64,000 nt of DNA, from positions 186,001-250,000 of the forward strand of contig JAIEMP010000004.1 of the NCBI GenBank assembly GCA_019752045.1. The letters are read 5' to 3'. The translations under genes and the position numbers were made by a program. Below, in pieces: positions 1 to 64,000 of the stretch. This DNA comes from Chitinophagaceae bacterium (GTDB lineage Bacteria; Bacteroidota; Bacteroidia; Chitinophagales; Chitinophagaceae). The first letter of the stretch is position 1. Every line of letters begins with the position of its first letter. The notes beneath the pieces were generated by a model. It saw only the letters and a program-made list of their open reading frames with translations, was not told the origin of the DNA and searched no databases.

Positions 1-245
1 GAATTCTCCAGAAAAAAAGCATCCTGCTCTGAGTTTACAACGGTAAACTCAATGTGTTCAATCCGCCTTACGAGTTCCTGTGTTTTATAAGACTGCAGTG
101 TTTTAGTGAAGTAAGAAGAAACCCTTTTGCGCAGGTGTTTGGCCTTGCCTACGTAAAGTAATTTTTTATCCGCATCAAAATATTTATAAATGCCGGGTTG
201 TGCAGGTATGCCTGGTAAAACTTTTTTTAATTCTGTTTCCGTCAT
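1..245 (-). CDS. uvrC: UvrABC system protein C, N-terminal part (runs off the window)
   Basis: This is the start of excinuclease subunit C, which makes both incisions around bulky DNA lesions after UvrA and UvrB mark them. Only the first 81 residues are in the window. They hold the GIY-YIG nuclease signature: GIYKYFDADKKLLYVGKAK at about residues 18-36, then LRKRVSSYF. This is the N-terminal domain that makes the 3' incision. The ATG lies 2 bases after the stop of the upstream lipoprotein gene, so the two are probably co-transcribed. The rest of the protein (UvrB-interacting region, RNase H-like domain, HhH) lies outside and cannot be judged. The call rests on the very characteristic N-terminus. 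Confidence 0.93.
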   Translation of the reverse strand, partial: MTETELKKVLPGIPAQPGIYKYFDADKKLLYVGKAKHLRKRVSSYFTKTLQSYKTQELVRRIEHIEFTVVNSEQDAFFLEN

Positions 246-247
246 AA

Positions 248-817
248 TCAATTATCCTCCCGATCGTCCCAAATGACCCGTTCTGTAATTGTTCTTTCGG
301 GCATATCTTTTTTTGTTACAGAGGTAATCAGAACAAAGCTTTTGTTATGTTTCCAGAGCATTTGCTGTGTTACTGAAGAATCGCCCTGTTCACTGGAACG
401 GATCAGGTACAGTTGACTGATTTGTTCTTTTTCCGGATTCACATATACATCAACTCTTGAAACCGGCGATTGTTTATTTGTTGCTTCATACGTGATAGTG
501 ATGGTATGAATTGTAGCATCTGCAAAAGAGGTTTCCTGAAAATTTTGTTCAAAATTTTTCTTCTCCAGTTCTTCTACAAGAAATTGCCCTGCAATATTTT
601 TTACCTGTTCTTTTGAAATAAACTGTGAGTCGGTGTACACACTGTCTTTCTCCACCACTTTTAAAAACGCAAAAGGCACACTGTCAATATAACGGAGCTG
701 TCCTTTTAAGTAAGAACTGATATCAATATAATCTTTTGGTTCCTTTTTGCTGTTTTTGCAACTTGTAAAAGCAGCCATTGATAAAATGGCCGTAACGAAC
801 AACATGTAGTATCTCAT
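248..817 (-). CDS. Putative lipoprotein of unknown function (189 aa)
   Basis: I do not recognise this protein. It opens with a lipoprotein signal peptide: a hydrophobic stretch at residues 5-17 and a lipobox ending FTSC with the acylated cysteine at position 20, followed by a lysine-rich linker. It is therefore expected to be a membrane-anchored envelope lipoprotein. The remaining ~165 residues are polar and mixed alpha/beta, with no catalytic motif visible. It lies between the ECF sigma/beta-barrel pair upstream and uvrC downstream, all on the same strand. The stop is only 2 bases from the uvrC start, which suggests a shared transcript rather than a shared function. Confidence 0.75.
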   Translation of the reverse strand: MRYYMLFVTAILSMAAFTSCKNSKKEPKDYIDISSYLKGQLRYIDSVPFAFLKVVEKDSVYTDSQFISKEQVKNIAGQFLVEELEKKNFEQNFQETSFADATIHTITITYEATNKQSPVSRVDVYVNPEKEQISQLYLIRSSEQGDSSVTQQMLWKHNKSFVLITSVTKKDMPERTITERVIWDDREDN

Positions 818-874
818 GCTGTAAAAATATTGAAAACTGCAGATTGTTGAGAAAAAGCCGGGAGATGAATTTTA

Positions 875-2245
875 TTATCTCAGCGGTTTAACAATACCTA
901 TACGGAAACCATAATCTATCAGGTGTTCACGTATGGGGTACACATCCCTTGCGTTTGAAAACAACTGATAACGGATTTGTGGTCCGGCCTGTAACTGAAA
1001 CTTCTTTGCATCCCAACGGATAAATGTTTCAAGAGCCGTGTTAAGGTTAAGGTTAGATAACAAATCAGGAGCTTTAATGTATTTTTTAAAATCATTCGTA
1101 AGCAGGTATCCCGATGCTTTAATGAGATAAGTTGGCTGAACATTGGCTGCCATGCTCCACTGTAATTTCTTTTTACCTGCTAATTTCAGTTCTATACCCA
1201 AGGGTATTGAAACCTGGTAGGTTTCATTTGAAACATCTTTTGAGAAAGTTCCATAATCATTGTTCAGCGATGTTACACGCTGAATACTGGTGTAATTGAG
1301 GCGCACGGTTGTTAATTGCGGACTTGCTTTAAACGCATTTACTGTATAACGTGTATAATTAAACTGCACGCCTGTTCTGAATGCAATTCTTTTTGACAAT
1401 GGAAATATGATGGCCGACCCGGCTTCGAAACCAATCGCAGTTTTATGCGTTACCTGGCTTTCGGGATCCTGCTGCTGCAGGTTGCCAAATGTAAATTTGT
1501 TATCAGCATACAATACACGGTAACTCGCAGATGGTGTAATGTAGTATTGAACCTTGCGTACATCTTTTGGTTTTGTGATAACAGGGATGTTTACTTCGTA
1601 GTTTAATTCAGCATCCGTTTTGAGTGTTGGCGATTCAGGCACAACAGCTACATCTGTTTCTCTTTCTAATACGGGCAAACGTTGTTCAGGAGCTGCTTCA
1701 CCCGGTTTTGGTTTTAGTGACTGGAGAAAAGTACTGTTCTGAGCTTTTTCAATTTGGTATTCAGCCAACTCTTTTTCAACAACAGCAACTGTTTCTGTTT
1801 GGAGGGATGTAATATTATTTTCCTCAACAGTTGCAGCAACCGTTACTGGCAATTGTTCTGCTTCAGTATCAGTTTTTGAACTGATAAATGCATTTTCAGG
1901 AGTTAATTGTTGTACCAATTTCTTTTGGGTACGATTAACTGCAGATGTTGTGTTTACAGCTACCGCTTGATCAACCGAAGCTGCTGTACTTTCATTTAAA
2001 TTATTGTAGATAAAAGAAACTGTTTGTTTAGTTGTTACAACCTGATTGTTGGATAAGTAAAGTGAAAAGAAAGAGAGGAGTACAATGGTTAAACCAACGG
2101 ATTTTATATTCAGGAGATTACTCTTTTTTTGCACCCGCTGCTGAATTTTATCCCATGTGTTACCGGAAGGGTACATACGGTACTCATCAGCTTTTTGCTT
2201 CAGCATTTTTTCAAAAGAATCATTATTGTACATGTAGCGCTCCAT
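875..2245 (-). CDS. Sigma-linked membrane protein with a C-terminal outer-membrane beta-barrel-like domain
   Basis: A 456-residue protein encoded 30 bases after the ECF sigma factor and probably its operon partner. Residues 1-47 are a charged, probably cytoplasmic segment with the FEKMLKQKAD and WDKIQQRVQKK helices often seen in Bacteroidota anti-sigma-like partners. Residues about 48-66 form one clear transmembrane helix (GLTIVLLSFFSLYL). A long low-complexity Glu/Thr/Val linker follows to about 215. Residues about 230-456 are beta-rich with alternating aromatic and polar residues (ASYRVLYADNKFTFG, FRTGVQFNYTRYTV, LQAGPQIRYQLF), like small outer-membrane barrels. The combination is topologically odd (see findings). 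Function inferred: signal transfer to, or target of, the adjacent sigma factor. Confidence 0.7.
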   Translation of the reverse strand: MERYMYNNDSFEKMLKQKADEYRMYPSGNTWDKIQQRVQKKSNLLNIKSVGLTIVLLSFFSLYLSNNQVVTTKQTVSFIYNNLNESTAASVDQAVAVNTTSAVNRTQKKLVQQLTPENAFISSKTDTEAEQLPVTVAATVEENNITSLQTETVAVVEKELAEYQIEKAQNSTFLQSLKPKPGEAAPEQRLPVLERETDVAVVPESPTLKTDAELNYEVNIPVITKPKDVRKVQYYITPSASYRVLYADNKFTFGNLQQQDPESQVTHKTAIGFEAGSAIIFPLSKRIAFRTGVQFNYTRYTVNAFKASPQLTTVRLNYTSIQRVTSLNNDYGTFSKDVSNETYQVSIPLGIELKLAGKKKLQWSMAANVQPTYLIKASGYLLTNDFKKYIKAPDLLSNLNLNTALETFIRWDAKKFQLQAGPQIRYQLFSNARDVYPIREHLIDYGFRIGIVKPLR

Positions 2246-2275
2246 AATCAGTTTTGTTTGGTTGTACGGATCTTA

Positions 2276-2860
2276 TTAAAACCGAGGATGGGCTGCTGCA
2301 ACCCATTCATCCTGTCTCTGAGGCCGGAGAATGATTTTCTTCTGAACTAAAATCTGCTCCAGCATTGCTTTTGCTCTTGTGTACTGCGACCTGCTTGTGC
2401 TTTCTTCAATATCCAGCATCGTTGAAATTTCACGATGTGAATAACCCTCAATGGCAAACAGGTTCAATACTGTTCTGTAACCAACCGGTAATGTTCTGAT
2501 GCATTCAATTACCTGTTTGGCCTGAATGATTGATGGCACACTATCTTCTCTTACCTGCAGGGTATGAGCCTGTGCAATATCTACACTGTCATTAAACTTC
2601 TTGTGTTTCTTTAGATGATTAATGCAGGTATGCACAATGATGCGCCTGATCCAGCCTTCAAAAGAGCCTTTACTTTGAAACTGATGAATTTGTGTGAACA
2701 CCCTGATGAAACCTTCCTGCAGCATGTCTTCTGCATCTTCTCTGTTACGGCCAAACCTGTAACAGACAGATAGCATTTTGGGACTGTACCTGCTGTACAA
2801 TTCCTGTTGTGCCACCGGCTGATTTTTAAGACATCCCTGTAAGATTGCTTCCTCAGTCAT
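2276..2860 (-). CDS. RNA polymerase sigma factor, ECF (sigma-70) family
   Basis: A 194-residue extracytoplasmic-function sigma factor that redirects RNA polymerase to a small stress or envelope regulon. Region 2 is at about residues 19-88, with the DAEDMLQEGFIRVF core-binding helix and the GWIRRIIVHTCINHLK -10 recognition part. Region 4 is at about 125-175 (LPVGYRTVLNLFAIEGYSHREIS followed by a helix-turn-helix). The length is normal and there is no extra C-terminal domain. It is the first gene of a unit that continues into the membrane/barrel protein. It is separated from the TonB receptor upstream by a strong terminator, so the receptor is not co-transcribed with it. The regulon is unknown. 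Confidence 0.92.
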   Translation of the reverse strand: MTEEAILQGCLKNQPVAQQELYSRYSPKMLSVCYRFGRNREDAEDMLQEGFIRVFTQIHQFQSKGSFEGWIRRIIVHTCINHLKKHKKFNDSVDIAQAHTLQVREDSVPSIIQAKQVIECIRTLPVGYRTVLNLFAIEGYSHREISTMLDIEESTSRSQYTRAKAMLEQILVQKKIILRPQRQDEWVAAAHPRF

Positions 2861-2907
2861 TCACAGATGGGTTTGCAACCCTCAATTTAGACAATTTAAA
2901 TGAAAAC

Positions 2908-2948
2908 GCCGCTGCTTTCCTGTGAAAATATTACAGGAAAACAGCGGC
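2908..2948 (-). terminator. Intrinsic terminator after the TonB receptor gene
   Basis: Long hairpin: arms 2908-2923 and 2933-2948 pair over 15 of 16 positions (GCCGCTG plus TTTCCTGT, one mismatch) around a 9-base loop. On the minus strand it is followed by GTTTTCATTT. It lies 22 bases past the receptor stop and ahead of the sigma factor gene. Confidence 0.8.
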
Positions 2949-2970
2949 ATAAAATGTTTTTTGAAGTTGC

Positions 2971-5271
2971 TTAAAATGCAACTCTTGCTGCCAGGATAAT
3001 GTTTCTGCCCGGTGCAGAAAACCCCGAAGCGAAGTAACGATAGTTACGGTCGAGAATATTTTCAACTGCAAACTGTATGGTTAATTGCTTTTTAAACGTA
3101 TAGGATGATCTCCAGTTTAAGGTTATCCAGCCGGGCATACCATCTGCTGTGGCGTATTGTGCATTGTCTTCACCATCCGGATTAAATTCATCCAGATGTT
3201 TCCAGCCGTTATACAATGCATACATTTCTCCCAGTATTCCTTTGTTTTGATAGGTAATACTTGTTTTGCCAAACACAGGTGGAATGTGATCTAATGGTTT
3301 TGTAGAAACACGTTTACTCACCAGGCTGTATGTTCCGTTTGGTTGTTTTTCATAGATCAATGAGTTCTTTGTATTGTCCGTTTCAAATTTTCCTTCAGTC
3401 AGCGTAAACGTGCTGCTGAACGTAAAATGCTTTGCAAAGCTTGCATAAACGGCTGCAGAAAAACCGTATAAAAATGCTTTGTTGGCATTGCTGTTTGCCA
3501 ATACCTGACTCCGCACTCCATTATAGTTAACTGAATCCTGACCGTTTAATTGAAACGGAGCTTTCACTAACGCATCTCTGAACCAGGTGTAGAATCCACT
3601 GATTTCAAAACGAACATCTTTTCCAAAAAAATTCTGACTTAACCCTACATCAATATTGAATGTTTTTTCGGGTTTGATGTTTGGATTTGGTACGACCAAT
3701 TGCTGAGCGGCAGTGCTTGATTCAAAAATTTTTGACAGGTCATCAACATTGGGTGCTCTGAAACCTGTTGCTAAATTCATGGAAAATTTAGTGCCTGCTT
3801 TTGGCAGATAAATGATGCCAGCATTTCCTGTAACTGTAAAATTATTTTGTTTGATTTCGGTATAAGGAAGTTGTAATAACAACGCAGTATCAACAAGTGT
3901 GGAGCGCAACGCAATACTTTGAACACGAATGCCATCATTCAATACAAATTTTTTATTGCTGAATTTATAGGTGTGCTGCGCAAAAACACCCAGATTGTAC
4001 ATGTTGTTATCGCCATCAGGATAACGAGTATCTAATTTTGATGCAGCGCCTGTTTTAATGTTCACTCTTGATGCAGTTGATGTAAGATCATTCAACTGCC
4101 CGTCAACACCAACTGTTAATTCATGATCTTTCCATACTTTACGTGTATCAAAAACAAAACCAGCTACTTTTACTTTTTCCAATCGCCTGTCTAACCGGTC
4201 GTACTGTTTAAACTCTCTGCTGTAGCGGCTTTCAGTGAGATCCTGGTAATTCAGATTAAGAGAAACCGCATCAAAAAAACCTGCTTTTAGAATAGTGAGA
4301 TCGTAAGAACTGAAAAATCTTGTTTGCGGGCCGTAATACCATTCTGCAAAGCGAAATGTGTTACCAATAGCTCCGCCAAAATCACGTTTGTCCTGCAAAC
4401 GGTCGTAACGGGGCACATTGGTTGTGTTTGAATATTGAACATTCAACACATGGTTGATGCGTTCATTTTGTTTGTATAAAAATTTCTGCAGCATATCCCA
4501 TTGCTTGTAACCAGAAAATTTCTGTATCCTGTTGTCTTCATTTTTTAAAACGGTATCTGCTCCGTTGATATATGCAACAAACGAATCTCTGCTTCCAAAG
4601 CCTTTATATTTTTGTGGATAGTTGCTTCCCATTTTTACATCGCCAAAATCACTAAACGTATAGGATTGCAGCCAGGCAAATTTTTTCCATCCGAGATTAA
4701 GATCTGCATGTATACTTTTTTCTTCATTGGCAGAACTGTAACGTGCAAATCCATTACCTCGCACAAGCATTGTTTTGCCTTCAGCCAGTTTTGGTGTTTT
4801 TGTTCTGAAATGAACAACACCTCCCAATGCATCACTGCCATAAATAGTAGATGCAGGGCCATAGAGTACTTCCATGCTTTCTAACATATTCTGATCAACC
4901 GTTATTGCATTTTGCAAATGCCCCGATCGGTAAATGAGATTGTTCATCCGCACACCATCCACCACCAGTAATACTCTGCTTGCTTCAAACCCACGGATAA
5001 CGGGGCTGCTGCCCCCCTGCTGACTTTTTTGTACAAACACATTTCCTGTATTGGCGAGCAAATCACCTGTGTTTTGTGCGTTTGCACGGATAATGAATTT
5101 TGCAGTGATCACATCAATCCGTTGGGCAACGTTTAATTTCTTTTCAGGAAACTTACTGGCGCTGATCACCACTTCTTCCAGCTCCTTTACAGAGCTGTCC
5201 TGCTTTTCGTTTTGTGCCTGTGTAAACAAAACGGCAATCACCGTAATGATGATTAAAAAGATCCTTCTCAT
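2971..5271 (-). CDS. TonB-dependent outer-membrane receptor, haemoglobin/transferrin/lactoferrin-type
   Basis: A 766-residue TonB-dependent receptor that would import a ligand across the outer membrane using energy from TonB-ExbBD. There is a signal peptide at residues 1-19 (cleavage near FTQAQ). A plug domain follows at about 30-160, with VVISASKFPEKKLNVAQRI near the start and the plug motifs PVIRGFEASRVLLVVDGVRMN and VEVLYGPASTIYGSDALGG. A 22-strand-type barrel extends to a terminal aromatic residue (ARVAF). The plug sequence fits the haem/transferrin receptor group, so iron or haem is the likely cargo, but this is not proven. There is no carboxypeptidase-like N-terminal extension. A small anchored protein and gpmI lie upstream on the same strand; a terminator follows. 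Confidence 0.88.
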   Translation of the reverse strand: MRRIFLIIITVIAVLFTQAQNEKQDSSVKELEEVVISASKFPEKKLNVAQRIDVITAKFIIRANAQNTGDLLANTGNVFVQKSQQGGSSPVIRGFEASRVLLVVDGVRMNNLIYRSGHLQNAITVDQNMLESMEVLYGPASTIYGSDALGGVVHFRTKTPKLAEGKTMLVRGNGFARYSSANEEKSIHADLNLGWKKFAWLQSYTFSDFGDVKMGSNYPQKYKGFGSRDSFVAYINGADTVLKNEDNRIQKFSGYKQWDMLQKFLYKQNERINHVLNVQYSNTTNVPRYDRLQDKRDFGGAIGNTFRFAEWYYGPQTRFFSSYDLTILKAGFFDAVSLNLNYQDLTESRYSREFKQYDRLDRRLEKVKVAGFVFDTRKVWKDHELTVGVDGQLNDLTSTASRVNIKTGAASKLDTRYPDGDNNMYNLGVFAQHTYKFSNKKFVLNDGIRVQSIALRSTLVDTALLLQLPYTEIKQNNFTVTGNAGIIYLPKAGTKFSMNLATGFRAPNVDDLSKIFESSTAAQQLVVPNPNIKPEKTFNIDVGLSQNFFGKDVRFEISGFYTWFRDALVKAPFQLNGQDSVNYNGVRSQVLANSNANKAFLYGFSAAVYASFAKHFTFSSTFTLTEGKFETDNTKNSLIYEKQPNGTYSLVSKRVSTKPLDHIPPVFGKTSITYQNKGILGEMYALYNGWKHLDEFNPDGEDNAQYATADGMPGWITLNWRSSYTFKKQLTIQFAVENILDRNYRYFASGFSAPGRNIILAARVAF

Positions 5272-5373
5272 TTTTTTTGTTAAGCTGATGGTAGAAAAAA
5301 TTCATCATACAATTCAAATACACAACAGTTTAACTGCAGATAAGAATTGCACGACACATGAAATAAAAAATGC

Positions 5374-5877
5374 TTAACTGAACTTGGGAGGAGGTGTTGT
5401 ATAGCCCAGATAAGGAGATGTATAAATTGAAGGAACAAATGATTCAGGTTGATTCATGATCACATAAGCTGGAGCAGGCGTTTTAATGTATGATGTGTTG
5501 TAAAATAAAACGGAAAACAATTTTACAAATTGTTGCATCGCATCAGCTTGCTGCTGATTTTTTGTAAAATCTTCAAGCTGTTTTTTGATCTCTTTTTCTT
5601 TCTCATCAAATAACCCGGTTAAAAGCAGCTCATCTCCCGTTACTTTCAGTTGTTTTACATCAAACATATCGCCGTTGATGATGCATTCCTTTTTATACTT
5701 CACCCAGTTTACATCTGCCGTTTTTATTTTGATTTGAACCAATTCTTCTTTTTCCATCTTCTCCAGCATTTCCCATTGTACATAGGTTTGTTTCAATTGC
5801 CATACAGCAGGCATCAGCAGGGGTATGCTGATGCAAGCCAGTAAAAAAACAGTTGCAATATGTTTGAAACAATTCAT
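5374..5877 (-). CDS. Conserved-looking small membrane-anchored protein of unknown function
   Basis: I do not recognise a named family. The 167-residue product has an N-terminal hydrophobic segment at about residues 7-26 (uncleaved anchor or signal peptide), a charged middle region (KKECIINGDMFDVKQLKV at about 62-79, then a Lys/Glu-rich helix at 95-112), and a Pro-rich tail ending TTPPPKFS. The MFDVKQLKV stretch resembles a short beta domain. Its ATG overlaps the gpmI TGA by one base, so translation is probably coupled. The TonB receptor starts 102 bases downstream. Context suggests an accessory for the receptor (inference). No lipobox cysteine is seen. Confidence 0.6.
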   Translation of the reverse strand: MNCFKHIATVFLLACISIPLLMPAVWQLKQTYVQWEMLEKMEKEELVQIKIKTADVNWVKYKKECIINGDMFDVKQLKVTGDELLLTGLFDEKEKEIKKQLEDFTKNQQQADAMQQFVKLFSVLFYNTSYIKTPAPAYVIMNQPESFVPSIYTSPYLGYTTPPPKFS

Positions 5878-7397
5878 CAGTTATCAGTCAAAACAGAACC
5901 GGTCATTTGTTCAGGAACCGGCAGGTTCATTAAATGTAAAATGGTAGGAGCAATATCGCCCAACTTTCCGGGTTTCAACGTTCCATTCCATGAACGGCTG
6001 ATCACAAACAGCGGTACCGGGTTTAGTGTATGAGCAGTATTGGGTGTGCCATCTGCATTGATCATAAAATCTGCATTGCCATGATCGGCTGTTAAAAAGA
6101 CAGTGTATCCATGATTTAAAGCTGCATTCACCACACGGCTTACACAAAAATCAACTGTTTCAACTGCTTTGATTGCCGCACTGAAAACACCGGTATGACC
6201 CACCATGTCGGCATTGGCATAGTTAAGACAAATAAAATCGGCTGTTTCATTTTCTATTTCCGGCACAATGGCATCTGTCACATCCTTTGCACTCATTTCA
6301 GGCTGCAGATCATAGGTTGCTACTTTAGGCGATGGAATCATGATCCGTTTCTCACCTTCAAAGGGCAATTCTCTGCCGCCACTAAAGAAAAAACTTACAT
6401 GCGGATATTTTTCTGTTTCTGCAATGCGGATCTGTGTTTTACCATGTTGTGCTAAAACTTCACCCAGTGTTTGGTTGAGATTATCTGTTTCAAAAATCAC
6501 ATGTACGTTCTTGTATGTTTTGTCATACTCCGTCATGGTTGTATAATGCAAGTCAAGTTTTTGCATGCCATGTTCAGGCATATCCAGTTGAGTTAATGCC
6601 TGTGTTATTTCACGACAACGATCTGTACGAAAGTTGAAACAGATCACTGCATCTCCACTTTGTATAGTTGATCTTTCAATTGTTGAATTGATGATTGGTT
6701 TTAAAAATTCATCCGTTACATTGTTAGCATATGAATCGGCAACTGTTTTCAGCACATCTGTTGTTTTTTCGCCAACAGCATTCACCAGTGCATCGTATGC
6801 AAGTTTTACACGCTCCCATCTTTTATCACGGTCCATGGCATAATAGCGGCCGGTAACAGATGCAATTGTTCCTGTTGTATTGTTTAAATGATTTTGCAGA
6901 TCAGTTAAGTAACCAAGTCCGCTTTTAGGATCTGTATCTCTGCCATCTGTAAACGCATGGATCAATACATTGCTGAAGCCTTTGGCTTTGCATAAAGAAG
7001 TTATAGCTTTTAAATGACTGGTATGCGAATGCACGCCACCATCACTCACAAGACCAATAATGTGGAGTGTTTTATTGTTGCTGATAGCATAATCTATACT
7101 TTCATTTAATACCGGGTTTGCAGCAAACTCTCCATCACGAACAGCTACATGAATGCGTTGCAGTTCCTGATAAACGATTCTTCCGGCACCCAGATTCAGG
7201 TGGCCTACTTCGCTGTTACCCATTTGTCCTTCGGGTAAGCCAACAACTTCACCACAGGTCGTTAAAGTAGTATTGGGGTATTTCTCATACAGACTTGTTA
7301 CAAAAGGAACATGCGCATTTTGAATGGCGTCGGCTGATGTAACTTGCCCAAGACCCCATCCATCCATGATTACAAGAATAACTTTTCTCTTTTCCAT
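5877..7397 (-). CDS. gpmI: 2,3-bisphosphoglycerate-independent phosphoglycerate mutase
   Basis: Interconverts 3-phosphoglycerate and 2-phosphoglycerate in glycolysis and gluconeogenesis, in the cytoplasm, using two Mn ions and a phosphoserine intermediate. The length (506 aa) is standard. Visible hallmarks are the metal-binding Asp in VIMDGWGLG (D12), the catalytic serine in GQMGNSEVGHLNLGAGR (S62), HAFTDGRDTDP, the substrate arginines near GRYYAMDRDKRWERV, and the C-terminal metal cluster LTADHGNAD. A TAGTTTTG -7 element lies 6-13 bases upstream of the ATG. The stop overlaps the start of the next minus-strand gene by one base. Confidence 0.97.
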   Translation of the reverse strand: MEKRKVILVIMDGWGLGQVTSADAIQNAHVPFVTSLYEKYPNTTLTTCGEVVGLPEGQMGNSEVGHLNLGAGRIVYQELQRIHVAVRDGEFAANPVLNESIDYAISNNKTLHIIGLVSDGGVHSHTSHLKAITSLCKAKGFSNVLIHAFTDGRDTDPKSGLGYLTDLQNHLNNTTGTIASVTGRYYAMDRDKRWERVKLAYDALVNAVGEKTTDVLKTVADSYANNVTDEFLKPIINSTIERSTIQSGDAVICFNFRTDRCREITQALTQLDMPEHGMQKLDLHYTTMTEYDKTYKNVHVIFETDNLNQTLGEVLAQHGKTQIRIAETEKYPHVSFFFSGGRELPFEGEKRIMIPSPKVATYDLQPEMSAKDVTDAIVPEIENETADFICLNYANADMVGHTGVFSAAIKAVETVDFCVSRVVNAALNHGYTVFLTADHGNADFMINADGTPNTAHTLNPVPLFVISRSWNGTLKPGKLGDIAPTILHLMNLPVPEQMTGSVLTDN

Positions 7398-7402
7398 AAC
7401 GC

Positions 7403-7410
7403 CAAAACTA
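7403..7410 (-). promoter_or_regulatory. Probable -7 promoter element of gpmI
   Basis: TAGTTTTG on the minus strand matches the Bacteroidota -7 consensus TAnnTTTG and lies just ahead of the gpmI start codon, giving a very short leader. No convincing -33 TTTG at the canonical spacing was found. Confidence 0.5.
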
Positions 7411-7534
7411 CTTTATTTGAGTCAAAATCATCCCGTTAGCCTCATCATCTGCAACTAATGATTAGTTTTAGCTGTCTTTACAATTATGTGTTTGGCATGT
7501 TTTTCGTAATTATAAAGTATCTAAAAACAAGTGT

Positions 7535-7921
7535 ATGAAAGTAAAGCACCTTTTCTCATTTCTCCTGCTGGTTTCACTGGTTGTTACAATCACTTCTTTT
7601 ACACAAAAAGAAGAAATTGTTGCAGCACTCAAAACCGGAAGTGTAGATAAAATGGCAAAGTATTTTGATAATATGGTAGATGTAAGCGTACCGGGGAAAA
7701 GCAACACCTTCAGTAAAGGACAGGCAGAAATGGTGTTGAAAGATTTTTTTACACTCAACCGGGTACGCAATTTTGAAATACAGCACTCAGGAAGTAACCC
7801 TTCTTCCAATTTTATCATCGGCACATTAACCACTGCAGGTGGTAATTACCGGACAACCGTTTATATGCGAACAAAAGGCGATAAGCAGTTAATGCAGGGA
7901 ATTGAATTTGAGTTGAAATAA
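7535..7921 (+). CDS. DUF4783 family secreted protein
   Basis: A 128-residue protein with a cleavable signal peptide (hydrophobic residues 7-21, cleavage near TSFTQ). The mature part is a compact cone-like alpha/beta domain: EEIVAALKTGSVDKMAKYFD, VDVSVPGK, KGQAEMVLKDFF, and the C-terminal MQGIEFELK. This matches the Bacteroidota family DUF4783 (NTF2-like fold, ligand unknown). In this phylum it is typically found beside nadC, as here, where nadC starts 93 bases downstream beyond a terminator. It is presumably periplasmic; its role is unknown. Start chosen at the ATG that gives the signal peptide. Confidence 0.8.
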   Translation: MKVKHLFSFLLLVSLVVTITSFTQKEEIVAALKTGSVDKMAKYFDNMVDVSVPGKSNTFSKGQAEMVLKDFFTLNRVRNFEIQHSGSNPSSNFIIGTLTTAGGNYRTTVYMRTKGDKQLMQGIEFELK

Positions 7922-7945
7922 AGTGAACAATAACAAAACATCCTG

Positions 7946-7974
7946 AACCCCGGTATTATACACCGGGGTTTTTT
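7946..7974 (+). terminator. Intrinsic terminator after the DUF4783 gene
   Basis: Perfect 9-bp stem AACCCCGGT/ACCGGGGTT with a 7-base loop, followed by T residues, 24 bases after the stop codon. Confidence 0.9.
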
Positions 7975-8002
7975 GATATGAATGATTGAAAACAGTTTCC
8001 TT

Positions 8003-8010
8003 TAGTTTTG
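8003..8010 (+). promoter_or_regulatory. Probable -7 promoter element of nadC
   Basis: TAGTTTTG fits TAnnTTTG and sits 4 bases before the nadC ATG, downstream of the preceding terminator. This implies an almost leaderless or very short-leader transcript. Confidence 0.55.
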
Positions 8011-8014
8011 CAGC

Positions 8015-8872
8015 ATGACAGTGAATTATGATGAACTGCTGCAGCACCTCATTTCAAATGCATTGCAGGAAGATATTGGCGAAGGAGATCATTCAACCCT
8101 GAGCTGTATTGCTGCAGATGCAAAAGGGAAAGCAGTGTTGAAAATAAAAGAAGAAGGAGTACTTGCAGGTATGAAGGTGGCTGAAGCTATCTTTCGTTAT
8201 CAGCAACCTGATGTTGTTTTTACAGCGTATAAAAAAGACGGGGAGCTGATGCAGTTTGGCGAAACAGCTTTTGAAGTGGAAGCAACTGTACATACCATTT
8301 TACAATGTGAACGTCTTGTGATAAACTGTATGCAACGCATGAGCGGTATTGCTACACTCACAAAAAAATACACAGACAAACTGAAAGGCTATAAAACAAA
8401 AATTCTTGATACGAGAAAAACAACACCCAATTTTCGTTTGCTTGAAAAAGAAGCGGTGGTTATTGGAGGCGGACAGAATCATCGTTTTGCATTGTATGAT
8501 ATGATTATGCTCAAAGACAATCACATTGATTACTGCGGCGGCCTTGAAGCCGCCATTGAAAAAGCAGTTCACTATGTGCAAACGGTAAAGCCGGGATTAG
8601 AGATTGAAGTGGAAACAAGATCCATTAGTGATGTAAAGCGTGTACTGGCAGTTGGTAAAGTAAATCGGATCATGTTAGATAATTTTACTGTTGAAGAAAT
8701 TACGGAAGCTGTTGCACTCATTGCAGGGCAGGTAGAAACAGAAGCAAGCGGCGGAATCAACTTAGATAATATAGAAGCCTATGCAAAATCAGGAGTAGAT
8801 TACATCAGCGTTGGCGCTTTAATTCATCAGGCAAGAAGTCTGGATCTGAGTTTAAAGGCCAAACTTATTTGA
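8015..8872 (+). CDS. nadC: Nicotinate-nucleotide pyrophosphorylase (carboxylating), quinolinate phosphoribosyltransferase
   Basis: Converts quinolinate and PRPP to nicotinate mononucleotide, CO2 and pyrophosphate in de novo NAD synthesis. The 285-residue length is typical. Family motifs seen are EDIGEGDHSTL near the start, CERLVINCMQRMSGIATLT (residues ~101-119), KILDTRKTTPNFRLLEKEAV (~128-147), the GGGQNHRFALYDMIMLKDNH active-site stretch (~150-170), and the phosphate-binding end EASGGINLDNIEAYAKSGVDYISVGAL. The gene lies between DUF4783 and an SUI1-type gene 21 bases downstream. nadE, the last step of the same pathway, is about 4 kb further on. Confidence 0.97.
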   Translation: MTVNYDELLQHLISNALQEDIGEGDHSTLSCIAADAKGKAVLKIKEEGVLAGMKVAEAIFRYQQPDVVFTAYKKDGELMQFGETAFEVEATVHTILQCERLVINCMQRMSGIATLTKKYTDKLKGYKTKILDTRKTTPNFRLLEKEAVVIGGGQNHRFALYDMIMLKDNHIDYCGGLEAAIEKAVHYVQTVKPGLEIEVETRSISDVKRVLAVGKVNRIMLDNFTVEEITEAVALIAGQVETEASGGINLDNIEAYAKSGVDYISVGALIHQARSLDLSLKAKLI

Positions 8873-8893
8873 GTTGTTCAAACATTCATCATC

Positions 8894-9241
8894 ATGTCAA
8901 AGAAAAATAAACCAGACAGCAGAGGATTTGTTTTCAGCACAGATCCATCATTCCGATTTGAAGAAGAAGAAAGTCAGCCACAGGAAACATTGCCGCCGGC
9001 ACAGCAAAACCTGCGGGTGAAATTAGAAACCAAACACCGTGCTGGTAAAACGGTAACACTGATAGATGGTTTTATTGGAACGGATGAAGATGCAGAAAAA
9101 CTGGGTAAACAATTAAAGAATGTATGCGGCACCGGAGGTTCGGTAAAAGGAAACGAAATTATAGTACAAGGCGATCAGCGTGATAAAGTGTTACAATACT
9201 TATTAAAAAATGGTTATGTCAAAGCCAAAAAATCAGGTTAA
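8894..9241 (+). CDS. SUI1/eIF1-like translation initiation factor
   Basis: A 115-residue protein of the SUI1 (eIF1/YciH) family. In eukaryotes this fold monitors start-codon selection on the small ribosomal subunit; the bacterial role is less clear. The N-terminal ~45 residues are polar and variable. The SUI1 domain covers about residues 45-113, with KTVTLIDGFIGTDEDAEKL, the conserved basic/glycine stretch NVCGTGGSVKGNEIIVQGDQ and KVLQYLLKNGYVKAKKSG. It starts 21 bases after nadC and is probably co-transcribed with it. Confidence 0.9.
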   Translation: MSKKNKPDSRGFVFSTDPSFRFEEEESQPQETLPPAQQNLRVKLETKHRAGKTVTLIDGFIGTDEDAEKLGKQLKNVCGTGGSVKGNEIIVQGDQRDKVLQYLLKNGYVKAKKSG

Positions 9242-9320
9242 CCGCAACGGGCAGTCGTAGTTTTTTTTATTTACTTTTACGTTTAACTGTTATCTGTAAG
9301 ACTAAACCAACAAATTCTCT

Positions 9321-9566
9321 ATGTCCATTATTCTCCTCGGTGCTTATACTGCCCGTCTTGAATTGTTCAAATTCCTGTTTTTTCTTGCATTTGGACTTTT
9401 AATCTGGAGTTGTTTTTTATATTACGACAGTTCGGGATCAAACAGCCGTAAACGTAAAAAGAAAAGAGCCGTCATTTTAATGGTCTTTTCATCTGTAGCA
9501 GTTGCAGCCATGTCTGTTATCTGGTTGCTGAGTAAAACAAATATCGGCTGGTGGTTTGATAAATAA
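9321..9566 (+). CDS. Small two-helix membrane protein of unknown function
   Basis: An 81-residue reading frame with two clear hydrophobic helices (about residues 13-34 and 50-69), separated by a basic loop containing SRKRKKKR at about 42-49. The positive-inside rule places the loop in the cytoplasm. I do not recognise a family. Coding status rests on a good ATG, the membrane-protein pattern and its position filling an otherwise empty gap between the SUI1-type gene and a convergent ferredoxin-like gene. It could be a lineage-specific small envelope protein. Confidence 0.55.
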   Translation: MSIILLGAYTARLELFKFLFFLAFGLLIWSCFLYYDSSGSNSRKRKKKRAVILMVFSSVAVAAMSVIWLLSKTNIGWWFDK

Positions 9567-9611
9567 GTATTCCCGTTAATTTTGATCATCAGACAAAAAA
9601 CTTCCCTGTAG

Positions 9612-9881
9612 TTATTTAGTTTTCGATTCATCCTGTGATGCATTATGAAGCATATAGCTTAATGCACCACTCGGGCATTTCTGAATCTGTTCCATTATTT
9701 TTTCAGTTGATGCTCCATTGGCTGAAATCCACGGACGGGCAGCAGGATTAAACACTTCACGCAAACCTTTCCAGCAGAGTGTTGAATGAATACAGACATC
9801 CGGTTTCCAAATGATTGTGATTTCATCAGTGCTGTATTTGTGTGTTGTTACAGGCATAACAGTTTGTGTTTTAAGCACCAT
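9612..9881 (-). CDS. Fer4_19 (YjdI-like) iron-sulfur protein
   Basis: An 89-residue protein of the divergent mono-cluster [4Fe-4S] family typified by E. coli YjdI. Motif residues seen are Cys30 and His32 in DVCIHSTLC, Cys36, and Cys69 in KCPSGAL; the CPSGAL ending is diagnostic. The WKGLREVFNPAARPWI stretch between the cysteines is also typical. The redox partner and function are unknown. It starts at ATG (9881), with an in-frame ATG eight codons later also possible. It converges with the small membrane protein gene and is divergent from apaG, with a 56-base shared upstream region. Confidence 0.85.
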   Translation of the reverse strand: MVLKTQTVMPVTTHKYSTDEITIIWKPDVCIHSTLCWKGLREVFNPAARPWISANGASTEKIMEQIQKCPSGALSYMLHNASQDESKTK

Positions 9882-9937
9882 TAAACAATAAGGATGCTAT
9901 TCTGTAAATTTCGATTATTTTTATAACAAATTAGAGC

Positions 9938-10324
9938 ATGGTATCCAAAATATCAGAAGGAGTCACCATCAGCGTGGAATCATTTTACCAGCCGGAGTAC
10001 AGCAATCCTGTGGCTGGTGAATACATGTTTGCATACCGTATTACCATTGAAAACAACAATACATTTCCTGTAAAGCTTTTGCACAGGTACTGGCATATCT
10101 TCGACAGCCACGGTTCTTACAAAGAAATTGATGGTGAGGGTGTGGTAGGTATACAACCGGTGATTCAGCCGGGAGATCAGTACCAATACGTGAGCGGTTG
10201 TAATTTAAAAACCGATATGGGTAAAATGGAAGGCAGCTATAATATGCAAAATCTTCATAATAAAAAGACATTTAAAGCCAATATCCCATCCTTTGAAATG
10301 GTTGCGCCGTTTAAAAACAACTAA
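9938..10324 (+). CDS. apaG: ApaG domain protein
   Basis: A 128-residue ApaG protein with an immunoglobulin-like/fibronectin-type III fold. apaG mutants in enterobacteria affect Co/Mg homeostasis and Ap4A levels, but the biochemical role is unsettled. Characteristic segments are ISVESFYQPEYSNP at the start, YRITIENNNTFPVKLLHRYWHI, the glycine-rich signature GEGVVGIQPVIQPGDQYQYV (residues ~65-85) and GKMEGSYNM. It has the typical full length for the family. It is a single gene; the desaturase follows 130 bases later with its own promoter element. Confidence 0.95.
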   Translation: MVSKISEGVTISVESFYQPEYSNPVAGEYMFAYRITIENNNTFPVKLLHRYWHIFDSHGSYKEIDGEGVVGIQPVIQPGDQYQYVSGCNLKTDMGKMEGSYNMQNLHNKKTFKANIPSFEMVAPFKNN

Positions 10325-10394
10325 AGTTCATTCCATTAACAGCATATTGGCTTAGCGGGTGGTATTTCAGACATCTACCGTCTTTAATTTGATG

Positions 10395-10402
10395 TAGCTT
10401 TG
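10395..10402 (+). promoter_or_regulatory. Probable -7 promoter element of the desaturase gene
   Basis: TAGCTTTG fits TAnnTTTG exactly and lies 52 bases before the desaturase ATG. Confidence 0.45.
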
Positions 10403-10454
10403 CCAATTGCTCATTTTTCATAGCAGGCTTATATGCAATCATTAAAATATACCC

Positions 10455-11546
10455 ATGTCTAAAGTAACATTCAATAATAAAAGCAGCCTTTTCTTTCAGG
10501 ATCTTAAACAATCTGTCGAAGCTTATTTCGCCGGCAACAATATAAAAAAGACCGGCAATTTTAAGTTGTATGTTAAAACGGTTGTACTTGTTCCGGCTGC
10601 AATGCTGATGTACATACTTTTATTAACGGTAAGCATGCCGGCATGGATTGCCTTATTAATTTGTGCAGTATTGGGAATTGTTTTAGCGAGTATTGGTTTT
10701 AATGTAATGCACGATGCCTGCCACGGCAGTTACAGCAGTAAAAAGTGGGTGAACGAATTGTTTGGTTACTCCATCAATGCATTAGGAGGCAATGCCTTTA
10801 TCTGGAAATTTAAACACAACATTATCCATCATACCTATACCAATGTAGATGGAGTGGATGATGATATAGCCAGAAGTCCGTTACTGCGCCAGTGCAGAAC
10901 TCAAATATGGAAACCTGCCCATCGCTTTCAGCATATTTATGTAGTGTTTCTGTATGCCATTTCTTCATTGGCCTGGGTAGCTTATCTCGATTTTGATAAA
11001 TACTTTAAGCAAAAAGTAAACACTACATCTATGCAGAAGATGGATGTAAAAGAACATGTGTTATTCTGGTCAAGTAAGTTGTTGTATGCATTCTTTTACA
11101 TCGCTTTACCTATCTGGATATTAGGTGTTGGTAAATGGGCCATTGGTTATTTAACAATGGAATTTGTATTAGGCTTTGTGCTTGCAATTGTTTTTCAATT
11201 AGCACATGTGGTTGAAGAAACAGAGTTTGAACATGCAGGAGTTGAGCCGGTATTGATTGAAAGTGAGTGGGCTGCACATCAGGTTAAAACAACATCGAAC
11301 TTTGCACCTAAAAATAAAATTATTTCCTGGCTGGTAGGCGGCTTAAACTATCAGGTAGAGCATCATCTGTTTCCACGCATCAGCCATATACATTATCCGG
11401 AGCTGAGTAAGATTGTGGAAGAGATTTGCAAAAAGCATCAGCTCCCTTACAATTCAATTGCTACCATGCGTGCAGCTGTTGCATCGCATTTCAGAATGAT
11501 GCGACAAATGGGGCAAGCTCCTTTATCAACGGGGCTTGTAAGCTGA
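10455..11546 (+). CDS. Membrane fatty acid desaturase (acyl-CoA/acyl-lipid type)
   Basis: A 363-residue di-iron membrane desaturase that would insert a double bond into membrane acyl chains. The three histidine boxes are present: HDACH at residues 86-90, HNIIHH at 121-126, and QVEHH at about 300-304. There is also a histidine in the region HVVEETEFEH. Hydrophobic helices lie at about 40-82 and 195-255. The box spacing is that of front-end or delta-type desaturases (QxxHH final box), but no cytochrome b5 domain is fused. The 3' end overlaps the 3' end of gldB by 21 bases, and its terminator lies inside gldB. Confidence 0.92.
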   Translation: MSKVTFNNKSSLFFQDLKQSVEAYFAGNNIKKTGNFKLYVKTVVLVPAAMLMYILLLTVSMPAWIALLICAVLGIVLASIGFNVMHDACHGSYSSKKWVNELFGYSINALGGNAFIWKFKHNIIHHTYTNVDGVDDDIARSPLLRQCRTQIWKPAHRFQHIYVVFLYAISSLAWVAYLDFDKYFKQKVNTTSMQKMDVKEHVLFWSSKLLYAFFYIALPIWILGVGKWAIGYLTMEFVLGFVLAIVFQLAHVVEETEFEHAGVEPVLIESEWAAHQVKTTSNFAPKNKIISWLVGGLNYQVEHHLFPRISHIHYPELSKIVEEICKKHQLPYNSIATMRAAVASHFRMMRQMGQAPLSTGLVS

Positions 11547-12569
11547 TTCATCAAAAATTTTCTTATTCGATAATAACATCAAACGATCCGGATTTATACC
11601 CGGATTTTTTTTGATGTATGCTTTTATAATTTCCCAGCCGAGATAAGCACCAATATTGCCGGGACTGTCCTCTGGCATGCCTTGCGTAGAGGGCCCATCG
11701 GTGGTAAAATTTTGTGTGAGTGCGGGGTCTATTGCGAACAATAAATTCTGCTGAATAAAATAATTATAAATGCTGCGTTCATTTTCGCTGCACCACTTGA
11801 GTTGTTTCCCAGTATATCCAATCAACAAGGTATCATTAGTTGCAGGTAAAAATTGTTGTAAGAGGTACAATCGTTTTCCTTTTTCAATAAATCGTTCAAT
11901 GAGTGGGTAGCGGTTGCTGCTGTCCGGATACAAATCATCAATCACCAGTTTAAATACATCGGCAGCAATAAATTCTTTTGAAAAACGCCGGCTTCGGTAT
12001 TGCGGTGCAATGCTGCTGATGTAGCCGGGATCATTATAAATAGCAAAATCTTTTCCCAGATAAAATTGCAAACCAATGGCTAAAAAATTTTCGCCCAGAT
12101 AATTGGGACTCGGTTCATTGTTACTCATAGGCGCCAATGCATCCATTGGTCCAACAGTAGTAATGATCGTTGGAATTTGATAGGAAGGATAATAATATTT
12201 TACATAGCGGAAGCCATTTGAAAGTTCTTCTGTTGTGTTGCTGAAATTTTTGTACAGCTTTTGTGAAGCTTCATATACCGGTTGATTCAGATGCAGAAAT
12301 CGTTTGCTTCCCTGTTGAATTAATTCGTTACTGTCTGTAAGTGCACCGAGCCCTAATACATGATTCACAAACAACGGGAGAAATTGCGGATACTTCTGTT
12401 GTACCTGTGCCAATCCGGCTTTTGTGTTGTTACTGTCTATGGCAAAAAAATCCTGTTCAAAGCGTTCCACTTTTAAATTCACCGTAATGTTTGAAACATC
12501 TGGTGCATTGGTTTCATTGTTACAGGCAATAAACGATGCTATGATAATAAGGCCGACTAAGTTTTTCAT
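11526..12569 (-). CDS. gldB: Gliding motility lipoprotein GldB
   Basis: A 347-residue lipoprotein of the GldB family, required for gliding and type IX secretion-associated functions in Flavobacterium but also kept in non-gliding relatives. The start at 12569 gives a clean lipoprotein signal (MKNLVGLIIIASFIACNN, lipobox Cys16). The open frame continues upstream to 12653 but without a better signal peptide. Typical GldB sequence includes VNLKVERFEQDFFAIDS, the YPQFLPLFVNHVLGLG segment, and the C-terminal GMPEDSPGNIGAYLGWEII. It is divergent from nadE (70 bases between starts) and convergent, overlapping, with the desaturase. Confidence 0.88.
   Translation of the reverse strand: MKNLVGLIIIASFIACNNETNAPDVSNITVNLKVERFEQDFFAIDSNNTKAGLAQVQQKYPQFLPLFVNHVLGLGALTDSNELIQQGSKRFLHLNQPVYEASQKLYKNFSNTTEELSNGFRYVKYYYPSYQIPTIITTVGPMDALAPMSNNEPSPNYLGENFLAIGLQFYLGKDFAIYNDPGYISSIAPQYRSRRFSKEFIAADVFKLVIDDLYPDSSNRYPLIERFIEKGKRLYLLQQFLPATNDTLLIGYTGKQLKWCSENERSIYNYFIQQNLLFAIDPALTQNFTTDGPSTQGMPEDSPGNIGAYLGWEIIKAYIKKNPGINPDRLMLLSNKKIFDESAYKPR
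11586..11612 (+). terminator. Intrinsic terminator of the desaturase, inside the gldB coding end
   Basis: ATCCGG (11586-11591) pairs with CCGGAT (11600-11605) over an 8-base loop, followed by a run of T residues on the plus strand. It lies 40 bases past the desaturase stop and wholly within the last codons of gldB on the opposite strand. Confidence 0.75.
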
Positions 12570-12639
12570 GCAGTGCATTAACGGAATATTCATTTGATTG
12601 TTGTGCGGTTCTGTGGCTGAAATTCGTGAAATTTGTGCA

Positions 12640-14322
12640 ATGAAGATATTCATAGCCCAGCAAAATTATCATATTGGCAATTTTGAAAGCAATACAAAAA
12701 AAATTATTGAAGCAATTGAAGCAGCAAAAGCACAGGGTGCTGAGTTAATTCTCTTTAGTGAGCTGAGTGTATGTGGCTATCCTCCGAGGGATTTTTTAGA
12801 GTTCAATGATTTTTTGAATAAATGCAATGAAGCTATTGAAGAAATTAAGCAGCATGCAGATGGTATTGCGGTGATTATTGGTGCACCGGATAAAAATAAA
12901 CGGGTTGAAGGAAAGGATCTGCACAATGCTGCTTATTTTCTGTATGAAAAGGAAGTAAAAGCAATTATTCATAAAACCTGTTTACCTAATTATGATGTGT
13001 TTGATGAGTACCGCTACTTTGAGCCGGCTTACGACTGGAACATTGTGGAATTCAAAGGAAAGAAATTAGCCATCACGATATGTGAAGACATTTGGAACCT
13101 CGGCGATAATCCCTTGTACCGCACTTGCCCCATGGATGAACTGATGAAATACCAACCGGATGTGATGCTCAATATTTCTGCATCGCCATTTGATTATACA
13201 CATGTAGAAGACAGAAAAGCAATTGTAAAGCTGAATGTGCAGAAGTACAAGTTGCCAATGCTGTATTGCAATTGTGTAGGCAGTCAAACCGAAATTGTGT
13301 TTGATGGTGGTTCGCTGGTATTTGATAAACATGCAAACATGATCAAACATTTATCCTTGTTTGATGAAGAATTGATTGGGTTTGAGTTAAATGATGACGG
13401 CAGCTTTGCAGAAGCGGTTGTTGCTACTGCTGATACCTTACCCAACGAAGAATTTAATCCCGCCCACTTAGATGAAACCTTGTGCATTGCTGAAATACAC
13501 GATGCCATTGTACTTGGCATTAAAGATTATTTTCAGAAGATGGGTTTCAGCAAAGCTATTCTCGGCAGCAGTGGCGGTATTGACAGTGCTGTAACTTTAG
13601 CACTTGCTTGTACAGCACTTGGTAAAGAAAATGTAAGGGCCCTCTTATTACCATCGCAATATTCAACTGATCATAGCATAAGCGATGCGGAACAGTTAAG
13701 CAAAAATCTCGGCAACCCTTATGATATTGTGCCCATCAAAAATATCTACGATGCATTCTTAACAGAATTGAAACCCATCTTTAACGACCTGCCATTTTCT
13801 TTGGCCGAAGAAAATATTCAAAGCCGCAGCCGTGGAAATTTATTGATGGCGATTGCCAATAAGTTTGGATACATTTTACTCAACACTTCCAATAAAAGTG
13901 AACTGGCAACTGGTTACGGAACTTTGTATGGCGATATGGCCGGTGGAATTGGCGTGTTGGGCGATTGTTACAAACTGCAGGTATATGAACTGGCCAGGTA
14001 CATCAACCGAAACAAAGAAATTATTCCAGCCAATATTATTACCAAAGCGCCAAGTGCAGAGTTAAGGCCCGGACAAAAAGATTCGGATTCATTACCTGAT
14101 TATTCCATTCTTGATAAAGTGTTGTACCAATATATTGAACGTCGTCAAGGGCCGAATGAGATTAAAGCAATGGGTTATGATGCTGCATTGGTAGATCGTA
14201 TTTTAAAACTGGTGAATGTAAATGAATACAAACGGAATCAATTCTGTCCCATCATCCGGGTTTCACCAAAAGCATTTGGTGTTGGCAGAAGGGTACCGAT
14301 TGTTGGAAAGTATTTGAGTTGA
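12640..14322 (+). CDS. nadE: Glutamine-dependent NAD+ synthetase
   Basis: Amidates nicotinate adenine dinucleotide to NAD+, using glutamine as nitrogen donor; this is the last step of the pathway that includes the nearby nadC. The 560 residues comprise an N-terminal nitrilase-type glutaminase with the catalytic triad Glu41 (LFSELSVCGYPPR), Lys112 (HKTCLPNYD) and Cys148 (ITICEDIW). A C-terminal ATP-pyrophosphatase domain follows, with the P-loop SSGGIDS at residues 310-316. The start at 12640 (MKIFIAQQNYHIGN) matches the usual N-terminus; the frame is open to 12598 but that extension is not typical. A repeat-type hairpin follows the stop. Confidence 0.97.
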   Translation: MKIFIAQQNYHIGNFESNTKKIIEAIEAAKAQGAELILFSELSVCGYPPRDFLEFNDFLNKCNEAIEEIKQHADGIAVIIGAPDKNKRVEGKDLHNAAYFLYEKEVKAIIHKTCLPNYDVFDEYRYFEPAYDWNIVEFKGKKLAITICEDIWNLGDNPLYRTCPMDELMKYQPDVMLNISASPFDYTHVEDRKAIVKLNVQKYKLPMLYCNCVGSQTEIVFDGGSLVFDKHANMIKHLSLFDEELIGFELNDDGSFAEAVVATADTLPNEEFNPAHLDETLCIAEIHDAIVLGIKDYFQKMGFSKAILGSSGGIDSAVTLALACTALGKENVRALLLPSQYSTDHSISDAEQLSKNLGNPYDIVPIKNIYDAFLTELKPIFNDLPFSLAEENIQSRSRGNLLMAIANKFGYILLNTSNKSELATGYGTLYGDMAGGIGVLGDCYKLQVYELARYINRNKEIIPANIITKAPSAELRPGQKDSDSLPDYSILDKVLYQYIERRQGPNEIKAMGYDAALVDRILKLVNVNEYKRNQFCPIIRVSPKAFGVGRRVPIVGKYLS

Positions 14323-14326
14323 TATT

Positions 14327-14356
14327 CGGTGAGTCACCCCAAAGGGTGGCTCACCG
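14327..14356. repeat. Intergenic hairpin, GGTGAGTCAC family, copy 1
   Basis: A 13-bp stem (one G-T pair) with loop CAAA: arms CGGTGAGTCACCC (14327-14339) and GGGTGGCTCACCG (14344-14356), 4 bases after nadE. No T-run follows, so it is not a classical terminator. A related hairpin with the same ends lies at 55323-55356. Confidence 0.65.
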
Positions 14357-14402
14357 GCAATTGCTCCCGCTGTTTCATACTTCTTACCTCGTACTTCAAC
14401 CT

Positions 14403-14410
14403 TATCTTTG
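14403..14410 (+). promoter_or_regulatory. Probable -7 promoter element of serS
   Basis: TATCTTTG matches TAnnTTTG exactly, 16 bases before the serS ATG. Confidence 0.6.
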
Positions 14411-14426
14411 CCGCAAATTTTGAGTT

Positions 14427-15698
14427 ATGTTACAATTGGCATTTATCCGCCAGAACAGAGAGTTGGTGAAAGAACGGCTCACGGTAAAAAACTTTCGTGA
14501 TCTCAATATTGTTGATGAGATTATTGAACTGGATGAGCAACGTCGTAAAAAACAATTAGAGAACGATGATCTTGCAGCAAAAGTAAATGCAGCTTCCAAA
14601 GAAATCGGGATGCTCATGGGAAAAGGGGAAAAGGAAGCAGCGGAACAAAAAAAATCACAAGTAGCACAGTATAAAGAATCAGCAAAGCAAATTGCAGAAG
14701 CACTTGCTGAATTAGAGAAACAGGTAAATGAGTTGTTGGTGCGTTTGCCTAATCTTCCATCTCCATTGGTGCCTGTTGGTAAAACACCTGAAGATAATGT
14801 GAACATCAAAGAACACGGCGTTGATCCCGTATTACCTGCTAATGCTGTTCCGCATTGGGATATCATCAAACAATACGATATCGTCAATTTTGAATTAGGT
14901 GTAAAGCTTACGGGTAGCGGGTTTCCGGTGTACAAAGGAAAAGGTGCAAAACTGCAACGTGCACTCATCAGTTATTTTTTGGATTATAATACAGCCGCAG
15001 GATATACCGAATACATTCCGCCTTATATGGTAAATGAAGCATCGGCTTACGGTACCGGTCAACTGCCCGATAAAGAAGGACAGATGTATTATATGCCGGC
15101 CGATAATTTTTATATGATTCCAACTGCTGAAGTACCCGTTACCAATATTTACCGTGATGAGATTGTAAAAGAAAATGAGCTGCCCATAAAAATGACAGCC
15201 TACACACCTTGTTTCCGCAGAGAAGCAGGAAGTTTTGGTGCAGATGTTCGTGGACTGAACCGTGTACATCAGTTCGATAAAGTGGAAATCATTCAATTAG
15301 TGCATCCCGAAAAAAGTTATCAGGTGCTGGATGAAATGGTAGCACATGTTGAAACGCTCTTACAAAACTTAGGATTGAAATACCGCATCCTGCGTTTGTG
15401 CGGTGGCGATATGGGATTCACTTCTGCGCTTACGTACGATTTTGAAGTGTGGAGTGCCGCACAAAAAAAATGGCTGGAGTGCAGCAGCGTAAGCAACTTT
15501 GAAAACTATCAAACCAACCGTATGAAAATCCGGTTTAAAGATGCTGATGGTAAAATGCAATTGCTGCATTCACTCAACGGAAGTTCTTTGGCGTTGCCAC
15601 GAATTCTTGCAGCCTTGCTGGAAAATAATCAAACAGAAAACGGGATCAATATTCCAACTGTACTGCAACCTTATTTTGGTGCAGATAAACTCAACTGA
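14427..15698 (+). CDS. serS: Serine--tRNA ligase
   Basis: Charges tRNA-Ser (and tRNA-Sec where present) with serine. The 423-residue length is standard. Residues about 1-110 form the long antiparallel coiled-coil arm that grips the tRNA variable arm (MLQLAFIRQNRELVKERLTV, EIIELDEQRRKKQLENDDL). The class II catalytic core follows, with TAEVPVTNIYRDEIV, motif 2 FRREAGSFGADVRGLNRVHQ at about 253-272, and motif 3 LALPRILAALLENNQ near the C-terminus. It is monocistronic, with a clear -7 element and a strong terminator. Confidence 0.98.
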   Translation: MLQLAFIRQNRELVKERLTVKNFRDLNIVDEIIELDEQRRKKQLENDDLAAKVNAASKEIGMLMGKGEKEAAEQKKSQVAQYKESAKQIAEALAELEKQVNELLVRLPNLPSPLVPVGKTPEDNVNIKEHGVDPVLPANAVPHWDIIKQYDIVNFELGVKLTGSGFPVYKGKGAKLQRALISYFLDYNTAAGYTEYIPPYMVNEASAYGTGQLPDKEGQMYYMPADNFYMIPTAEVPVTNIYRDEIVKENELPIKMTAYTPCFRREAGSFGADVRGLNRVHQFDKVEIIQLVHPEKSYQVLDEMVAHVETLLQNLGLKYRILRLCGGDMGFTSALTYDFEVWSAAQKKWLECSSVSNFENYQTNRMKIRFKDADGKMQLLHSLNGSSLALPRILAALLENNQTENGINIPTVLQPYFGADKLN

Positions 15699-15710
15699 AA
15701 ATAAAAAAGT

Positions 15711-15734
15711 AAGCCCCCGAATTTCGGGGGCTTT
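15711..15734. terminator. Bidirectional intrinsic terminator between serS and the metalloprotease gene
   Basis: AGCCCCCGAA pairs with TTCGGGGGCT, followed by TTATTAT on the plus strand and by the complement of an A-run on the minus strand. It lies between convergent genes and can serve both. Confidence 0.9.
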
Positions 15735-15759
15735 ATTATAGCAATTGGCTTGGTTTCAA

Positions 15760-16737
15760 TTAACGGAAACTTGCTCTTGGTCCACCAACAGCATAAGTTG
15801 CCTGCATACGTAACTTCTGACCGGCGCTGAACATATACATACAGGCGTCATCGGTATAATCCATATAGTTCATGGTCATTTCAATCTGAGCAGGAGAGCA
15901 GGTGCTCATATGTCCTGCAGCCGGACAACCATAGTTGGCCGTATTATGCGGAGGTGTGTCATCAACCTGGTCGTTACCGCAGGTAGCATCACCCCAGATA
16001 TGACGAAGGTTGAGCCAATGACCCACTTCATGAGTTGCTGTTCTTCCTTTGTTAAATGGAGCTGCTGCAGTTCCTGTTCTTCCAGTTGCATTATCATCTA
16101 ACACAACACCATCAGTAGCAGAGCTGCCACCAGGGAATTGTGCGTAGCCTAAAATACCACCACCCATATTACAAACCCAGATATTGAGTTTTGTTGTAGG
16201 GCTGGTTGGGGCAATGCCTTTTGCGCTTTTCTTCATGGCATCGTTGGTGCTCCAGCTAACGGTAGAAGTGCTTCTGCGATTAACCGCATCCAACACAAAT
16301 TTAATTCCGGTATTACCTGATTTTACGCCATTGTAAGTTGATGTGAGGTTGTAATCTGCATTGGTAGCAGCAAAGTCTTCATTCAATACATCAATTTGTG
16401 ATTGTAATTGTGCCAGTGAAACATTTTGTGCTGCGGTTCTGTACAGTACGTTAAACACAACCGGAATTTCCATGGTGCCGTCCGGCAGTAAACGGTAAGC
16501 TTCGGGGTTTTTTTGAAACTCTCTTGTAAAGTTTTCAATGGCAGTCATCCGGTCTTTTAAACGGGGGTCTGCTTTTAACTGCTCTTCTAAAACTTCATAC
16601 GAAGCACAATGTCTTTGTGTAACGGCTGCCTCTGCAGCATCGGGAGCGGGTACGTTTACTTCTTTGTCGTTCATGTTCTTATTACATGCTGCAAAAACAA
16701 CAACAGCCAACGAAGCAATCAATGAAATTCTTTTCAT
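15760..16737 (-). CDS. Secreted M43-type (pappalysin/cytophagalysin) zinc metalloprotease, lipoprotein
   Basis: A 325-residue extracytoplasmic protease. The signal peptide ends in a lipobox (VFAAC, Cys18), so the protein is probably surface or periplasm anchored. A propeptide-like region follows to about 90. The catalytic domain carries the extended zinc motif HEVGHWLNLRH at residues 236-246 (zinc ligands His236, His240, His246; catalytic Glu237) and a downstream MNYMDYTDDACMYMFSAGQ Met-turn stretch typical of MEROPS family M43. Cysteines at about 253, 269 and 281 probably form disulfides. There is no C-terminal sorting domain. It is transcribed alone, convergent with serS. Confidence 0.88.
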   Translation of the reverse strand: MKRISLIASLAVVVFAACNKNMNDKEVNVPAPDAAEAAVTQRHCASYEVLEEQLKADPRLKDRMTAIENFTREFQKNPEAYRLLPDGTMEIPVVFNVLYRTAAQNVSLAQLQSQIDVLNEDFAATNADYNLTSTYNGVKSGNTGIKFVLDAVNRRSTSTVSWSTNDAMKKSAKGIAPTSPTTKLNIWVCNMGGGILGYAQFPGGSSATDGVVLDDNATGRTGTAAAPFNKGRTATHEVGHWLNLRHIWGDATCGNDQVDDTPPHNTANYGCPAAGHMSTCSPAQIEMTMNYMDYTDDACMYMFSAGQKLRMQATYAVGGPRASFR

Positions 16738-16867
16738 TCTTTTTTAATTGGTTTAGAGTTAAAAATGTTTATGAATTTATCTGTTTTTACTAACAGATGT
16801 AAGGAAGATGTTCATTTTATTTTTGAAACAAAGCTGCAAAGGTGGTTTTACCGGGGAGTTTTACGGT

Positions 16868-16894
16868 TGTTAAAATACAGGTCTTATTTTAACA
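16868..16894. promoter_or_regulatory. 9-bp palindrome in the divergent promoter region
   Basis: TGTTAAAAT (16868-16876) and ATTTTAACA (16886-16894) form perfect arms with a 9-base spacer, midway between the divergent metalloprotease and outer-membrane-like genes. This could be an operator for a dimeric regulator or an AT-rich hairpin; no regulator is assigned. Confidence 0.4.
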
Positions 16895-16981
16895 GCATGA
16901 CAAATATTTCTTAAGAATATATATCCCTGTTTTGTGTTGATGGTTCTTTACTAAAATTGTAACTCATTAAACCAATTAACC

Positions 16982-17647
16982 ATGCAAAAAATCTTTACAC
17001 TCGCTTTATTGTTATTGATTACATCCACTTCTGAAGCACAATTTAAAAAAGGAAACAAAGTGCTGGGCTTTGGATTATCTTTTTATAACCAAACCAACAG
17101 CGGAAGTATTTATTCGCCTTTAAACGCTTACACGAATCAAAATTTGAGTACATCCTTAACCCTTTCCATTGCTAAAGCAAAATCCGAAACAAGGTTGAAT
17201 GGTTTTTTTATCAATAGTGGCTATGGAAATTCAAAGTATGACAATAATTCAAACATAAATGACAGGTATGATGAAAGCTTTTCTGTGAATGGAGGTTATT
17301 TTATACGTAAGTATAAATCTATCGTCAATAAATTTTATGTATTTGGTGAAGGGGCAGCTAATGTTGGGTATGCACGCCAAAATATATATTATAACCCCTC
17401 CAGCAGTATCAGGCAAACCAATGTTTATACAGGTATTTCAGTTTATCCGGGTATTGCTTACAAGTGGAATGATCGTTTTTTGTTTGAAGTACGGTTCTCA
17501 GATTTTGCCAATATCAATTTTCAATATGGAGAGTCCGTTAATAATCCGGGAGACAAAAACATCAATCGTTCCGTTTCTTTCGGCACCAGTTTAGGTCTTG
17601 GTTATTTCAACAACATTGGCATTGGTGCAAGATGGATTATCAAATAA
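16982..17647 (+). CDS. Putative small outer-membrane beta-barrel protein
   Basis: A 221-residue secreted protein with a signal peptide (MQKIFTLALLLLITSTSEAQ, cleavage after residue ~20). The mature part is made of alternating hydrophobic/aromatic beta strands separated by polar Asn/Ser/Tyr-rich turns (GNKVLGFGLSFYNQTN, NRFLFEVRFSDFANINFQYG) and ends in GIGARWIIK. This fits an 8-10 stranded barrel of the outer-membrane beta-barrel type; the specific function is unknown. It converges with the AlkB-type gene, leaving only 5 bases between stops, and its terminator lies inside that gene. Confidence 0.7.
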   Translation: MQKIFTLALLLLITSTSEAQFKKGNKVLGFGLSFYNQTNSGSIYSPLNAYTNQNLSTSLTLSIAKAKSETRLNGFFINSGYGNSKYDNNSNINDRYDESFSVNGGYFIRKYKSIVNKFYVFGEGAANVGYARQNIYYNPSSSIRQTNVYTGISVYPGIAYKWNDRFLFEVRFSDFANINFQYGESVNNPGDKNINRSVSFGTSLGLGYFNNIGIGARWIIK

Positions 17648-17652
17648 ACAGA

Positions 17653-18729
17653 TTATAAAGACAGCTGTTCAACAGGAGGCATCTCATACGATGCCTCCTT
17701 TTTTATTCGTTTATTCATGACATAAAACCATAAAGGTGGTACATGGGCAAGAATCATCATGCCGGGATAACCGGTTGGCATTTGCATAGAATGATTGTGA
17801 TGCCTGAGTACCTGATATTTACGACTGGCAAGATAATGATGATCGCTGTGCCGACTCAGTTCAAACAACATCAACCTCCCAACAAGATGATTACTGTTCC
17901 AGCTATGATGCGGCAGTGTACGTTCGTACTGTCCTGTAGCTGTTTGTTTGCGGCTTAAGCCATAATGTTCAATATAGTTTACACATTCAAGCAATAGCAT
18001 ACCGATAAAGGCAGCAAGCAAAAATGCGATCAGGATTTTTATACCAAAAACAACATACACAATGCTGACTAAACCGAGTTGAAGTAATTGTAATTGCAGC
18101 ATTTCATTATAAAGACTAAACACAGGTTTGCCTTTCTTTTTAACTTCTTTGCCTGCAATTTTCCATGCATGGAGATAAGTAAATAACAATGTGCGGGGGT
18201 AAAACAAAAAAACCATTTCATTCAACCTTGCACTTGAAGGATCTTCATGTGTAGCTACATTTTTATGATGACCTTTATTGTGCTCAATAAAAAAATGTGT
18301 GTAGAGTGATGTGAGCAATAATGCTTTTGCCATGAGTTGTTCTTCTTTACGAACACGATGTCCCAGTTCATGCGCCACATTAATACCAAATACACCACAT
18401 AAAATGCCCATGCTGATAATGCGGCCCGACAGATCAACAGCAGTAAGTGAAGCATCTTTAAGCGAAAATAAAAATGTGATCAGTAAAAAATACTGCAAGG
18501 GTACTATCAGATAAAGAATGTAATCATACACCCGATCCACTTTCGCCAGTTCTTCTTCTGCATGGCTGAGATTACTGCTGTTTGGTTTAATAAATAATTC
18601 TATTAACGGAATGAATACAAATGCGTAGAGCACGGGTATAAAAGTGATCCATCCGGTTTGGGTAAACGAAACCCAGCTGAGTATAAAAACAATCAGCGGG
18701 CTGAGATATTTATAAGGACCAATCTTCAT
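17653..18729 (-). CDS. AlkB-type membrane di-iron monooxygenase (alkane 1-monooxygenase family)
   Basis: A 358-residue integral membrane hydroxylase of the AlkB/fatty acid desaturase superfamily. All AlkB histidine motifs are seen: HELGHR (residues 120-125), IEHNKGHH (148-155), the NYIEHYGL signature, and ELSRHSDHH near the C-terminus. The NYxEHYG motif is what separates alkane hydroxylases from ordinary desaturases. Six hydrophobic segments are evident. The substrate could be an alkane, or another aliphatic or lipid chain; no rubredoxin is fused or adjacent, so the electron donor must be elsewhere. The last codons of the gene form the terminator of the convergent gene. Confidence 0.87.
   Translation of the reverse strand: MKIGPYKYLSPLIVFILSWVSFTQTGWITFIPVLYAFVFIPLIELFIKPNSSNLSHAEEELAKVDRVYDYILYLIVPLQYFLLITFLFSLKDASLTAVDLSGRIISMGILCGVFGINVAHELGHRVRKEEQLMAKALLLTSLYTHFFIEHNKGHHKNVATHEDPSSARLNEMVFLFYPRTLLFTYLHAWKIAGKEVKKKGKPVFSLYNEMLQLQLLQLGLVSIVYVVFGIKILIAFLLAAFIGMLLLECVNYIEHYGLSRKQTATGQYERTLPHHSWNSNHLVGRLMLFELSRHSDHHYLASRKYQVLRHHNHSMQMPTGYPGMMILAHVPPLWFYVMNKRIKKEASYEMPPVEQLSL
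17674..17708 (+). terminator. Intrinsic terminator of the 16982 gene, inside the AlkB-type coding end
   Basis: Perfect 10-bp stem AGGAGGCATC/GATGCCTCCT with a 6-base loop, followed by TTTTTATT. It lies 26 bases past the plus-strand stop and overlaps the last ~16 codons of the minus-strand hydroxylase gene. Confidence 0.85.
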
Positions 18730-18836
18730 GTCTTAAAAATAAGAAAGAAGCAGCCGATAAACGATTTTTTCATTTCTTTCGTTTTAAGATTAAACCATAT
18801 GTGTTTGCAATAGTCTCAACCACTTAAAACGTATAC

Positions 18837-20273
18837 ATGCCGGCATCAGTACAGTTGAAAAATCAACATTTATTATGGCGGGCAGGCTTTGGCCCTGCTG
18901 TTGAACAATGGAACGATCTTGCTAAAGTATCTCCTTCAAGATTGTATGAGGCACTTGAAAAAGCATCCCGTAAAGAACCCATGCCATTAAAGATTGTAAG
19001 CAATTTTGTGGAAGGCTTAATGAATGGGGTTGACGGCGTAAGGCGTACAGAAATAACCAAAGAGCAAAGACAGGAGATGCAGAAAAAATCAAGAGAAGAA
19101 ATTCGCAACCTCAATCTTGAGTGGTTAGATGAAATGGTAAACAGCGATCAGCAGCTGCGTGAAAAACTGGCTTTCTTCTGGCATGGACATTTTGCATGCC
19201 GTAACCTCAATGCATTGTATCAGCAGGATCTTATCAATGTTATTCGCAAAAATGCATTGGGCAATTTTGGAACCATGTTAAAAGAAGTAAGTCGCAGTGC
19301 TGCGATGCTTGCTTTTTTAAATAATCAGCAAAACCGCAAACAAAAACCCAACGAGAACTTTGCACGTGAAGTAATGGAGCTCTTTACCATGGGCCGTGGC
19401 AATTATACAGAGAAAGATATTAAGGAAGCAGCCCGTGCATTTACCGGCTGGCAGTTTCAGTTAAATGGCGAATTTGTTTTTCGAAAGAATTTGCATGATA
19501 ACGGAGTAAAAACAGTACTGGGACAAACAGGAAGTTTTGATGGCGATGATGTGTTAAACATTCTACTTGAGCAAAAACAAACAGCTGCTTATATAACTAC
19601 CAAGCTCTATCGTTTTTTTGTGAATGAAGAAGTAGATGAGAAAAAAATTAAATGGCTGGCAGATCGTTTCTATAAATCGGGTTATGAAATTGCAGCTTTA
19701 CTGAAAGATATGTTTACCAGTGATTGGTTTTATGATGAGAAGAATATTGGCTCCAGAGTTAAATCGCCTGTTGAACTGTTGGTTGGTATCCGCCGCTCAA
19801 TGCCCATGCAGATTGAGAATGAAGATGCACAATTATATCTGCAAAAAATTCTAGGTCAGATTTTATTTTATCCGCCCAATGTGGCAGGATGGCCGGCAGG
19901 GCTCAACTGGATTGACAGCTCTTCGCTTATGTTTCGTATGCGTATTCCGCAACTCATTGCATACAAAGAAGCGTTTACGATCCGTGCAAAATCCGACGAT
20001 GATCAGGAGATGGGGCGCATGCAACCTGCACTAGGTAAGTTGGGCGGACGAGTTGTAAAAACAACCATCCGTTGGGAGCCTGCCATGCAACAACTGGAAA
20101 AAGTTGGCAGAGAAAATTTACTGTCGACTATAGCAACAATCTTATGGCAAACAAATGCATCAGCTATAAATAAGTCTATGCTTGAAAAGTTTGCCGATGC
20201 AAGCAGCAGGGAACGGTATGTTCAAACATCCATCATCCAGTTAATGTGTACACCGGAATATCAAATGTGCTAA
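18837..20273 (+). CDS. DUF1800 family protein
   Basis: A 478-residue protein of the DUF1800 family, widespread in Bacteroidota, Planctomycetota and Proteobacteria and nearly always next to a DUF1501 gene, as here. Family sequence features are LLWRAGFGP near the start, WLDEMVNSDQQLREKLAFFWHGHF (~97-121), NQQNRKQKPNENFAREVMELFTMG (~163-186), ARAFTGWQF, and YPPNVAGWPAGLNWIDSSSL. The function is unproven; it is thought to act on or be exported with its DUF1501 partner. No signal peptide is visible from this ATG. The next gene starts 75 bases downstream. Confidence 0.9.
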   Translation: MPASVQLKNQHLLWRAGFGPAVEQWNDLAKVSPSRLYEALEKASRKEPMPLKIVSNFVEGLMNGVDGVRRTEITKEQRQEMQKKSREEIRNLNLEWLDEMVNSDQQLREKLAFFWHGHFACRNLNALYQQDLINVIRKNALGNFGTMLKEVSRSAAMLAFLNNQQNRKQKPNENFAREVMELFTMGRGNYTEKDIKEAARAFTGWQFQLNGEFVFRKNLHDNGVKTVLGQTGSFDGDDVLNILLEQKQTAAYITTKLYRFFVNEEVDEKKIKWLADRFYKSGYEIAALLKDMFTSDWFYDEKNIGSRVKSPVELLVGIRRSMPMQIENEDAQLYLQKILGQILFYPPNVAGWPAGLNWIDSSSLMFRMRIPQLIAYKEAFTIRAKSDDDQEMGRMQPALGKLGGRVVKTTIRWEPAMQQLEKVGRENLLSTIATILWQTNASAINKSMLEKFADASSRERYVQTSIIQLMCTPEYQMC

Positions 20274-20348
20274 AACAATTTCTGAAGTCGGATTGCAGAT
20301 GTCGGATTTATATGTGCAATTGTCATTCTAAAATCTAAAATCAGCCTC

Positions 20349-21548
20349 ATGTTAATACAGCGTAAAGATTTCATCCAGCTTGGTTCATTGGCAACAGCTT
20401 CTTTACTGATGCCGCAATTTTTAAAAGCATTTGAATCGGGTAAGCTGGTGCCACCGGGAAATAAAGTAACGGTGATCATTCAGTTTAGTGGTGGTAATGA
20501 TGGATTGAATACGGTAATTCCTTACCGCAACGATTTGTATTACAGCAACCGTCCACGTTTGGGTATTCAGCGAAATGCTGCCTTATCATTAACAGATGAA
20601 GCAGGATTACATCCATCACTCACAGCATTCAAAGAATTGTATGATGATGGAAGCCTGGGTATTTTCAACAGTGTGGGTTATCCTAATCCGGATAAAAGTC
20701 ATTTCAGAAGTATGGATATCTGGCATACAGCCAGCGACAGCAGAGATTACTGGAACACCGGTTGGCTGGGCCGTTATTTAGATGCACAATGTAAAGGGTG
20801 TGATAAACCTACACAGGCATTGGAGATTGATGATGTGTTAAGTCTTGCATTAAAAGGTGAACAGATAAAAGGATTGGCATTAGAAGATCCCCGCAGATTA
20901 TACAATACAAGCCAGGAAAGATATTTTAAAGAACTGCTTACACAACATAAACAGGATGCACACGAACAGCCGGTTGATTATTTATACAAGACTATGGCCG
21001 AAACCATTTCAAGTGCCGATTATATTTTTAAACAAAGTAAACAACGCCCATCATCTGAAACCTATCCGGATACTGAACTGGGTAAAGGATTAAAAACAAT
21101 TGCATCACTCATCTTTAGTGAAATCAATACCAAAGTATATTATATTTCTTTGGGCAGTTTTGATACACATATTAACCAGGAAGCGCAGCAGAAACGGTTG
21201 TTTACTGAATTGAACAATGCTGTAAAAGCATTTGTAAAAGATTTGAAAGCCAATAACCGTTTTGATGATGTTTTACTCTTTACCTTCTCCGAATTTGGAA
21301 GAAGGGTAGCGCAAAACGCCAGCAACGGAACCGATCATGGTAAAGCCAACAATATGTTTTTTATTGGCGGAGGATTAAAGCAGCAGGGAATCTATAACCC
21401 TTTACCCGACCTGAGTAATCTGGATGATGGGGATGTAAAGTATCAGCTTGACTTTAAACAGATATACGCCACTGTATTGAATAAATGGCTGGGTGCTGAT
21501 GCAGGAGCTGTACTGAAACAGCAGATTCAGCCACTGGATTTTATTTAA
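20349..21548 (+). CDS. DUF1501 family secreted protein
   Basis: A 399-residue protein of the DUF1501 family, distantly related to the alkaline phosphatase/sulfatase fold. Many members carry a Tat-type signal; here the N-terminus RKDFIQLGSLATASLLMP resembles a Tat signal but has Arg-Lys instead of the twin arginine. Characteristic segments are VIIQFSGGNDGLNTVIPY (~43-60), HFRSMDIWHTAS, KVYYISLGSFDTHINQ, and FSEFGRRVAQNASNGTDHGK (~315-334), the His/Asp-containing C-terminal signature. It is paired with the DUF1800 gene upstream and presumably works with it in the periplasm. Enzymatic activity is not established. Confidence 0.9.
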   Translation: MLIQRKDFIQLGSLATASLLMPQFLKAFESGKLVPPGNKVTVIIQFSGGNDGLNTVIPYRNDLYYSNRPRLGIQRNAALSLTDEAGLHPSLTAFKELYDDGSLGIFNSVGYPNPDKSHFRSMDIWHTASDSRDYWNTGWLGRYLDAQCKGCDKPTQALEIDDVLSLALKGEQIKGLALEDPRRLYNTSQERYFKELLTQHKQDAHEQPVDYLYKTMAETISSADYIFKQSKQRPSSETYPDTELGKGLKTIASLIFSEINTKVYYISLGSFDTHINQEAQQKRLFTELNNAVKAFVKDLKANNRFDDVLLFTFSEFGRRVAQNASNGTDHGKANNMFFIGGGLKQQGIYNPLPDLSNLDDGDVKYQLDFKQIYATVLNKWLGADAGAVLKQQIQPLDFI

Positions 21549-21697
21549 GAACAGCAGGGTTGTGATGTTTAGCGAGGGCTTCAGTTCGTAAAATTACCGT
21601 ACAAAGATTAGGTGAAAACTCCTATTGTTCAGGCCCGTTGATGACCATATATTTGTATAGTCCAATATCAAGAGAAACTAAACATCGTCCAATTCTT

Positions 21698-22750
21698 ATG
21701 GAAGTATCTTACTTCTTTCGCAAAAGAAGGCTCCATGCCTTCAGTATTGAATCACTTTTTGAAAATGTGCATGCACAGATTTCTACTCAAAGTGATGTAA
21801 AAGCCAGGAAAATCGAAGTTCCTTCCATCCGCAATGTGTTTGCCAATATTTTTGCTTCAGGTGCCAATCAGGGAACCATCAATCATATCACCGGGGATAT
21901 TCATTATGTATCGCTGGGTATGAAAAAACGCAATACCATTCTCACCATTCATGATTGTGTGTTTTTAACCAAGTACAATAAATGGAATTTAAAATACTGG
22001 ATGTTTAAATTTTTCTGGTATCAGTTGCCGATGTGGCGTGCCAATACGGTAACAGTGATCAGCGAAAAAACTAAAAGAGAATTGGTGAAGCTTACCGGAG
22101 TAAACGCAGATAAAGTAAAAGTTGTTCCTAATTTTTTTGATCCACGTTTCGAATTTGTTCCAAAGAAGTTTAATGCATCAAAACCACGTATCCTGCAGAT
22201 AGGAACAAAAGACAATAAAAATATAGAAAACCTTGCTGTTGCATTAAAAGGATTGAATTGTGAACTGCATATCATTGGCAGCTTAGATGTAGCTACTCAA
22301 CTGGTATTACAGGAAAATAAAATTGATTTTAAAACGCATACCAATCTTTCGTTTAATGAACTGAAGCAGCAATATTTATTGAGTGATATGGTAGCATTTG
22401 TATCTACTTACGAAGGTTTTGGATTACCTATCCTTGAAGCATGTGCAGTTGGCCGTCCATTAGTGACCAGCCGCATTTCTCCCATGGATGAAATTGCAGA
22501 TGATGCTGCATGTAAAGTAAATCCGTACAATGTGCTGGATATACGCCGTGGTATTTTAAATGTGATTGAAAACGAAACCTACCGTGATCAACTGATCAAC
22601 AATGGCTGGAAGATGCGTTATAAATACAGCATCAATAATATTACTGAAAAATACACCGATCTGTATGAGCAGGTGGCAGCACAACCTGCAACAGAATTTT
22701 TTCTGCTTCGCCAGGCCAAAGCAGCCGCATCATTTATTGGATTAGTTTAA
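21698..22750 (+). CDS. Glycosyltransferase family 4 (group 1)
   Basis: A 350-residue GT-B fold glycosyltransferase that transfers a sugar from a nucleotide-sugar donor, probably to a surface polysaccharide or lipid. The N-terminal acceptor domain contains HYVSLGMKKRNTILTIHDC. The C-terminal donor domain has the usual signature with EX7E-type residues (VAFVSTYEGFGLPILEACA, then GRPLVTSRISPMDEIADDAA). I chose ATG 21698 (MEVSYFFRKRRLHAFSIE); the frame is open to 21638, but that extension is not family-like. It stands alone between DUF1501 and the peptide transporter cluster, so its pathway is unknown. Confidence 0.9.
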   Translation: MEVSYFFRKRRLHAFSIESLFENVHAQISTQSDVKARKIEVPSIRNVFANIFASGANQGTINHITGDIHYVSLGMKKRNTILTIHDCVFLTKYNKWNLKYWMFKFFWYQLPMWRANTVTVISEKTKRELVKLTGVNADKVKVVPNFFDPRFEFVPKKFNASKPRILQIGTKDNKNIENLAVALKGLNCELHIIGSLDVATQLVLQENKIDFKTHTNLSFNELKQQYLLSDMVAFVSTYEGFGLPILEACAVGRPLVTSRISPMDEIADDAACKVNPYNVLDIRRGILNVIENETYRDQLINNGWKMRYKYSINNITEKYTDLYEQVAAQPATEFFLLRQAKAAASFIGLV

Positions 22751-22795
22751 ACCATGTACTTACCAACCCGTTTTTATAGTTGTTGTTTAAATAAT

Positions 22796-22825
22796 AAAGC
22801 CTCTTTTCAGAGGCTTTGTTGTTTT
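22796..22825. terminator. Bidirectional terminator between the glycosyltransferase and OPT genes
   Basis: AAAGCCTC (22796-22803) pairs with GAGGCTTT (22810-22817) over loop TTTTCA, with T-rich sequence following on both strands. It lies between convergent genes. Confidence 0.85.
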
Positions 22826-22851
22826 ATTGAGGTTGATGTTTATCGGTTCTG

Positions 22852-24909
22852 TTATGAATCTTTCAGCTTTTCAGTTTTCTTAATACCAATACGGTACAGT
22901 GTATAACCCATGAATACAAAGAAGGCTGTGCCCAACAGATAATATCCGTTTGTGCTTAAGGCTTCAGATAATCCATGCTCTGCATTTATATTGCCCAACG
23001 CTTTTGTAACATTATCATCCACAGAAAGAATAGCTACCAGCACACCCGCCAATGCTCCACCTGCTACAAGACCGGTGGCAAATAAATTTCCTTTGCCGAG
23101 GTCTTCTTCTTCTGCAGTAAGCACTTCGCCCGATTTCTTTTTCTTTAAATCAACTAATCCACGAATAGCACCACCTGCAAAAATGGGTAGTGTGGTTGAC
23201 AATGGTAAATACAAGCCAACTGCAAAGCTCAGCGATTTAATACCACACAGCTCCATGGTGATAGCAATGAACACACCCACCAATACAAACTGCCAATCGA
23301 GATTAAAGGATAAAATACCTTTGATCAACGTAGCCATTAACGTGCCCTGCGGTGCAGGATATTTATCTGTACCAATAGCATGTGTAATTCCTTGCGAAAG
23401 CATATCAGCAGTTGGTGTATCTAAAATTTTAATGGTAGCACCAATTGCAATAGAAGAAACAACTGCACCTACAAACAAAGCAATCTGTTGATACTTTGGT
23501 GTAGCACCCACAATGTATCCTGTCTTCAGATCCTGAGAAGTTGCACCTGCATTTGCTGCAGCAATACAGATCATACCACCAACTACAAGAGCCATGGGTT
23601 CATATACTTTGCCCGTCCAGCCAACAGCAATAAAAATCAAACAGGTACCCATGAGTGTTGCAATGGTCATACCACTGATGGGGTTATTGGAAGAGCCAAT
23701 CAAACCAACAATTCTTGATGACACGGTTACAAAGAAAGCACCGAAGATAACAACGAGTAATCCCAATAATAATTTACTGCCAATACTATCTCCGGGAACC
23801 TGCGGCATTAAGGCCATTAAAATAATCAACGCTAAACTTCCAATGCCTACAATTTTAATATTCAAATCTCTTTCCGTTCTTTTTACTGCAACCGGTTCGC
23901 CATCTGTTTTCTTCATGGAACCAAGACTGCTTTTAAAAGAAGAAATGATTGTTGGAATGGTTTTGATGAGTGTAATAAATCCACCGGCAGCCACAGCACC
24001 TGCACCAATCTGACGGATGTATGCACGGTAAATAGCAGTAGAATAATCTGCAAATGAATGAGCAACCGGATCCCATCCACCCGGCCCGCCTGTTTTATCC
24101 AACCCACCTAAATAACCAAGCTTTACCAATTGTGCAGCAATGGTATCAGGAGGAACCAATGAAGCAAGCAGAGGAGTAAAAGCAAACCATGCAATTACAC
24201 CACCTGCAACCAGCACTCCACTGATTTTTGGACCAATGATATAACCAACACCCAAATATTCCGGAGTAATTTCTCCGCTCACTTTTGCAGATGGAAAAAA
24301 TTTGTTCACCTGTTTGGTCATCCAAAAAGGTGTTTCAGCAATTACATGAAAGATCTTTTGTAAGATGGCATAACCAAATGCAAATCCTAAACCCATGAAA
24401 GCAGTCTTTGCAAAATCGCCACCACGTTCACCAGCTTTTAATACACTGGCACATGCAGTTCCTTCAGGATAAGGCAAAGTGCCATGTTCTTTTACAATCA
24501 ATGATCTTCTCAAAGGAATCATCATGAGTGTACCGAGAATGCCACCAAAAATGGCAAGCGTAAGAATAGTGAAATAATTAAAAAATTGCGAACTGTCTTT
24601 TTCACTCAAAAACAAAAAGCCGGGCAATGTAAATACTACACCTGCTGCAATACTTTCGCCGGCACTGCCTGTTGTTTGAATGATGTTGTTTTCGAGAATG
24701 GTTGTTTTAAGCAATCGCCTGCCTAGAGTAATAGCCAGTACAGCAATGGGAATGGAAGCGCTTACTGTTAACCCTGCTTTCAAAGCAAGATAAACAGTTG
24801 CTGCACCAAAGATGATTCCGAAAGCAGCACCTACCAGCACACTTTTTACAGTGAACTCGGCCATCTTACTTTCATCAGGAACAAAGGGTTGAAATTTTTG
24901 ATCAGACAT
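22852..24909 (-). CDS. Oligopeptide transporter, OPT family
   Basis: A 685-residue polytopic inner-membrane protein of the OPT superfamily, which imports oligopeptides or metal chelates by proton coupling. About 14-16 hydrophobic helices are visible. Typical OPT sequence includes the N-terminal FTVKSVLVGAAFGIIFGAA, ENNIIQTTGSAGESIAAGV (~73-91), PLRRSLIVKEHGTLPYPEGTACA (~132-154), and a C-terminal half with GIKSLSFAVGLYLPLSTTLP. It lies 50 bases downstream of a POT transporter gene and probably shares its transcript. Confidence 0.95.
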   Translation of the reverse strand: MSDQKFQPFVPDESKMAEFTVKSVLVGAAFGIIFGAATVYLALKAGLTVSASIPIAVLAITLGRRLLKTTILENNIIQTTGSAGESIAAGVVFTLPGFLFLSEKDSSQFFNYFTILTLAIFGGILGTLMMIPLRRSLIVKEHGTLPYPEGTACASVLKAGERGGDFAKTAFMGLGFAFGYAILQKIFHVIAETPFWMTKQVNKFFPSAKVSGEITPEYLGVGYIIGPKISGVLVAGGVIAWFAFTPLLASLVPPDTIAAQLVKLGYLGGLDKTGGPGGWDPVAHSFADYSTAIYRAYIRQIGAGAVAAGGFITLIKTIPTIISSFKSSLGSMKKTDGEPVAVKRTERDLNIKIVGIGSLALIILMALMPQVPGDSIGSKLLLGLLVVIFGAFFVTVSSRIVGLIGSSNNPISGMTIATLMGTCLIFIAVGWTGKVYEPMALVVGGMICIAAANAGATSQDLKTGYIVGATPKYQQIALFVGAVVSSIAIGATIKILDTPTADMLSQGITHAIGTDKYPAPQGTLMATLIKGILSFNLDWQFVLVGVFIAITMELCGIKSLSFAVGLYLPLSTTLPIFAGGAIRGLVDLKKKKSGEVLTAEEEDLGKGNLFATGLVAGGALAGVLVAILSVDDNVTKALGNINAEHGLSEALSTNGYYLLGTAFFVFMGYTLYRIGIKKTEKLKDS

Positions 24910-24959
24910 ATGGCTTGGTTTAAAAGAGAAAAATTACAAATGATTTAGTAGAGATTTCA

Positions 24960-26516
24960 TTAAACAATTCCATGCATCATTTTCTGAAGCTTTTTTGAAA
25001 GCAACAAAAGAATCACACCGGCTGTACCTCCCATGAAAACAAATAACATAAAGAAGTCATAGAGATTGTTCATTTGATAGCCAAGAAAGTTGGTGGTATT
25101 CCCATCCCTTGGATACAAAGCACCTAATACACCTACCAACTTATTTCCACCTGCATTACCCAAAAACCAAACAGCCATTAACAATGATGCAAATTTTAAA
25201 GGAGATAATTTATTAAAAAGAGATAGACCGATGGGTGAGAGACATAATTCTCCCCAGGTATGTAACAGATACAAACCAGTAAGCCAGATCATACTAACAG
25301 TTTTTGTTTCTCCTGATTTTGCACCTATAGCAATCCATAGAAATCCAAAAGCTAATAATATTAAACCAATACCCATTTTTGTGGGAGTTGCTGGTTGACT
25401 TTTACCCATTTTAAGCCACAACCATGCAAAAGCAGGAGCAAAAATGATGATGAAAGCAGCATTGAAAGATTGGAAAAAGCTTGCTGGCATTTCCCATCCG
25501 AAAATGGTACGATCTGTTTGATCTCTTGCAAATAAAGCAAGTGTTGAACCGGTTTGTTCATATGCCCCCCAAAAAAACATAACGAAGAAGGCGATAATAA
25601 CCATTACCCAAACTCTTTGTTTTTCTTCCTTGTTCAGACTTTTATCCGATTGAATGAGGTAAACGATGAATACAAAGCTGGCAGTTAAAAGGTAAAACAG
25701 GTAGTTAATCCTTGTATCCAGATAAATAACTCCAATCATAAGAGCTGAAAATGCTAACAGTCCTACAATAATAAAAACAGGGTTTGCCCAAATTTTTGAT
25801 GGAGCTTTTACAAATGAAGAAGCTGGTATTAAAGGATCATTTGATGAAATGTCTGTGCCCGGGGTTAATCCTAAAATTTTGCCTTCAGGTGTCCGTACAT
25901 ATTTGTCATGAAATAATTTCTGAATCAAAACACTTATCAACATACCTATACCAGCAACAAGAAATGCCCATTTGAAATCTGAAGGGTCTCCTGTATCGCC
26001 GAAATATCCGCAAAGAATCGGGCCAAGTGTGGCACCAACATTAATTCCCATGTAAAAAATGGTATAAGCCGGATCTACACGCAGATCTCCCTTTGGATAA
26101 AGTTGCCCGACTAAAGAAGATATGTTGGCTTTGAAAAAGCCATTACCAGCAATCATAAATCCAAGACCTGAGAAAAACAGGATGTTTGCCATATCTCGGG
26201 ATGAATCATAAATGGAGGCGCAAACAAAAAGAATCAGCTCTCCTAAAGCCATTACCAAACCACCCACAAGAATGGAACGTTTGTTTCCCCAATACCTATC
26301 GGCAATATATCCGCCAACAAGAGGAGTGAGATACAATAAGCTGATGTAGCTGCCATATAAACCATTCGAAAATTCAGTATTAAACAATAGGGCCTGGGTC
26401 ATAAAGTACGTTAGGATGGCCCGCATACCATAGTAATTAAACCGCTCCCACATTTCTGTTGCAAATAAAACCCAAAGTCCTTTCGGATGCCCTGTTTGAC
26501 TAACTGATTGATTCAT
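24960..26516 (-). CDS. Proton-coupled peptide transporter, POT/PTR family (MFS)
   Basis: A 518-residue proton-dependent di/tripeptide symporter of the inner membrane. The POT signature ExxERFxYY is present as EMWERFNYYGMRAIL at about residues 21-35, and the second family motif appears around GFFKANISSLVGQLYP (~126-141), with YTIFYMGINVGATLGPILCG after it. About 12-14 membrane helices are visible. It lies directly upstream of the OPT gene. No dedicated regulator is visible nearby. Confidence 0.95.
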   Translation of the reverse strand: MNQSVSQTGHPKGLWVLFATEMWERFNYYGMRAILTYFMTQALLFNTEFSNGLYGSYISLLYLTPLVGGYIADRYWGNKRSILVGGLVMALGELILFVCASIYDSSRDMANILFFSGLGFMIAGNGFFKANISSLVGQLYPKGDLRVDPAYTIFYMGINVGATLGPILCGYFGDTGDPSDFKWAFLVAGIGMLISVLIQKLFHDKYVRTPEGKILGLTPGTDISSNDPLIPASSFVKAPSKIWANPVFIIVGLLAFSALMIGVIYLDTRINYLFYLLTASFVFIVYLIQSDKSLNKEEKQRVWVMVIIAFFVMFFWGAYEQTGSTLALFARDQTDRTIFGWEMPASFFQSFNAAFIIIFAPAFAWLWLKMGKSQPATPTKMGIGLILLAFGFLWIAIGAKSGETKTVSMIWLTGLYLLHTWGELCLSPIGLSLFNKLSPLKFASLLMAVWFLGNAGGNKLVGVLGALYPRDGNTTNFLGYQMNNLYDFFMLFVFMGGTAGVILLLLSKKLQKMMHGIV

Positions 26517-26659
26517 GCAAGTTGGTTTGTGTTATTGTAAGTAAGATTCCGAAAGTAAGAAATAAATGTAAACGTCTATTAGTTTCATAATTTCGCATTT
26601 GATAAATGGTGCTGCATTTCGGGTACTAACAATTAATTTAGGCGAATAAAGATTAAGAG

Positions 26660-27958
26660 ATGAACATTCTACTGCTTGGCTCTGGTGGCCGTGAACATGC
26701 ACTGGCCCTTAAACTGTCTCAAAGCCCTTTGTGCAGCAACTTATACATTGCTCCCGGAAATGCCGGTACTGCACAATGCGGAACAAATATTGATCTGCGT
26801 GTAGGGTCAGATTTTACAGAAGCAGAAAATTTTTGCAGAACAAATCAGGTGCACCTGATTTTAGTGGGTCCTGAAGATCCGCTGGTTAATGGCATTTATG
26901 ATTATTTTATTACGGCACATCAAACCCAGCCTTTTGCTGATGGCTGGCTGGGTGTAATTGGTCCTTCTGCTTTTGCTGCGCAGCTCGAAGGCAGTAAAGC
27001 ATTTGCGAAAGCGTTTATGGATCGGCATCAGATTCCAACCGCATCTTACAGAGAATTTACCACCGCAAATTTTGATGAAGGAAGAGAGTTTCTGCTCAAT
27101 CATACATTACCGGTTGTATTAAAAGCAGATGGACTTGCAGCAGGAAAAGGGGTGATCATTTGCAACAACCATCTGGAAGCAGTAGCTGAATTTGACATGA
27201 TGATTCACCAGCACAAATTTGGAGATGCAGGAAAACGGGTGGTGATTGAAGAGTTTTTAAATGGCATTGAAGTAAGTGTATTTGTATTAACCGATGGCAA
27301 GAGTTATTGTATTTTACCCGAAGCAAAAGATTATAAACGAATTGGTGAAGGCGATACGGGTTTAAACACCGGTGGCATGGGCGCTGTAAGCCCTGTTCCG
27401 TTTGCAGATAAAGCATTTATGCAAAAGGTTGAAGAGCGGATTATTAAGCCTACCATTCAGGGCATCTCTTCTGAAAACATGGTCTACAAAGGGTTTGTTT
27501 TTATAGGGGTGATTAAAGTAAACGATGAGCCTTTTGTGATTGAATACAATTGCCGCCTGGGCGATCCCGAAACAGAAGTGGTGATTCCCCGTTTAAAAAA
27601 TGATCTGGTTGAACTCCTCCGAGCCACATCACTTGAACAGATCCATACCGTTGAAATTGAGCAGGATCCACGTGTTGCCATCACCATGATGGCCGTTAGC
27701 GGCGGATACCCCGGTGATTTTCTGAAAGGATATGAGATTGAGGGTCTGCAGCAACCGGTTGAAACCGGATCGTTCGTCTTTCATGCCGGAACAAAAGAAG
27801 AAAACGGACAGGTTGTTACCAATGGCGGGCGGGTCCTTGCTGTTACATCATACGGATCAACAACTGCAGATGCAGTTGCCCGTTCTAAAAAAATTCTTGA
27901 AGGTCTTCGTTTCAGAAATATGTACTTCCGTCAGGATATCGGGTACGAATTTGTTTGA
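26660..27958 (+). CDS. purD: Phosphoribosylamine--glycine ligase (GARS)
   Basis: Second step of de novo purine synthesis: joins glycine to 5-phosphoribosylamine with ATP. The 432 residues have the usual order: N-terminal Rossmann-like domain (MNILLLGSGGREHALALKL), ATP-grasp domain (VVLKADGLAAGKGVIIC at about 152-168; EEFLNGIEVSVFVL), the signature EYNCRLGDPETEVVIPRL at about 295-312, and a C-terminal domain. It is not fused to purM or purN. It stands alone between the peptide transporters and mreB. Confidence 0.97.
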   Translation: MNILLLGSGGREHALALKLSQSPLCSNLYIAPGNAGTAQCGTNIDLRVGSDFTEAENFCRTNQVHLILVGPEDPLVNGIYDYFITAHQTQPFADGWLGVIGPSAFAAQLEGSKAFAKAFMDRHQIPTASYREFTTANFDEGREFLLNHTLPVVLKADGLAAGKGVIICNNHLEAVAEFDMMIHQHKFGDAGKRVVIEEFLNGIEVSVFVLTDGKSYCILPEAKDYKRIGEGDTGLNTGGMGAVSPVPFADKAFMQKVEERIIKPTIQGISSENMVYKGFVFIGVIKVNDEPFVIEYNCRLGDPETEVVIPRLKNDLVELLRATSLEQIHTVEIEQDPRVAITMMAVSGGYPGDFLKGYEIEGLQQPVETGSFVFHAGTKEENGQVVTNGGRVLAVTSYGSTTADAVARSKKILEGLRFRNMYFRQDIGYEFV

Positions 27959-28162
27959 ACTAACAGCGTCGTATAGCCGAAAATATAAATTCGTTCCGTA
28001 GTCCTTTCTGCTGCTGGATTTCAACATTCAGTTGCCGGGAAATAAAATGCTGATAAAAAAAATCTGTAAAATTCATGTATGGGCACGGTTTTAGCGTTGT
28101 AAATCCAAATTTTTCTCTCAAATTTGTAGCCATCAGCAACTTTATAATATCCACAAACCAAT

Positions 28163-29191
28163 ATGGGACTCTTTAACTTTTTTATCCAGGAAATTGCGAT
28201 TGACCTGGGAACTGCCAATACCCTCATCATCCACAACGATGAAATTGTGGTGAATGAACCCTCGATCGTTGCACTCGACCGTAATAATCCAAAAAATGTT
28301 CTGGCAGTTGGGAAAAAGGCCCTGATGATGCACGAAAAAACCCACGAAAGTATACGCACTGTTCGCCCATTGAAAGATGGTGTAATTGCCGATTTCAACG
28401 CTGCAGAGCTGATGATTCGTGAACTCATCAAATTAGTATTAACCAAAAAGCCATTGTTTGCCCCTAAATGGCGGATGATGATTTGTATACCAAGCAGTAT
28501 TACTGAAGTTGAAAAAAGAGCGGTACGTGACAGTGCCGAGCAAGCCGGTGCACAGGAAGTCTATCTCTTGCACGAGCCAATGGCTGCTGCATTGGGAATT
28601 GGTATTGATGTGGAAGAACCTGTAGGTAACATGATTGTAGATATTGGTGGTGGTACAACAGGAATTACTGTTATTGCATTGGCCGGTATTGTGTGCGATC
28701 AGAGTATCCGTATTGCAGGCGATGAATTTACGGCTGATATTATGGAAGCCCTTCGCCGTTATCATAGTTTGTTGATTGGTGAACGTACAACCGAGCAAAT
28801 TAAAATTCAGATTGGCGCTGCCATGAAAGATTTAGATAACCCACCCGATGATATTCCCGTAAACGGCCGTGATCTTGTAACAGGTATTCCAAAACAGATT
28901 ATGGTAAGCTATCAGGAAATTGCTGAAGCACTTGATAAAAGTATTTTCAAAATTGAAGAAGCCATTCTGAAAGCATTGGAAATGACGCCTCCGGAGCTGG
29001 CAGCAGATATTTACCGTCGTGGTATTTATATTACCGGCGGTGGTGCCTTGCTTCGTGGTCTCGATAAAAGATTGAATCAGAAAATTAAATTGCCTGTGCA
29101 TATTGCCGATGATCCGTTAAAAAGCGTTGTAAGAGGCACAGGTATTGCATTAAAAAATTACAATCGCTATCCGTTTGTTATGCGTAACTAA
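28163..29191 (+). CDS. mreB: Rod shape-determining protein MreB
   Basis: Bacterial actin homologue that forms membrane-bound filaments guiding lateral-wall synthesis by RodA and PBP2. At 342 residues it is full length. Actin-fold motifs are phosphate 1 IAIDLGTANTLI (~11-22), phosphate 2 MIVDIGGGTTGITVIAL (~157-173), and the adenosine motif YITGGGALLRGL (~290-301). The N-terminal MGLFNFFIQ is the usual membrane-binding hydrophobic start. It is the first gene of mreB-mreC-mreD-PBP2-rodA. The 204 bases before it hold no other gene, so the operon promoter should lie there. Confidence 0.98.
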   Translation: MGLFNFFIQEIAIDLGTANTLIIHNDEIVVNEPSIVALDRNNPKNVLAVGKKALMMHEKTHESIRTVRPLKDGVIADFNAAELMIRELIKLVLTKKPLFAPKWRMMICIPSSITEVEKRAVRDSAEQAGAQEVYLLHEPMAAALGIGIDVEEPVGNMIVDIGGGTTGITVIALAGIVCDQSIRIAGDEFTADIMEALRRYHSLLIGERTTEQIKIQIGAAMKDLDNPPDDIPVNGRDLVTGIPKQIMVSYQEIAEALDKSIFKIEEAILKALEMTPPELAADIYRRGIYITGGGALLRGLDKRLNQKIKLPVHIADDPLKSVVRGTGIALKNYNRYPFVMRN

Positions 29192-29235
29192 ACAATGCGT
29201 TCAAACGGTGGAACTTTTAAATCATCCACCATCCT

Positions 29236-30084
29236 GTGCGGAATATTTTCGCTTTTATCAGACGATTTTCGGTGTTGCTGTTTTTCCTCCTGCTGGAAAT
29301 CATCAGCCTGACACTTCTTTTCCGCTATAACCGTTTTCATCAGGCAGCTTATATGGATACTGCCGGAGAAATTACCGGCAGCATTGAAGCACAGTATAAA
29401 AAAGTAAATGACTACTTCCATCTTAAAAAAGAGAACGAAGAACTGCGGCGCAGACTGAATGAAGTTCAGAATCAGTTATTACAAAATTTTTCTTCGCCCG
29501 ATTCAACCCAACGAATAATTACAGACAGCACTTCTGTTGATACAAGTGGAGAAAGAAGAAAGTTTTTGTACATGGATGCAGAGGTGGTGAACAATTCAGT
29601 AACGCAGCCCAATAATTATTTTACGTTACATCGTGGAAGTAAACAAAGTGTACAACCGGGTATGGTAGTCATTTCGGCAAATGGAGTGGCAGGTGTTGTG
29701 CTGGATGTAACGGAAAATTTTTCAACGGTGATGAGTATGTTGAACAAACAAAGCCGCATCAGTGCCAGTTTAAAAAAGACGGGAGAGAGTGGGCGTATTG
29801 AGTGGGATGGGGTAAACCCGAGATTGGTACAGTTAAGAGATATTCCTAAAAGTGTAAAAGTTCAAAAAGGCGATACCGTTATTACAAGCCGGTATTCCGA
29901 TTTTCCGCCGGGTATCATGGTCGGTATTATTGAAAAAGTAATTCTTGAAAAAAGCAGTAATAATTATTTATTGCAGGTAAGACCTGCAAATGATTTCAGT
30001 CGGTTGCAGAATGTATTTGTGATCAGCAACCTCCAGCGAAATGAACAACTGGAGCTGGAGAATAAATTGAAAAAGAAAAAATGA
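29236..30084 (+). CDS. mreC: Rod shape-determining protein MreC
   Basis: Periplasmic scaffold of the elongasome that links MreB/MreD to PBP2. The 282 residues comprise a short cytoplasmic start, a transmembrane helix at about 11-29, a coiled coil at about 50-76 (YKKVNDYFHLKKENEELRRRL), and beta domains with the family sequence AEVVNNSVTQPNNYFTLHRG and GVAGVVLDVTENFSTVMSML. The start is GTG (29236), the first codon giving a sensible N-terminus, 44 bases after mreB. The stop overlaps mreD by ATGA, indicating translational coupling. Confidence 0.95.
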   Translation: MRNIFAFIRRFSVLLFFLLLEIISLTLLFRYNRFHQAAYMDTAGEITGSIEAQYKKVNDYFHLKKENEELRRRLNEVQNQLLQNFSSPDSTQRIITDSTSVDTSGERRKFLYMDAEVVNNSVTQPNNYFTLHRGSKQSVQPGMVVISANGVAGVVLDVTENFSTVMSMLNKQSRISASLKKTGESGRIEWDGVNPRLVQLRDIPKSVKVQKGDTVITSRYSDFPPGIMVGIIEKVILEKSSNNYLLQVRPANDFSRLQNVFVISNLQRNEQLELENKLKKKK

Positions 30085-30611
30085 GCAGTCTGTTACGCAA
30101 TATCATTCGATTAATCCTGTTCATTCTGGTGCAGGTGTTTGTGTTGAATAAAATACCACCGTTGCACCAGTACATTACACCCTACATTTATTATCTGTTT
30201 ATATTGTGGCTTCCATTCAGTATGGGCAGAAGCAGTTTGCTCATTGTTTCATTCATCACAGGGCTGTGTCTTGATTTCTTTACAAAATCGCCCGGTCTGC
30301 ATGCAGCAGCATGTGTAGCAATTGGCTACCTGCGTCCGTTTTTTATAAACTTATTAATGCCACAGCAAGGGGCTGAGTTTAATTATAGAGAACCATCTGC
30401 CACCAGTCTTGGATTTACACAGTATGTAACCTATGTTTCTGTACTTACTGTTGTGCATCATACCTTTCTGTTTACAATCCAGGCGTTTCAATTCGGGAAT
30501 ATTTTTTATCTCGTTTTAAAAACACTCGGATCTACTGTCATCAGTTTACTGCTGGTAACTGTGATTGAAATTATTTTTATACGCAAACAGAAATTTCTAA
30601 CAAACACTTGA
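30081..30611 (+). CDS. mreD: Rod shape-determining protein MreD
   Basis: A 176-residue integral membrane protein with about five to six hydrophobic helices, placed between mreC and PBP2. It is recognised by operon position, size and the MreD-like stretch FSMGRSSLLIVSFITGLCLDFF (given here as family context, residues ~47-69). It overlaps mreC by four bases (ATGA). It takes part in the elongasome complex in the inner membrane. MreD sequences diverge widely, so the identification leans on context. Confidence 0.9.
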   Translation: MSSLLRNIIRLILFILVQVFVLNKIPPLHQYITPYIYYLFILWLPFSMGRSSLLIVSFITGLCLDFFTKSPGLHAAACVAIGYLRPFFINLLMPQQGAEFNYREPSATSLGFTQYVTYVSVLTVVHHTFLFTIQAFQFGNIFYLVLKTLGSTVISLLLVTVIEIIFIRKQKFLTNT

Positions 30612-30642
30612 TCTGGAGATTTTGAAAAACCTGTAACAGGCT

Positions 30643-32742
30643 ATGGCCGAATTTAATCAAACAAGACAAACCACCATCCGTATCATTATTGCTGCAGTAT
30701 TTGCAATAATATTAATCAGGTTAATGACGTTGCAGTTGTTTTCATCCAAGTATGCAAAGCTGGCAAACGATCAGGCCATTTTACGTAAGGTTGTATATCC
30801 CAGCCGTGGTATCATCTTCGATCGAAAAGGCAAAGCCATACTTGATAATATCACCATGTATGATCTCATGGTTACACCTTCTCAGTTAAAAGGTGTTGAT
30901 ACCTTTGCGCTTTGCCGTATTCTGGATGTTGATACGGCTGAGTTTAAAAAACGCATCCTTACTTCCATCATAAAAAATTCAAGAAACAGGCCTTCGGTTT
31001 TTGAGCCGCTGTTATCTGCCGAAAAGTATGCAAAAATTAATGAGAATCTTTTTCGGTTTCAACCTGCTTTCTTTTTACAGGAACGCCCTATACGCAGTTA
31101 TCCGTTTAAAGCAGCTGCTCATATTTTAGGTTATGTTGGCGAAGTAGATTCGTTTATGCTCAAACGGTCGAACTTTTTTTATCAAATGGGCGACTTTGCT
31201 GGGCGCAGCGGATTAGAGAATTTTTATGAAAAAGTGTTGATGGGCCAGCGTGGTATTCAATACATCCTTCGTGATAATTTTAACCGCCCAATCGGTCCTT
31301 ATGAAAAAGGAGAATTTGATACAGCTTCTGTTGCTGGCCGTCATCTCAACACCTATATTGATATTGAAGTACAGCAGCTGGCCGAAAAATTAATGAACGG
31401 AAAAGTTGGAAGTGTTGTTGCCATCGAACCGCAAACAGGCGGCATCATAGCCATGACATCGGGCCCAACATATGACCCCAACGAATTAACCGGATCAGAA
31501 TCACGCAAAAATTTCAGTCGTTTGTTTTTAGATCCTGCATCACCATTGTTGAACCGTGGTATGCAGGGCGTGTATCCCCCCGGATCTACCTTTAAACCAT
31601 TGGGCGCATTGGTTGCTTTAGATGAAGGGTTGATTACTCCCGATTTTGGATACGGATGTTTTGGAAGATACAGTCCCTGCGGTAGGCCTGCATGTACACA
31701 CAGCAACGCCGGTCATGCGGCCAATCTCAGTTTATCCATTGCCAACTCCTGCAACTCTTACTATGCACATGTATTTCGTATGGCCATTGATAATCCTTCC
31801 TACAATAATGTGGAGAAAGGATTGTTGAAGTGGAAGAGTTATATGACGGGTTTTGGATTAGGCCATAAACTCGGTATTGATTTACCCGGTGAGTATGCCG
31901 GGTTTATTCCTGATACCGCAAGGTTTAACAAAGAGTTTCGCCGCGGTGGATGGAGCTCCTGTACCATTGCTTCATTAGGAATTGGACAGGGCGAAATACA
32001 GGCCACTCCTTTGCAAATGGCCAATGCCATTTGTTTAATTGCCAACCGTGGATGGTATTATACTCCGCACTTTGTAAAAAATATTGAAGGTGAAACGGCA
32101 GAAGATACCTTACTGAAAAAATACAGAGAAAAAATATCGCCTTTGCGTATACCCAATGATTATTATCAGGCAGTAATTGATGGTATGGAAATGGTGGTAA
32201 CCAACGGTACAGCCCGTAATGCACAGATTGACGGATTTGCCGTGTGTGCCAAAACAGGAACAGTAGAAAACTACTTCAGAAAAAAGAAGCAGCAAAACCA
32301 TTCCTTTTTTGTTGCCTTTGCACCCAAAGAAAATCCAAAGATTGCCATTTGTGTGGTGGTGGAAAATGCAGGTTATGGTGCAACATGGGCAGCACCTATT
32401 GCATCGTTATTAATGGAAAAATATTTAACTGATTCTATTGCAGGCCCTAAACGAAAAGCAGAGATTGAACGGATCAGCAATGTAACCATTATACCTGCAA
32501 GAATAAAACATGAACGTTATGTACGTGATTCAATTAAACAGGTAAAAGATTCGTTGCTGCGTATGCGGTTGGAACGTGAACAAAAAGCAAGAATTGATTC
32601 AACAGATTTAGCTGTTTCAACTGATATCTCTGATTATCCTGTAAATGTACCCGAAAGAAAAAAAGAAGAAACCATCAGTTCAGCAGCGGTGTTACCAAAT
32701 CATCGTTATCAGTTTAAAAAGATCCATCAACCAAACATATAA
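30643..32742 (+). CDS. mrdA: Penicillin-binding protein 2 (elongasome transpeptidase)
   Basis: Monofunctional class B transpeptidase that cross-links peptidoglycan during elongation, partner of RodA. The 699 residues have one N-terminal transmembrane helix (~11-29), a pedestal/dimerisation domain with YPSRGIIFDRKGKAILDN (~48-65), and a transpeptidase domain. The active-site motifs are SxxK (GSTFK in GVYPPGSTFKPLGAL, ~312-326), SxN (SCNSYY), and KTGT (CAKTGTVENYF). The ~100-residue C-terminal tail is charged and rich in Arg/Lys/Asp, longer than in enterobacterial PBP2. rodA follows after 13 bases. Confidence 0.96.
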   Translation: MAEFNQTRQTTIRIIIAAVFAIILIRLMTLQLFSSKYAKLANDQAILRKVVYPSRGIIFDRKGKAILDNITMYDLMVTPSQLKGVDTFALCRILDVDTAEFKKRILTSIIKNSRNRPSVFEPLLSAEKYAKINENLFRFQPAFFLQERPIRSYPFKAAAHILGYVGEVDSFMLKRSNFFYQMGDFAGRSGLENFYEKVLMGQRGIQYILRDNFNRPIGPYEKGEFDTASVAGRHLNTYIDIEVQQLAEKLMNGKVGSVVAIEPQTGGIIAMTSGPTYDPNELTGSESRKNFSRLFLDPASPLLNRGMQGVYPPGSTFKPLGALVALDEGLITPDFGYGCFGRYSPCGRPACTHSNAGHAANLSLSIANSCNSYYAHVFRMAIDNPSYNNVEKGLLKWKSYMTGFGLGHKLGIDLPGEYAGFIPDTARFNKEFRRGGWSSCTIASLGIGQGEIQATPLQMANAICLIANRGWYYTPHFVKNIEGETAEDTLLKKYREKISPLRIPNDYYQAVIDGMEMVVTNGTARNAQIDGFAVCAKTGTVENYFRKKKQQNHSFFVAFAPKENPKIAICVVVENAGYGATWAAPIASLLMEKYLTDSIAGPKRKAEIERISNVTIIPARIKHERYVRDSIKQVKDSLLRMRLEREQKARIDSTDLAVSTDISDYPVNVPERKKEETISSAAVLPNHRYQFKKIHQPNI

Positions 32743-32755
32743 TTGCACAGCCGGT

Positions 32756-34099
32756 ATGGAAAAACAAGCAGGCATAGGAAAAGGAATTGATACAGTAACG
32801 CTGTTGCTGTACTATGCCCTGGTGCTGGTGGGTTTTATTGCTATTTTTTCGGTTGAATTCAGAGCCGGCGATTCTTTTTTTCAATCACTTCTGGAGCTGA
32901 AGAAAAATTATTCAAAGCAGGTATTGTTTATTGGCATCAGCTCTCTGGTTGCTGTGCTGATACTGTTAACCGACAGTAAATTCTTTACCACCACTGCCAA
33001 TTTACTCTACATGGCAGGAATCTTACTGATGCTGTTAACATTTGTAATTGGTAAAAACATTGGTGGTTCTAAATCCTGGATAGCTCTTGGCGGAGGTTTT
33101 AACCTGCAGGCTGCAGAATTATGTAAAATCTTTACTGCACTGGCGTTGGCCAAATATCTCAGCAGGCAGGAAACAGAGTTTTACAAAATCAGATCACAAC
33201 TTATTGCATTTGCAGTTACTTTAACACCTGCTGTTTTATCCATAGCACAAAAAGAAACAGGTCTTGCATTGGTATACCTTTCATTTTTTCTGGTCATGTA
33301 CAGAGAAGGGTTGCCGGTGATTTATCTTATTGCCGGGTTTTCCATCATTATCTTATTTATTACAGCAATTGTACTTTCATTTGAGATATACAGTATTATG
33401 ATGGGCATTGGTTTATTGATTGCCGTGTATTTCCTTTGGCGAAAAGTAAAACGTAATTTTTCCATCTTACTCCTGCTTGTACTGATTGCCGGCGGCTGTA
33501 TTCTGTTTAAATACTTTGTAGACTATGTTGTGTTTGATAAAATATTAAAGCCCTACCAATCTGAGCGTGTATTAAGTATGTTTGGTAAAAGCTATACACC
33601 TAAAGATTCTGAACGCATTGCTCAGCTTGAAAATGAAATGGCAAGCGGTAAGAAAAAGGATTACAGCTACAATGTAAAACAATCTAAAATTGCAATCGGA
33701 TCGGGAGGTTTGCTGGGGAAAGGTTTTTTACAGGGAGTAACCACACAGGGTGATTTTGTGCCGGCACAGCATACCGATTTTATTTTCACTGCCATTGCAG
33801 AAAGCTTTGGGTTTTGGGGCAGTGCTTTACTGCTGGGTTTGTATTTTTTACTGCTCTTCCGCCTTATTACACTCGCAGAGCGACAGCGAAGCACTTTTTC
33901 AAGGGTATATGCATACAGTGTTGCAGCCATCCTGTTTTTTCATGTGTTTATCAATATCTGCATGACCATTGGTTTGATGCCTGTTATTGGTATTACACTG
34001 CCATTGTTAAGCTACGGCGGATCTTCATTGATTACATTTACAGCGCTGATTTTTATTATGATCCGTTTGGATGCAGACCGGCAAATGGTTTTACGTTAG
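32756..34099 (+). CDS. rodA: Rod shape-determining protein RodA, SEDS peptidoglycan glycosyltransferase
   Basis: SEDS-family polymerase that makes glycan strands from lipid II in complex with PBP2. From ATG 32756 the protein is 447 residues with about ten membrane helices. The family's conserved central part (KSWIALGGGFNLQAAELCKI) and C-terminal signature (GLMPVIGITLPLLSYGGSSL) are clear. The periplasmic loop region IAIGSGGLLGKGFLQGVTTQGDFVPAQHTDF is present between them. The frame is open upstream to 32645 inside PBP2, but the chosen start gives the normal N-terminus. It is the last gene of the shape operon. Confidence 0.96.
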   Translation: MEKQAGIGKGIDTVTLLLYYALVLVGFIAIFSVEFRAGDSFFQSLLELKKNYSKQVLFIGISSLVAVLILLTDSKFFTTTANLLYMAGILLMLLTFVIGKNIGGSKSWIALGGGFNLQAAELCKIFTALALAKYLSRQETEFYKIRSQLIAFAVTLTPAVLSIAQKETGLALVYLSFFLVMYREGLPVIYLIAGFSIIILFITAIVLSFEIYSIMMGIGLLIAVYFLWRKVKRNFSILLLLVLIAGGCILFKYFVDYVVFDKILKPYQSERVLSMFGKSYTPKDSERIAQLENEMASGKKKDYSYNVKQSKIAIGSGGLLGKGFLQGVTTQGDFVPAQHTDFIFTAIAESFGFWGSALLLGLYFLLLFRLITLAERQRSTFSRVYAYSVAAILFFHVFINICMTIGLMPVIGITLPLLSYGGSSLITFTALIFIMIRLDADRQMVLR

Positions 34100-34204
34100 T
34101 ATATTTTGTCAGTTTTTTTAGTAACCTTTATTGCAGTTTGTTAAAGGCAATGCATTCGTTTTCTGAAAGACAGTTATCCGTTATCACAAATCAAAGCGAA
34201 GCAA

Positions 34205-34498
34205 ATGAAAAAATTTCTCTGTACGTTTTATCTGCAAGCCGATTTAAGCAACGAGTTCTGGGAATTGATACCCCGCCACAGAAACTACATCAACAACCTG
34301 ATGCGTGAAGAAGTGATTATTACCTACGCTGTTAATGGTAACCGCAGTAAAGGATGGGTGGTGATAAACGCTGCATCTGAAATGGAAGCTGCAGAACTGA
34401 TTGACCGTTTCCCCATCCGTCGTTTCTTTCATTATGAAATGGATGAGTTGTTTATTTTCGATTCAATGATTGGTGCTCCTAAACTGGTCATGAACTGA
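34205..34498 (+). CDS. Small YciI/muconolactone isomerase-like protein
   Basis: A 97-residue soluble protein whose size and pattern suggest a ferredoxin-like (dimeric alpha-beta barrel) fold: a first strand CTFYLQADL, a helix with FWELIPRHRNYINNLMREE, a strand VIITYAVNG, a second strand KGWVVINAASEMEAAELIDRF, and a final strand/helix with PIRRFFHYEMDELFIFDS. No catalytic residues can be named with confidence. It lies 105 bases after rodA and 36 bases before a metallo-hydrolase gene that has its own promoter element. Confidence 0.65.
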   Translation: MKKFLCTFYLQADLSNEFWELIPRHRNYINNLMREEVIITYAVNGNRSKGWVVINAASEMEAAELIDRFPIRRFFHYEMDELFIFDSMIGAPKLVMN

Positions 34499-34522
34499 TT
34501 TCGCTCCGCATTAAACAGCCTG

Positions 34523-34530
34523 TATCTTTG
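34523..34530 (+). promoter_or_regulatory. Probable -7 promoter element of the metallo-hydrolase gene
   Basis: TATCTTTG matches TAnnTTTG exactly and ends 4 bases before the ATG, implying a near-leaderless transcript. Confidence 0.55.
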
Positions 34531-34534
34531 CAGC

Positions 34535-35278
34535 ATGAAAATAATTCCGCTTTCTGAAGGGAGCTTTACAGTTGATGCCTCTAAAAAATTTATTCCGTTT
34601 GATCATGCAAGAGACAACATGAATGAGCGCCCCGCCGGGAGTTTACTGGTAGAAGTGCAGCCATTTGCCATCATCACCTCAAAAGATATTTTAGTATTAG
34701 ATACCGGTCTGGGTTTTACGCAACCCGATGGAACGTTACAGATACATGCCAACTTAATCAATGCAGGCATTAATCCGTTGGATGTTACCAAAGTTTTAAT
34801 GAGTCATTTACATAAAGATCATGCAGGAGGAATAAGTAAAGAGGATGCGGTGTTGCAACAACGGTTTCTGAGTTTTCCAAATGCAACCTATATCGTTAAC
34901 AAACAGGAGCTTGAAATTGCGGTGAGCAAACTCTCTAAATCGTATCAGATAGATGATGTGAGTATGCTTACCGAATCAAATAATGTTCAACTGGTTGAAA
35001 GTAGAGGTATTATAGATGATTATATTGTATATGAGTGGACGGGTGCACACAGCCCATGGCACCAGGCTTTCTGGATCAGAGAAAATAATCAAACAATCTT
35101 CTATGGCGGTGATGTTGCACCGCAATTATTTCAGATGAAAACAAAGTTTGTAACCAAGTATGATTTTGACGGAAAGCTTGCTGCTGATACAAGAGTAAAA
35201 TGGTGGAAGCAAGGCGAAGAAGAAGGCTGGACCTTTCTGTTTTATCATGATATTAAGACACCCATCTTTACTCCTTAA
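34535..35278 (+). CDS. MBL-fold metallo-hydrolase
   Basis: A 247-residue metallo-beta-lactamase-fold hydrolase. The metal-binding motif HxHxDH is present as SHLHKDHAGG (His91, His93, Asp95, His96), preceded by the strand DILVLDTGLGF. Later ligands are probable at EWTGAHSPWHQAFW (His near residue 171) and FYGGDVAPQ (Asp near 192). The sequence resembles the lactonase/glyoxalase II-like group rather than true beta-lactamases, and the substrate is unknown. No signal peptide, so cytoplasmic. Confidence 0.88.
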   Translation: MKIIPLSEGSFTVDASKKFIPFDHARDNMNERPAGSLLVEVQPFAIITSKDILVLDTGLGFTQPDGTLQIHANLINAGINPLDVTKVLMSHLHKDHAGGISKEDAVLQQRFLSFPNATYIVNKQELEIAVSKLSKSYQIDDVSMLTESNNVQLVESRGIIDDYIVYEWTGAHSPWHQAFWIRENNQTIFYGGDVAPQLFQMKTKFVTKYDFDGKLAADTRVKWWKQGEEEGWTFLFYHDIKTPIFTP

Positions 35279-35478
35279 AGATTGTTCAGTTGTTCTTCTT
35301 CTTTGTAGTTTCTTTACTACAACTTCCTTTGTCATTAAAGAGTAAGATTTTTTTTCTTCCAATCAGAAGGATTGATTGGATATGAAAACTATTAGAAATT
35401 GATTTCTTTCTTTTCAATCATTCATCAATTAAGAAAAACCAGTGATTGCTGAAATGCAGTGCTGGTAAGGGTTTGGGC

Positions 35479-35511
35479 AAAAAAATAGGCCAACCCTGAA
35501 AAGAGTCGGCC
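35479..35511 (-). terminator. Intrinsic terminator of the second ECF sigma operon
   Basis: On the minus strand GGCCGAC (35511-35505) pairs with GTTGGCC (35494-35488), with one G-U pair and a 10-base loop, followed by TATTTTTTT. It lies 63 bases past the stop of the secreted helical protein gene. The rest of 35279-35573 holds only an 8-bp palindrome (TCCAATCA/TGATTGGA, 35358-35380) and no gene. Confidence 0.8.
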
Positions 35512-35573
35512 GTTGCTAACCTATGAAAAACACCTATTCGCAAATTTATAACATTACATTTTAAATTTCCAAA

Positions 35574-36002
35574 TTAATTTCTATTTCTTCTTGGCATTGT
35601 TGGCCTGTCGGGTCGGTTTTTTAACTGATTTAATAATACAGCACGAAATTCTCTTTCAGCCTGAAAAAATTTATTCATTCTGGGCTGTCCTATAACACCA
35701 GTAAACCGATCACGGTATTTCTTTCTTACATCAATGATCTTTTGTTCATTTTCCAGCACATCTTTATTGGGATTATTTCTCTGCGCTATCATTACCTGCC
35801 GCATATCTCTTTTATACTCATTGTATACAGGCCAGAATCTTTGTGCTTCATCTGTTGTTAAGTTGAGCTTACGGCTGATGAAAGCAATTTCCAATGCCTG
35901 TATTTTTTCTTCCTGTTTTGTATCAGGTGGTTGCTGCTCCTGTGCACTTGCATTGCTGATTGTGCTGAGCAATATGATCATTAAAGTAAATATTGTTTTC
36001 AT
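35574..36002 (-). CDS. Secreted helical protein, Spy/CpxP-like, in a sigma operon
   Basis: A 142-residue secreted protein: signal peptide (MKTIFTLMIILLSTISNASAQ), then an almost fully helical, charged mature part. The segment FISRKLNLTTDEAQRFWPVYNEY is the typical LTxxEAxxFWPVYxEY pattern of periplasmic Spy/CpxP-like proteins in this phylum, followed by VRKKYRDRFTGVIG and a basic C-terminal tail (RPTMPRRNRN). It may act as a chaperone or stress sensor in the periplasm (inference). It is third in the operon sigma - membrane anti-sigma-like - this gene. Confidence 0.75.
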   Translation of the reverse strand: MKTIFTLMIILLSTISNASAQEQQPPDTKQEEKIQALEIAFISRKLNLTTDEAQRFWPVYNEYKRDMRQVMIAQRNNPNKDVLENEQKIIDVRKKYRDRFTGVIGQPRMNKFFQAEREFRAVLLNQLKNRPDRPTMPRRNRN

Positions 36003-36030
36003 TTTTAGTTCCTCCGTATTCGTACTTGTT

Positions 36031-36783
36031 TTAGTTTGTTTTTATTTCGGTTTGCTCCAGCTCTTTCATAAATGTTTCAAGAAAGGCCTCGTCCATATAT
36101 TCTGCTTCATCGGGTAATTGTTCTTCATCAACTAAAGCAGCCATTGTTTCTGCATCTTTACTGTCAGCCGTCATTTTAAGGTAGCTGATAATTTCTTCAT
36201 CGGTAATTTGTGCCAGCTCTTTATTTATTTGTTGTTCTGTTTTAGGGGTATAAACAGCTGCTGTAACAGGGCTGTTGACTTCGGCAGGTTGTTTAATAAA
36301 CATAGAAATGCCAAAAGCAATCAATGCAAACACAACGGCTGCAGCTGCAAAACGCATCCACACTTTTCTGCTGAAGATGGTAACAACAGTTGATGTTGAT
36401 GTTTTTGTTTTGTTTGCAGAAAGTGTTTCAAAATATCCATCCGGCACTTCAAATACATTGGATTTGCTGATGCCTGCAAGAAACGGAGATAATTCCTTCA
36501 ATTCTTCTTCAACTGATAATCCTGATTGCTCTTTAATTTTTGAAAGAATGTTTTCGGGTAAGGTATCGAAATAACCCTCCGGTACATCCTGTGGCATTTT
36601 TTTGCCTGCAACCTGCAGCAGGGAGTTTTCTTCGTTTCCCCCGGCTGCAATCCTTGCCATGATTACGGTGTGCAATGTGTCAAAATATCCTTCAGGAAGG
36701 GTGTAAGGTGTTTCCCGGTTGATTTCTGCAACGGCCTTGCTGATTTGTTCCAGTTCTTTCAATATGTCTTTACTGCTTTCCAT
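36031..36783 (-). CDS. Membrane-anchored anti-sigma-like protein with PxGYFxxL repeats
   Basis: A 250-residue protein encoded 35 bases after an ECF sigma gene. Three copies of a short motif lie in the N-terminal half: PEGYFDTL at about 30-37 and 68-75, and PDGYFETL at 114-121, each followed by a helix. One transmembrane helix follows at about 145-163 (AAAAVVFALIAFGISMFI), and an acidic C-terminal part (ELAQITDEEIISYL, EELPDEAEYMDEAFLETF) lies outside. This layout (cytoplasmic repeats, one membrane helix, periplasmic tail) fits a sigma-binding membrane regulator, but no zinc-finger anti-sigma domain is present. Function is inferred from context. Confidence 0.7.
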   Translation of the reverse strand: MESSKDILKELEQISKAVAEINRETPYTLPEGYFDTLHTVIMARIAAGGNEENSLLQVAGKKMPQDVPEGYFDTLPENILSKIKEQSGLSVEEELKELSPFLAGISKSNVFEVPDGYFETLSANKTKTSTSTVVTIFSRKVWMRFAAAAVVFALIAFGISMFIKQPAEVNSPVTAAVYTPKTEQQINKELAQITDEEIISYLKMTADSKDAETMAALVDEEQLPDEAEYMDEAFLETFMKELEQTEIKTN

Positions 36784-36818
36784 TGTGTGTATAATAGATG
36801 CATTTTTAGCACAAAAGT

Positions 36819-37367
36819 TTAACGGTTCAGGATATAATCCTCTATTTTTTTAACTGCATGGTGGTAACTGGCTTTCAGTGCCCCTTCGCTGGTTTCCAGG
36901 ACCCTGCTCATCTGTTCGTAAGGCATTTCATCGTAATAGCGCAAGTTAAAGACGGCCCGTTGTTTATCAGGCAGTTGCTGGATGGCCAGTTGTAGTTTCC
37001 ACTCCAGACGGTTGGCATCAAAATGTTTATCGGCTTTAATGGAGTTACTGAGCCCGGCTTCCGATTCATCCATTGAAACAGCCGAACGTTTTTTCTTCTG
37101 CTCAATAAATGTGAGGCTTTCGTTGGTGGCAATGCGGTATAACCAGGTATAAAGCTGACTGTCTTCCCGGAAATTTTCCAGTCCGTTCCATACTTTAATG
37201 AACATGTTTTGCAGCACATCGTTGGCATCTTCATGTTCTACCACCATACGGCGAACATGCCAATATAGTTTTTCCTGGTATTTTTTGATGATATGGGTAT
37301 AAGCCCGCTCTTTGGTAGCCGGCTCATGGAATTGCAGCAGTAATTCCTTGTCGTCTGGTTGGGTCAT
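36819..37367 (-). CDS. RNA polymerase sigma factor, ECF (sigma-70) family
   Basis: A 182-residue ECF sigma factor. Region 2 is at about 20-90 (YQEKLYWHVRRMVVEHEDANDVLQNMFIKVW; TWLYRIATNESLTFIEQKKK). Region 4 is at about 128-178 (LPDKQRAVFNLRYYDEMPYEQMSRVLETSEGALKASYHHAVKKIE). It heads an operon with a membrane anti-sigma-like gene and a secreted helical protein. Its closest look-alikes in the phylum control envelope stress, but the signal here is unknown. Confidence 0.93.
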   Translation of the reverse strand: MTQPDDKELLLQFHEPATKERAYTHIIKKYQEKLYWHVRRMVVEHEDANDVLQNMFIKVWNGLENFREDSQLYTWLYRIATNESLTFIEQKKKRSAVSMDESEAGLSNSIKADKHFDANRLEWKLQLAIQQLPDKQRAVFNLRYYDEMPYEQMSRVLETSEGALKASYHHAVKKIEDYILNR

Positions 37368-37686
37368 TGTTGAATAGAGGTTTTCTGGTTTGGATTCTTC
37401 TACCAGGTTATAAAAATAGAAAAAGCCGCTGGTATGATGTGATTTGGGGAGAGAAGTTTAATGGGTGGCCGGAATTTTTCAAACATCACTTTGTTTGAGT
37501 TTCGTGTCTCACGAACCATGGCCTAGACATGAATAAGCTTGCCACTGTTTAAAACTGCGAGTGCCTTGCAGAATACTAGCTTGTTAAGAATTGGATGCAC
37601 AATTAATAGTGTAAACAGAATTCTGTGAATGGCAGAAATAAAAGGGTATGAAAAGATATTTTAAACTGGTATTTCTTTTGAATGCT
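37368..37686. other. 319-base intergenic stretch with two adjacent palindromes
   Basis: No gene is seen here. It holds two abutting inverted repeats: TCAAAC/GTTTGA (37479-37498, 8-base spacer) and TTCGTG-TCT-CACGAA (37501-37515). The sigma operon promoter should also lie at the left end, but no clear TAnnTTTG was found. The right end adjoins the DUF3037-like/kinase pair. Confidence 0.5.
37501..37515. repeat. GTG-AGA-CAC hairpin family, copy 1
   Basis: Perfect TTCGTG/CACGAA stem around TCT (AGA on the minus strand). On the minus strand the core reads GGTTCGTG-AGA-CACGAA, close to the hairpin at 40596-40619. It has no T-run, so it is a poor terminator. Confidence 0.5.
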
Positions 37687-38556
37687 TTAGAAAGGATCTT
37701 CTTCTTCAATTGCTACTGGCAAGACATCGTGCTTTTCAGCATATTCAATAATTTTTTGCGATTCCGATGTATCTACATAATCAAACTGTGTTGAGTTGTA
37801 AAGATGTTGCCATAAGTCGTGTTGTTTTTTCATTTCTTTAGGAGGCTCCTCTGCCAATACAAATTCCTTCATGGGAATTTTATTTGCACGATAAGCATCT
37901 TTTAGCATATAGAAAGTCGAAATCTCCTTGATTATGGAATCTGGCTTTGCTTCCATATCAATAGACTGCACATATACATCGATTTCATTCCTACCTGCTA
38001 AGTCAACCTTTACCGGTACAATCAATTTATCAACTTTATTATAAGAGATAGTTTGATCTAATGAAAAGTGTTTAACTACTTGTGTATAATATTTCTCTTT
38101 CAGTTGTTCAATAGGTGTATAATGATGTGCCCTTGTACTATTTTCAACCTGAACCGGGTTTGCTATCAAACGATGAAAAAGTCGCTCAAAATTTTCAACA
38201 GTTGGTTCTAATGCAATTTTCAACGGAGCACTGTATGAAACCAAGTTGTTTTTATAATTACTGAGATAACCAATATACTGAACTGTAAAATCAATTTTTG
38301 TTTGAGGTATCAGTAGTGCATTTCTATAACTACTCTCTTCTTCCAGCTGTTTAGCCAGTGTACGCTCCAGTGACTTAAAACTTTCGGTAACTAATTTGAA
38401 CTGATCTTTTCCTAATAAATGCCTTGCGAGAGAAAGTCTTTCGTTTGAGTACTTAAAAAAATGTTCATTCTTACTAATCAATAGCAAGCCTACAGCTATT
38501 CTTTCCTGTATAGCCGCATTGGGTGTAATAAATACTATTGAATAATTTGTTGCCAT
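37687..38556 (-). CDS. DUF3037-like protein paired with a HipA-like kinase
   Basis: A 289-residue protein from the ATG at 38556 (MATNYSIVFITPNAAIQERIA); the frame continues upstream into the kinase gene but without an ATG. The N-terminal YSIVFITPNAAIQERIAVGLLLI matches the start pattern of DUF3037 proteins (strand, then an E/R-VGxLL motif). In other bacteria that family is encoded beside the same type of HipA-like kinase. The rest is mostly helical, with a long basic middle segment and an acidic end (VAIEEEDPF). It starts 5 bases after the kinase stop, so the pair is surely co-transcribed. It may be a kinase substrate, antitoxin or adaptor. The family call is by pattern only. Confidence 0.6.
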   Translation of the reverse strand: MATNYSIVFITPNAAIQERIAVGLLLISKNEHFFKYSNERLSLARHLLGKDQFKLVTESFKSLERTLAKQLEEESSYRNALLIPQTKIDFTVQYIGYLSNYKNNLVSYSAPLKIALEPTVENFERLFHRLIANPVQVENSTRAHHYTPIEQLKEKYYTQVVKHFSLDQTISYNKVDKLIVPVKVDLAGRNEIDVYVQSIDMEAKPDSIIKEISTFYMLKDAYRANKIPMKEFVLAEEPPKEMKKQHDLWQHLYNSTQFDYVDTSESQKIIEYAEKHDVLPVAIEEEDPF

Positions 38557-38561
38557 AATAC

Positions 38562-39326
38562 CTATGTCAGTTGTTGCAAATATGTAATAAATGTAATCCA
38601 AGCTTCCTGAAACCACTCCTCGCTAAGCAGCGATTGTTCTAATTTAACTTTTTCTGAAACAGTATCGATATTCCATTGTTCCGGAATTGAGCTTAATATA
38701 ATATCCATATTTTGCATACATGCCTGCCTGTAAAGGTAACATGAATCCCTGAATTTTTTCGCATCAAACACTGTCCGCAGCCACCTTGACTTAAATAATT
38801 CATGCCCTAACTCGCTGTAAATTAAGGTTTCTTCAAATGTCAATGCAGTTAATTTATCTTCTCTTAACTCTCCGTGATTAAAGCAGGCTGCATGATCGAT
38901 CGCATAAAAATTGTATTTTCCATCATAAACGTTCATCAAGAGATTATAATTGTTGTGATTGCGATCTTCATTTGCCACCCAAATATCAAAAAAAGCAAGC
39001 TTCAACAAGTCGAACCGCAATTGCTTGACATTAGATGCTTTTGTTAATTGAAGAACGTTATGTTTATCTATCTCTGTTGAACCATCTAATAGCTTAGAAG
39101 CAAAACAGGGAACATTAAAATGTCCGGCTGGTATCCCCAACTCTGAAGTAATATCTTCTTTCCGAACCTGAAGGAGTTCAATTTGAGGGGTGGCTATTTC
39201 GTAAAATACAGCAAACTTTGCAATAATCCATTCCTTGTATAACCTATAAGCTACAGTTGATATCCGGTTATACTTACAGATATATGATTCAAAATTGTTT
39301 GCTAATACTTTCACAGGCTTATCCAT
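38562..39326 (-). CDS. HipA-like serine/threonine kinase (HipA_2 type)
   Basis: A 254-residue protein with the HipA-family kinase core but no N-subdomain 1, so shorter than E. coli HipA (440 aa). Residues (from ATG 39326) include the ATP-binding lysine in SYICKYN (Lys18), the acidic helix YKEWIIAKFAVFYEI, the catalytic loop ANEDRNHNNYNLL (Asp121, Asn126) and the metal-binding Asp of YAIDHAACF (Asp144). The frame extends to a TTG at 39380, but the ATG is preferred. The protein lacks any HipB-type HTH partner; instead the next gene is DUF3037-like. Possible roles are toxin, defence component or signalling kinase. Confidence 0.75.
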   Translation of the reverse strand: MDKPVKVLANNFESYICKYNRISTVAYRLYKEWIIAKFAVFYEIATPQIELLQVRKEDITSELGIPAGHFNVPCFASKLLDGSTEIDKHNVLQLTKASNVKQLRFDLLKLAFFDIWVANEDRNHNNYNLLMNVYDGKYNFYAIDHAACFNHGELREDKLTALTFEETLIYSELGHELFKSRWLRTVFDAKKFRDSCYLYRQACMQNMDIILSSIPEQWNIDTVSEKVKLEQSLLSEEWFQEAWITFITYLQQLT

Positions 39327-39562
39327 TGTATGAATTATTTGCGAGGACAAAAGAGGTGATATGGAGTGAAGTATTGCCAATTTAAAATTGTGTGATGATT
39401 CTACATTTTTTAAATTTTCTATTCTGATGATTCTTATAAGACATAATACTTATTGATCGATGCTTTTATCTGTTTGTTGTATGCGTAAGGTTTAAAAATA
39501 AGTAAAAGATGGGTATACAATTGATCTACTTGCTTGTCGCTCTTTAATGTCATCTAAATTAA

Positions 39563-39588
39563 AACCCCCATCATCACTGATGGGGGTT
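39563..39588 (-). terminator. Intrinsic terminator after the transketolase gene
   Basis: Perfect 11-bp stem AACCCCCATCA/TGATGGGGGTT with a 4-base loop, followed on the minus strand by TTTTAATTT. It lies 24 bases past the transketolase stop. The remaining bases up to the kinase start (39381-39562) show no gene. Confidence 0.85.
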
Positions 39589-39611
39589 GCTATATTAAGC
39601 AAGTAGTTCTC

Positions 39612-40571
39612 TTATTTTCTCGCTAATACTTTTTCTGCTGCTGCTGCAATATCTGCTACATCCAGTCCATATTTTTTCAACAGATCCATTGGCTTTCCGC
39701 TTTCGCCAAAAGTATCTTTTGTGCCTACCATTTCAATTGGGATAGGGAAGTGTTTCGCAGCCACTTGTGCTACACTGTCGCCGAGGCCACCAATGATATT
39801 ATGTTCTTCAGCAGTAACAGCACATTTGGTTTTTTTGATGGAAGCAAGGATCGCATCTTCATCCAACGGCTTAATTGTATGAATATTGATCACTTCAACC
39901 GAAATACCCTTTTCCTGTAATTGCAGGGCAGCCTGTATTGCATACCAAACCATGTGACCACATGCAAAAATGCTGACATCGGTTCCATCGCTGAACTTTT
40001 GTGCCTTGCCGATGATGAAGTCGCCTTCAGGTTTTGTAAAAATGGGCCATACCGGGCGGCCGAAACGCAGGTACACCGGTCCGTGATAATCTGCAACGGC
40101 CATAGTTGCCTGTTTGGTTTGATTATAATCGCAGGGAACAATCACCGTCATTCCGGGTAACATCTTCATCATTCCAATATCTTCCAGAATCTGGTGTGTT
40201 GCGCCATCTTCACCTAATGTAAGACCGGCATGTGAAGCACAGATTTTTACATTCTTATCGCTGTAGGCAACACTCTGGCGGATCTGATCGTACACACGAC
40301 CCGTACTAAAGTTTGCAAATGTAGTTGTGTAAGGTATTTTACCACCAATGGTTAAACCGGCAGCAATACTGATCATATTAGCTTCGGCAATGCCAACCTG
40401 TATAAAACGTTCAGGAAATTCTTTGATAAATGCTTGTAGTTTTAATGAACCAGCGAGATCGGCGGTTAATGCAACCACATTCTCATTTTTTCGGGCTGCT
40501 TCTAGTATCCCATCACCAAAACCGCTACGGGTATCTTTATTACCACTTACCTGAATATCTTGTAATGCCAT
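39612..40571 (-). CDS. Transketolase C-terminal half (split transketolase, family subunit B)
   Basis: A 319-residue protein equal to the pyrimidine-binding plus C-terminal domains of transketolase. The family sequence ALTADLAGSLKLQAF, the ERFIQVGIAEANMISIAAGL stretch with the catalytic Glu that contacts the thiamine ring, and HAGLTLGEDGATHQILEDI are clear. The C-terminal domain has CAVTAEEHNIIGGLGDSVA. The thiamine-diphosphate-binding N-terminal half (~280 aa, GDG...N motif) is not encoded next to it and must lie elsewhere for activity as a heterodimer. It would act in the pentose phosphate pathway. It is separated from galE by 171 bases with a hairpin. Confidence 0.92.
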   Translation of the reverse strand: MALQDIQVSGNKDTRSGFGDGILEAARKNENVVALTADLAGSLKLQAFIKEFPERFIQVGIAEANMISIAAGLTIGGKIPYTTTFANFSTGRVYDQIRQSVAYSDKNVKICASHAGLTLGEDGATHQILEDIGMMKMLPGMTVIVPCDYNQTKQATMAVADYHGPVYLRFGRPVWPIFTKPEGDFIIGKAQKFSDGTDVSIFACGHMVWYAIQAALQLQEKGISVEVINIHTIKPLDEDAILASIKKTKCAVTAEEHNIIGGLGDSVAQVAAKHFPIPIEMVGTKDTFGESGKPMDLLKKYGLDVADIAAAAEKVLARK

Positions 40572-40595
40572 TGGTTGAAATTTAGTTTGTTTATT

Positions 40596-40619
40596 CCGGT
40601 TTGTGGAGACACAAACCGG
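40596..40619. repeat. GTG-AGA-CAC hairpin family, copy 2
   Basis: Perfect 10-bp stem CCGGTTTGTG/CACAAACCGG around GAGA, 24 bases before the transketolase start on the minus strand. Its core (GGTTTGTG-GAGA-CACAAACC) resembles the palindrome at 37501-37515. Confidence 0.6.
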
Positions 40620-40742
40620 GGCTTGAAGACTTGTTTAAAATTGCTGCAAAGAAAAGGGAAAGTTTTGAGTTGAAAACGAATTAGGGTATGCATTTGTACC
40701 CAACGATTTACCGCAAACCCTATACGAACAAAAGAAGGCAGC

Positions 40743-41798
40743 TTAGTTCAAATCGCTGTTCTGGCTGCTGTACAGGCTTTCATCTTTTTTCAGCTGCATT
40801 TCCCACTGCCAGGCGGTTTGCATCATTTCATCTAATGTAAACTGCGGGTTCCAGCCAAGAAAATTTCTTGCTTTATCGTTGTTGGCATAAGTAGCAACTA
40901 CATCACCGGAACGACGTGGTCCTATTTTGTAATTGAGTTTTTCTCCACTCACTTTTTCAAATGCATGAATGGCTTCCAGTACCGATACTCCATTACCCGA
41001 ACCAAGATTAAATACTTCACATCGGGTGAAATTTTTTCCTTCGATGAGATAATTTAATGCCAATGTATGTGCATGTGCCAGATCGCTGATATGGATAAAG
41101 TCACGAATGCAGGAACCATCTCTTGTATCATAATCGTTTCCGTAAACCGTCATTTGCGGAAGTTTGCCAATAGCAGTTTGTGTAATGGCAGGCACCAGGT
41201 TTTGCGGACGACCAATTGGTAATTCACCAATGATACAACTCGGATGTGCACCGGCCGGATTGAAATAACGCAACAGGATTGCATTGGTATCAATACTCTT
41301 TACGGTTTCACTTACAATCTGTTCACCCATTTGTTTGGTATAACCATACGGACTCTCAGCAGGTTTGGGTGTTGTTAATTCAGTAACAGGAACTGTATCC
41401 GGATTGCCATACACGGTACAGGAAGATGAGAATACAAAATGCGGAATATGAAATTCCTGTACACATTTCAACAGGTTGATGAGCGACATCAGATTGTTTT
41501 CAAAATACAACAACGGTTTTTCTACACTTTCACCAACCGCTTTGTAAGCTGCAAAATGAATCACGCCAATGATGTCGGGGTTTTCCTGTAACACAGCAAA
41601 AGTTTCATCGTAATTGCAGAGATCAACTTTGTAGTTTCTGATTTTACGGTTCAGGATTTTTTCGGCGCCCTCTAACAACCGCTGATTGGATCTGGAATTA
41701 TTATCAACACTTACTACATCAAATCCATTTTGCACAAGATCAACAATGGTATGTGATCCAATGTAGCCGCATCCGCCGGTAACTAATATTTTTTTCAT
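40743..41798 (-). CDS. galE: UDP-glucose 4-epimerase
   Basis: Interconverts UDP-glucose and UDP-galactose (and possibly the N-acetylated forms) with bound NAD+. The 351-residue SDR-extended enzyme shows the NAD motif GGCGYIG (residues 8-14), the SSSCTVYG segment with the catalytic serine, and the YxxxK pair in SPYGYTKQMGEQ. The family sequence FNPAGAHPSCIIGE and RDGSCIRDFIHISDLAHAH is present. It starts 23 bases after rfbA and is co-transcribed with it for surface-sugar nucleotides. Confidence 0.96.
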   Translation of the reverse strand: MKKILVTGGCGYIGSHTIVDLVQNGFDVVSVDNNSRSNQRLLEGAEKILNRKIRNYKVDLCNYDETFAVLQENPDIIGVIHFAAYKAVGESVEKPLLYFENNLMSLINLLKCVQEFHIPHFVFSSSCTVYGNPDTVPVTELTTPKPAESPYGYTKQMGEQIVSETVKSIDTNAILLRYFNPAGAHPSCIIGELPIGRPQNLVPAITQTAIGKLPQMTVYGNDYDTRDGSCIRDFIHISDLAHAHTLALNYLIEGKNFTRCEVFNLGSGNGVSVLEAIHAFEKVSGEKLNYKIGPRRSGDVVATYANNDKARNFLGWNPQFTLDEMMQTAWQWEMQLKKDESLYSSQNSDLN

Positions 41799-41821
41799 AT
41801 TGATCTGGTTAACTGTTGTAT

Positions 41822-42682
41822 TTATTTAATGAGATTCATCAGGTATTGTCCGTATCCGCTTTTTAATAGTGGTTGTGCAAGTTCTTTTAACTGTTCGGCT
41901 GTAATAAATCCTTTGCGCCATGCAATTTCTTCAATACAGGCTATTTTAATTCCCTGCCGCTGTTCAATTACCTGTACAAATTGTGAAGCCTGCATTAAGC
42001 TGTCGAAGGTACCTGTATCGAGCCATGCAGTACCACGATCAAGAATAGAAACTTTCAGCTTACCTCTTTTAAGGTATTCTTTATTTACATCAGTAATTTC
42101 ATATTCACCTCTTGGGCTTGGTTGCAATTCTTTTGCAATCTTCACTACTTCATTATCATAAAAATATAAACCCGGTACAGCATAATTGCTTTTTGGCTTT
42201 GTTGGTTTTTCTTCAATACTTAATGCGTTAAACTCTTCATCAAATTCAACCACACCATAACGTTCAGGATCACTTACATGATAGGCATAAATGATACCGC
42301 CATCGGGATCGGTATTGTTGGCGAGTAATTTTCCAAGTCCGGCGCCATAAAAAATATTATCGCCTAATACAAGCGCTACTTTATCATTACCGATAAATTG
42401 TTCACCAATCACAAATGCCTGTGCCAGTCCGTTTGGAACAGCCTGCTCTTCGTAATAGAAATGTACACCCAGATTTTTACCATCACCCAGCAAACGTTTA
42501 AAGTAAGGCAGGTCGTGTGGGGTAGAGATGATGAGAATTTCTTTGATGCCTGCCATCATTAAAATAGACAAAGGATAATAAATCATCGGCTTATCATAAA
42601 TAGGCATGATCTGTTTGCTGATGGCAAACGTAATGGGATGCAACCTTGTTCCTGATCCGCCGGCGAGAATAATTCCTTTCAT
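41822..42682 (-). CDS. rfbA: Glucose-1-phosphate thymidylyltransferase
   Basis: Makes dTDP-glucose from glucose-1-phosphate and dTTP, the first step to dTDP-rhamnose and related sugars. The 286-residue length is standard. The nucleotidyltransferase signature [11 protein letters not shown] followed by [18 protein letters not shown] lies at about 8-41; the family motifs [24 protein letters not shown], and [13 protein letters not shown] follow. The rest of the rhamnose pathway (rfbBCD) is not in this window. It heads a two-gene operon with galE. Confidence 0.96.
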
Positions 42683-42741
42683 CTTTTTGTGTTTATTGAA
42701 ATCCTTTAATTCAGCAAAGATGCAAAACTAAGGTTGTAAAA

Positions 42742-42770
42742 AAAACCCGCTTTTTAAAAGCGGGTTTTGA
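42742..42770 (-). terminator. Intrinsic terminator of the phosphate transport operon
   Basis: On the minus strand AAAACCCGCTTTT pairs with AAAAGCGGGTTTT with a 1-2 base turn, followed by a run of T. It lies 15 bases past the PiT stop and before rfbA. Confidence 0.9.
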
Positions 42771-42784
42771 ATGATTTGTGTATG

Positions 42785-44200
42785 TTAAATGAACAGTTTT
42801 ACCAGGAAGTATGCAATGCTGGCTATTACAGCACTTACAGGAATAGTTAATATCCATGCCCATAAGAGGTTTACTGTAACACCCCATCTTACAGCGCTTA
42901 AACGTTTGGTGGCACCTACACCAATGATGGCACCTGTAATGGTATGTGTTGTACTCACAGGAATACCCATTTGCTCTGTCATAAATAAAGTAACTGCACC
43001 GGCTGTTTCTGCAGCCACGCCTTCCAGCGGAGTTACTTTGGTAATTTTTGTACCCATGGTTTTAATGATTTTCCATCCACCACTCATGGTACCAAGACCA
43101 ATGGCTGTGTAACATGCCAATGGCACCCATGTTAATTCTTTAAGTGCGGCACCCACATCCGGATATTTAGCTGTGCCATAATAAGCAACGAAAGCTGCAC
43201 CAATAATACCCATTACTTTTTGTGCATCATTACCACCATGACCTACACTGAATGCAGCAGAAGAAAGCAACTGCAGTTTCTTAAACATTTTTGCAATACG
43301 GTATGCATTGGGTGTTTTAAATTTCTCTGCATATAAGTAAGCAACAATAAAAATAAATGCAATACCGGCAATAATATTAAACTGCAGACTGTTGTCTGAT
43401 TTTTCCAATGCTTTAGAAAGTTTTGCTACGTCTACTGATGGATCTACTTCTGCTTTAATTTTTTCTGCAATTACTTTTCCGCCTGTAAGATTAAATTCTT
43501 TCAGGTAAGGTTTTGCAGCAGCAACAGTTGCACTGGCCGCTTCTAGCTTAGCCTTTATTTCCGGATCTTTCGCTGCTTCTTTCTTTAACTTATCAACCTT
43601 ATAATACTTCCCCAGATTGTCTGATAATTTCGTTTGCTCAAACGTGTTAAACAGAAACCAGGTTCCTGTGAGGGCAAGGAATATTATCGCCAGTTTAATC
43701 CAGGTATTACGCATGATTGTAATAATGGTAATGAAAATTGAAATGACCATACCAATCAACGGAGCCAGAAAAATGAAGAGTAAAGTTTTGATGATGATAG
43801 ACAACTCAACAATATTTCCAAACGCCTGTGCTCCCTTTGTATAAAAAGCATGTGTAACGGCGGCACCTACAAAACCACCCATTAATGTATGTGATGAAGA
43901 GGAAGGGATGCCATACCACCAGGTTAACAGGTTCCAGAAAATAGCGGCAATTAAACCGGAGAGAATAACAGGGAGTGTAATATATTCTGTGTGCACCCAT
44001 TTGCCGATTGTATTGGCAACAGCATGATCCTGAAAAATAAAAAAGGCAACAAAATTAAAAAAGGCTGCCCACAATACGGCCTGAAAGGGAGTAAGCACTT
44101 TTGTTGAAACAACCGTTGCGATGGAGTTGGCCGCATCATGAAACCCGTTGATATAATCAAACACAAGCGCCAGTGCTACAATGACAATTAAAAGCGTCAT
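42785..44200 (-). CDS. Low-affinity inorganic phosphate transporter, PiT family
   Basis: A 471-residue inner-membrane phosphate/cation symporter. The duplicated PiT signature is seen: DYINGFHDAANSIATVVST at about 15-33 and GGNDAQKVMGIIGAAF in the second half; GIPSSSSHTLMGGFVG and GIPVSTTHTITGAIIG are the two matching HT/SSS motifs. Between the halves lies a hydrophilic insert of roughly 70-80 residues (~195-270, Lys/Ala/Glu-rich) bounded by membrane helices. The preceding PhoU-like gene is 59 bases upstream. Confidence 0.93.
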   Translation of the reverse strand: MTLLIVIVALALVFDYINGFHDAANSIATVVSTKVLTPFQAVLWAAFFNFVAFFIFQDHAVANTIGKWVHTEYITLPVILSGLIAAIFWNLLTWWYGIPSSSSHTLMGGFVGAAVTHAFYTKGAQAFGNIVELSIIIKTLLFIFLAPLIGMVISIFITIITIMRNTWIKLAIIFLALTGTWFLFNTFEQTKLSDNLGKYYKVDKLKKEAAKDPEIKAKLEAASATVAAAKPYLKEFNLTGGKVIAEKIKAEVDPSVDVAKLSKALEKSDNSLQFNIIAGIAFIFIVAYLYAEKFKTPNAYRIAKMFKKLQLLSSAAFSVGHGGNDAQKVMGIIGAAFVAYYGTAKYPDVGAALKELTWVPLACYTAIGLGTMSGGWKIIKTMGTKITKVTPLEGVAAETAGAVTLFMTEQMGIPVSTTHTITGAIIGVGATKRLSAVRWGVTVNLLWAWILTIPVSAVIASIAYFLVKLFI

Positions 44201-44259
44201 AAAAAGATTTTGATGATTTGCAGATGATATTCAAATGCAAGCTGCCATCAGCAGATGGG

Positions 44260-44910
44260 TTAAGCGTATTTTACAATAATTGATTCAATAACGTTTGCTG
44301 CATCTTCACACTTATCTGTAGCAATTTCCATTACCTGATAAATTTCTCTTTTTTTGATCACTTCTTTTGCATCGTTTTCTGTTGCAAATAAACGTTCAAT
44401 GCTGAAATCAAAAATATCGTCGGCCTGATTTTCAATACTGTTTACACGAACCAATGCATCGGTAATCTGACGCATGTTTTTCATGTCTTTTAATTCCATC
44501 ACTGCGATCTTGATATTTTCGCAGGCCTGCACAATCAGATCGGCCATTTTACCAAAACTTTCATGTACGGGATCTACACGGTAAAAGTTGATTTTTTTAG
44601 CTGATGCAAAAATATAATCTGCAACATCGTCCATGGCCGATGCCAGGTAGTGGATATCTTCTCTGTCGAACGGTGTAATAAAGTTGCGGCTGAGTTCTGT
44701 AAATATTTTATGTGTAAGATCATCGTTCTTATGTTCCAGATCTTCTATCTGGCGCAGGATCACTTCTCTGTGTTCAAAAGAAGGTTCAGTTACCATCTTT
44801 TTTAACAGATGTGCCATTTCAAGGGAGGTTACAGATACCTGTTCAAACAGCTGATAAAAAACCCTGTCTTTAGGTAAAAAGATCTTCATGAAGGAATTGA
44901 TTGCTGACAT
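44260..44910 (-). CDS. DUF47 family PhoU-like phosphate regulator
   Basis: A 216-residue helical-bundle protein of DUF47 (PhoU-like), which normally accompanies PiT transporters and is thought to modulate phosphate uptake. Typical sequence: FYQLFEQVSVTSLEMAHLL near the start, then IEDLEHKNDDLTHKIFTELSRNFITPFDREDIHYLASAMDDVADYIF at about 51-97, with the acidic DDVADYI metal-binding type motif. It is placed between the porin and the PiT gene, all co-directional with short gaps (19 and 59 bases). Confidence 0.93.
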   Translation of the reverse strand: MSAINSFMKIFLPKDRVFYQLFEQVSVTSLEMAHLLKKMVTEPSFEHREVILRQIEDLEHKNDDLTHKIFTELSRNFITPFDREDIHYLASAMDDVADYIFASAKKINFYRVDPVHESFGKMADLIVQACENIKIAVMELKDMKNMRQITDALVRVNSIENQADDIFDFSIERLFATENDAKEVIKKREIYQVMEIATDKCEDAANVIESIIVKYA

Positions 44911-44929
44911 AAAATTGATTTAAATAAAA

Positions 44930-46150
44930 TTAGAAATTTAATTGTGCCTGTATGCGTAACAGATTACCTTTTTGGAAATTCTGCCGCAGCTTTGAATCCT
45001 CAAACCGTCTTTCAGAAATAGTATAAGCAGTTGTAAGTTCGAAATATTTATTTACCTGCCACTCCATACCCATTTCCACTTCTTTTACATTATAAGCTCT
45101 TGCATCCAGTTCGTGTTTTTTTCCGCCATTGTACTGCTGTACTCTTGTATAAGGAAAGAAAAACATGTCTTTATGTTTCTTGCTTTTAAAACGGGCATAG
45201 AGTGTAGCATAACCTCCTTTTAAGTTTCTTACTTCTATTGAATCTTTCAAGGGGTTATACTGTGGCCCTCTTCCCCAATTGTATTCTGTAAGTAAACCTA
45301 TTGGGTTTGGATACAGATTCAAAGTAACAGCTGCCCGTTCATCTTTAAATGCAAAGCCGTTGGCTGCCTTAACGCCGGCCGATCTTAATTCGGCTGGCAA
45401 TACATATTCGCCGGTATAAGCCTGTACACCCGCTTCAAGCACCTGATTCCTGATTTTAATTGGATAACTGACTCTTGAAACGATGTGCACTTTTTTATTT
45501 TGTTCGGGTCTGTTGGCGGTTTGTCCGTTATAAACACCAAATGCAATTACGCCATAATCACCTGATCCTTTTCTGTTATCATTTATGAATTCCGGATATT
45601 TTGTTCTGATATTTTCCGGAGCCCAGTATAAAAAAGCACCAAGATCCCGCTCATTCGATAAAGCACTGTTCAATGCGTCGTTACGGTCAAGCGGCAATCT
45701 GTTCTGGCTCGACTGCATGTTTTCAAAACCAAACGGCACCTTGCTCTGGCCAATCCGGATTCTGTATTCATTTTTTTTGTCAAAGCCTACATCTACATAA
45801 GCATCACGCAACTGAAATATATTTTGCGTTGTGCCTATTGCACTTCCAAAATCGGGCTGAATGTAGAAGTATACATTTTTGGATAGATTTCCGCTGATGA
45901 TGATCCGTCCTCTTCTGATAGCAAATCCTCCGCCTGCTCCCCAGGACCGGTCGCATTGTTCACATTTCAGATTTTCGTTCGTTTCTAACAGCCGGTTATA
46001 CCGTACCTGCATATATCCACGAATCGAAAATGCATCGTACCAGTTTTTTTTAACTGCGGGTTTAATTGAGTCTGTTACATTTTTTTGGGCCATCAGATTA
46101 TTACATAAGAATAACGTGATGAAAACCATCGTTCCTGATCTTGTTTTCAA
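44930..46150 (-). CDS. Phosphate-selective porin (OprO/OprP type)
   Basis: A 406-residue outer-membrane porin of the OprO/P family, first gene of a porin-PhoU-like-PiT operon, which fits passage of phosphate across the outer membrane. A signal peptide precedes MAQKNVT. The barrel carries repeated family segments such as FAIRRGRIIISGNLSKNVYFY (~75-95), FQLRDAYVDVGFDKKNEYRIRIGQSKVPFGFENMQSS, and NELRDLGAFLYW. The start is uncertain: a TTG at 46150 gives the better signal peptide (Lys/Arg at residues 2 and 4), and an ATG lies at 46129. The leader contains a terminator-type hairpin inside a 17-bp inverted repeat, and phosphate-box-like repeats lie further upstream. Confidence 0.88.
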   Translation of the reverse strand: MKTRSGTMVFITLFLCNNLMAQKNVTDSIKPAVKKNWYDAFSIRGYMQVRYNRLLETNENLKCEQCDRSWGAGGGFAIRRGRIIISGNLSKNVYFYIQPDFGSAIGTTQNIFQLRDAYVDVGFDKKNEYRIRIGQSKVPFGFENMQSSQNRLPLDRNDALNSALSNERDLGAFLYWAPENIRTKYPEFINDNRKGSGDYGVIAFGVYNGQTANRPEQNKKVHIVSRVSYPIKIRNQVLEAGVQAYTGEYVLPAELRSAGVKAANGFAFKDERAAVTLNLYPNPIGLLTEYNWGRGPQYNPLKDSIEVRNLKGGYATLYARFKSKKHKDMFFFPYTRVQQYNGGKKHELDARAYNVKEVEMGMEWQVNKYFELTTAYTISERRFEDSKLRQNFQKGNLLRIQAQLNF

Positions 46151-46153
46151 TAG

Positions 46154-46286
46154 TATTATCTTTTAATTGCAGCGCAAAGGTGCTGAAAACAACTGTGAGC
46201 ATGGAAGAAGGGGGTATTACCAAATTGTTAACTCTCAGCAAAAAGCCCCGCCAGAAATGGCAGGGCGGTGCAATTAAAAGATAATA
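46154..46286. repeat. 133-bp element with perfect 17-bp inverted ends in the porin leader
   Basis: Arms 46154-46170 and 46270-46286 are exact reverse complements over 17 bases (both AT-rich, containing TTTTAATTGC). They enclose 99 bases that include the terminator hairpin at 46245-46266. One end abuts the porin start codon by 4 bases. It could be a MITE-like insertion or a structured mRNA leader. No target duplication is evident. Confidence 0.75.
46240..46266 (-). terminator. Terminator-type hairpin (possible attenuator) in the porin leader
   Basis: On the minus strand GCCCTGCC pairs with GGCGGGGC (one G-U) over a 6-base loop, followed by TTTTT. It lies 90 bases before the porin start, in the direction of porin transcription, so it would reduce read-through into the operon unless disrupted. 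Confidence 0.7.
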
Positions 46287-46319
46287 TGAGGCCTTATCTT
46301 GAGGCTGTATTTAAACCGG

Positions 46320-46347
46320 ATGTTAAACGATGTAATCATCTGTTTAC
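46320..46347 (-). promoter_or_regulatory. Phosphate-box-like direct repeats upstream of the porin operon
   Basis: On the minus strand three 7-mers lie 11 and 10 bases apart: GTAAACA (46347-46341), ATTACAT (46336-46330), and TTAACAT (46326-46320). The pattern (7-mer, 4-base gap) is that of known PhoB/PhoP boxes. They lie about 170 bases upstream of the porin start. Confidence 0.45.
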
Positions 46348-46575
46348 ATCCGGAACCGCAAATATTTTTTTTCTGTATTACGTAATCGTTACCGATGGGT
46401 TAATAATACATTAACTTTTTTTAACGCATGGGAGTTTGTGAAGCTGCGGCAGAAAGTAGTATTAAAAAGAGTAAACAATTGCTTCAAACTGTTTACAATA
46501 ATTCATCTGTACTGCTGAAGTTGTATTCAAATGTGATTGCAGTTGCGCAAAACTGCAAACCTTTTAAAGGCTTTG

Positions 46576-46637
46576 TTAACATTGCGTTCATGTGCAGATA
46601 ATATTTCCTTAACATAGCCGTCACTTTGAGGTAACAT
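46576..46637 (+). promoter_or_regulatory. Array of six 7-mers at an 11-bp period upstream of the TonB receptor
   Basis: 7-mers begin at 46576, 46587, 46598, 46609, 46620, and 46631: TTAACAT, TTCATGT, ATAATAT, TTAACAT, GTCACTT, GTAACAT. Two are identical and 33 bases apart. The last two flank where a -33 element should be, and a -7-like TTTCTTTG lies at 46646-46653. This is the arrangement of an activated phosphate promoter. Confidence 0.5.
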
Positions 46638-46670
46638 ACCGGAGGTTTCTTTGCAGCACAAATAGAAGAT

Positions 46671-49454
46671 ATGCAAAGGAATGCTTACAGGAAACTAATT
46701 GCTTTATTACCCATCTTATTATTTACACTCACATCAGCAGCACAATCACTTAAATTAAACGGCCGTGTGCTTAACCAGAAAAACGAACCTATAGCCGGGG
46801 CTTCTGTTTCCGTTTCGGAAAACAACAGAGTGGTTGCAGCTGATGTGGAAGGTCGATTCAGCATTGTGCTGGATGCAAATAAAAAATATACCCTCACTGT
46901 TACTGCTGTTGGTTATCAAACAAAAGCGGTAGACGAAGTAGAGGTAAAAAACGCCGATGACAATGCATTGATCATTATCATGAATGTTGCTGCAAAAGAA
47001 GGGACTGAAATCATCATCCGCAGTACTGCCAGAAAAGAAAACACATCAGGTTTATTGAGTTTTCAACGTAACAATACATCTTTATCGAGTGGTTTATCTG
47101 CCGACTTTATCCGTCGTACACCGGATAAAAACACCGGTGAAGTGTTGAAGCGTGTAAGTGGAGCATCAATTCAGGATAATAAGTTTGTGATCATTCGTGG
47201 TTTGAGTGATCGTTATAACCAGGCATTGATCAATGGTGCACAATTGCCATCATCAGAGCCGGATAAAAAAGCCTTTTCGTTTGATGTGATTCCATCTCAA
47301 TTAATTGATAACATCATCATCAATAAAACTGCAACTCCTGATCTTACAGGTGAGTTTGCAGGTGGGTTGGTACAGATTCAGACAAAAGATGTTCCTACAA
47401 AAGACATACTGAATATTGGTGTTGGATTTGGGTTTAACACACAATCAACATTCAAAGATTTTACAACCAATCTTCGTGAAACAAGTGATTGGTTTGGTTT
47501 TGATGATGGCCGCCGTAACATACCTGATGGATTTCCAACACGCAATCAATACGCAAAGACGAATGAAGCACAACGTATTGCTGAATCAAAAAAATTCCGT
47601 TCCGATGTATTCAATGAACGCACAATAACAGCAGCGCCTACACAGAGTTATAATATTACTTATGGAGTTGGTCGTAAATTAAAAGGAGGAAGCTCTATTG
47701 GATTTATTGGCGGATTGATCTACAGGAACTCTCAATCATTGTATAATGTTGACAGAAGCCTTGCCGATTTCAACGGTTCTGTTGAACGCAGATTTACAGA
47801 TCGTCAAAATAAATTCTCCAGCACAGTAGGTGCCGTAGCTAATGTTTCATTTACAGGAAAGAAAACAAAGATCTCTTTCAAGAATTTATATAACCAGTTA
47901 TTCGACGACAACTATTATATAAGAACAGGACAGAATGTTTTAGACGGACAGGACATTAATTTCCGCAGCAGCGTTTTAAACCAACGTTCACTTTACTCTT
48001 CACAGCTCGAAGCAGAACAACAGTTAAGTAAAAGCGGGATTAAGCTGAAGTTGAATGGTAACTTTTCTTACAACTTAAAATCACAACCTGATTTACGTAC
48101 GGCTTCATATACACGTAGCACAGGAAGCAATGATCAGTTTGCATTAACTGAAGACGAAACAGGACGTTTCTTCAGCAGCCTGAAAGATTTCAGTTATGGT
48201 GGTGGCGGTTCACTTAGTATTCCATTTAAACTGGCAGGTGAGAAACAAACATTCAAAGCAGGTGGAAGCACATTGATCCGTATCAGGGATTTTCAATCAA
48301 GAAATTTCCGTTATCGCCTGGATGATAACGCAAACTCACAATTACTGTTTTTGCCCTACAATGAAATTTTTGATCAGCAATATATTGCACCCGGCAAATT
48401 TTATTATGCAGATGAAACACAAAATGAAGACAAATATTTTGGTGTAAGTATTGTGAATGCAGGTTATGCTATGTTTGATAATAAGTTTTCAGAAAAGGTT
48501 CGTCTTGTATGGGGCTTACGTGCAGAAAATTTTCAGCAGTTCTTAACAACCATCCGTTCAGATCTGCAACGTGTAATTGTAAACACCAATAAATGGGACT
48601 TCCTTCCATCACTCAACTTTACTTACAATATCAACACAAAACACCAGGTGCGTTTGGCAGGTTACAGGACAGTTGCCCGTCCTGAGTTCAGAGAAATTGC
48701 TCCGTTCTCTTTTTATGATTTTGAACAGAACTATTCAGTAAGTGGAGATACAACGTTAAGACGTAGTGATATTTGGAATGCAGATGTTCGCTACGAGTGG
48801 TATCCAAAAGCAGGTGAAGCCATCAGCATTGCGGGGTTCTACAAACAGTTTAAAGATCCTATTGAATTGCGTGCATTAGCTGCAGGCAGTGTAAGAAGAT
48901 ACCAGTTCCAGAATGCAGGTATTGCAAACACAATTGGATTTGAAATTGAGATCAGAAAAAGTCTTGCATTTATCAGCCAATCAATGTCAGAATTCAACAT
49001 CTTCTCAAATATTACAGTGCTTTCTTCAAAAGTAAATTTAACCGGAACAAGTGCAGGCGGTGTTGTTGAATCTTTCAATCGCCCATTACAGGGGCAATCG
49101 CCATACCTGGTTAACGTAGGCTTACAGTATAACCAGAAAGACAATAAGTTCAATGCTTCTATTCTTTACAACCGGATTGGACAACGTTTGGCATTGGTGG
49201 GCGGTAAAGACCAGGGACTGTATGATATTTATGAAAGACCAAGAGATTTAGTTGATCTGCAATTTGGCATGAAAGTATTAAAGAACCGTGGTGAACTTCG
49301 TGTAACAGCATCTGATCTGTTGAATCAGAAATTCTTTTTTTACGAAAATGTAGACAACAAAAAAGCATACAACAAATCAACAGATCGTTTATGGAATTCT
49401 TATACACCCGGTACAACAGTATCGGTTACATTCTCATATGATCTGATCAAATAA
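46671..49454 (+). CDS. TonB-dependent receptor with carboxypeptidase-like N-terminal domain
   Basis: A 927-residue outer-membrane receptor. Signal peptide residues 1-25; a CarboxypepD_reg-like beta domain at about 27-112 (LKLNGRVLNQKNEPIAGASVSV, LTVTAVGYQTKAV); a plug at about 140-250 (RRTPDKNTGEVLKRVSGASI, FVIIRGLSDRYNQALINGA); then a large barrel ending VSVTFSYDLIK. The plug pattern is that of the receptors without a SusD partner: no SusD-type gene follows, but a beta-helix lipoprotein does (31 bases later). The phosphate-module context suggests a phosphorus-containing ligand (inference). Confidence 0.88.
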   Translation: MQRNAYRKLIALLPILLFTLTSAAQSLKLNGRVLNQKNEPIAGASVSVSENNRVVAADVEGRFSIVLDANKKYTLTVTAVGYQTKAVDEVEVKNADDNALIIIMNVAAKEGTEIIIRSTARKENTSGLLSFQRNNTSLSSGLSADFIRRTPDKNTGEVLKRVSGASIQDNKFVIIRGLSDRYNQALINGAQLPSSEPDKKAFSFDVIPSQLIDNIIINKTATPDLTGEFAGGLVQIQTKDVPTKDILNIGVGFGFNTQSTFKDFTTNLRETSDWFGFDDGRRNIPDGFPTRNQYAKTNEAQRIAESKKFRSDVFNERTITAAPTQSYNITYGVGRKLKGGSSIGFIGGLIYRNSQSLYNVDRSLADFNGSVERRFTDRQNKFSSTVGAVANVSFTGKKTKISFKNLYNQLFDDNYYIRTGQNVLDGQDINFRSSVLNQRSLYSSQLEAEQQLSKSGIKLKLNGNFSYNLKSQPDLRTASYTRSTGSNDQFALTEDETGRFFSSLKDFSYGGGGSLSIPFKLAGEKQTFKAGGSTLIRIRDFQSRNFRYRLDDNANSQLLFLPYNEIFDQQYIAPGKFYYADETQNEDKYFGVSIVNAGYAMFDNKFSEKVRLVWGLRAENFQQFLTTIRSDLQRVIVNTNKWDFLPSLNFTYNINTKHQVRLAGYRTVARPEFREIAPFSFYDFEQNYSVSGDTTLRRSDIWNADVRYEWYPKAGEAISIAGFYKQFKDPIELRALAAGSVRRYQFQNAGIANTIGFEIEIRKSLAFISQSMSEFNIFSNITVLSSKVNLTGTSAGGVVESFNRPLQGQSPYLVNVGLQYNQKDNKFNASILYNRIGQRLALVGGKDQGLYDIYERPRDLVDLQFGMKVLKNRGELRVTASDLLNQKFFFYENVDNKKAYNKSTDRLWNSYTPGTTVSVTFSYDLIK

Positions 49455-49485
49455 CCAAACATTTAAAAACTACAAAGAGTAATAT

Positions 49486-50874
49486 ATGAAACAGTTTTTC
49501 ATCATTGCAATAGCCGCTATCAGTTTTGCCGGTTGTGTAAAAGTAAATTTTAATGAAGCAACTACAGATCCGGGTGTCAGGGATACAACCGTTATCCCAA
49601 CAACATTAAGCGGTCGTATTGATAAAAGTCTTACACTGCCAAAAGGAAAGTACACGCTTGTTGGATTTGTGTATGTAGGTAAAGGTGCGGTACTTGAGTT
49701 TTCTCCAGGTTCAATTATTGTTGCAGATGCATCTGTAAAAACAGCTTTAATTGTTGAACAGGGTGCCAAATTAATTGCAGATGGTACTGCCGCCAACCCG
49801 ATTGTATTTACAAGTAGTAAAGCAGCTGGTCAGCGTCGTGAATTTGACTGGGGTGGTATTTCAATTTGTGGTTATGCGCCAACCAACCGTCCGTTGGTTC
49901 CTGCTCCTATTACAGAAGGCGGCAGCAACCGTCCTTATGGCGGAACTGATGCAGGTGATAATAGTGGTATCCTTCGTTATGTACGTATTGAGTTTGCAGG
50001 GATCACTGCAGAAAATAACAGTGAGCTCAATGGTTTAACCTTGTATGCGGTAGGTGCAGGTACCATTATTGAAAATGTTATGACCTCCTATTGCGGCGAT
50101 GATGGTTTTGAATTTTTTGGTGGCACTGTAAATTGTAAGAACCTGGTTTCGTTTGCAAGTGGTGATGATGATTTTGATTTTGATTTTGGTTATAATGGAC
50201 AGATTCAATATGCTGTTTCATTGCGTGATAAATATTTTGATGATGATGATGCTAACCAGATCGAGTGTGATAACGATGCTACAGGTACGGGTGCTCTTCC
50301 TTATACTCGCCCTGTATTAAGTAATTTCACATTAATTGGTGTGTATGATACAACAGGATTACCTTCCAATGCACGTCACCGTTTTGGTAACAGATGGCGT
50401 CGTAATACCCGTTTTGAATTCCGGAATTCAATTATTTTAGGAAGCTGGGGTAATGGCGTGGCGCTTGATGGTGATGGAACAATCAATGCATTTCTTAATG
50501 GAGAAAGTATTTTCAGAAACAATGCAGTTTTTTCATACAACAAATTGTTAAACGGATCTTTTACAGATGCAAGCGCAACATTCGCAACAAGTAACCAGGT
50601 TTTATTACCTAATGCTACGTTGTTGGCTACACTTACAAATGGAACTAATCTTAATACGGTGTTGGCAAATCAGAACGCAGCTATGTTAACCTCTCCATTT
50701 GCTTTAAATGCCCCTAACTTTTTACCGGCTGTTTCTTCACCGGTTCTTACCGGAGCAAACTTTGCTGGTATGAGTGCCTTCTTTACAAGTGCTCCAACAT
50801 TCCGTGGTGCATTTGGTACTACAAACTGGATGCAGGGCTGGACAAGCTTTACACCACAAACAAACGTATACTAA
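49486..50874 (+). CDS. Lipoprotein with beta-helix-like repeats, partner of the TonB receptor
   Basis: A 462-residue outer-membrane lipoprotein (lipobox FAGC, Cys17). After about residue 60 the sequence shows the short, regular strand-turn pattern of a right-handed parallel beta-helix (GKYTLVGFVYVGKGAVLEFSPG, ALIVEQGAKLIADGTAANPI, LRYVRIEFAG), with an Asp-rich loop set GDDGFEFFGG and GDDDFDFDFG at about 200-230 and DDDDANQ near 255, which could bind cations. It probably forms a surface-exposed partner of the preceding receptor, capturing or processing a ligand. No enzyme motif can be assigned. A terminator follows. Confidence 0.75.
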   Translation: MKQFFIIAIAAISFAGCVKVNFNEATTDPGVRDTTVIPTTLSGRIDKSLTLPKGKYTLVGFVYVGKGAVLEFSPGSIIVADASVKTALIVEQGAKLIADGTAANPIVFTSSKAAGQRREFDWGGISICGYAPTNRPLVPAPITEGGSNRPYGGTDAGDNSGILRYVRIEFAGITAENNSELNGLTLYAVGAGTIIENVMTSYCGDDGFEFFGGTVNCKNLVSFASGDDDFDFDFGYNGQIQYAVSLRDKYFDDDDANQIECDNDATGTGALPYTRPVLSNFTLIGVYDTTGLPSNARHRFGNRWRRNTRFEFRNSIILGSWGNGVALDGDGTINAFLNGESIFRNNAVFSYNKLLNGSFTDASATFATSNQVLLPNATLLATLTNGTNLNTVLANQNAAMLTSPFALNAPNFLPAVSSPVLTGANFAGMSAFFTSAPTFRGAFGTTNWMQGWTSFTPQTNVY

Positions 50875-50884
50875 AAACATATTC

Positions 50885-50901
50885 ATCTGCCATAGGCAGA
50901 T
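50885..50901. repeat. Small perfect hairpin after the lipoprotein gene
   Basis: ATCTGCC-ATA-GGCAGAT, a 7-bp stem with a 3-base loop, 10 bases after the stop. There is no T-run; it is possibly an mRNA 3' stabiliser. Confidence 0.4.
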
Positions 50902-50934
50902 AAAAGGATTTCCTTAAGCAAGTATCCTCTATTC

Positions 50935-50961
50935 CGCCTCCTGTTCTCAGGGGGCGTTTTT
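50935..50961 (+). terminator. Intrinsic terminator after the beta-helix lipoprotein gene
   Basis: CGCCTCCTG pairs with CAGGGGGCG (one T-G) over loop TTCT, followed by TTTTTATTT. The rest of 50875-51175 (301 bases) holds only a weak GCCAC/GTGGC hairpin with a T-run near 51139-51169 and no gene. Confidence 0.85.
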
Positions 50962-51175
50962 ATTTATAACAAAAAAATTTTCCTTGTTGCTAATAGCCTC
51001 TTCTTTAAATAACAATTAATCAATGCTGCGGTAATGGTTTATTAAAACTGTGCTTTCATATTTGCACTCTGCTGACGGATATCCCATCTGTCAACAATTT
51101 GCAATCAAGGGTTCATTTTCTCATGACTTGACTGGGAACACGCCACCTGTTTTTACTCGTGGCTTTTTTTATTGA

Positions 51176-52237
51176 TTAGTTTTCCGGTTTATCTGTTCTT
51201 GCCTGGAGAGTAAAACCAAAGGTGGTTCCAATGTCTAACCTGCTGCGTACGTGCATCATTTGATCATGCGCTTCAATAATATGTTTGCAGATAGATAAAC
51301 CCAATCCGCTGCCGCCTTCTTTTCTGCTGCGGGCCAGGTCCGTCCGGTAAAAGCGTTCAAATATCCGGGTGAGATGTTCTTCTGCAATACCATACCCGTC
51401 ATCGCTCAATTCAATCAACACCGTTGCATCGTGTGTTTTGTAAACACTGAAAACAATATTGCCGTTTTGTTTTCCATATTTTATGGCGTTGTCAATTAAA
51501 TTAATAAACACCATTCGTATTTTCTCTTTATCCGCATAAACAGTAATGGGCAGTTCACATCCTTTCTTAATAGTTGTTTTAATATTTTTTTCTGCTGCTT
51601 TAATGGAAAGGCTGTCGAACACTTCATTCACCAGATCCTGGATCACAAAATTTTCTTTATACAATAATTGTTGCCCGATTTCTAATTTAGAAATTTCATC
51701 CAGATCATCAACCAGGTTTACCAATCGGTCAATATTTTTTGAAGTATTGAGCAGAAATTTTTTTGCCACCTCTTCTTTATGCATGGCACCACTCAACAAG
51801 GTATCAACATAACCCTGCACGGCAAAAATGGGTGTCTTTAATTCATGGCTCAGGTTTTGCAAAAACTCTTTACGGTATTGTTCGTTTTGTTTCAGGATTT
51901 CAATTTCCTGTTTCTTTTGCTCTGCCCATTCTTCTACTTCGGCACTTACTTCCTGTAAACTTTTTTCGGGCAGTAATGATTTATTAAAAAATTCTTCCCG
52001 CTTGGTAGCTTTTGTTTGGGAAATGAATTTATAAATGAGTTTGATGTGCCTGTAAATAAACCGTTCGGTAAAAAAACGGATGAGCAGATAGCTGATAATG
52101 AACAACACCACAAAGCTGATGATGGCAATCCACCAGCTTTTAATAAAAAAATAGTTAGCCAGCCCAACCAGTAATGAAATGGTAAATGCATTGATGGCTG
52201 CAACCTGCACTGGGTTTAGTTGACGGGAATTAAGCAT
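51176..52237 (-). CDS. Sensor histidine kinase, PhoR-like
   Basis: A 353-residue membrane kinase paired with the response regulator 41 bases upstream. From ATG 52237 there are two helices at about 14-32 and 35-55 with almost no periplasmic loop, then a helical linker, a HisKA domain with FLQNLSHELKTPIFAVQGYV (His131), and HATPase motifs INLIDNAIKYG (N box), DDGYGIAEEH (G1) and GSGLGLSICKHI (G2). No PAS domain is seen. The minimal sensor part resembles PhoR kinases that respond through other membrane proteins (such as a transporter plus PhoU). The frame also has a TTG at 52261. Confidence 0.9.
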   Translation of the reverse strand: MLNSRQLNPVQVAAINAFTISLLVGLANYFFIKSWWIAIISFVVLFIISYLLIRFFTERFIYRHIKLIYKFISQTKATKREEFFNKSLLPEKSLQEVSAEVEEWAEQKKQEIEILKQNEQYRKEFLQNLSHELKTPIFAVQGYVDTLLSGAMHKEEVAKKFLLNTSKNIDRLVNLVDDLDEISKLEIGQQLLYKENFVIQDLVNEVFDSLSIKAAEKNIKTTIKKGCELPITVYADKEKIRMVFINLIDNAIKYGKQNGNIVFSVYKTHDATVLIELSDDGYGIAEEHLTRIFERFYRTDLARSRKEGGSGLGLSICKHIIEAHDQMMHVRSRLDIGTTFGFTLQARTDKPEN

Positions 52238-52278
52238 GCTTGTTTGCGAAATTTTTTGCAAACGAAGGTAGAGAGGAA

Positions 52279-52965
52279 TTATGCAGCAGACAGTTCAAAC
52301 TTATACCCAACTCCTTTTACAGTAGTAATACAGTCGATATCCAGTTTCTGCCGGATCTTTCGGATGTGTACATCAATGGTACGATCGCCCACAATTACAT
52401 CGGCACCCCATACCTGATTTAATATTTCGTGCCTTAAAAAAACACGGCCTGGTTTGGATGCCAGAAGCGCAAGCAATTCAAATTCCTTTTTGGCGAGTAT
52501 AATGTCCTGTCCTTTAAAACGAACAATGAACTGTTCTTTATCAATTTGCAGATCACCTAACTTAATAATGGTTTCATCGCCACGGAAAGTGCGGCGAAAT
52601 AATGCATTTACACGGCTGATGAGAACTTTAGGGCTGATAGGTTTATTTACATAATCATCGGCTCCCATTTCCAAACCTTTTACATGACTGCTTTCATCGC
52701 TCAATGCAGTAAGGATAATGATAAGTGTTTGTTCAAACTCCGGTTGCGAACGCAGAATCTGGCAAACTTCCATTCCTGTTTTGCGGGGCATCATTACGTC
52801 TAAGATGATCAGGTCGGGTTGTTGCTGTCTGGCAACAATCAACGCCTCATCACCGTCTTTTGCTTTGAGGACTGTAAATCCTTCAGCAGTTAGATTGTAT
52901 TCAAGAATCTCAAGAATATCCGGCTCATCGTCGGCTATCAGAATTTTTTTTCCTTTGGGTTCCAT
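52279..52965 (-). CDS. Response regulator, OmpR/PhoB family
   Basis: A 228-residue DNA-binding response regulator. The receiver domain spans residues 1-125, with the acidic pair ADDEPD (12-14), phosphorylation site DLIILDVMMP (Asp56), Thr near LTALSD, and the conserved Lys in VNKPISP. A C-terminal winged-helix domain follows (~135-228, ELLALLASKPGRVFLRHEIL, then VDVHIRKIRQKLD). It is immediately upstream of the histidine kinase. PhoB-like by sequence style and location beside phosphate uptake genes; its likely targets are the 10-11 bp repeat arrays near 46.3 and 46.6 kb (inference). Confidence 0.92.
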   Translation of the reverse strand: MEPKGKKILIADDEPDILEILEYNLTAEGFTVLKAKDGDEALIVARQQQPDLIILDVMMPRKTGMEVCQILRSQPEFEQTLIIILTALSDESSHVKGLEMGADDYVNKPISPKVLISRVNALFRRTFRGDETIIKLGDLQIDKEQFIVRFKGQDIILAKKEFELLALLASKPGRVFLRHEILNQVWGADVIVGDRTIDVHIRKIRQKLDIDCITTVKGVGYKFELSAA

Positions 52966-53121
52966 GACTGTGTTGCAAATTTAGATGCCTGATTCCATGC
53001 GGAGCCAATCGTAATATTATAAAATTGTTAACGAGTTTTTGCATTTTGGGCCCGTTTTTGCCTGCAACCATGCAAAGCTCAAAGTATTCTTATTGGAAAA
53101 TTGAAGTTAATTTTGCTACCG

Positions 53122-55314
53122 ATGAATAAAATTGTCTTACTACTCATACTTACATTCTCCGTTTCTGTTGCTTACGCTCAAACAGCAAAAAACAGAATTT
53201 CTTTTGATACAGGTGATGTCATCATTCCCATGAACAGAGTCATCTGGCACGACAATATTGATAAAGAACAAAAAAGAACGGATAAGGTTGATGGCAAAGT
53301 AGATCAGTTTCTCAAACTGAGTAACAATGATGACCTCAATATCCAAATAACAGATGTGGTTTTGCGCAGAGTAGATCTGTTACAGGAGAATATTGAGCGG
53401 ATGAAAGCCGATAATAATTTTAAAATCGGTTACCTGCGTTCGGTAAGAGAATTGCTGCAGGCCATTGCAATCAACGCAAAGCAAAAAGATATCCCGGCTC
53501 TTATTCCGCAAATTTTTGAGAGTTATGAAGAATGTATGCGCAGGCAGAACGATAAACAAAGCATCCTGCCGGTGTTTCAAAAATTACCTTTCCAGGCAGC
53601 AGAATTACTTGCAACTGTGTTTGCACAAAATCCGGAAATGAATGAAGTGAAAAAAATGGTATTTCTGAAAAAGACCGCCATTAATCCGTCATTTATTATG
53701 CAGGGAATTGATGCATTTCAAAACGAACCGTTTGCAGACAGTCTGGTACTCATTGTTGCAGATAAAGTTCCTCTTGAAGTATATACCTATGCACAGGCTG
53801 TAAAAACAACAGCAGCAAAAGTGATACGCCGCAATACCAATCCGAAAGTGCAAACCATTGCCAAATTGAGCAGCATCATGAATGGTACTTTGTATTTGCC
53901 TTTTTTGGATGAGCTGTTGAATAATCAATTAACCATTGATGAAATAAAAGCAGTGGTTGAAAACGAAATGGCTTATTATAAGCTGCTTGTAAAAACGCAA
54001 ATTAAATATCACAGCCGGATGGCTGCTGCAGATACTCCTGTTCTTGCATCGGTTTTATATCAAATGCTGGAGCGTAAAGCAACAGATGCTTTTGTGAATG
54101 TGATGAATGAGCTGCACGATTCACCTGATCCTGTTCGCATGCGTGTATCTGATGCGTTAACATCGCAGGAAATTTATTACCTGATTGTTACAACAGAAGA
54201 AGTGATCTATACCAGTACGTACACCAAACTGTACGATCGTATGATGACCCGTTTCCCCGGGCGAAGAAGTGATTCCCTGTTGATGAGTGTGCATCTTGAT
54301 AAGTTTAAAAAGTTTATCAAAATGGCAGCGAACTATAACCGTCTGGATGATTTTTTAAAATCAATGCCTGAGCTGCATGGTAACCAGTTGATGTATGCGT
54401 TTGTAAATGGTCTGCAAAAAACAAACTCATTAGAAGATGCAGTGGATGTGGCAGACAGCTATGGCAGTATCAACAATGTTGATCTGCAGAATTTTTTAAA
54501 GACACAGGTAAAACTGAATTATGAAAACAGTCTGAAGAATAAAGACCGGAAAGGTGAAGTGATTTACAATATCCTGTTCACATTGTTTAAGTCGGCTTCG
54601 GATACATCCATGAACTTATCTGCCATACTTGGTATTCCTCCGGTGTATAAAGTTGATTTCAACAGTATAGCAGATGATAGTGGCCGTGTGGTGCAGCATG
54701 TGTTTTTTTATGGCGATGAAGACGGCGTAACTTCTTACCGGAATTTTATGGGATTGTTTAATGGCAAACCTGAATGGAAAGTGGTAACAGGAAAAGAATG
54801 GGTGACCATTACATCAACAAAAGGAAAGCCATACAGTATCTATGCTAATCTTCCGTTGGATTATAAACAGGATCTGGATCAGCAGGCACAACAGCATTTA
54901 ATTGAGTATTTAACAAAGAACCGCATCAACCCCACTTTTGTAGTGCACCGTGGGCACAGTTATCATTTAAAATACACCATTCAGCAAATGATGCCTTCTT
55001 CACGCATTGTGATGCTGGGCTCCTGCGGAGGTTATCAGAATCTGGCAAAAATTTTAAATGTAAATGAAGATGCACACATCATTTCAACCAAACAGGTAGG
55101 AAGTTATTCAGTAAACGAACCCATCCTGCGTGCATTAAATGAAACTATCCGTAACGGAAATAATATTGAATGGATTCCTGTTTGGCAGCAGATCACCAAC
55201 TCAGTGAAAGGAGATCCCAAGGCAAATGAATTGATGAAAGATTATGTGCCTCCACATAAAAATCTCGGCGCTATTTTTATTAAAGCATATCGAAAAGCAA
55301 CCGGTGAAATGTAA
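53122..55314 (+). CDS. Secreted protein with a C-terminal clan-CD-like cysteine peptidase domain
   Basis: A 730-residue exported protein I cannot place in a named family. Start chosen at ATG 53122 (the frame also has TTG 53101); it has a clear signal peptide (MNKIVLLLILTFSVSVAYAQ). Residues about 25-520 are helical with repeated charged helices (MNELHDSPDPVRMRVSDAL, RFPGRRSDSLLMSVHLDKF). The C-terminal part contains a beta strand ending in His, FVVHRGHSYH (His609, His612), and a second strand MLGSCGGY (Cys635), 23-26 residues apart. This strand-His-Gly / strand-Cys-Gly order is the hallmark of clan-CD peptidases (caspase, separase, CHAT). Next to a DUF5690-like transporter gene. Confidence 0.6.
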   Translation: MNKIVLLLILTFSVSVAYAQTAKNRISFDTGDVIIPMNRVIWHDNIDKEQKRTDKVDGKVDQFLKLSNNDDLNIQITDVVLRRVDLLQENIERMKADNNFKIGYLRSVRELLQAIAINAKQKDIPALIPQIFESYEECMRRQNDKQSILPVFQKLPFQAAELLATVFAQNPEMNEVKKMVFLKKTAINPSFIMQGIDAFQNEPFADSLVLIVADKVPLEVYTYAQAVKTTAAKVIRRNTNPKVQTIAKLSSIMNGTLYLPFLDELLNNQLTIDEIKAVVENEMAYYKLLVKTQIKYHSRMAAADTPVLASVLYQMLERKATDAFVNVMNELHDSPDPVRMRVSDALTSQEIYYLIVTTEEVIYTSTYTKLYDRMMTRFPGRRSDSLLMSVHLDKFKKFIKMAANYNRLDDFLKSMPELHGNQLMYAFVNGLQKTNSLEDAVDVADSYGSINNVDLQNFLKTQVKLNYENSLKNKDRKGEVIYNILFTLFKSASDTSMNLSAILGIPPVYKVDFNSIADDSGRVVQHVFFYGDEDGVTSYRNFMGLFNGKPEWKVVTGKEWVTITSTKGKPYSIYANLPLDYKQDLDQQAQQHLIEYLTKNRINPTFVVHRGHSYHLKYTIQQMMPSSRIVMLGSCGGYQNLAKILNVNEDAHIISTKQVGSYSVNEPILRALNETIRNGNNIEWIPVWQQITNSVKGDPKANELMKDYVPPHKNLGAIFIKAYRKATGEM

Positions 55315-55322
55315 TTAGAGAA

Positions 55323-55356
55323 GGTGAGTCACTCGCTGGTTTTAGAGTGGTTCACC
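55323..55356. repeat. Intergenic hairpin, GGTGAGTCAC family, copy 2
   Basis: Arms 55323-55334 and 55345-55356 pair over all 12 positions (two G-U pairs) with a 10-base loop. It shares the GGTGAGTCAC start with the hairpin at 14327-14356. It overlaps the GTG start possible for the next gene. Confidence 0.6.
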
Positions 55357-56672
55357 TGCAAAAATTCCATTATCTTCCCGTTGCTTTGAGTCTACGACTA
55401 CATACTCCTTCAACTTTTACAGCGAAGCAAATTGCCAATGCAGTTTACTTAGCTGTGCTTGTTTTTTTTACTTATGCTTCCATTTTCGCATTTCGCAAAC
55501 CTTTTACTGTTGCCACTTTCGATGGGTTAAAGTTCTGGAATGTATCTTATCAAACTCTGCTAATCATCAGCCAGGTGGTTGGCTATATGCTCAGTAAATT
55601 TTATGGCATCAAATTTATTTCTGAACTGCAACGGCATGGCAGATGGAAGACCAGCTTGCTGATGGTAGGTGTTGCATGGTTGAGTTTATTGTTATTTGCT
55701 GTTGTACCTGCACCATGGGGTATGCTTTGTTTTTTTATCAATGGATTTACACTCGGCTTTATGTGGGGAGTGGTGTTTAGTTATGTAGAAGGAAGAAGGG
55801 CCACCGATTTTATTGGCGTAGTGCTGGCCGTTAGTTTCATTTTTGCCGGTGGGTTTAGCCGCAGTGTTGGCAAATGGCTCATCTTAAACTGGAACGTAAC
55901 AGAGTACTGGATGCCGTTTGCAACAGCAACCTTGTTTGCAGTGCCGCTTGTGTTGTTTTATTTTTTTCTGGAGAAAACTCCTTTACCTGATTCGGATGAT
56001 GTTGCTGAGCGAACCATTCGCTTACCAATGAACAAACCTGAACGTTCTGCTTTTTTAAAACAGTTCAAAGCAGGTGTAGTTGCGTTTGTGATCATTTATT
56101 TATTGCTCACTATTATGCGTGACCTGCGGGATAATTACATGGCCAATATGTGGAACGAGTTGGGTTATGCAAAAAATGCATCGGTGTTTGCCAAAACAGA
56201 AACCATCACTTCATTAATTGTACTTGGCTTAATCGGCATGATGGTTTTTGTACGAAAGAATATACGTGCATTCCGCATTATACATTATTTACTTATTCTT
56301 GGTTTTGCAGTTGCAGGTATTTCTTCTTTATTATTTAAAGGCGGGTTCATCAGTGGTGCTGAATGGATGCAGTTTACAGGTCTGGGCTTATATATTGCTT
56401 ATGTGTTGTTCAACAGTGTATTTTTTGAACGGCTGCTGGCATCATTCAGCATTGCAGGTAATGTTGGCTTTTTGATTTATATGGCCGATGCATGGGGTTA
56501 TTTGGGAAGCATTACTGTGATGTTATCAAAAGAACTGTTTAAACTGCAGCTCAACTGGGTTTCGTTTTATTCTCAACTGGTGATTGTTTTTGCAGTTGTT
56601 GGCGTAGTTGCCAGCATTTTTTCACTTGTATATTTTGCTCAAAAACACAGTCAGCTAAAACCGGCAGAATGA
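55347..56672 (+). CDS. DUF5690/MFS-like membrane transporter
   Basis: A polytopic inner-membrane protein (441 residues from the GTG at 55347; 428 from a TTG at 55386, which may be the true start because the GTG lies within a repeat hairpin). About 12 hydrophobic helices are evident, with the major-facilitator-style layout of two six-helix halves. The sequence AFRKPFTVATFDGLKFWNVSYQT and MRDLRDNYMANMWNELGYAK resembles the DUF5690 family. The substrate is unknown. It follows the peptidase-like gene by 32 bases and precedes an ABC exporter. Confidence 0.75.
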   Translation: MVHLQKFHYLPVALSLRLHTPSTFTAKQIANAVYLAVLVFFTYASIFAFRKPFTVATFDGLKFWNVSYQTLLIISQVVGYMLSKFYGIKFISELQRHGRWKTSLLMVGVAWLSLLLFAVVPAPWGMLCFFINGFTLGFMWGVVFSYVEGRRATDFIGVVLAVSFIFAGGFSRSVGKWLILNWNVTEYWMPFATATLFAVPLVLFYFFLEKTPLPDSDDVAERTIRLPMNKPERSAFLKQFKAGVVAFVIIYLLLTIMRDLRDNYMANMWNELGYAKNASVFAKTETITSLIVLGLIGMMVFVRKNIRAFRIIHYLLILGFAVAGISSLLFKGGFISGAEWMQFTGLGLYIAYVLFNSVFFERLLASFSIAGNVGFLIYMADAWGYLGSITVMLSKELFKLQLNWVSFYSQLVIVFAVVGVVASIFSLVYFAQKHSQLKPAE

Positions 56673-56756
56673 TTGCCATTCATCCTTTTTGCATTCCATT
56701 AAACGGAAGCATGCAGCCTGCTGCACGAAAGCATTTACCTTTACGCCAAATTATCA

Positions 56757-58550
56757 TTGGCGTTGGAACAACAGGTACAGAAAAAAAAGCTGTTCGATTT
56801 TCGGTTACTCAGCAGGATCATTTCTTATGCATCTCCTTACAGGGCAAGATTTAATGGCTCCATTGTGTTGGCAATTGTGTTGGCTATCATGGCACCCATT
56901 CGCCCGTGGTTGATTAATACAACGGTGAATGATTATATACAGCACAACATTGCTGAAATGGTGGTTCGTATTACCATTTACCAGATTATACTTATTATCA
57001 TAGAAACAATTCTACGCTTCTTCTTTTCATTTTATACATCATGGCTGGGGCAGGCAGTTGTAAAAGATCTGAGGGTAAATGTGTTTAAAAAAATTCTTGG
57101 ATTGAATCTCCGTCAGTTCGATCAGACACCTATCGGCACACTCACTACACGAACAGTGAATGACATAGAAACCATCAGTGATGTTTTTGCAGAAGGGTTT
57201 ATTCCCATTCTTGCAGATTTTTTAACCATCATTGCGGTGCTCTTCACCATGTTCTATATCAACTGGCAGTTAACATTGATCTGTTTAATACCGTTTCCTT
57301 TTTTGATTTTAGCCACCTATTATTTTAAAGAAAGTGTAAATAAAAGTTTTCATCGTGTAAGAAATGCAGTAGCAGCGTTAAATGCATTTGTACAAGAACA
57401 TATACAGGGAATGCAGGTGGTACAGGCGTTTGCAGTAGAAGACAAGGAGTTTAATAAATTCAGAAAGATCAACAAAGAACATCGGAATGCAAACATCAAA
57501 GCCATCTTTGCTTATTCTGTTTTCTTTCCGGTTGTAGAAATCATACTTGCTGTATCGCTTGGTTTATTGGTTTGGTATGGGGCCGGACAGGCGGTATCAA
57601 ACAGCAATGGCGATTCAGCTAAGATGGCCGGCGAAATCATGGCCTTTATTATTTTGCTCAACATGCTGTTTCGTCCGTTGCGTTTTATTGCCGATAAATT
57701 CAACGTGCTGCAAATGGGCATGGTGGCCAGTGAACGGGTATTTAAAGTGCTTGATAATAAAGATGAAATTGCTCCTTCTGCAGCAAATGCTTACAACCCT
57801 GTTGCTGCAGTGCCGGGGAAAATTGAATTTGATCAGGTTTCGTTTGCATATACAGATGAGAATTGGGTGCTGAAAAATATTTCATTTACTGTACAGCCCG
57901 GTGAAACCGTTGCACTGGTTGGACATACAGGAAGCGGCAAAACATCCATCATCAGTTTGCTTAACAGGTTGTATCATATTCAAAAAGGGGCCATCAAAGT
58001 TGATGATGTAAAGATTGAAGACTACAATCTGGATGCCCTTCGCAGCAAAGTGGGTGTGGTATTACAGGATGTATTTTTGTTTGCAGGCACCATTACAGAA
58101 AATGTTACACTTCGTAACGATGCCATTCCAAAGGAAAAAGTAATAGAAGCTGCAAAAATGATTGGCATGCACGATTTTATTATGCGGCTGCCCGGCAATT
58201 ATGATTTTGATGTGATGGAGCGTGGTGCAACTATGAGTCAGGGCCAGCGGCAGTTGCTGAGTTTTATCCGTGCGTTATTGTACAATCCATCCATTTTAAT
58301 TTTGGATGAAGCCACTTCGGCAGTTGATACAGAAACTGAACAGCTTATACAACATGCCATTGATACGTTAATTGAAGGTCGGACTTCTATTGTAATTGCC
58401 CACCGCCTTTCAACCATCCGCAAAGCCGATAAAATTATTGTGCTGGATAAAGGGGAGATCAAAGAAATGGGAACACATGATGAACTGCTTGTACTTGGTG
58501 GCTATTACAGCAAGCTGCACGAAATGCAGTTTACGAAAGCTATTGTATAA
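56757..58550 (+). CDS. ABC exporter, fused permease and ATPase (half-transporter)
   Basis: A 597-residue ABC half-transporter that would homodimerise, typical of lipid, drug or peptide exporters. Six membrane helices lie at about 20-310 and the nucleotide-binding domain at about 345-597. Walker A GHTGSGKTS begins at residue 389, the signature MSQGQRQLLS at 493, Walker B ILILDEATSA with Asp517-Glu518, and the H-loop in VIAHRLS. The start is a TTG at 56757, supported by a TACCTTTA -7-like element 14 bases earlier and no in-frame ATG. The last 297 bases are present again as a decayed copy 0.5 kb downstream. Confidence 0.9.
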   Translation: MALEQQVQKKKLFDFRLLSRIISYASPYRARFNGSIVLAIVLAIMAPIRPWLINTTVNDYIQHNIAEMVVRITIYQIILIIIETILRFFFSFYTSWLGQAVVKDLRVNVFKKILGLNLRQFDQTPIGTLTTRTVNDIETISDVFAEGFIPILADFLTIIAVLFTMFYINWQLTLICLIPFPFLILATYYFKESVNKSFHRVRNAVAALNAFVQEHIQGMQVVQAFAVEDKEFNKFRKINKEHRNANIKAIFAYSVFFPVVEIILAVSLGLLVWYGAGQAVSNSNGDSAKMAGEIMAFIILLNMLFRPLRFIADKFNVLQMGMVASERVFKVLDNKDEIAPSAANAYNPVAAVPGKIEFDQVSFAYTDENWVLKNISFTVQPGETVALVGHTGSGKTSIISLLNRLYHIQKGAIKVDDVKIEDYNLDALRSKVGVVLQDVFLFAGTITENVTLRNDAIPKEKVIEAAKMIGMHDFIMRLPGNYDFDVMERGATMSQGQRQLLSFIRALLYNPSILILDEATSAVDTETEQLIQHAIDTLIEGRTSIVIAHRLSTIRKADKIIVLDKGEIKEMGTHDELLVLGGYYSKLHEMQFTKAIV

Positions 58551-58554
58551 AAAA

Positions 58555-58574
58555 ACCACCGGCAAAGCGGTGGT
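58555..58574 (-). terminator. Intrinsic terminator of the PepSY-like gene
   Basis: On the minus strand ACCACCG pairs with CGGTGGT over a 6-base loop, followed by TTTTTTTAT. It lies 29 bases past the lipoprotein stop and also follows the ABC gene on the plus strand. Confidence 0.8.
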
Positions 58575-58602
58575 AAAAGAAACTGGTATTGAAAAACTAC
58601 AT

Positions 58603-58914
58603 TTATTTTAATCTCTTTTCTGACAGGAAAGTGCCGTTTGCACTAAAGATTGCCTGCCAGCGTTGGGCTCCTAACCAGAATTTTACTTTGTAAGTGTTCC
58701 CATCTTCTATCTGCCATTCAATTTCACCACCGGCATTGGGGTATTTGGCTTTAAATGCATTCATAACAGCTGCAGGAACCTGTGATACCGGAAGATTGGG
58801 TTGGTTACGTGAAGATAATGTGCTGCTGTCGTCTGTTGAAGAAACAACATCGTTCACTTTGCTGCAGGAGCTTACTGCAATTAAAAGGAGTACTGCAAGA
58901 ATTGAATTTTTCAT
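58603..58914 (-). CDS. PepSY-like lipoprotein
   Basis: A 103-residue lipoprotein (lipobox VSSC, Cys17) with a C-terminal PepSY-like domain: VPAAVMNAFKAKYPNAGGEIEWQIEDGNTYKVKFWLGAQRW at about 48-88 matches the PF11396-type putative beta-lactamase-inhibitor-like PepSY repeats common in this phylum. It is probably periplasmic. It is an isolated minus-strand gene convergent with the ABC exporter, with its own terminator. Confidence 0.75.
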   Translation of the reverse strand: MKNSILAVLLLIAVSSCSKVNDVVSSTDDSSTLSSRNQPNLPVSQVPAAVMNAFKAKYPNAGGEIEWQIEDGNTYKVKFWLGAQRWQAIFSANGTFLSEKRLK

Positions 58915-59074
58915 AACACCTGATTTTTTGTTTAGTGATTAAAAGAATAGATTAAAAGTAGAAATGCAAACACATGGCTGCAAACGAACTCGGGTGAATG
59001 CACATGATGCGCTGTTTAAAAAGGAATTAATGGCGGTTGAACCGGATACTGTAGTGTAGAATTCTTTTTTTGCA
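58915..59074. other. 160-base stretch before the ABC remnant
   Basis: No gene is supported. A short open stretch (58962-59057, 31 codons from ATG, reading MQTHGCKRTRVNAHDALFKK) might be part of the same degraded insert, but it has no recognised family. It probably also carries the PepSY-like gene's promoter. Confidence 0.3.
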
Positions 59075-59371
59075 TTGCTGAGTTTTATCCGTGCTATATT
59101 ATACAATTCATCCATTTTAATTTTGGATGAATCCACATCGGCAGTTGATACAGAAACAGAACAACTTATACAACAGGCCATTGATACGTTAATTGAAGGA
59201 CGGACTTCTATTGTAATTGCCCACCGTCTTTAAACCATCCGCAAAGCCGATAAAATTATTATGCTGGATAAAGGCGAGATCAAAGAAATGTGGAAGAATG
59301 ATGAACTGCTGGAACATGACGGCTACTAAAGCAAGCTGCATGAAATGCAATTTTCGAAGGCAGTTGTTTAA
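59075..59371 (+). pseudogene. Decayed copy of the last 99 codons of the ABC exporter
   Basis: 59075-59371 aligns without any gap to 58254-58550 (codons 500-597 plus stop of the exporter), with about 33 mismatches in 297 by hand count (about 89% identity). Two in-frame stops have arisen, CTT-TAA (orig. TCA) near 59231 and TAC-TAA (orig. TAC) near 59327. Roughly 13 differences are synonymous third-base changes, hinting that the copy was once under selection. There is no start and no 5' part of the gene. Confidence 0.85.
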
Positions 59372-59394
59372 TAGTTAATTTATAGTAGTAGGTG

Positions 59395-59628
59395 ATGCGA
59401 GGGATATTTTTTACCTTGCAGCTAGTGGAAAAGAAGAAATACGATACAAATCAAGTTGCTTCACTTGTAAAGGAATCCTTCATTCCGTACGAAAAGCAGG
59501 GTGAACACGAAACTCTTCGGCGGCGGCAGGCTATTTTGATGACGGACGAAGAAAAATTTAAACTTTTCTGCCGTATGTTAAAACGTGGGGTTATGTTTAA
59601 AAGGGCTATTATTACTCACAAGAAGTAA
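59395..59628 (+). CDS. Small protein paired with a minimal nucleotidyltransferase
   Basis: A 77-residue basic protein (DTNQVASLVKESFIPYEKQG, then LRRRQAILMTDEEKFKLFCRMLKRG) with no recognised domain. It reads directly into the nucleotidyltransferase gene (15-base gap), so the two are probably one transcript. GTG 59392 is the alternative start. Similar small genes precede such nucleotidyltransferases in the phylum; possible antitoxin or partner (inference). Confidence 0.55.
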   Translation: MRGIFFTLQLVEKKKYDTNQVASLVKESFIPYEKQGEHETLRRRQAILMTDEEKFKLFCRMLKRGVMFKRAIITHKK

Positions 59629-59643
59629 TTCAATCATTTCTTT

Positions 59644-60132
59644 ATGGACATTATGGACGAAGATTTGCTGAGGTTCTGGCAAGTGCTGAACAACAATGAA
59701 GTGCAGTATATAATGGTTGGAGGACTTTCTGTAAATTTCAATGGTCACAACAGGGTAACAGATGATCTTGATATATGGATAAAAGATAGTCTTGAAAACA
59801 GAAAGAGATTCAGGAAATCTTTTATTGATTTAGAGTATGGAGACTTTTTATCTTTTGAAACAACACAATTTATACCCGGCTGGTCGCAATTTTATGTTGG
59901 CCCCGGAATTGTTCTTGATATAATGACAACTATGAAAGGTCTGGAGCATTTTTCGTTTGATGAATGTTATGATAACGCCTCAGTTGCAAATATTGATGGA
60001 ACAAAGGTTCCGTTCTTGCATATTAATCACTTGGTAGAAAATAAACGGGCAGTTGCCCGGCCAAAAGACCTCGATGATGTTAGAGAACTCGAAAAAATAA
60101 TCGAAGAACGTCGCAAAATGGGTCTCGATTAA
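59644..60132 (+). CDS. Minimal nucleotidyltransferase (DNA polymerase beta superfamily)
   Basis: A 162-residue protein with the nucleotidyltransferase signature: VGGLSVNF (Gly26, Gly27, Ser29), the DxD pair in TDDLDIWI (Asp41, Asp43), and the third acidic residue in VLDIMTT (Asp92). This is the fold of AbiEii/MNT-type proteins, which add nucleotides to tRNA or partner proteins in toxin-antitoxin systems, and of DUF6036 proteins. Start MDIMDE at 59644, with an in-frame ATG at 59653. Whether this one is a toxin is not known. Located directly upstream of the ATP synthase promoter. Confidence 0.75.
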   Translation: MDIMDEDLLRFWQVLNNNEVQYIMVGGLSVNFNGHNRVTDDLDIWIKDSLENRKRFRKSFIDLEYGDFLSFETTQFIPGWSQFYVGPGIVLDIMTTMKGLEHFSFDECYDNASVANIDGTKVPFLHINHLVENKRAVARPKDLDDVRELEKIIEERRKMGLD

Positions 60133-60192
60133 CCTGAACAACTTTTTTCCATTTTCGAAGTCTCAATTCCCCGTTTTTAACCCACCGCTCCT

Positions 60193-60200
60193 TATCTTTG
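60193..60200 (+). promoter_or_regulatory. Probable -7 promoter element of the ATP synthase operon
   Basis: TATCTTTG matches TAnnTTTG exactly, 20 bases before the atpB ATG. Confidence 0.6.
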
Positions 60201-60220
60201 CGCCAAATTTCAGGAAAAGT

Positions 60221-61632
<1,412 letters not shown>

Positions 61633-61646
61633 TCGCACAAACGATT

Positions 61647-61686
61647 TACTGCATCCAAAGTACAGGACGGCGGATGCAGTATTTTT
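61647..61686 (+). terminator. Terminator-type hairpin between atpE and atpF
   Basis: TACTGCATCC (61647-61656) pairs exactly with GGATGCAGTA (61672-61681) over a 15-base loop, followed by TTTTT. It lies within an 86-base gap in an operon whose other gaps are short. It probably gives partial termination or stabilises the atpE end, allowing more c than b/delta/alpha. Confidence 0.75.
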
Positions 61687-61718
61687 AAAATTTATCTGAA
61701 CTTATTTAAATACAGCAC

Positions 61719-62213
61719 ATGAATTTACTTACTCCCGGCTTTGGCTTATTAGTCTGGACATTGTTAGCCTTCTTAGTGGTATTTTTTCTGTTGAAAAAGT
61801 ATGCATGGCCTGCTATCATTAAAGGTTTAACCGAAAGAGAGCAAGGTATTGCAGAAGCGTTGGCAACTGCAGAAAAAGTAAAAGCTGAAATGGCTTTGCT
61901 TAAAAATGAAAACGAAGCATTGCTTGCAAAGGCACGTGAAGAAAGAGCGCAGCTTTTAAAAGAAGCACGTGAAACAAGAGATAAAATTGTGAACGAAGCA
62001 AAGGATCAGGCAAAGGCAGAAGCCAATAAAATTATGGTAGAAGCAACAGCTGCAATTAATCAGCAAAAGATGGCTGCGTTAACCGATGTAAAAAATCAGG
62101 TGGGTAACCTGGTGATTGAAGTGAGTGAAAAAGTTTTACGTCGTGAGCTGGGCAACAGAGCAGAGCAGGAAGCATACATCAACAAATTAGCTGAAGTAGT
62201 TAAATTAAACTAA
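61719..62213 (+). CDS. atpF: F-type ATP synthase subunit b
   Basis: A 164-residue stator subunit: one N-terminal membrane helix (~8-27, LLVWTLLAFLVVFFLLKKYAW) then a long coiled coil (EREQGIAEALATAEKVKAEM through VNEAKDQAKAEANKIMVEA), ending in the delta-binding region VSEKVLRRELGN. A single b gene, with no b' copy seen. atpH follows 11 bases later. Confidence 0.96.
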   Translation: MNLLTPGFGLLVWTLLAFLVVFFLLKKYAWPAIIKGLTEREQGIAEALATAEKVKAEMALLKNENEALLAKAREERAQLLKEARETRDKIVNEAKDQAKAEANKIMVEATAAINQQKMAALTDVKNQVGNLVIEVSEKVLRRELGNRAEQEAYINKLAEVVKLN

Positions 62214-62224
62214 GCATTTTCATT

Positions 62225-62788
62225 ATGCAGAATCCCCGTCTTTCAGGTCGTTATGCAAAATCACTGGTGGTGCTTGCTCAGGAGCAGAACCAGCTTGATG
62301 CTGTACATACGGATATGAAATATTTACAGCAGGTGTGTAAGCAAAGCAGAGAGTTTACCAATTTGCTGCGCAGCCCTGTTATTAATGCTGATATTAAAGA
62401 AAAGATAGTAAAAGAAGTAATCAGCAAAAACATCAGTGAACTTTCAGCAGCATTTATTCATTTGCTTGTAAGAAAAGGTCGTGAAAGAAACCTCCCCGAA
62501 ATAGCTGTTGCATTTATTGAGCAATACAATGAGATCAATGAGATCCATACCATTAAACTCACAACGGTATCTGTAGCCAGCGAAGAATTGAAAGCAGCCA
62601 TCATACAAAAAGTAAAAGCAGATACTGCAATTCAGAAAATTGAATTAGAGACTGTAGTTGACGAAGCCATTATCGGCGGGTTTCAGTTAGAGTACAATGG
62701 TAATTTAATTGATGCAACTATTGCAAGAGATCTGCGTGATATTCAAAAGCAGTTTGAGAAAAACATTTACGTTCGGAATATTCGATAA
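62225..62788 (+). CDS. atpH: F-type ATP synthase subunit delta
   Basis: A 187-residue stator subunit (OSCP homologue) that links the b dimer to the alpha/beta hexamer. The N-terminal helical domain has SGRYAKSLVVLAQEQNQLDAV, and the C-terminal conserved end GGFQLEYNGNLIDATIARDLRDIQKQF is clear. Normal length. Confidence 0.96.
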   Translation: MQNPRLSGRYAKSLVVLAQEQNQLDAVHTDMKYLQQVCKQSREFTNLLRSPVINADIKEKIVKEVISKNISELSAAFIHLLVRKGRERNLPEIAVAFIEQYNEINEIHTIKLTTVSVASEELKAAIIQKVKADTAIQKIELETVVDEAIIGGFQLEYNGNLIDATIARDLRDIQKQFEKNIYVRNIR

Positions 62789-62847
62789 TCAAAATTGTAA
62801 ACTCTCCTCATTCCACGTTATAAAAGTGAGGACTAAAATAAAGCGTT

Positions 62848-64000
62848 ATGGCAGATATTAAACCAGATGAGATTTCAGCGATACTTCGCCAGCAATTAAG
62901 CAATTTCAGTGTTGGTGCTGATTTAGAAGAAGTAGGTACCGTATTACAGGTGGGTGATGGTATTGCCCGTGTATATGGACTGAACAATGTAAGCTATGGT
63001 GAACTGGTGGAATTTGATAATGGTGTTCGTGCCATTGCCTTGAACCTTGAAGAAGATAACGTAGGTGTGGTATTAATGGGTGAAGGAAGAGATATTAAAG
63101 AAGGTTCAAAAGTCCGTCGTACAAAACAGATCGCATCTATTAAAGTAGGTGAAGGTATGAGCGGCCGTGTCATCAACGTATTGGGCGAACCAATTGATGG
63201 TAAAGGTCCACTCGTTGGCGAATTGTACGAGATGCCACTGGAACGTAAAGCACCGGGTGTAATTTTCCGTGAGCCGGTAAAGGAACCATTGCAAACAGGT
63301 ATCAAAGCAATTGATGCAATGATTCCTGTTGGTCGTGGCCAGCGTGAATTAATTATTGGTGACCGTCAAACAGGTAAAACTGCCATTGCCGTTGATACCA
63401 TCATCAATCAAAAAGAATTTTATGCAGCAGGGAAACCTGTTTATTGTATATATGTTGCCATTGGGCAAAAAGCATCTACCATTGCCGGTGTAATGAAAAC
63501 ACTGGAAGATAATGGTGCCATGATGTACACAACTATTGTTGCCGCTTCTGCAAGCGATCCTGCACCACAGCAGTTCTTTGCTCCTTATGCCGGTGCTGCT
63601 ATTGGAGAATTCTTCCGTGATACAGGCCGTCCTGCATTGATCATTTATGATGATCTTTCTAAACAGGCGGTAGCTTATCGTGAAGTATCATTGTTGTTAA
63701 AACGTCCTCCCGGTCGTGAGGCATATCCCGGTGATGTATTCTATCTGCATAGCCGTTTGTTAGAGCGTGCCGCAAAAGTAATTGGTGATGACAGTGTAGC
63801 TAAGAACATGAATGATGTACCCGATAGCATTAAGCATCTGGTGAAAGGTGGTGGATCTTTAACTGCATTACCTATCATTGAAACACAGGCCGGTGACGTA
63901 TCTGCATACATTCCTACCAACGTGATTTCTATTACCGATGGTCAGATCTTCTTAGAAGGTAACCTGTTTAACGCAGGTATCCGTCCGGCGATCAACGTAG
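62848..64000 (+). CDS. atpA: F-type ATP synthase subunit alpha, N-terminal part (runs off the window)
   Basis: The first 384 codons of the catalytic-core alpha subunit. N-terminal [40 protein letters not shown]; the nucleotide-binding P-loop [18 protein letters not shown]; then [17 protein letters not shown] and the Walker B region [16 protein letters not shown]. The residues match H+/F-type alpha (non-catalytic sites). The 3' end lies outside the window. Starts 59 bases after atpH. Confidence 0.98.

Follow-up and report, generated by a model that had tools for sequence, protein, structure and literature searches.

Genes and Regulator at the Locus

The window, that is, the whole stretch of 64,000 nucleotides of Chitinophagaceae DNA analysed here and numbered from its first letter, carries two divergent gene sets. 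The minus strand encodes a porin of the phosphate-selective O/P family (44930..46150, PF07396), a PhoU_div (DUF47) protein (44260..44910, PF01865) and a PiT phosphate transporter (42785..44200, PF01384), and the plus strand encodes a TonB-dependent receptor (46671..49454) and, downstream of it, a lipoprotein (49486..50874). The lipoprotein fell into no Pfam or NCBIfam family, and its designation as a beta-helix protein comes from the earlier note on this DNA. A PhoR-like histidine kinase (51176..52261) and a PhoB-like response regulator (52279..52965) are encoded on the minus strand. The top curated models for the regulator were those of PhoB, with 230.6 bits for TIGR02154 (under the cut-off of 296.2) and 211.2 bits for the Bacteroidetes PhoB model NF053854 (under the curated cut-off of 270), and its nearest paralogue in the same genome is 37% identical. 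The single PBP_like_2 protein of the genome scored 63.7 bits, above the cut-off; its match to a PstS-family NCBIfam model was merely weak (34.7 bits, cut-off 206.6), so that the usual PstS was not found in this genome.

The Receptor-Side Array and Its Recurrence in Relatives

Upstream of the TonB receptor, six heptamers (boxes 1-6) follow one another on the plus strand in 11-bp steps between 46576 and 46637, with TTAACAT at 46576, TTCATGT at 46587, ATAATAT at 46598, TTAACAT at 46609, GTCACTT at 46620 and GTAACAT at 46631. All six start positions and the exact 11-bp period given in the earlier note were confirmed. The six boxes are identical to TTAACAT at 33 of 42 places, and the array shares with PHO boxes the presence of at least two direct 7-mer repeats in 11-bp units. 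Its six-box score was the best in the window (1 of 127,878 positions on both strands) and was reached at 0 of 3,836,340 positions of first-order random sequence, by which a chance origin was ruled out. The receptor promoter has a -7 element, TTTCTTTGC (46646..46654, plus strand), 8 nt past the last box, and transcription is predicted to start at about 46658. TAnnTTTG is the known -7 box of Bacteroidota, located at -12 to -5 (PMC9723704).

We found matches to the receptor in 100 of 147 family genomes. Orthologous arrays recur in 30 receptor upstream regions, where, in the alignment given by a 57-column matrix, 8 nt separate their end from a TAnnTTTG-like element. For training of the matrix, 28 of these 30 regions were used, with this species and its genus mate excluded. 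A fixed position relative to the core promoter, as in PHO boxes, is thus seen here as well, with the 8-nt spacing built into the matrix by its 28 training loci. The fourth box counted from the promoter has a consensus of its own, TTAACAATTC. The plus-strand array of the window scored 43.9, far above all else in the window; the next scores were those of 51009-51065 on the plus strand (17.6), 46358-46414 on the minus strand (15.3) and 46576-46632 (also 15.3), the last of which overlaps the main array. In random sequence, 15.3 was attained once per 4.0 million positions. Against the same null, 36 of the 41 scored loci of receptor homologues outside the family reached 10 bits, one of them (L107) in a shifted frame only. 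These 41 loci consist of 23 taken from the best matches (19 of which reached 10 bits) and 18 picked by hand (17 of which did), out of 190 genomes with a match. Note that five of the best matches were dropped, L129 for being too short and 4 others for belonging to the family. In addition, a Pedobacter homologue of the lipoprotein, 43% identical to it, has an array of its own.

Pattern Searches in Whole Genomes

A fixed pattern of three boxes and the promoter element, written after 30 upstream regions had been viewed, was searched in whole genomes with the reversed pattern as a control. Among 195 family genomes, there were 53 exact matches versus 1 for the control, and 47 genomes were positive. 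The genes behind the 53 matches were read directly in 44 cases and assigned from coordinates in 9. Receptor, lipoprotein, PhoB, PstS or phosphoesterase genes follow 26 of the 53. Specifically, these are 18 receptor orthologues, of which 6 (G015, G021, G039, G066, G071 and G080) belong to sequences viewed ahead of drawing up the pattern, 2 lipoproteins, 1 PhoB (72% identity), 2 PstS (one scored, with 357.6 bits for TIGR00975) and 3 metallophosphoesterases (one scored). Of the others, 2 are weak phytase-like matches (one of which fits SdiA-regulated better), 8 are weaker TonB-type receptors and 5 are related CarboxypepD_reg outer-membrane proteins. A further 8 fall into a single unnamed family with members of about 400-450 aa, 2 are choice-of-anchor L proteins, 1 is unidentified and 1 match is without an ORF. 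The members of the unnamed family (L276, L277, L292, L293 and L297-L300) are 41-80% identical to one another; the three tested against Pfam had no family there, and two had none in NCBIfam.

In ten named genomes of our own choice, 14 matches with at most 1 mismatch were obtained versus 0 for the control, and 8 of the 10 genomes were positive. These matches precede the receptor (L263, L266 and L273), the lipoprotein (L272), PhoU_div-PiT (L268), a weaker TonB receptor adjoining phoB-phoR (L264) and three ECF sigma factors (L267, L271 and L274), and four are without an ORF, two of these being one repeated sequence. The ECF sigma arrays are from Pedobacter sp. BAL39 and Sphingobacterium corticibacter, and one of the ECF frames starts at the -7 element. 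The sole match of Flavobacterium sp. H122 sits between phoB and a TonB receptor, and that of Pedobacter cryophilus precedes PhoU_div-PiT. In Chitinophagaceae bacterium LGM1 (L262), the sole array match precedes what is, by appearance only, a phasin-like protein. The array thus stands before other phosphate genes in genomes of the group, as PHO boxes do.

The enrichment before other phosphate genes that the earlier note had called for is therefore seen in the family and in the named genomes, and it is not seen in the raw count of the genome itself, which contains no exact match and, with at most 3 mismatches, 22 matches versus 22 for the control. Its three matches with 2 mismatches are those on both sides of the intergenic region and one on contig 6. 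However, when the 22 matches were rescored by the matrix, five reached 15 bits, and all five precede regulon-like genes, namely the receptor (43.9), a choice-of-anchor I protein on contig 9 (28.5), a CarboxypepD_reg outer-membrane protein on contig 7 (24.7), the porin side (15.3) and a metallophosphoesterase on contig 6 (15.1), while a random null predicts about two positions at 15 bits for a genome this large. The contig 6 metallophosphoesterase is 40-44% identical to the metallophosphoesterases behind the family matches. The three matches of this genome on contigs 6, 7 and 9 strengthen the case for the operators.

It is very improbable that the arrays are bound by another OmpR-family regulator instead of the adjacent PhoB-like protein. 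More regulators of this kind are present in the genome and the adjacent one scores below the curated PhoB cut-offs, as described above; on the other hand, even its closest paralogue is no more than 37% identical, matches to the pattern precede phoB and pstS, and in Flavobacterium sp. H122 the match sits between phoB and the receptor. We are accordingly nearly certain, as far as comparison of genomes can tell, that the arrays represent PhoB-type operators of Bacteroidota with a set layout beside the promoter. The proposal of such a box before the receptor and lipoprotein genes is strongly supported by this comparative evidence together with the published induction of their counterparts in F. 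johnsoniae (PMC8115612).

A Predicted Porin-Side Promoter, P1

On the porin side, the earlier note had described GTAAACA, ATTACAT and TTAACAT on the minus strand as a second array within an 8-bp palindrome. The words are present within 46320-46352, TTAACAT-like and 11 and 10 bp apart as described, but the palindrome around them is imperfect, with 17-nt arms that are 82% complementary (46316-46353), and a better array is located at 46358-46414 on the minus strand. This array, hereafter P1, is a predicted PhoB operator-promoter with four boxes at 11 bp and the element AATATTTGC, and it has the matrix score of 15.3 given above. The palindrome words lie downstream of P1 and its -7 element, and close relatives keep the hairpin-forming stretch and not the words. 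The chance that these words are the PhoB operator of the porin operon is hence very slim, and 46358-46414 is in all likelihood the operator. Since it is directly downstream of the P1 -7 element, the palindrome would be transcribed, forming a hairpin at the 5' end of the transcript.

An upstream array of at least 10 bits was found in 24 of 80 porin relatives (the best 80 of 532), indicating that control of the porin varies. An inverted repeat, GTAAACAATT / AACTGTTTAC at 46471-46496, lies midway between the receptor and porin promoters.

A Candidate Small RNA Upstream of the Porin

Reading from P1 to the porin, the minus strand contains the 5' hairpin, a segment A (TATTATCTTTTAATTGCA, 46269..46286), a GC-rich hairpin with a T run, two boxes, the -7 element of a second promoter (P2) and a segment A'. 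The GC-rich hairpin, a 9-bp covarying helix followed by a T run, is the terminator (46240..46266) of a candidate small RNA, sRNA1, with predicted ends at 46354 and 46240 (46240..46354, about 115 nt), which would be driven by PhoB and antisense to the leader of the porin mRNA. The two conserved boxes of P2 (TTAACAATTTG GTAATA, 46215..46231) are at the position of boxes 3-4, and its -7 element is CACCTTTGC (46174..46182). Because the TAnnTTTG box sits at -12 to -5 (PMC9723704), the P2 mRNA would start at A', at about 46170. A' (TGCAATTAAAAGATAATA, 46154..46171) makes up nearly all of the predicted 5' leader and ends 3 nt upstream of the porin start codon. The boxes of P2 and of the phoB promoter are both in the register of boxes 3-4 (+48 or +49). 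The phoB promoter (52975..53031, minus strand) has two conserved boxes (TTAACAATTTT ATAATAT) and TAAATTTGC as its -7 element; two boxes, not four, are nearly invariant in five same-genus loci, a layout as in P2, and the four-box matrix gave it -3.9. Having kept its two boxes, P2 may be acted on by PhoB too.

The layout of A, hairpin, two boxes, P2 and A' was found, always in one orientation, at 12 distinct loci, namely the window, L171, L172, L173, L174, L175, L176, L179, L255, L256, L257 and L258, where duplicate leaders (L091/L172/L254, L092/L175/L252 and L176/L251) were counted once. The P1 array scored 15.3-29.5 at 11 of the 12 loci (27.9-29.5 for the same-genus copies) and 6.6 at L258. 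The P1 -7 element is without an intact TTTG in L173, L174, L175 and L179, and these four loci weaken the case for the small RNA. In L177, P2 and A' occur in the absence of P1 and A, so that the antisense portion may have been added. When family genomes were searched with a model of the element, 10 of 394 matched, eight of which were accepted, the weak matches G654 and G583 being excluded from the members, and 4 of 10 same-genus genomes carry the element. The reading as a repeat element with copies elsewhere in the genome was rejected, since the search returned one match, the sequence itself. No Rfam family exceeded its gathering threshold. Separately, L259 (G654) shows at about 1500-1650 an sRNA1-like layout with different letters, in which a terminator hairpin, TTTAACAATTTG, a -7-like element and a perfect inverted repeat (TTCATTAATTAGC/GCTAATTAATGAA) come after genes that are trk-like potassium genes by appearance; no ORF of at least 150 aa follows at once.

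All nine pairs of the terminator helix are formed in all eight sequences compared (the first eight of the loci listed above, from the window to L179), and 4 of the nine pairs have changed on both sides. In the A/A' helix, 91.4% of cells are paired in the 8 sequences; 10 of its 16 pairs are invariant, forming a core, one pair has changed on both sides, and mispairing occurs in 4 of the 8 sequences. A' of L171 has one inserted base. Taken together, 94.5% of the helix cells are paired, and none of 500 shuffles and no slid control attained the total covariation. The fold of the porin leader has a z of -8.1. Complementarity to the target mRNA is therefore conserved in A/A', as is expected of a trans-acting antisense RNA. 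The energy of the sRNA1 duplex was -21.2 kcal/mol with the porin mRNA, -22.7 with the start of the TonB receptor and -21.0 with PiT, values by which targets are not discriminated. Other copies of A' were also considered as further targets and rejected: among the 20 viewed of 22 sites with at most 2 mismatches, the porin copy alone is directly before a start codon and after a -7 element.

Two other readings of A and A' were weighed. In the first, the leader of the porin acts in cis as an attenuator or decoy: P1 transcripts mostly continue into the operon, translation or termination is set in cis by the A/A' stem and the hairpin, and no free RNA works in trans. A and A' would indeed share one P1 read-through transcript and one extended fold, and L172, L175 and L258 have a poor U run. 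However, no antitermination switch is visible, as A and the terminator stem are not in competition, at least 4 T lie within a few bases past the hairpin in 9 of the 12 loci, P2 is situated past the terminator and is predicted to start at A', and L177 retains P2 and A' without A. We thus regard the cis attenuator as rather unlikely, albeit worth keeping in mind. In the second reading, A and A' serve as the sites at which recombination inverts the promoter P2 between them, as in Bacteroides capsule loci (PMC3547664). An 18-bp perfect inverted repeat does bracket a promoter here, but the orientation is the same at all 12 distinct loci, the perfect repeat is just 13 bp in L175 and L176 even though recombination should keep the arms alike, and A adjoins a covarying hairpin; an invertible promoter has hardly any probability in our view. 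Returning to the antisense reading, we consider it likely from the conserved structure that sRNA1 exists as a discrete RNA, and the chances that it represses the porin mRNA appear evenly balanced.

These results also bear on the earlier proposal that PhoB drives the porin-PhoU-PiT operon. A predicted PhoB operator does exist on the porin side, but it is doubtful that PhoB simply drives the operon, because transcription from the stronger operator would meet a terminator ahead of the porin gene and would yield RNA antisense to that gene's leader.

A Second Candidate Small RNA

The 51009..51065 array on the plus strand (score 17.6) is the third predicted PhoB operator-promoter of the window. About 100 nt and a terminator come after it, ahead of the end of phoR. 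We term the product candidate sRNA2 (51069..51170, plus strand, about 100 nt, predicted ends), which has a conserved core, UUUCUCAUG, and a terminator at 51142-51170. In all four same-genus genomes examined, the array is kept (10.7 to 23.5) with the core CTCATGACTTGACTGGGAAC. The word TTTCTCATG occurs at 28 distinct sites across all fetched loci; an array above 5 bits is present within 200 nt upstream at 12 of its sites, versus 0 of 12 sites of the reversed word. Eleven of these 12 array-bearing sites lie past the lipoprotein gene and belong to ten genomes (that of the window and nine others, with two sites in one of the ten), and the twelfth, L106, resembles a gene start. The region downstream of the lipoprotein was also scanned at 27 family loci. 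Arrays of more than 5 bits turned up at 10 of them, of which 5 carry the word, L329 and L339 have near versions, L332 and L346 have none, and L342 leads into a gene.

It was also considered whether sRNA2 pairs with ATGAGAAA, the start of the gene that diverges from phoB; this was rejected, as four relatives have this start and the window does not. On contig 9 of the same genome (L080:1489-1640), the start of the choice-of-anchor I gene, CAATGAGAAAAT, is complementary to UUUUCUCAU of the sRNA2 core.

A Model for the Control Region

Given the comparative support on both strands, we propose that 46150-46670 is a two-sided PhoB control region. On the plus strand, phosphorylated PhoB would bind the six tandem 11-bp repeats as head-to-tail dimers. 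With 8 nt between the last box and the -7 element, PhoB would occupy the place of a -33 element and recruit sigma, so that the TonB receptor and the lipoprotein would be transcribed in phosphate starvation. On the minus strand, PhoB would bind the four boxes at 46358-46414 and P1 would fire. As its structure and covariation suggest, the P1 RNA would begin with the hairpin and stop at the terminator at 46240 after about 115 nt. Segment A may then pair with A' of the porin-PhoU-PiT mRNA made from P2 and block its translation, a step to which the conserved complementarity points, and read-through of the terminator would place the same block in cis. During starvation, the receptor system would thus be on and the low-affinity PiT system damped. 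Such a direction of sRNA1 action, repression in low phosphate, would parallel orfA-pit of S. meliloti (PMC3131613). The model as a whole, with the block of the porin leader by sRNA1 included, seems to us quite probable on the basis of the sequence comparisons.

Viewed more broadly, it is an even question whether the PhoB locus encodes a post-transcriptional arm of its own. In this arrangement, PhoB would switch on scavenging by the receptor and lipoprotein together with two small RNAs, one of which would be an antisense RNA encoded on the same strand just upstream of its target, with its seed over the 5' end of the porin-PhoU-PiT mRNA, shutting it off in low phosphate, and the other of which would be the conserved sRNA2.

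Bacteroidota are widespread phosphate scavengers, and the motif and its promoter geometry would make Pho regulons readable from their genomes. Among the proteins brought in this way would be those following 23 of the 53 exact matches, which look like membrane or secreted proteins. In the open-licence literature, outside of which most subscription papers lie, we found no paper defining a Bacteroidota PhoB box and no PhoB-linked small RNA for this phylum. The small RNAs, if real, would extend the phosphate response to the RNA level in a phylum in which Bacteroides is described as having no obvious Hfq or ProQ (PMC7366714).

Comparison with Known Systems

The closest published data are those on F. 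johnsoniae, where the Fjoh_0541-0549 genes, likened here by gene set, include an OprP porin, PhoR, PhoB, a TonB receptor and a lipoprotein FII, as at our locus (PMC8115612). Under phosphate depletion, the fold changes (log2 by the text) were 8.02 for the receptor Fjoh_0545, 9.91 for the lipoprotein Fjoh_0546 and 3.06 for PhoB (Fjoh_0544), and PlcP (PF12850), two ECF sigma factors and a PF13620 receptor were also up, whereas the OprP porin transcript did not change significantly (-1.3, FDR 0.25) (PMC8115612). The induced genes are of the kinds found behind the arrays here, and the array of Flavobacterium sp. H122 has a position corresponding to Fjoh_0544 and Fjoh_0545, which are neighbours by number (PMC8115612). 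Because arrays precede ECF sigma genes and two such genes of F. johnsoniae are induced in low phosphate, PhoB may also act through sigma factors. The terms pho box, binding site and promoter have 0 occurrences in the main text of that report (PMC8115612).

In B. fragilis, PhoB binds a 512-bp pst fragment in a gel shift, and only trace expression of pstC was seen in a phoB deletion (PMC3547664). This is binding by a Bacteroidota PhoB as proposed here, but the pst account gives it without a mapped box (PMC3547664). The orfA-pit operon of S. meliloti is repressed on phosphate starvation; unlike here, its PHO box is located just 5' of the translation start, and the passages on this operon mention no RNA (PMC3131613).

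The PHO box of E. coli consists of CTGTCAT direct repeats in two 11-nt units (PMC4415409). The arrays described here have in common with it the tandem 7+4 repeats and the location before pstS, phoB and transport genes. They differ from it in the core, which is (T/G)TAACAT, in the number of boxes, which is four to six, in the special form of the fourth box and the 8-nt spacing to the Bacteroidota TAnnTTTG element, and in that receptor-lipoprotein genes are a main target. The PhoP boxes of B. subtilis are TTAACA-like. Compared with them, the arrays have a similar core word and repeat step, in another phylum and with another sigma factor and promoter element.
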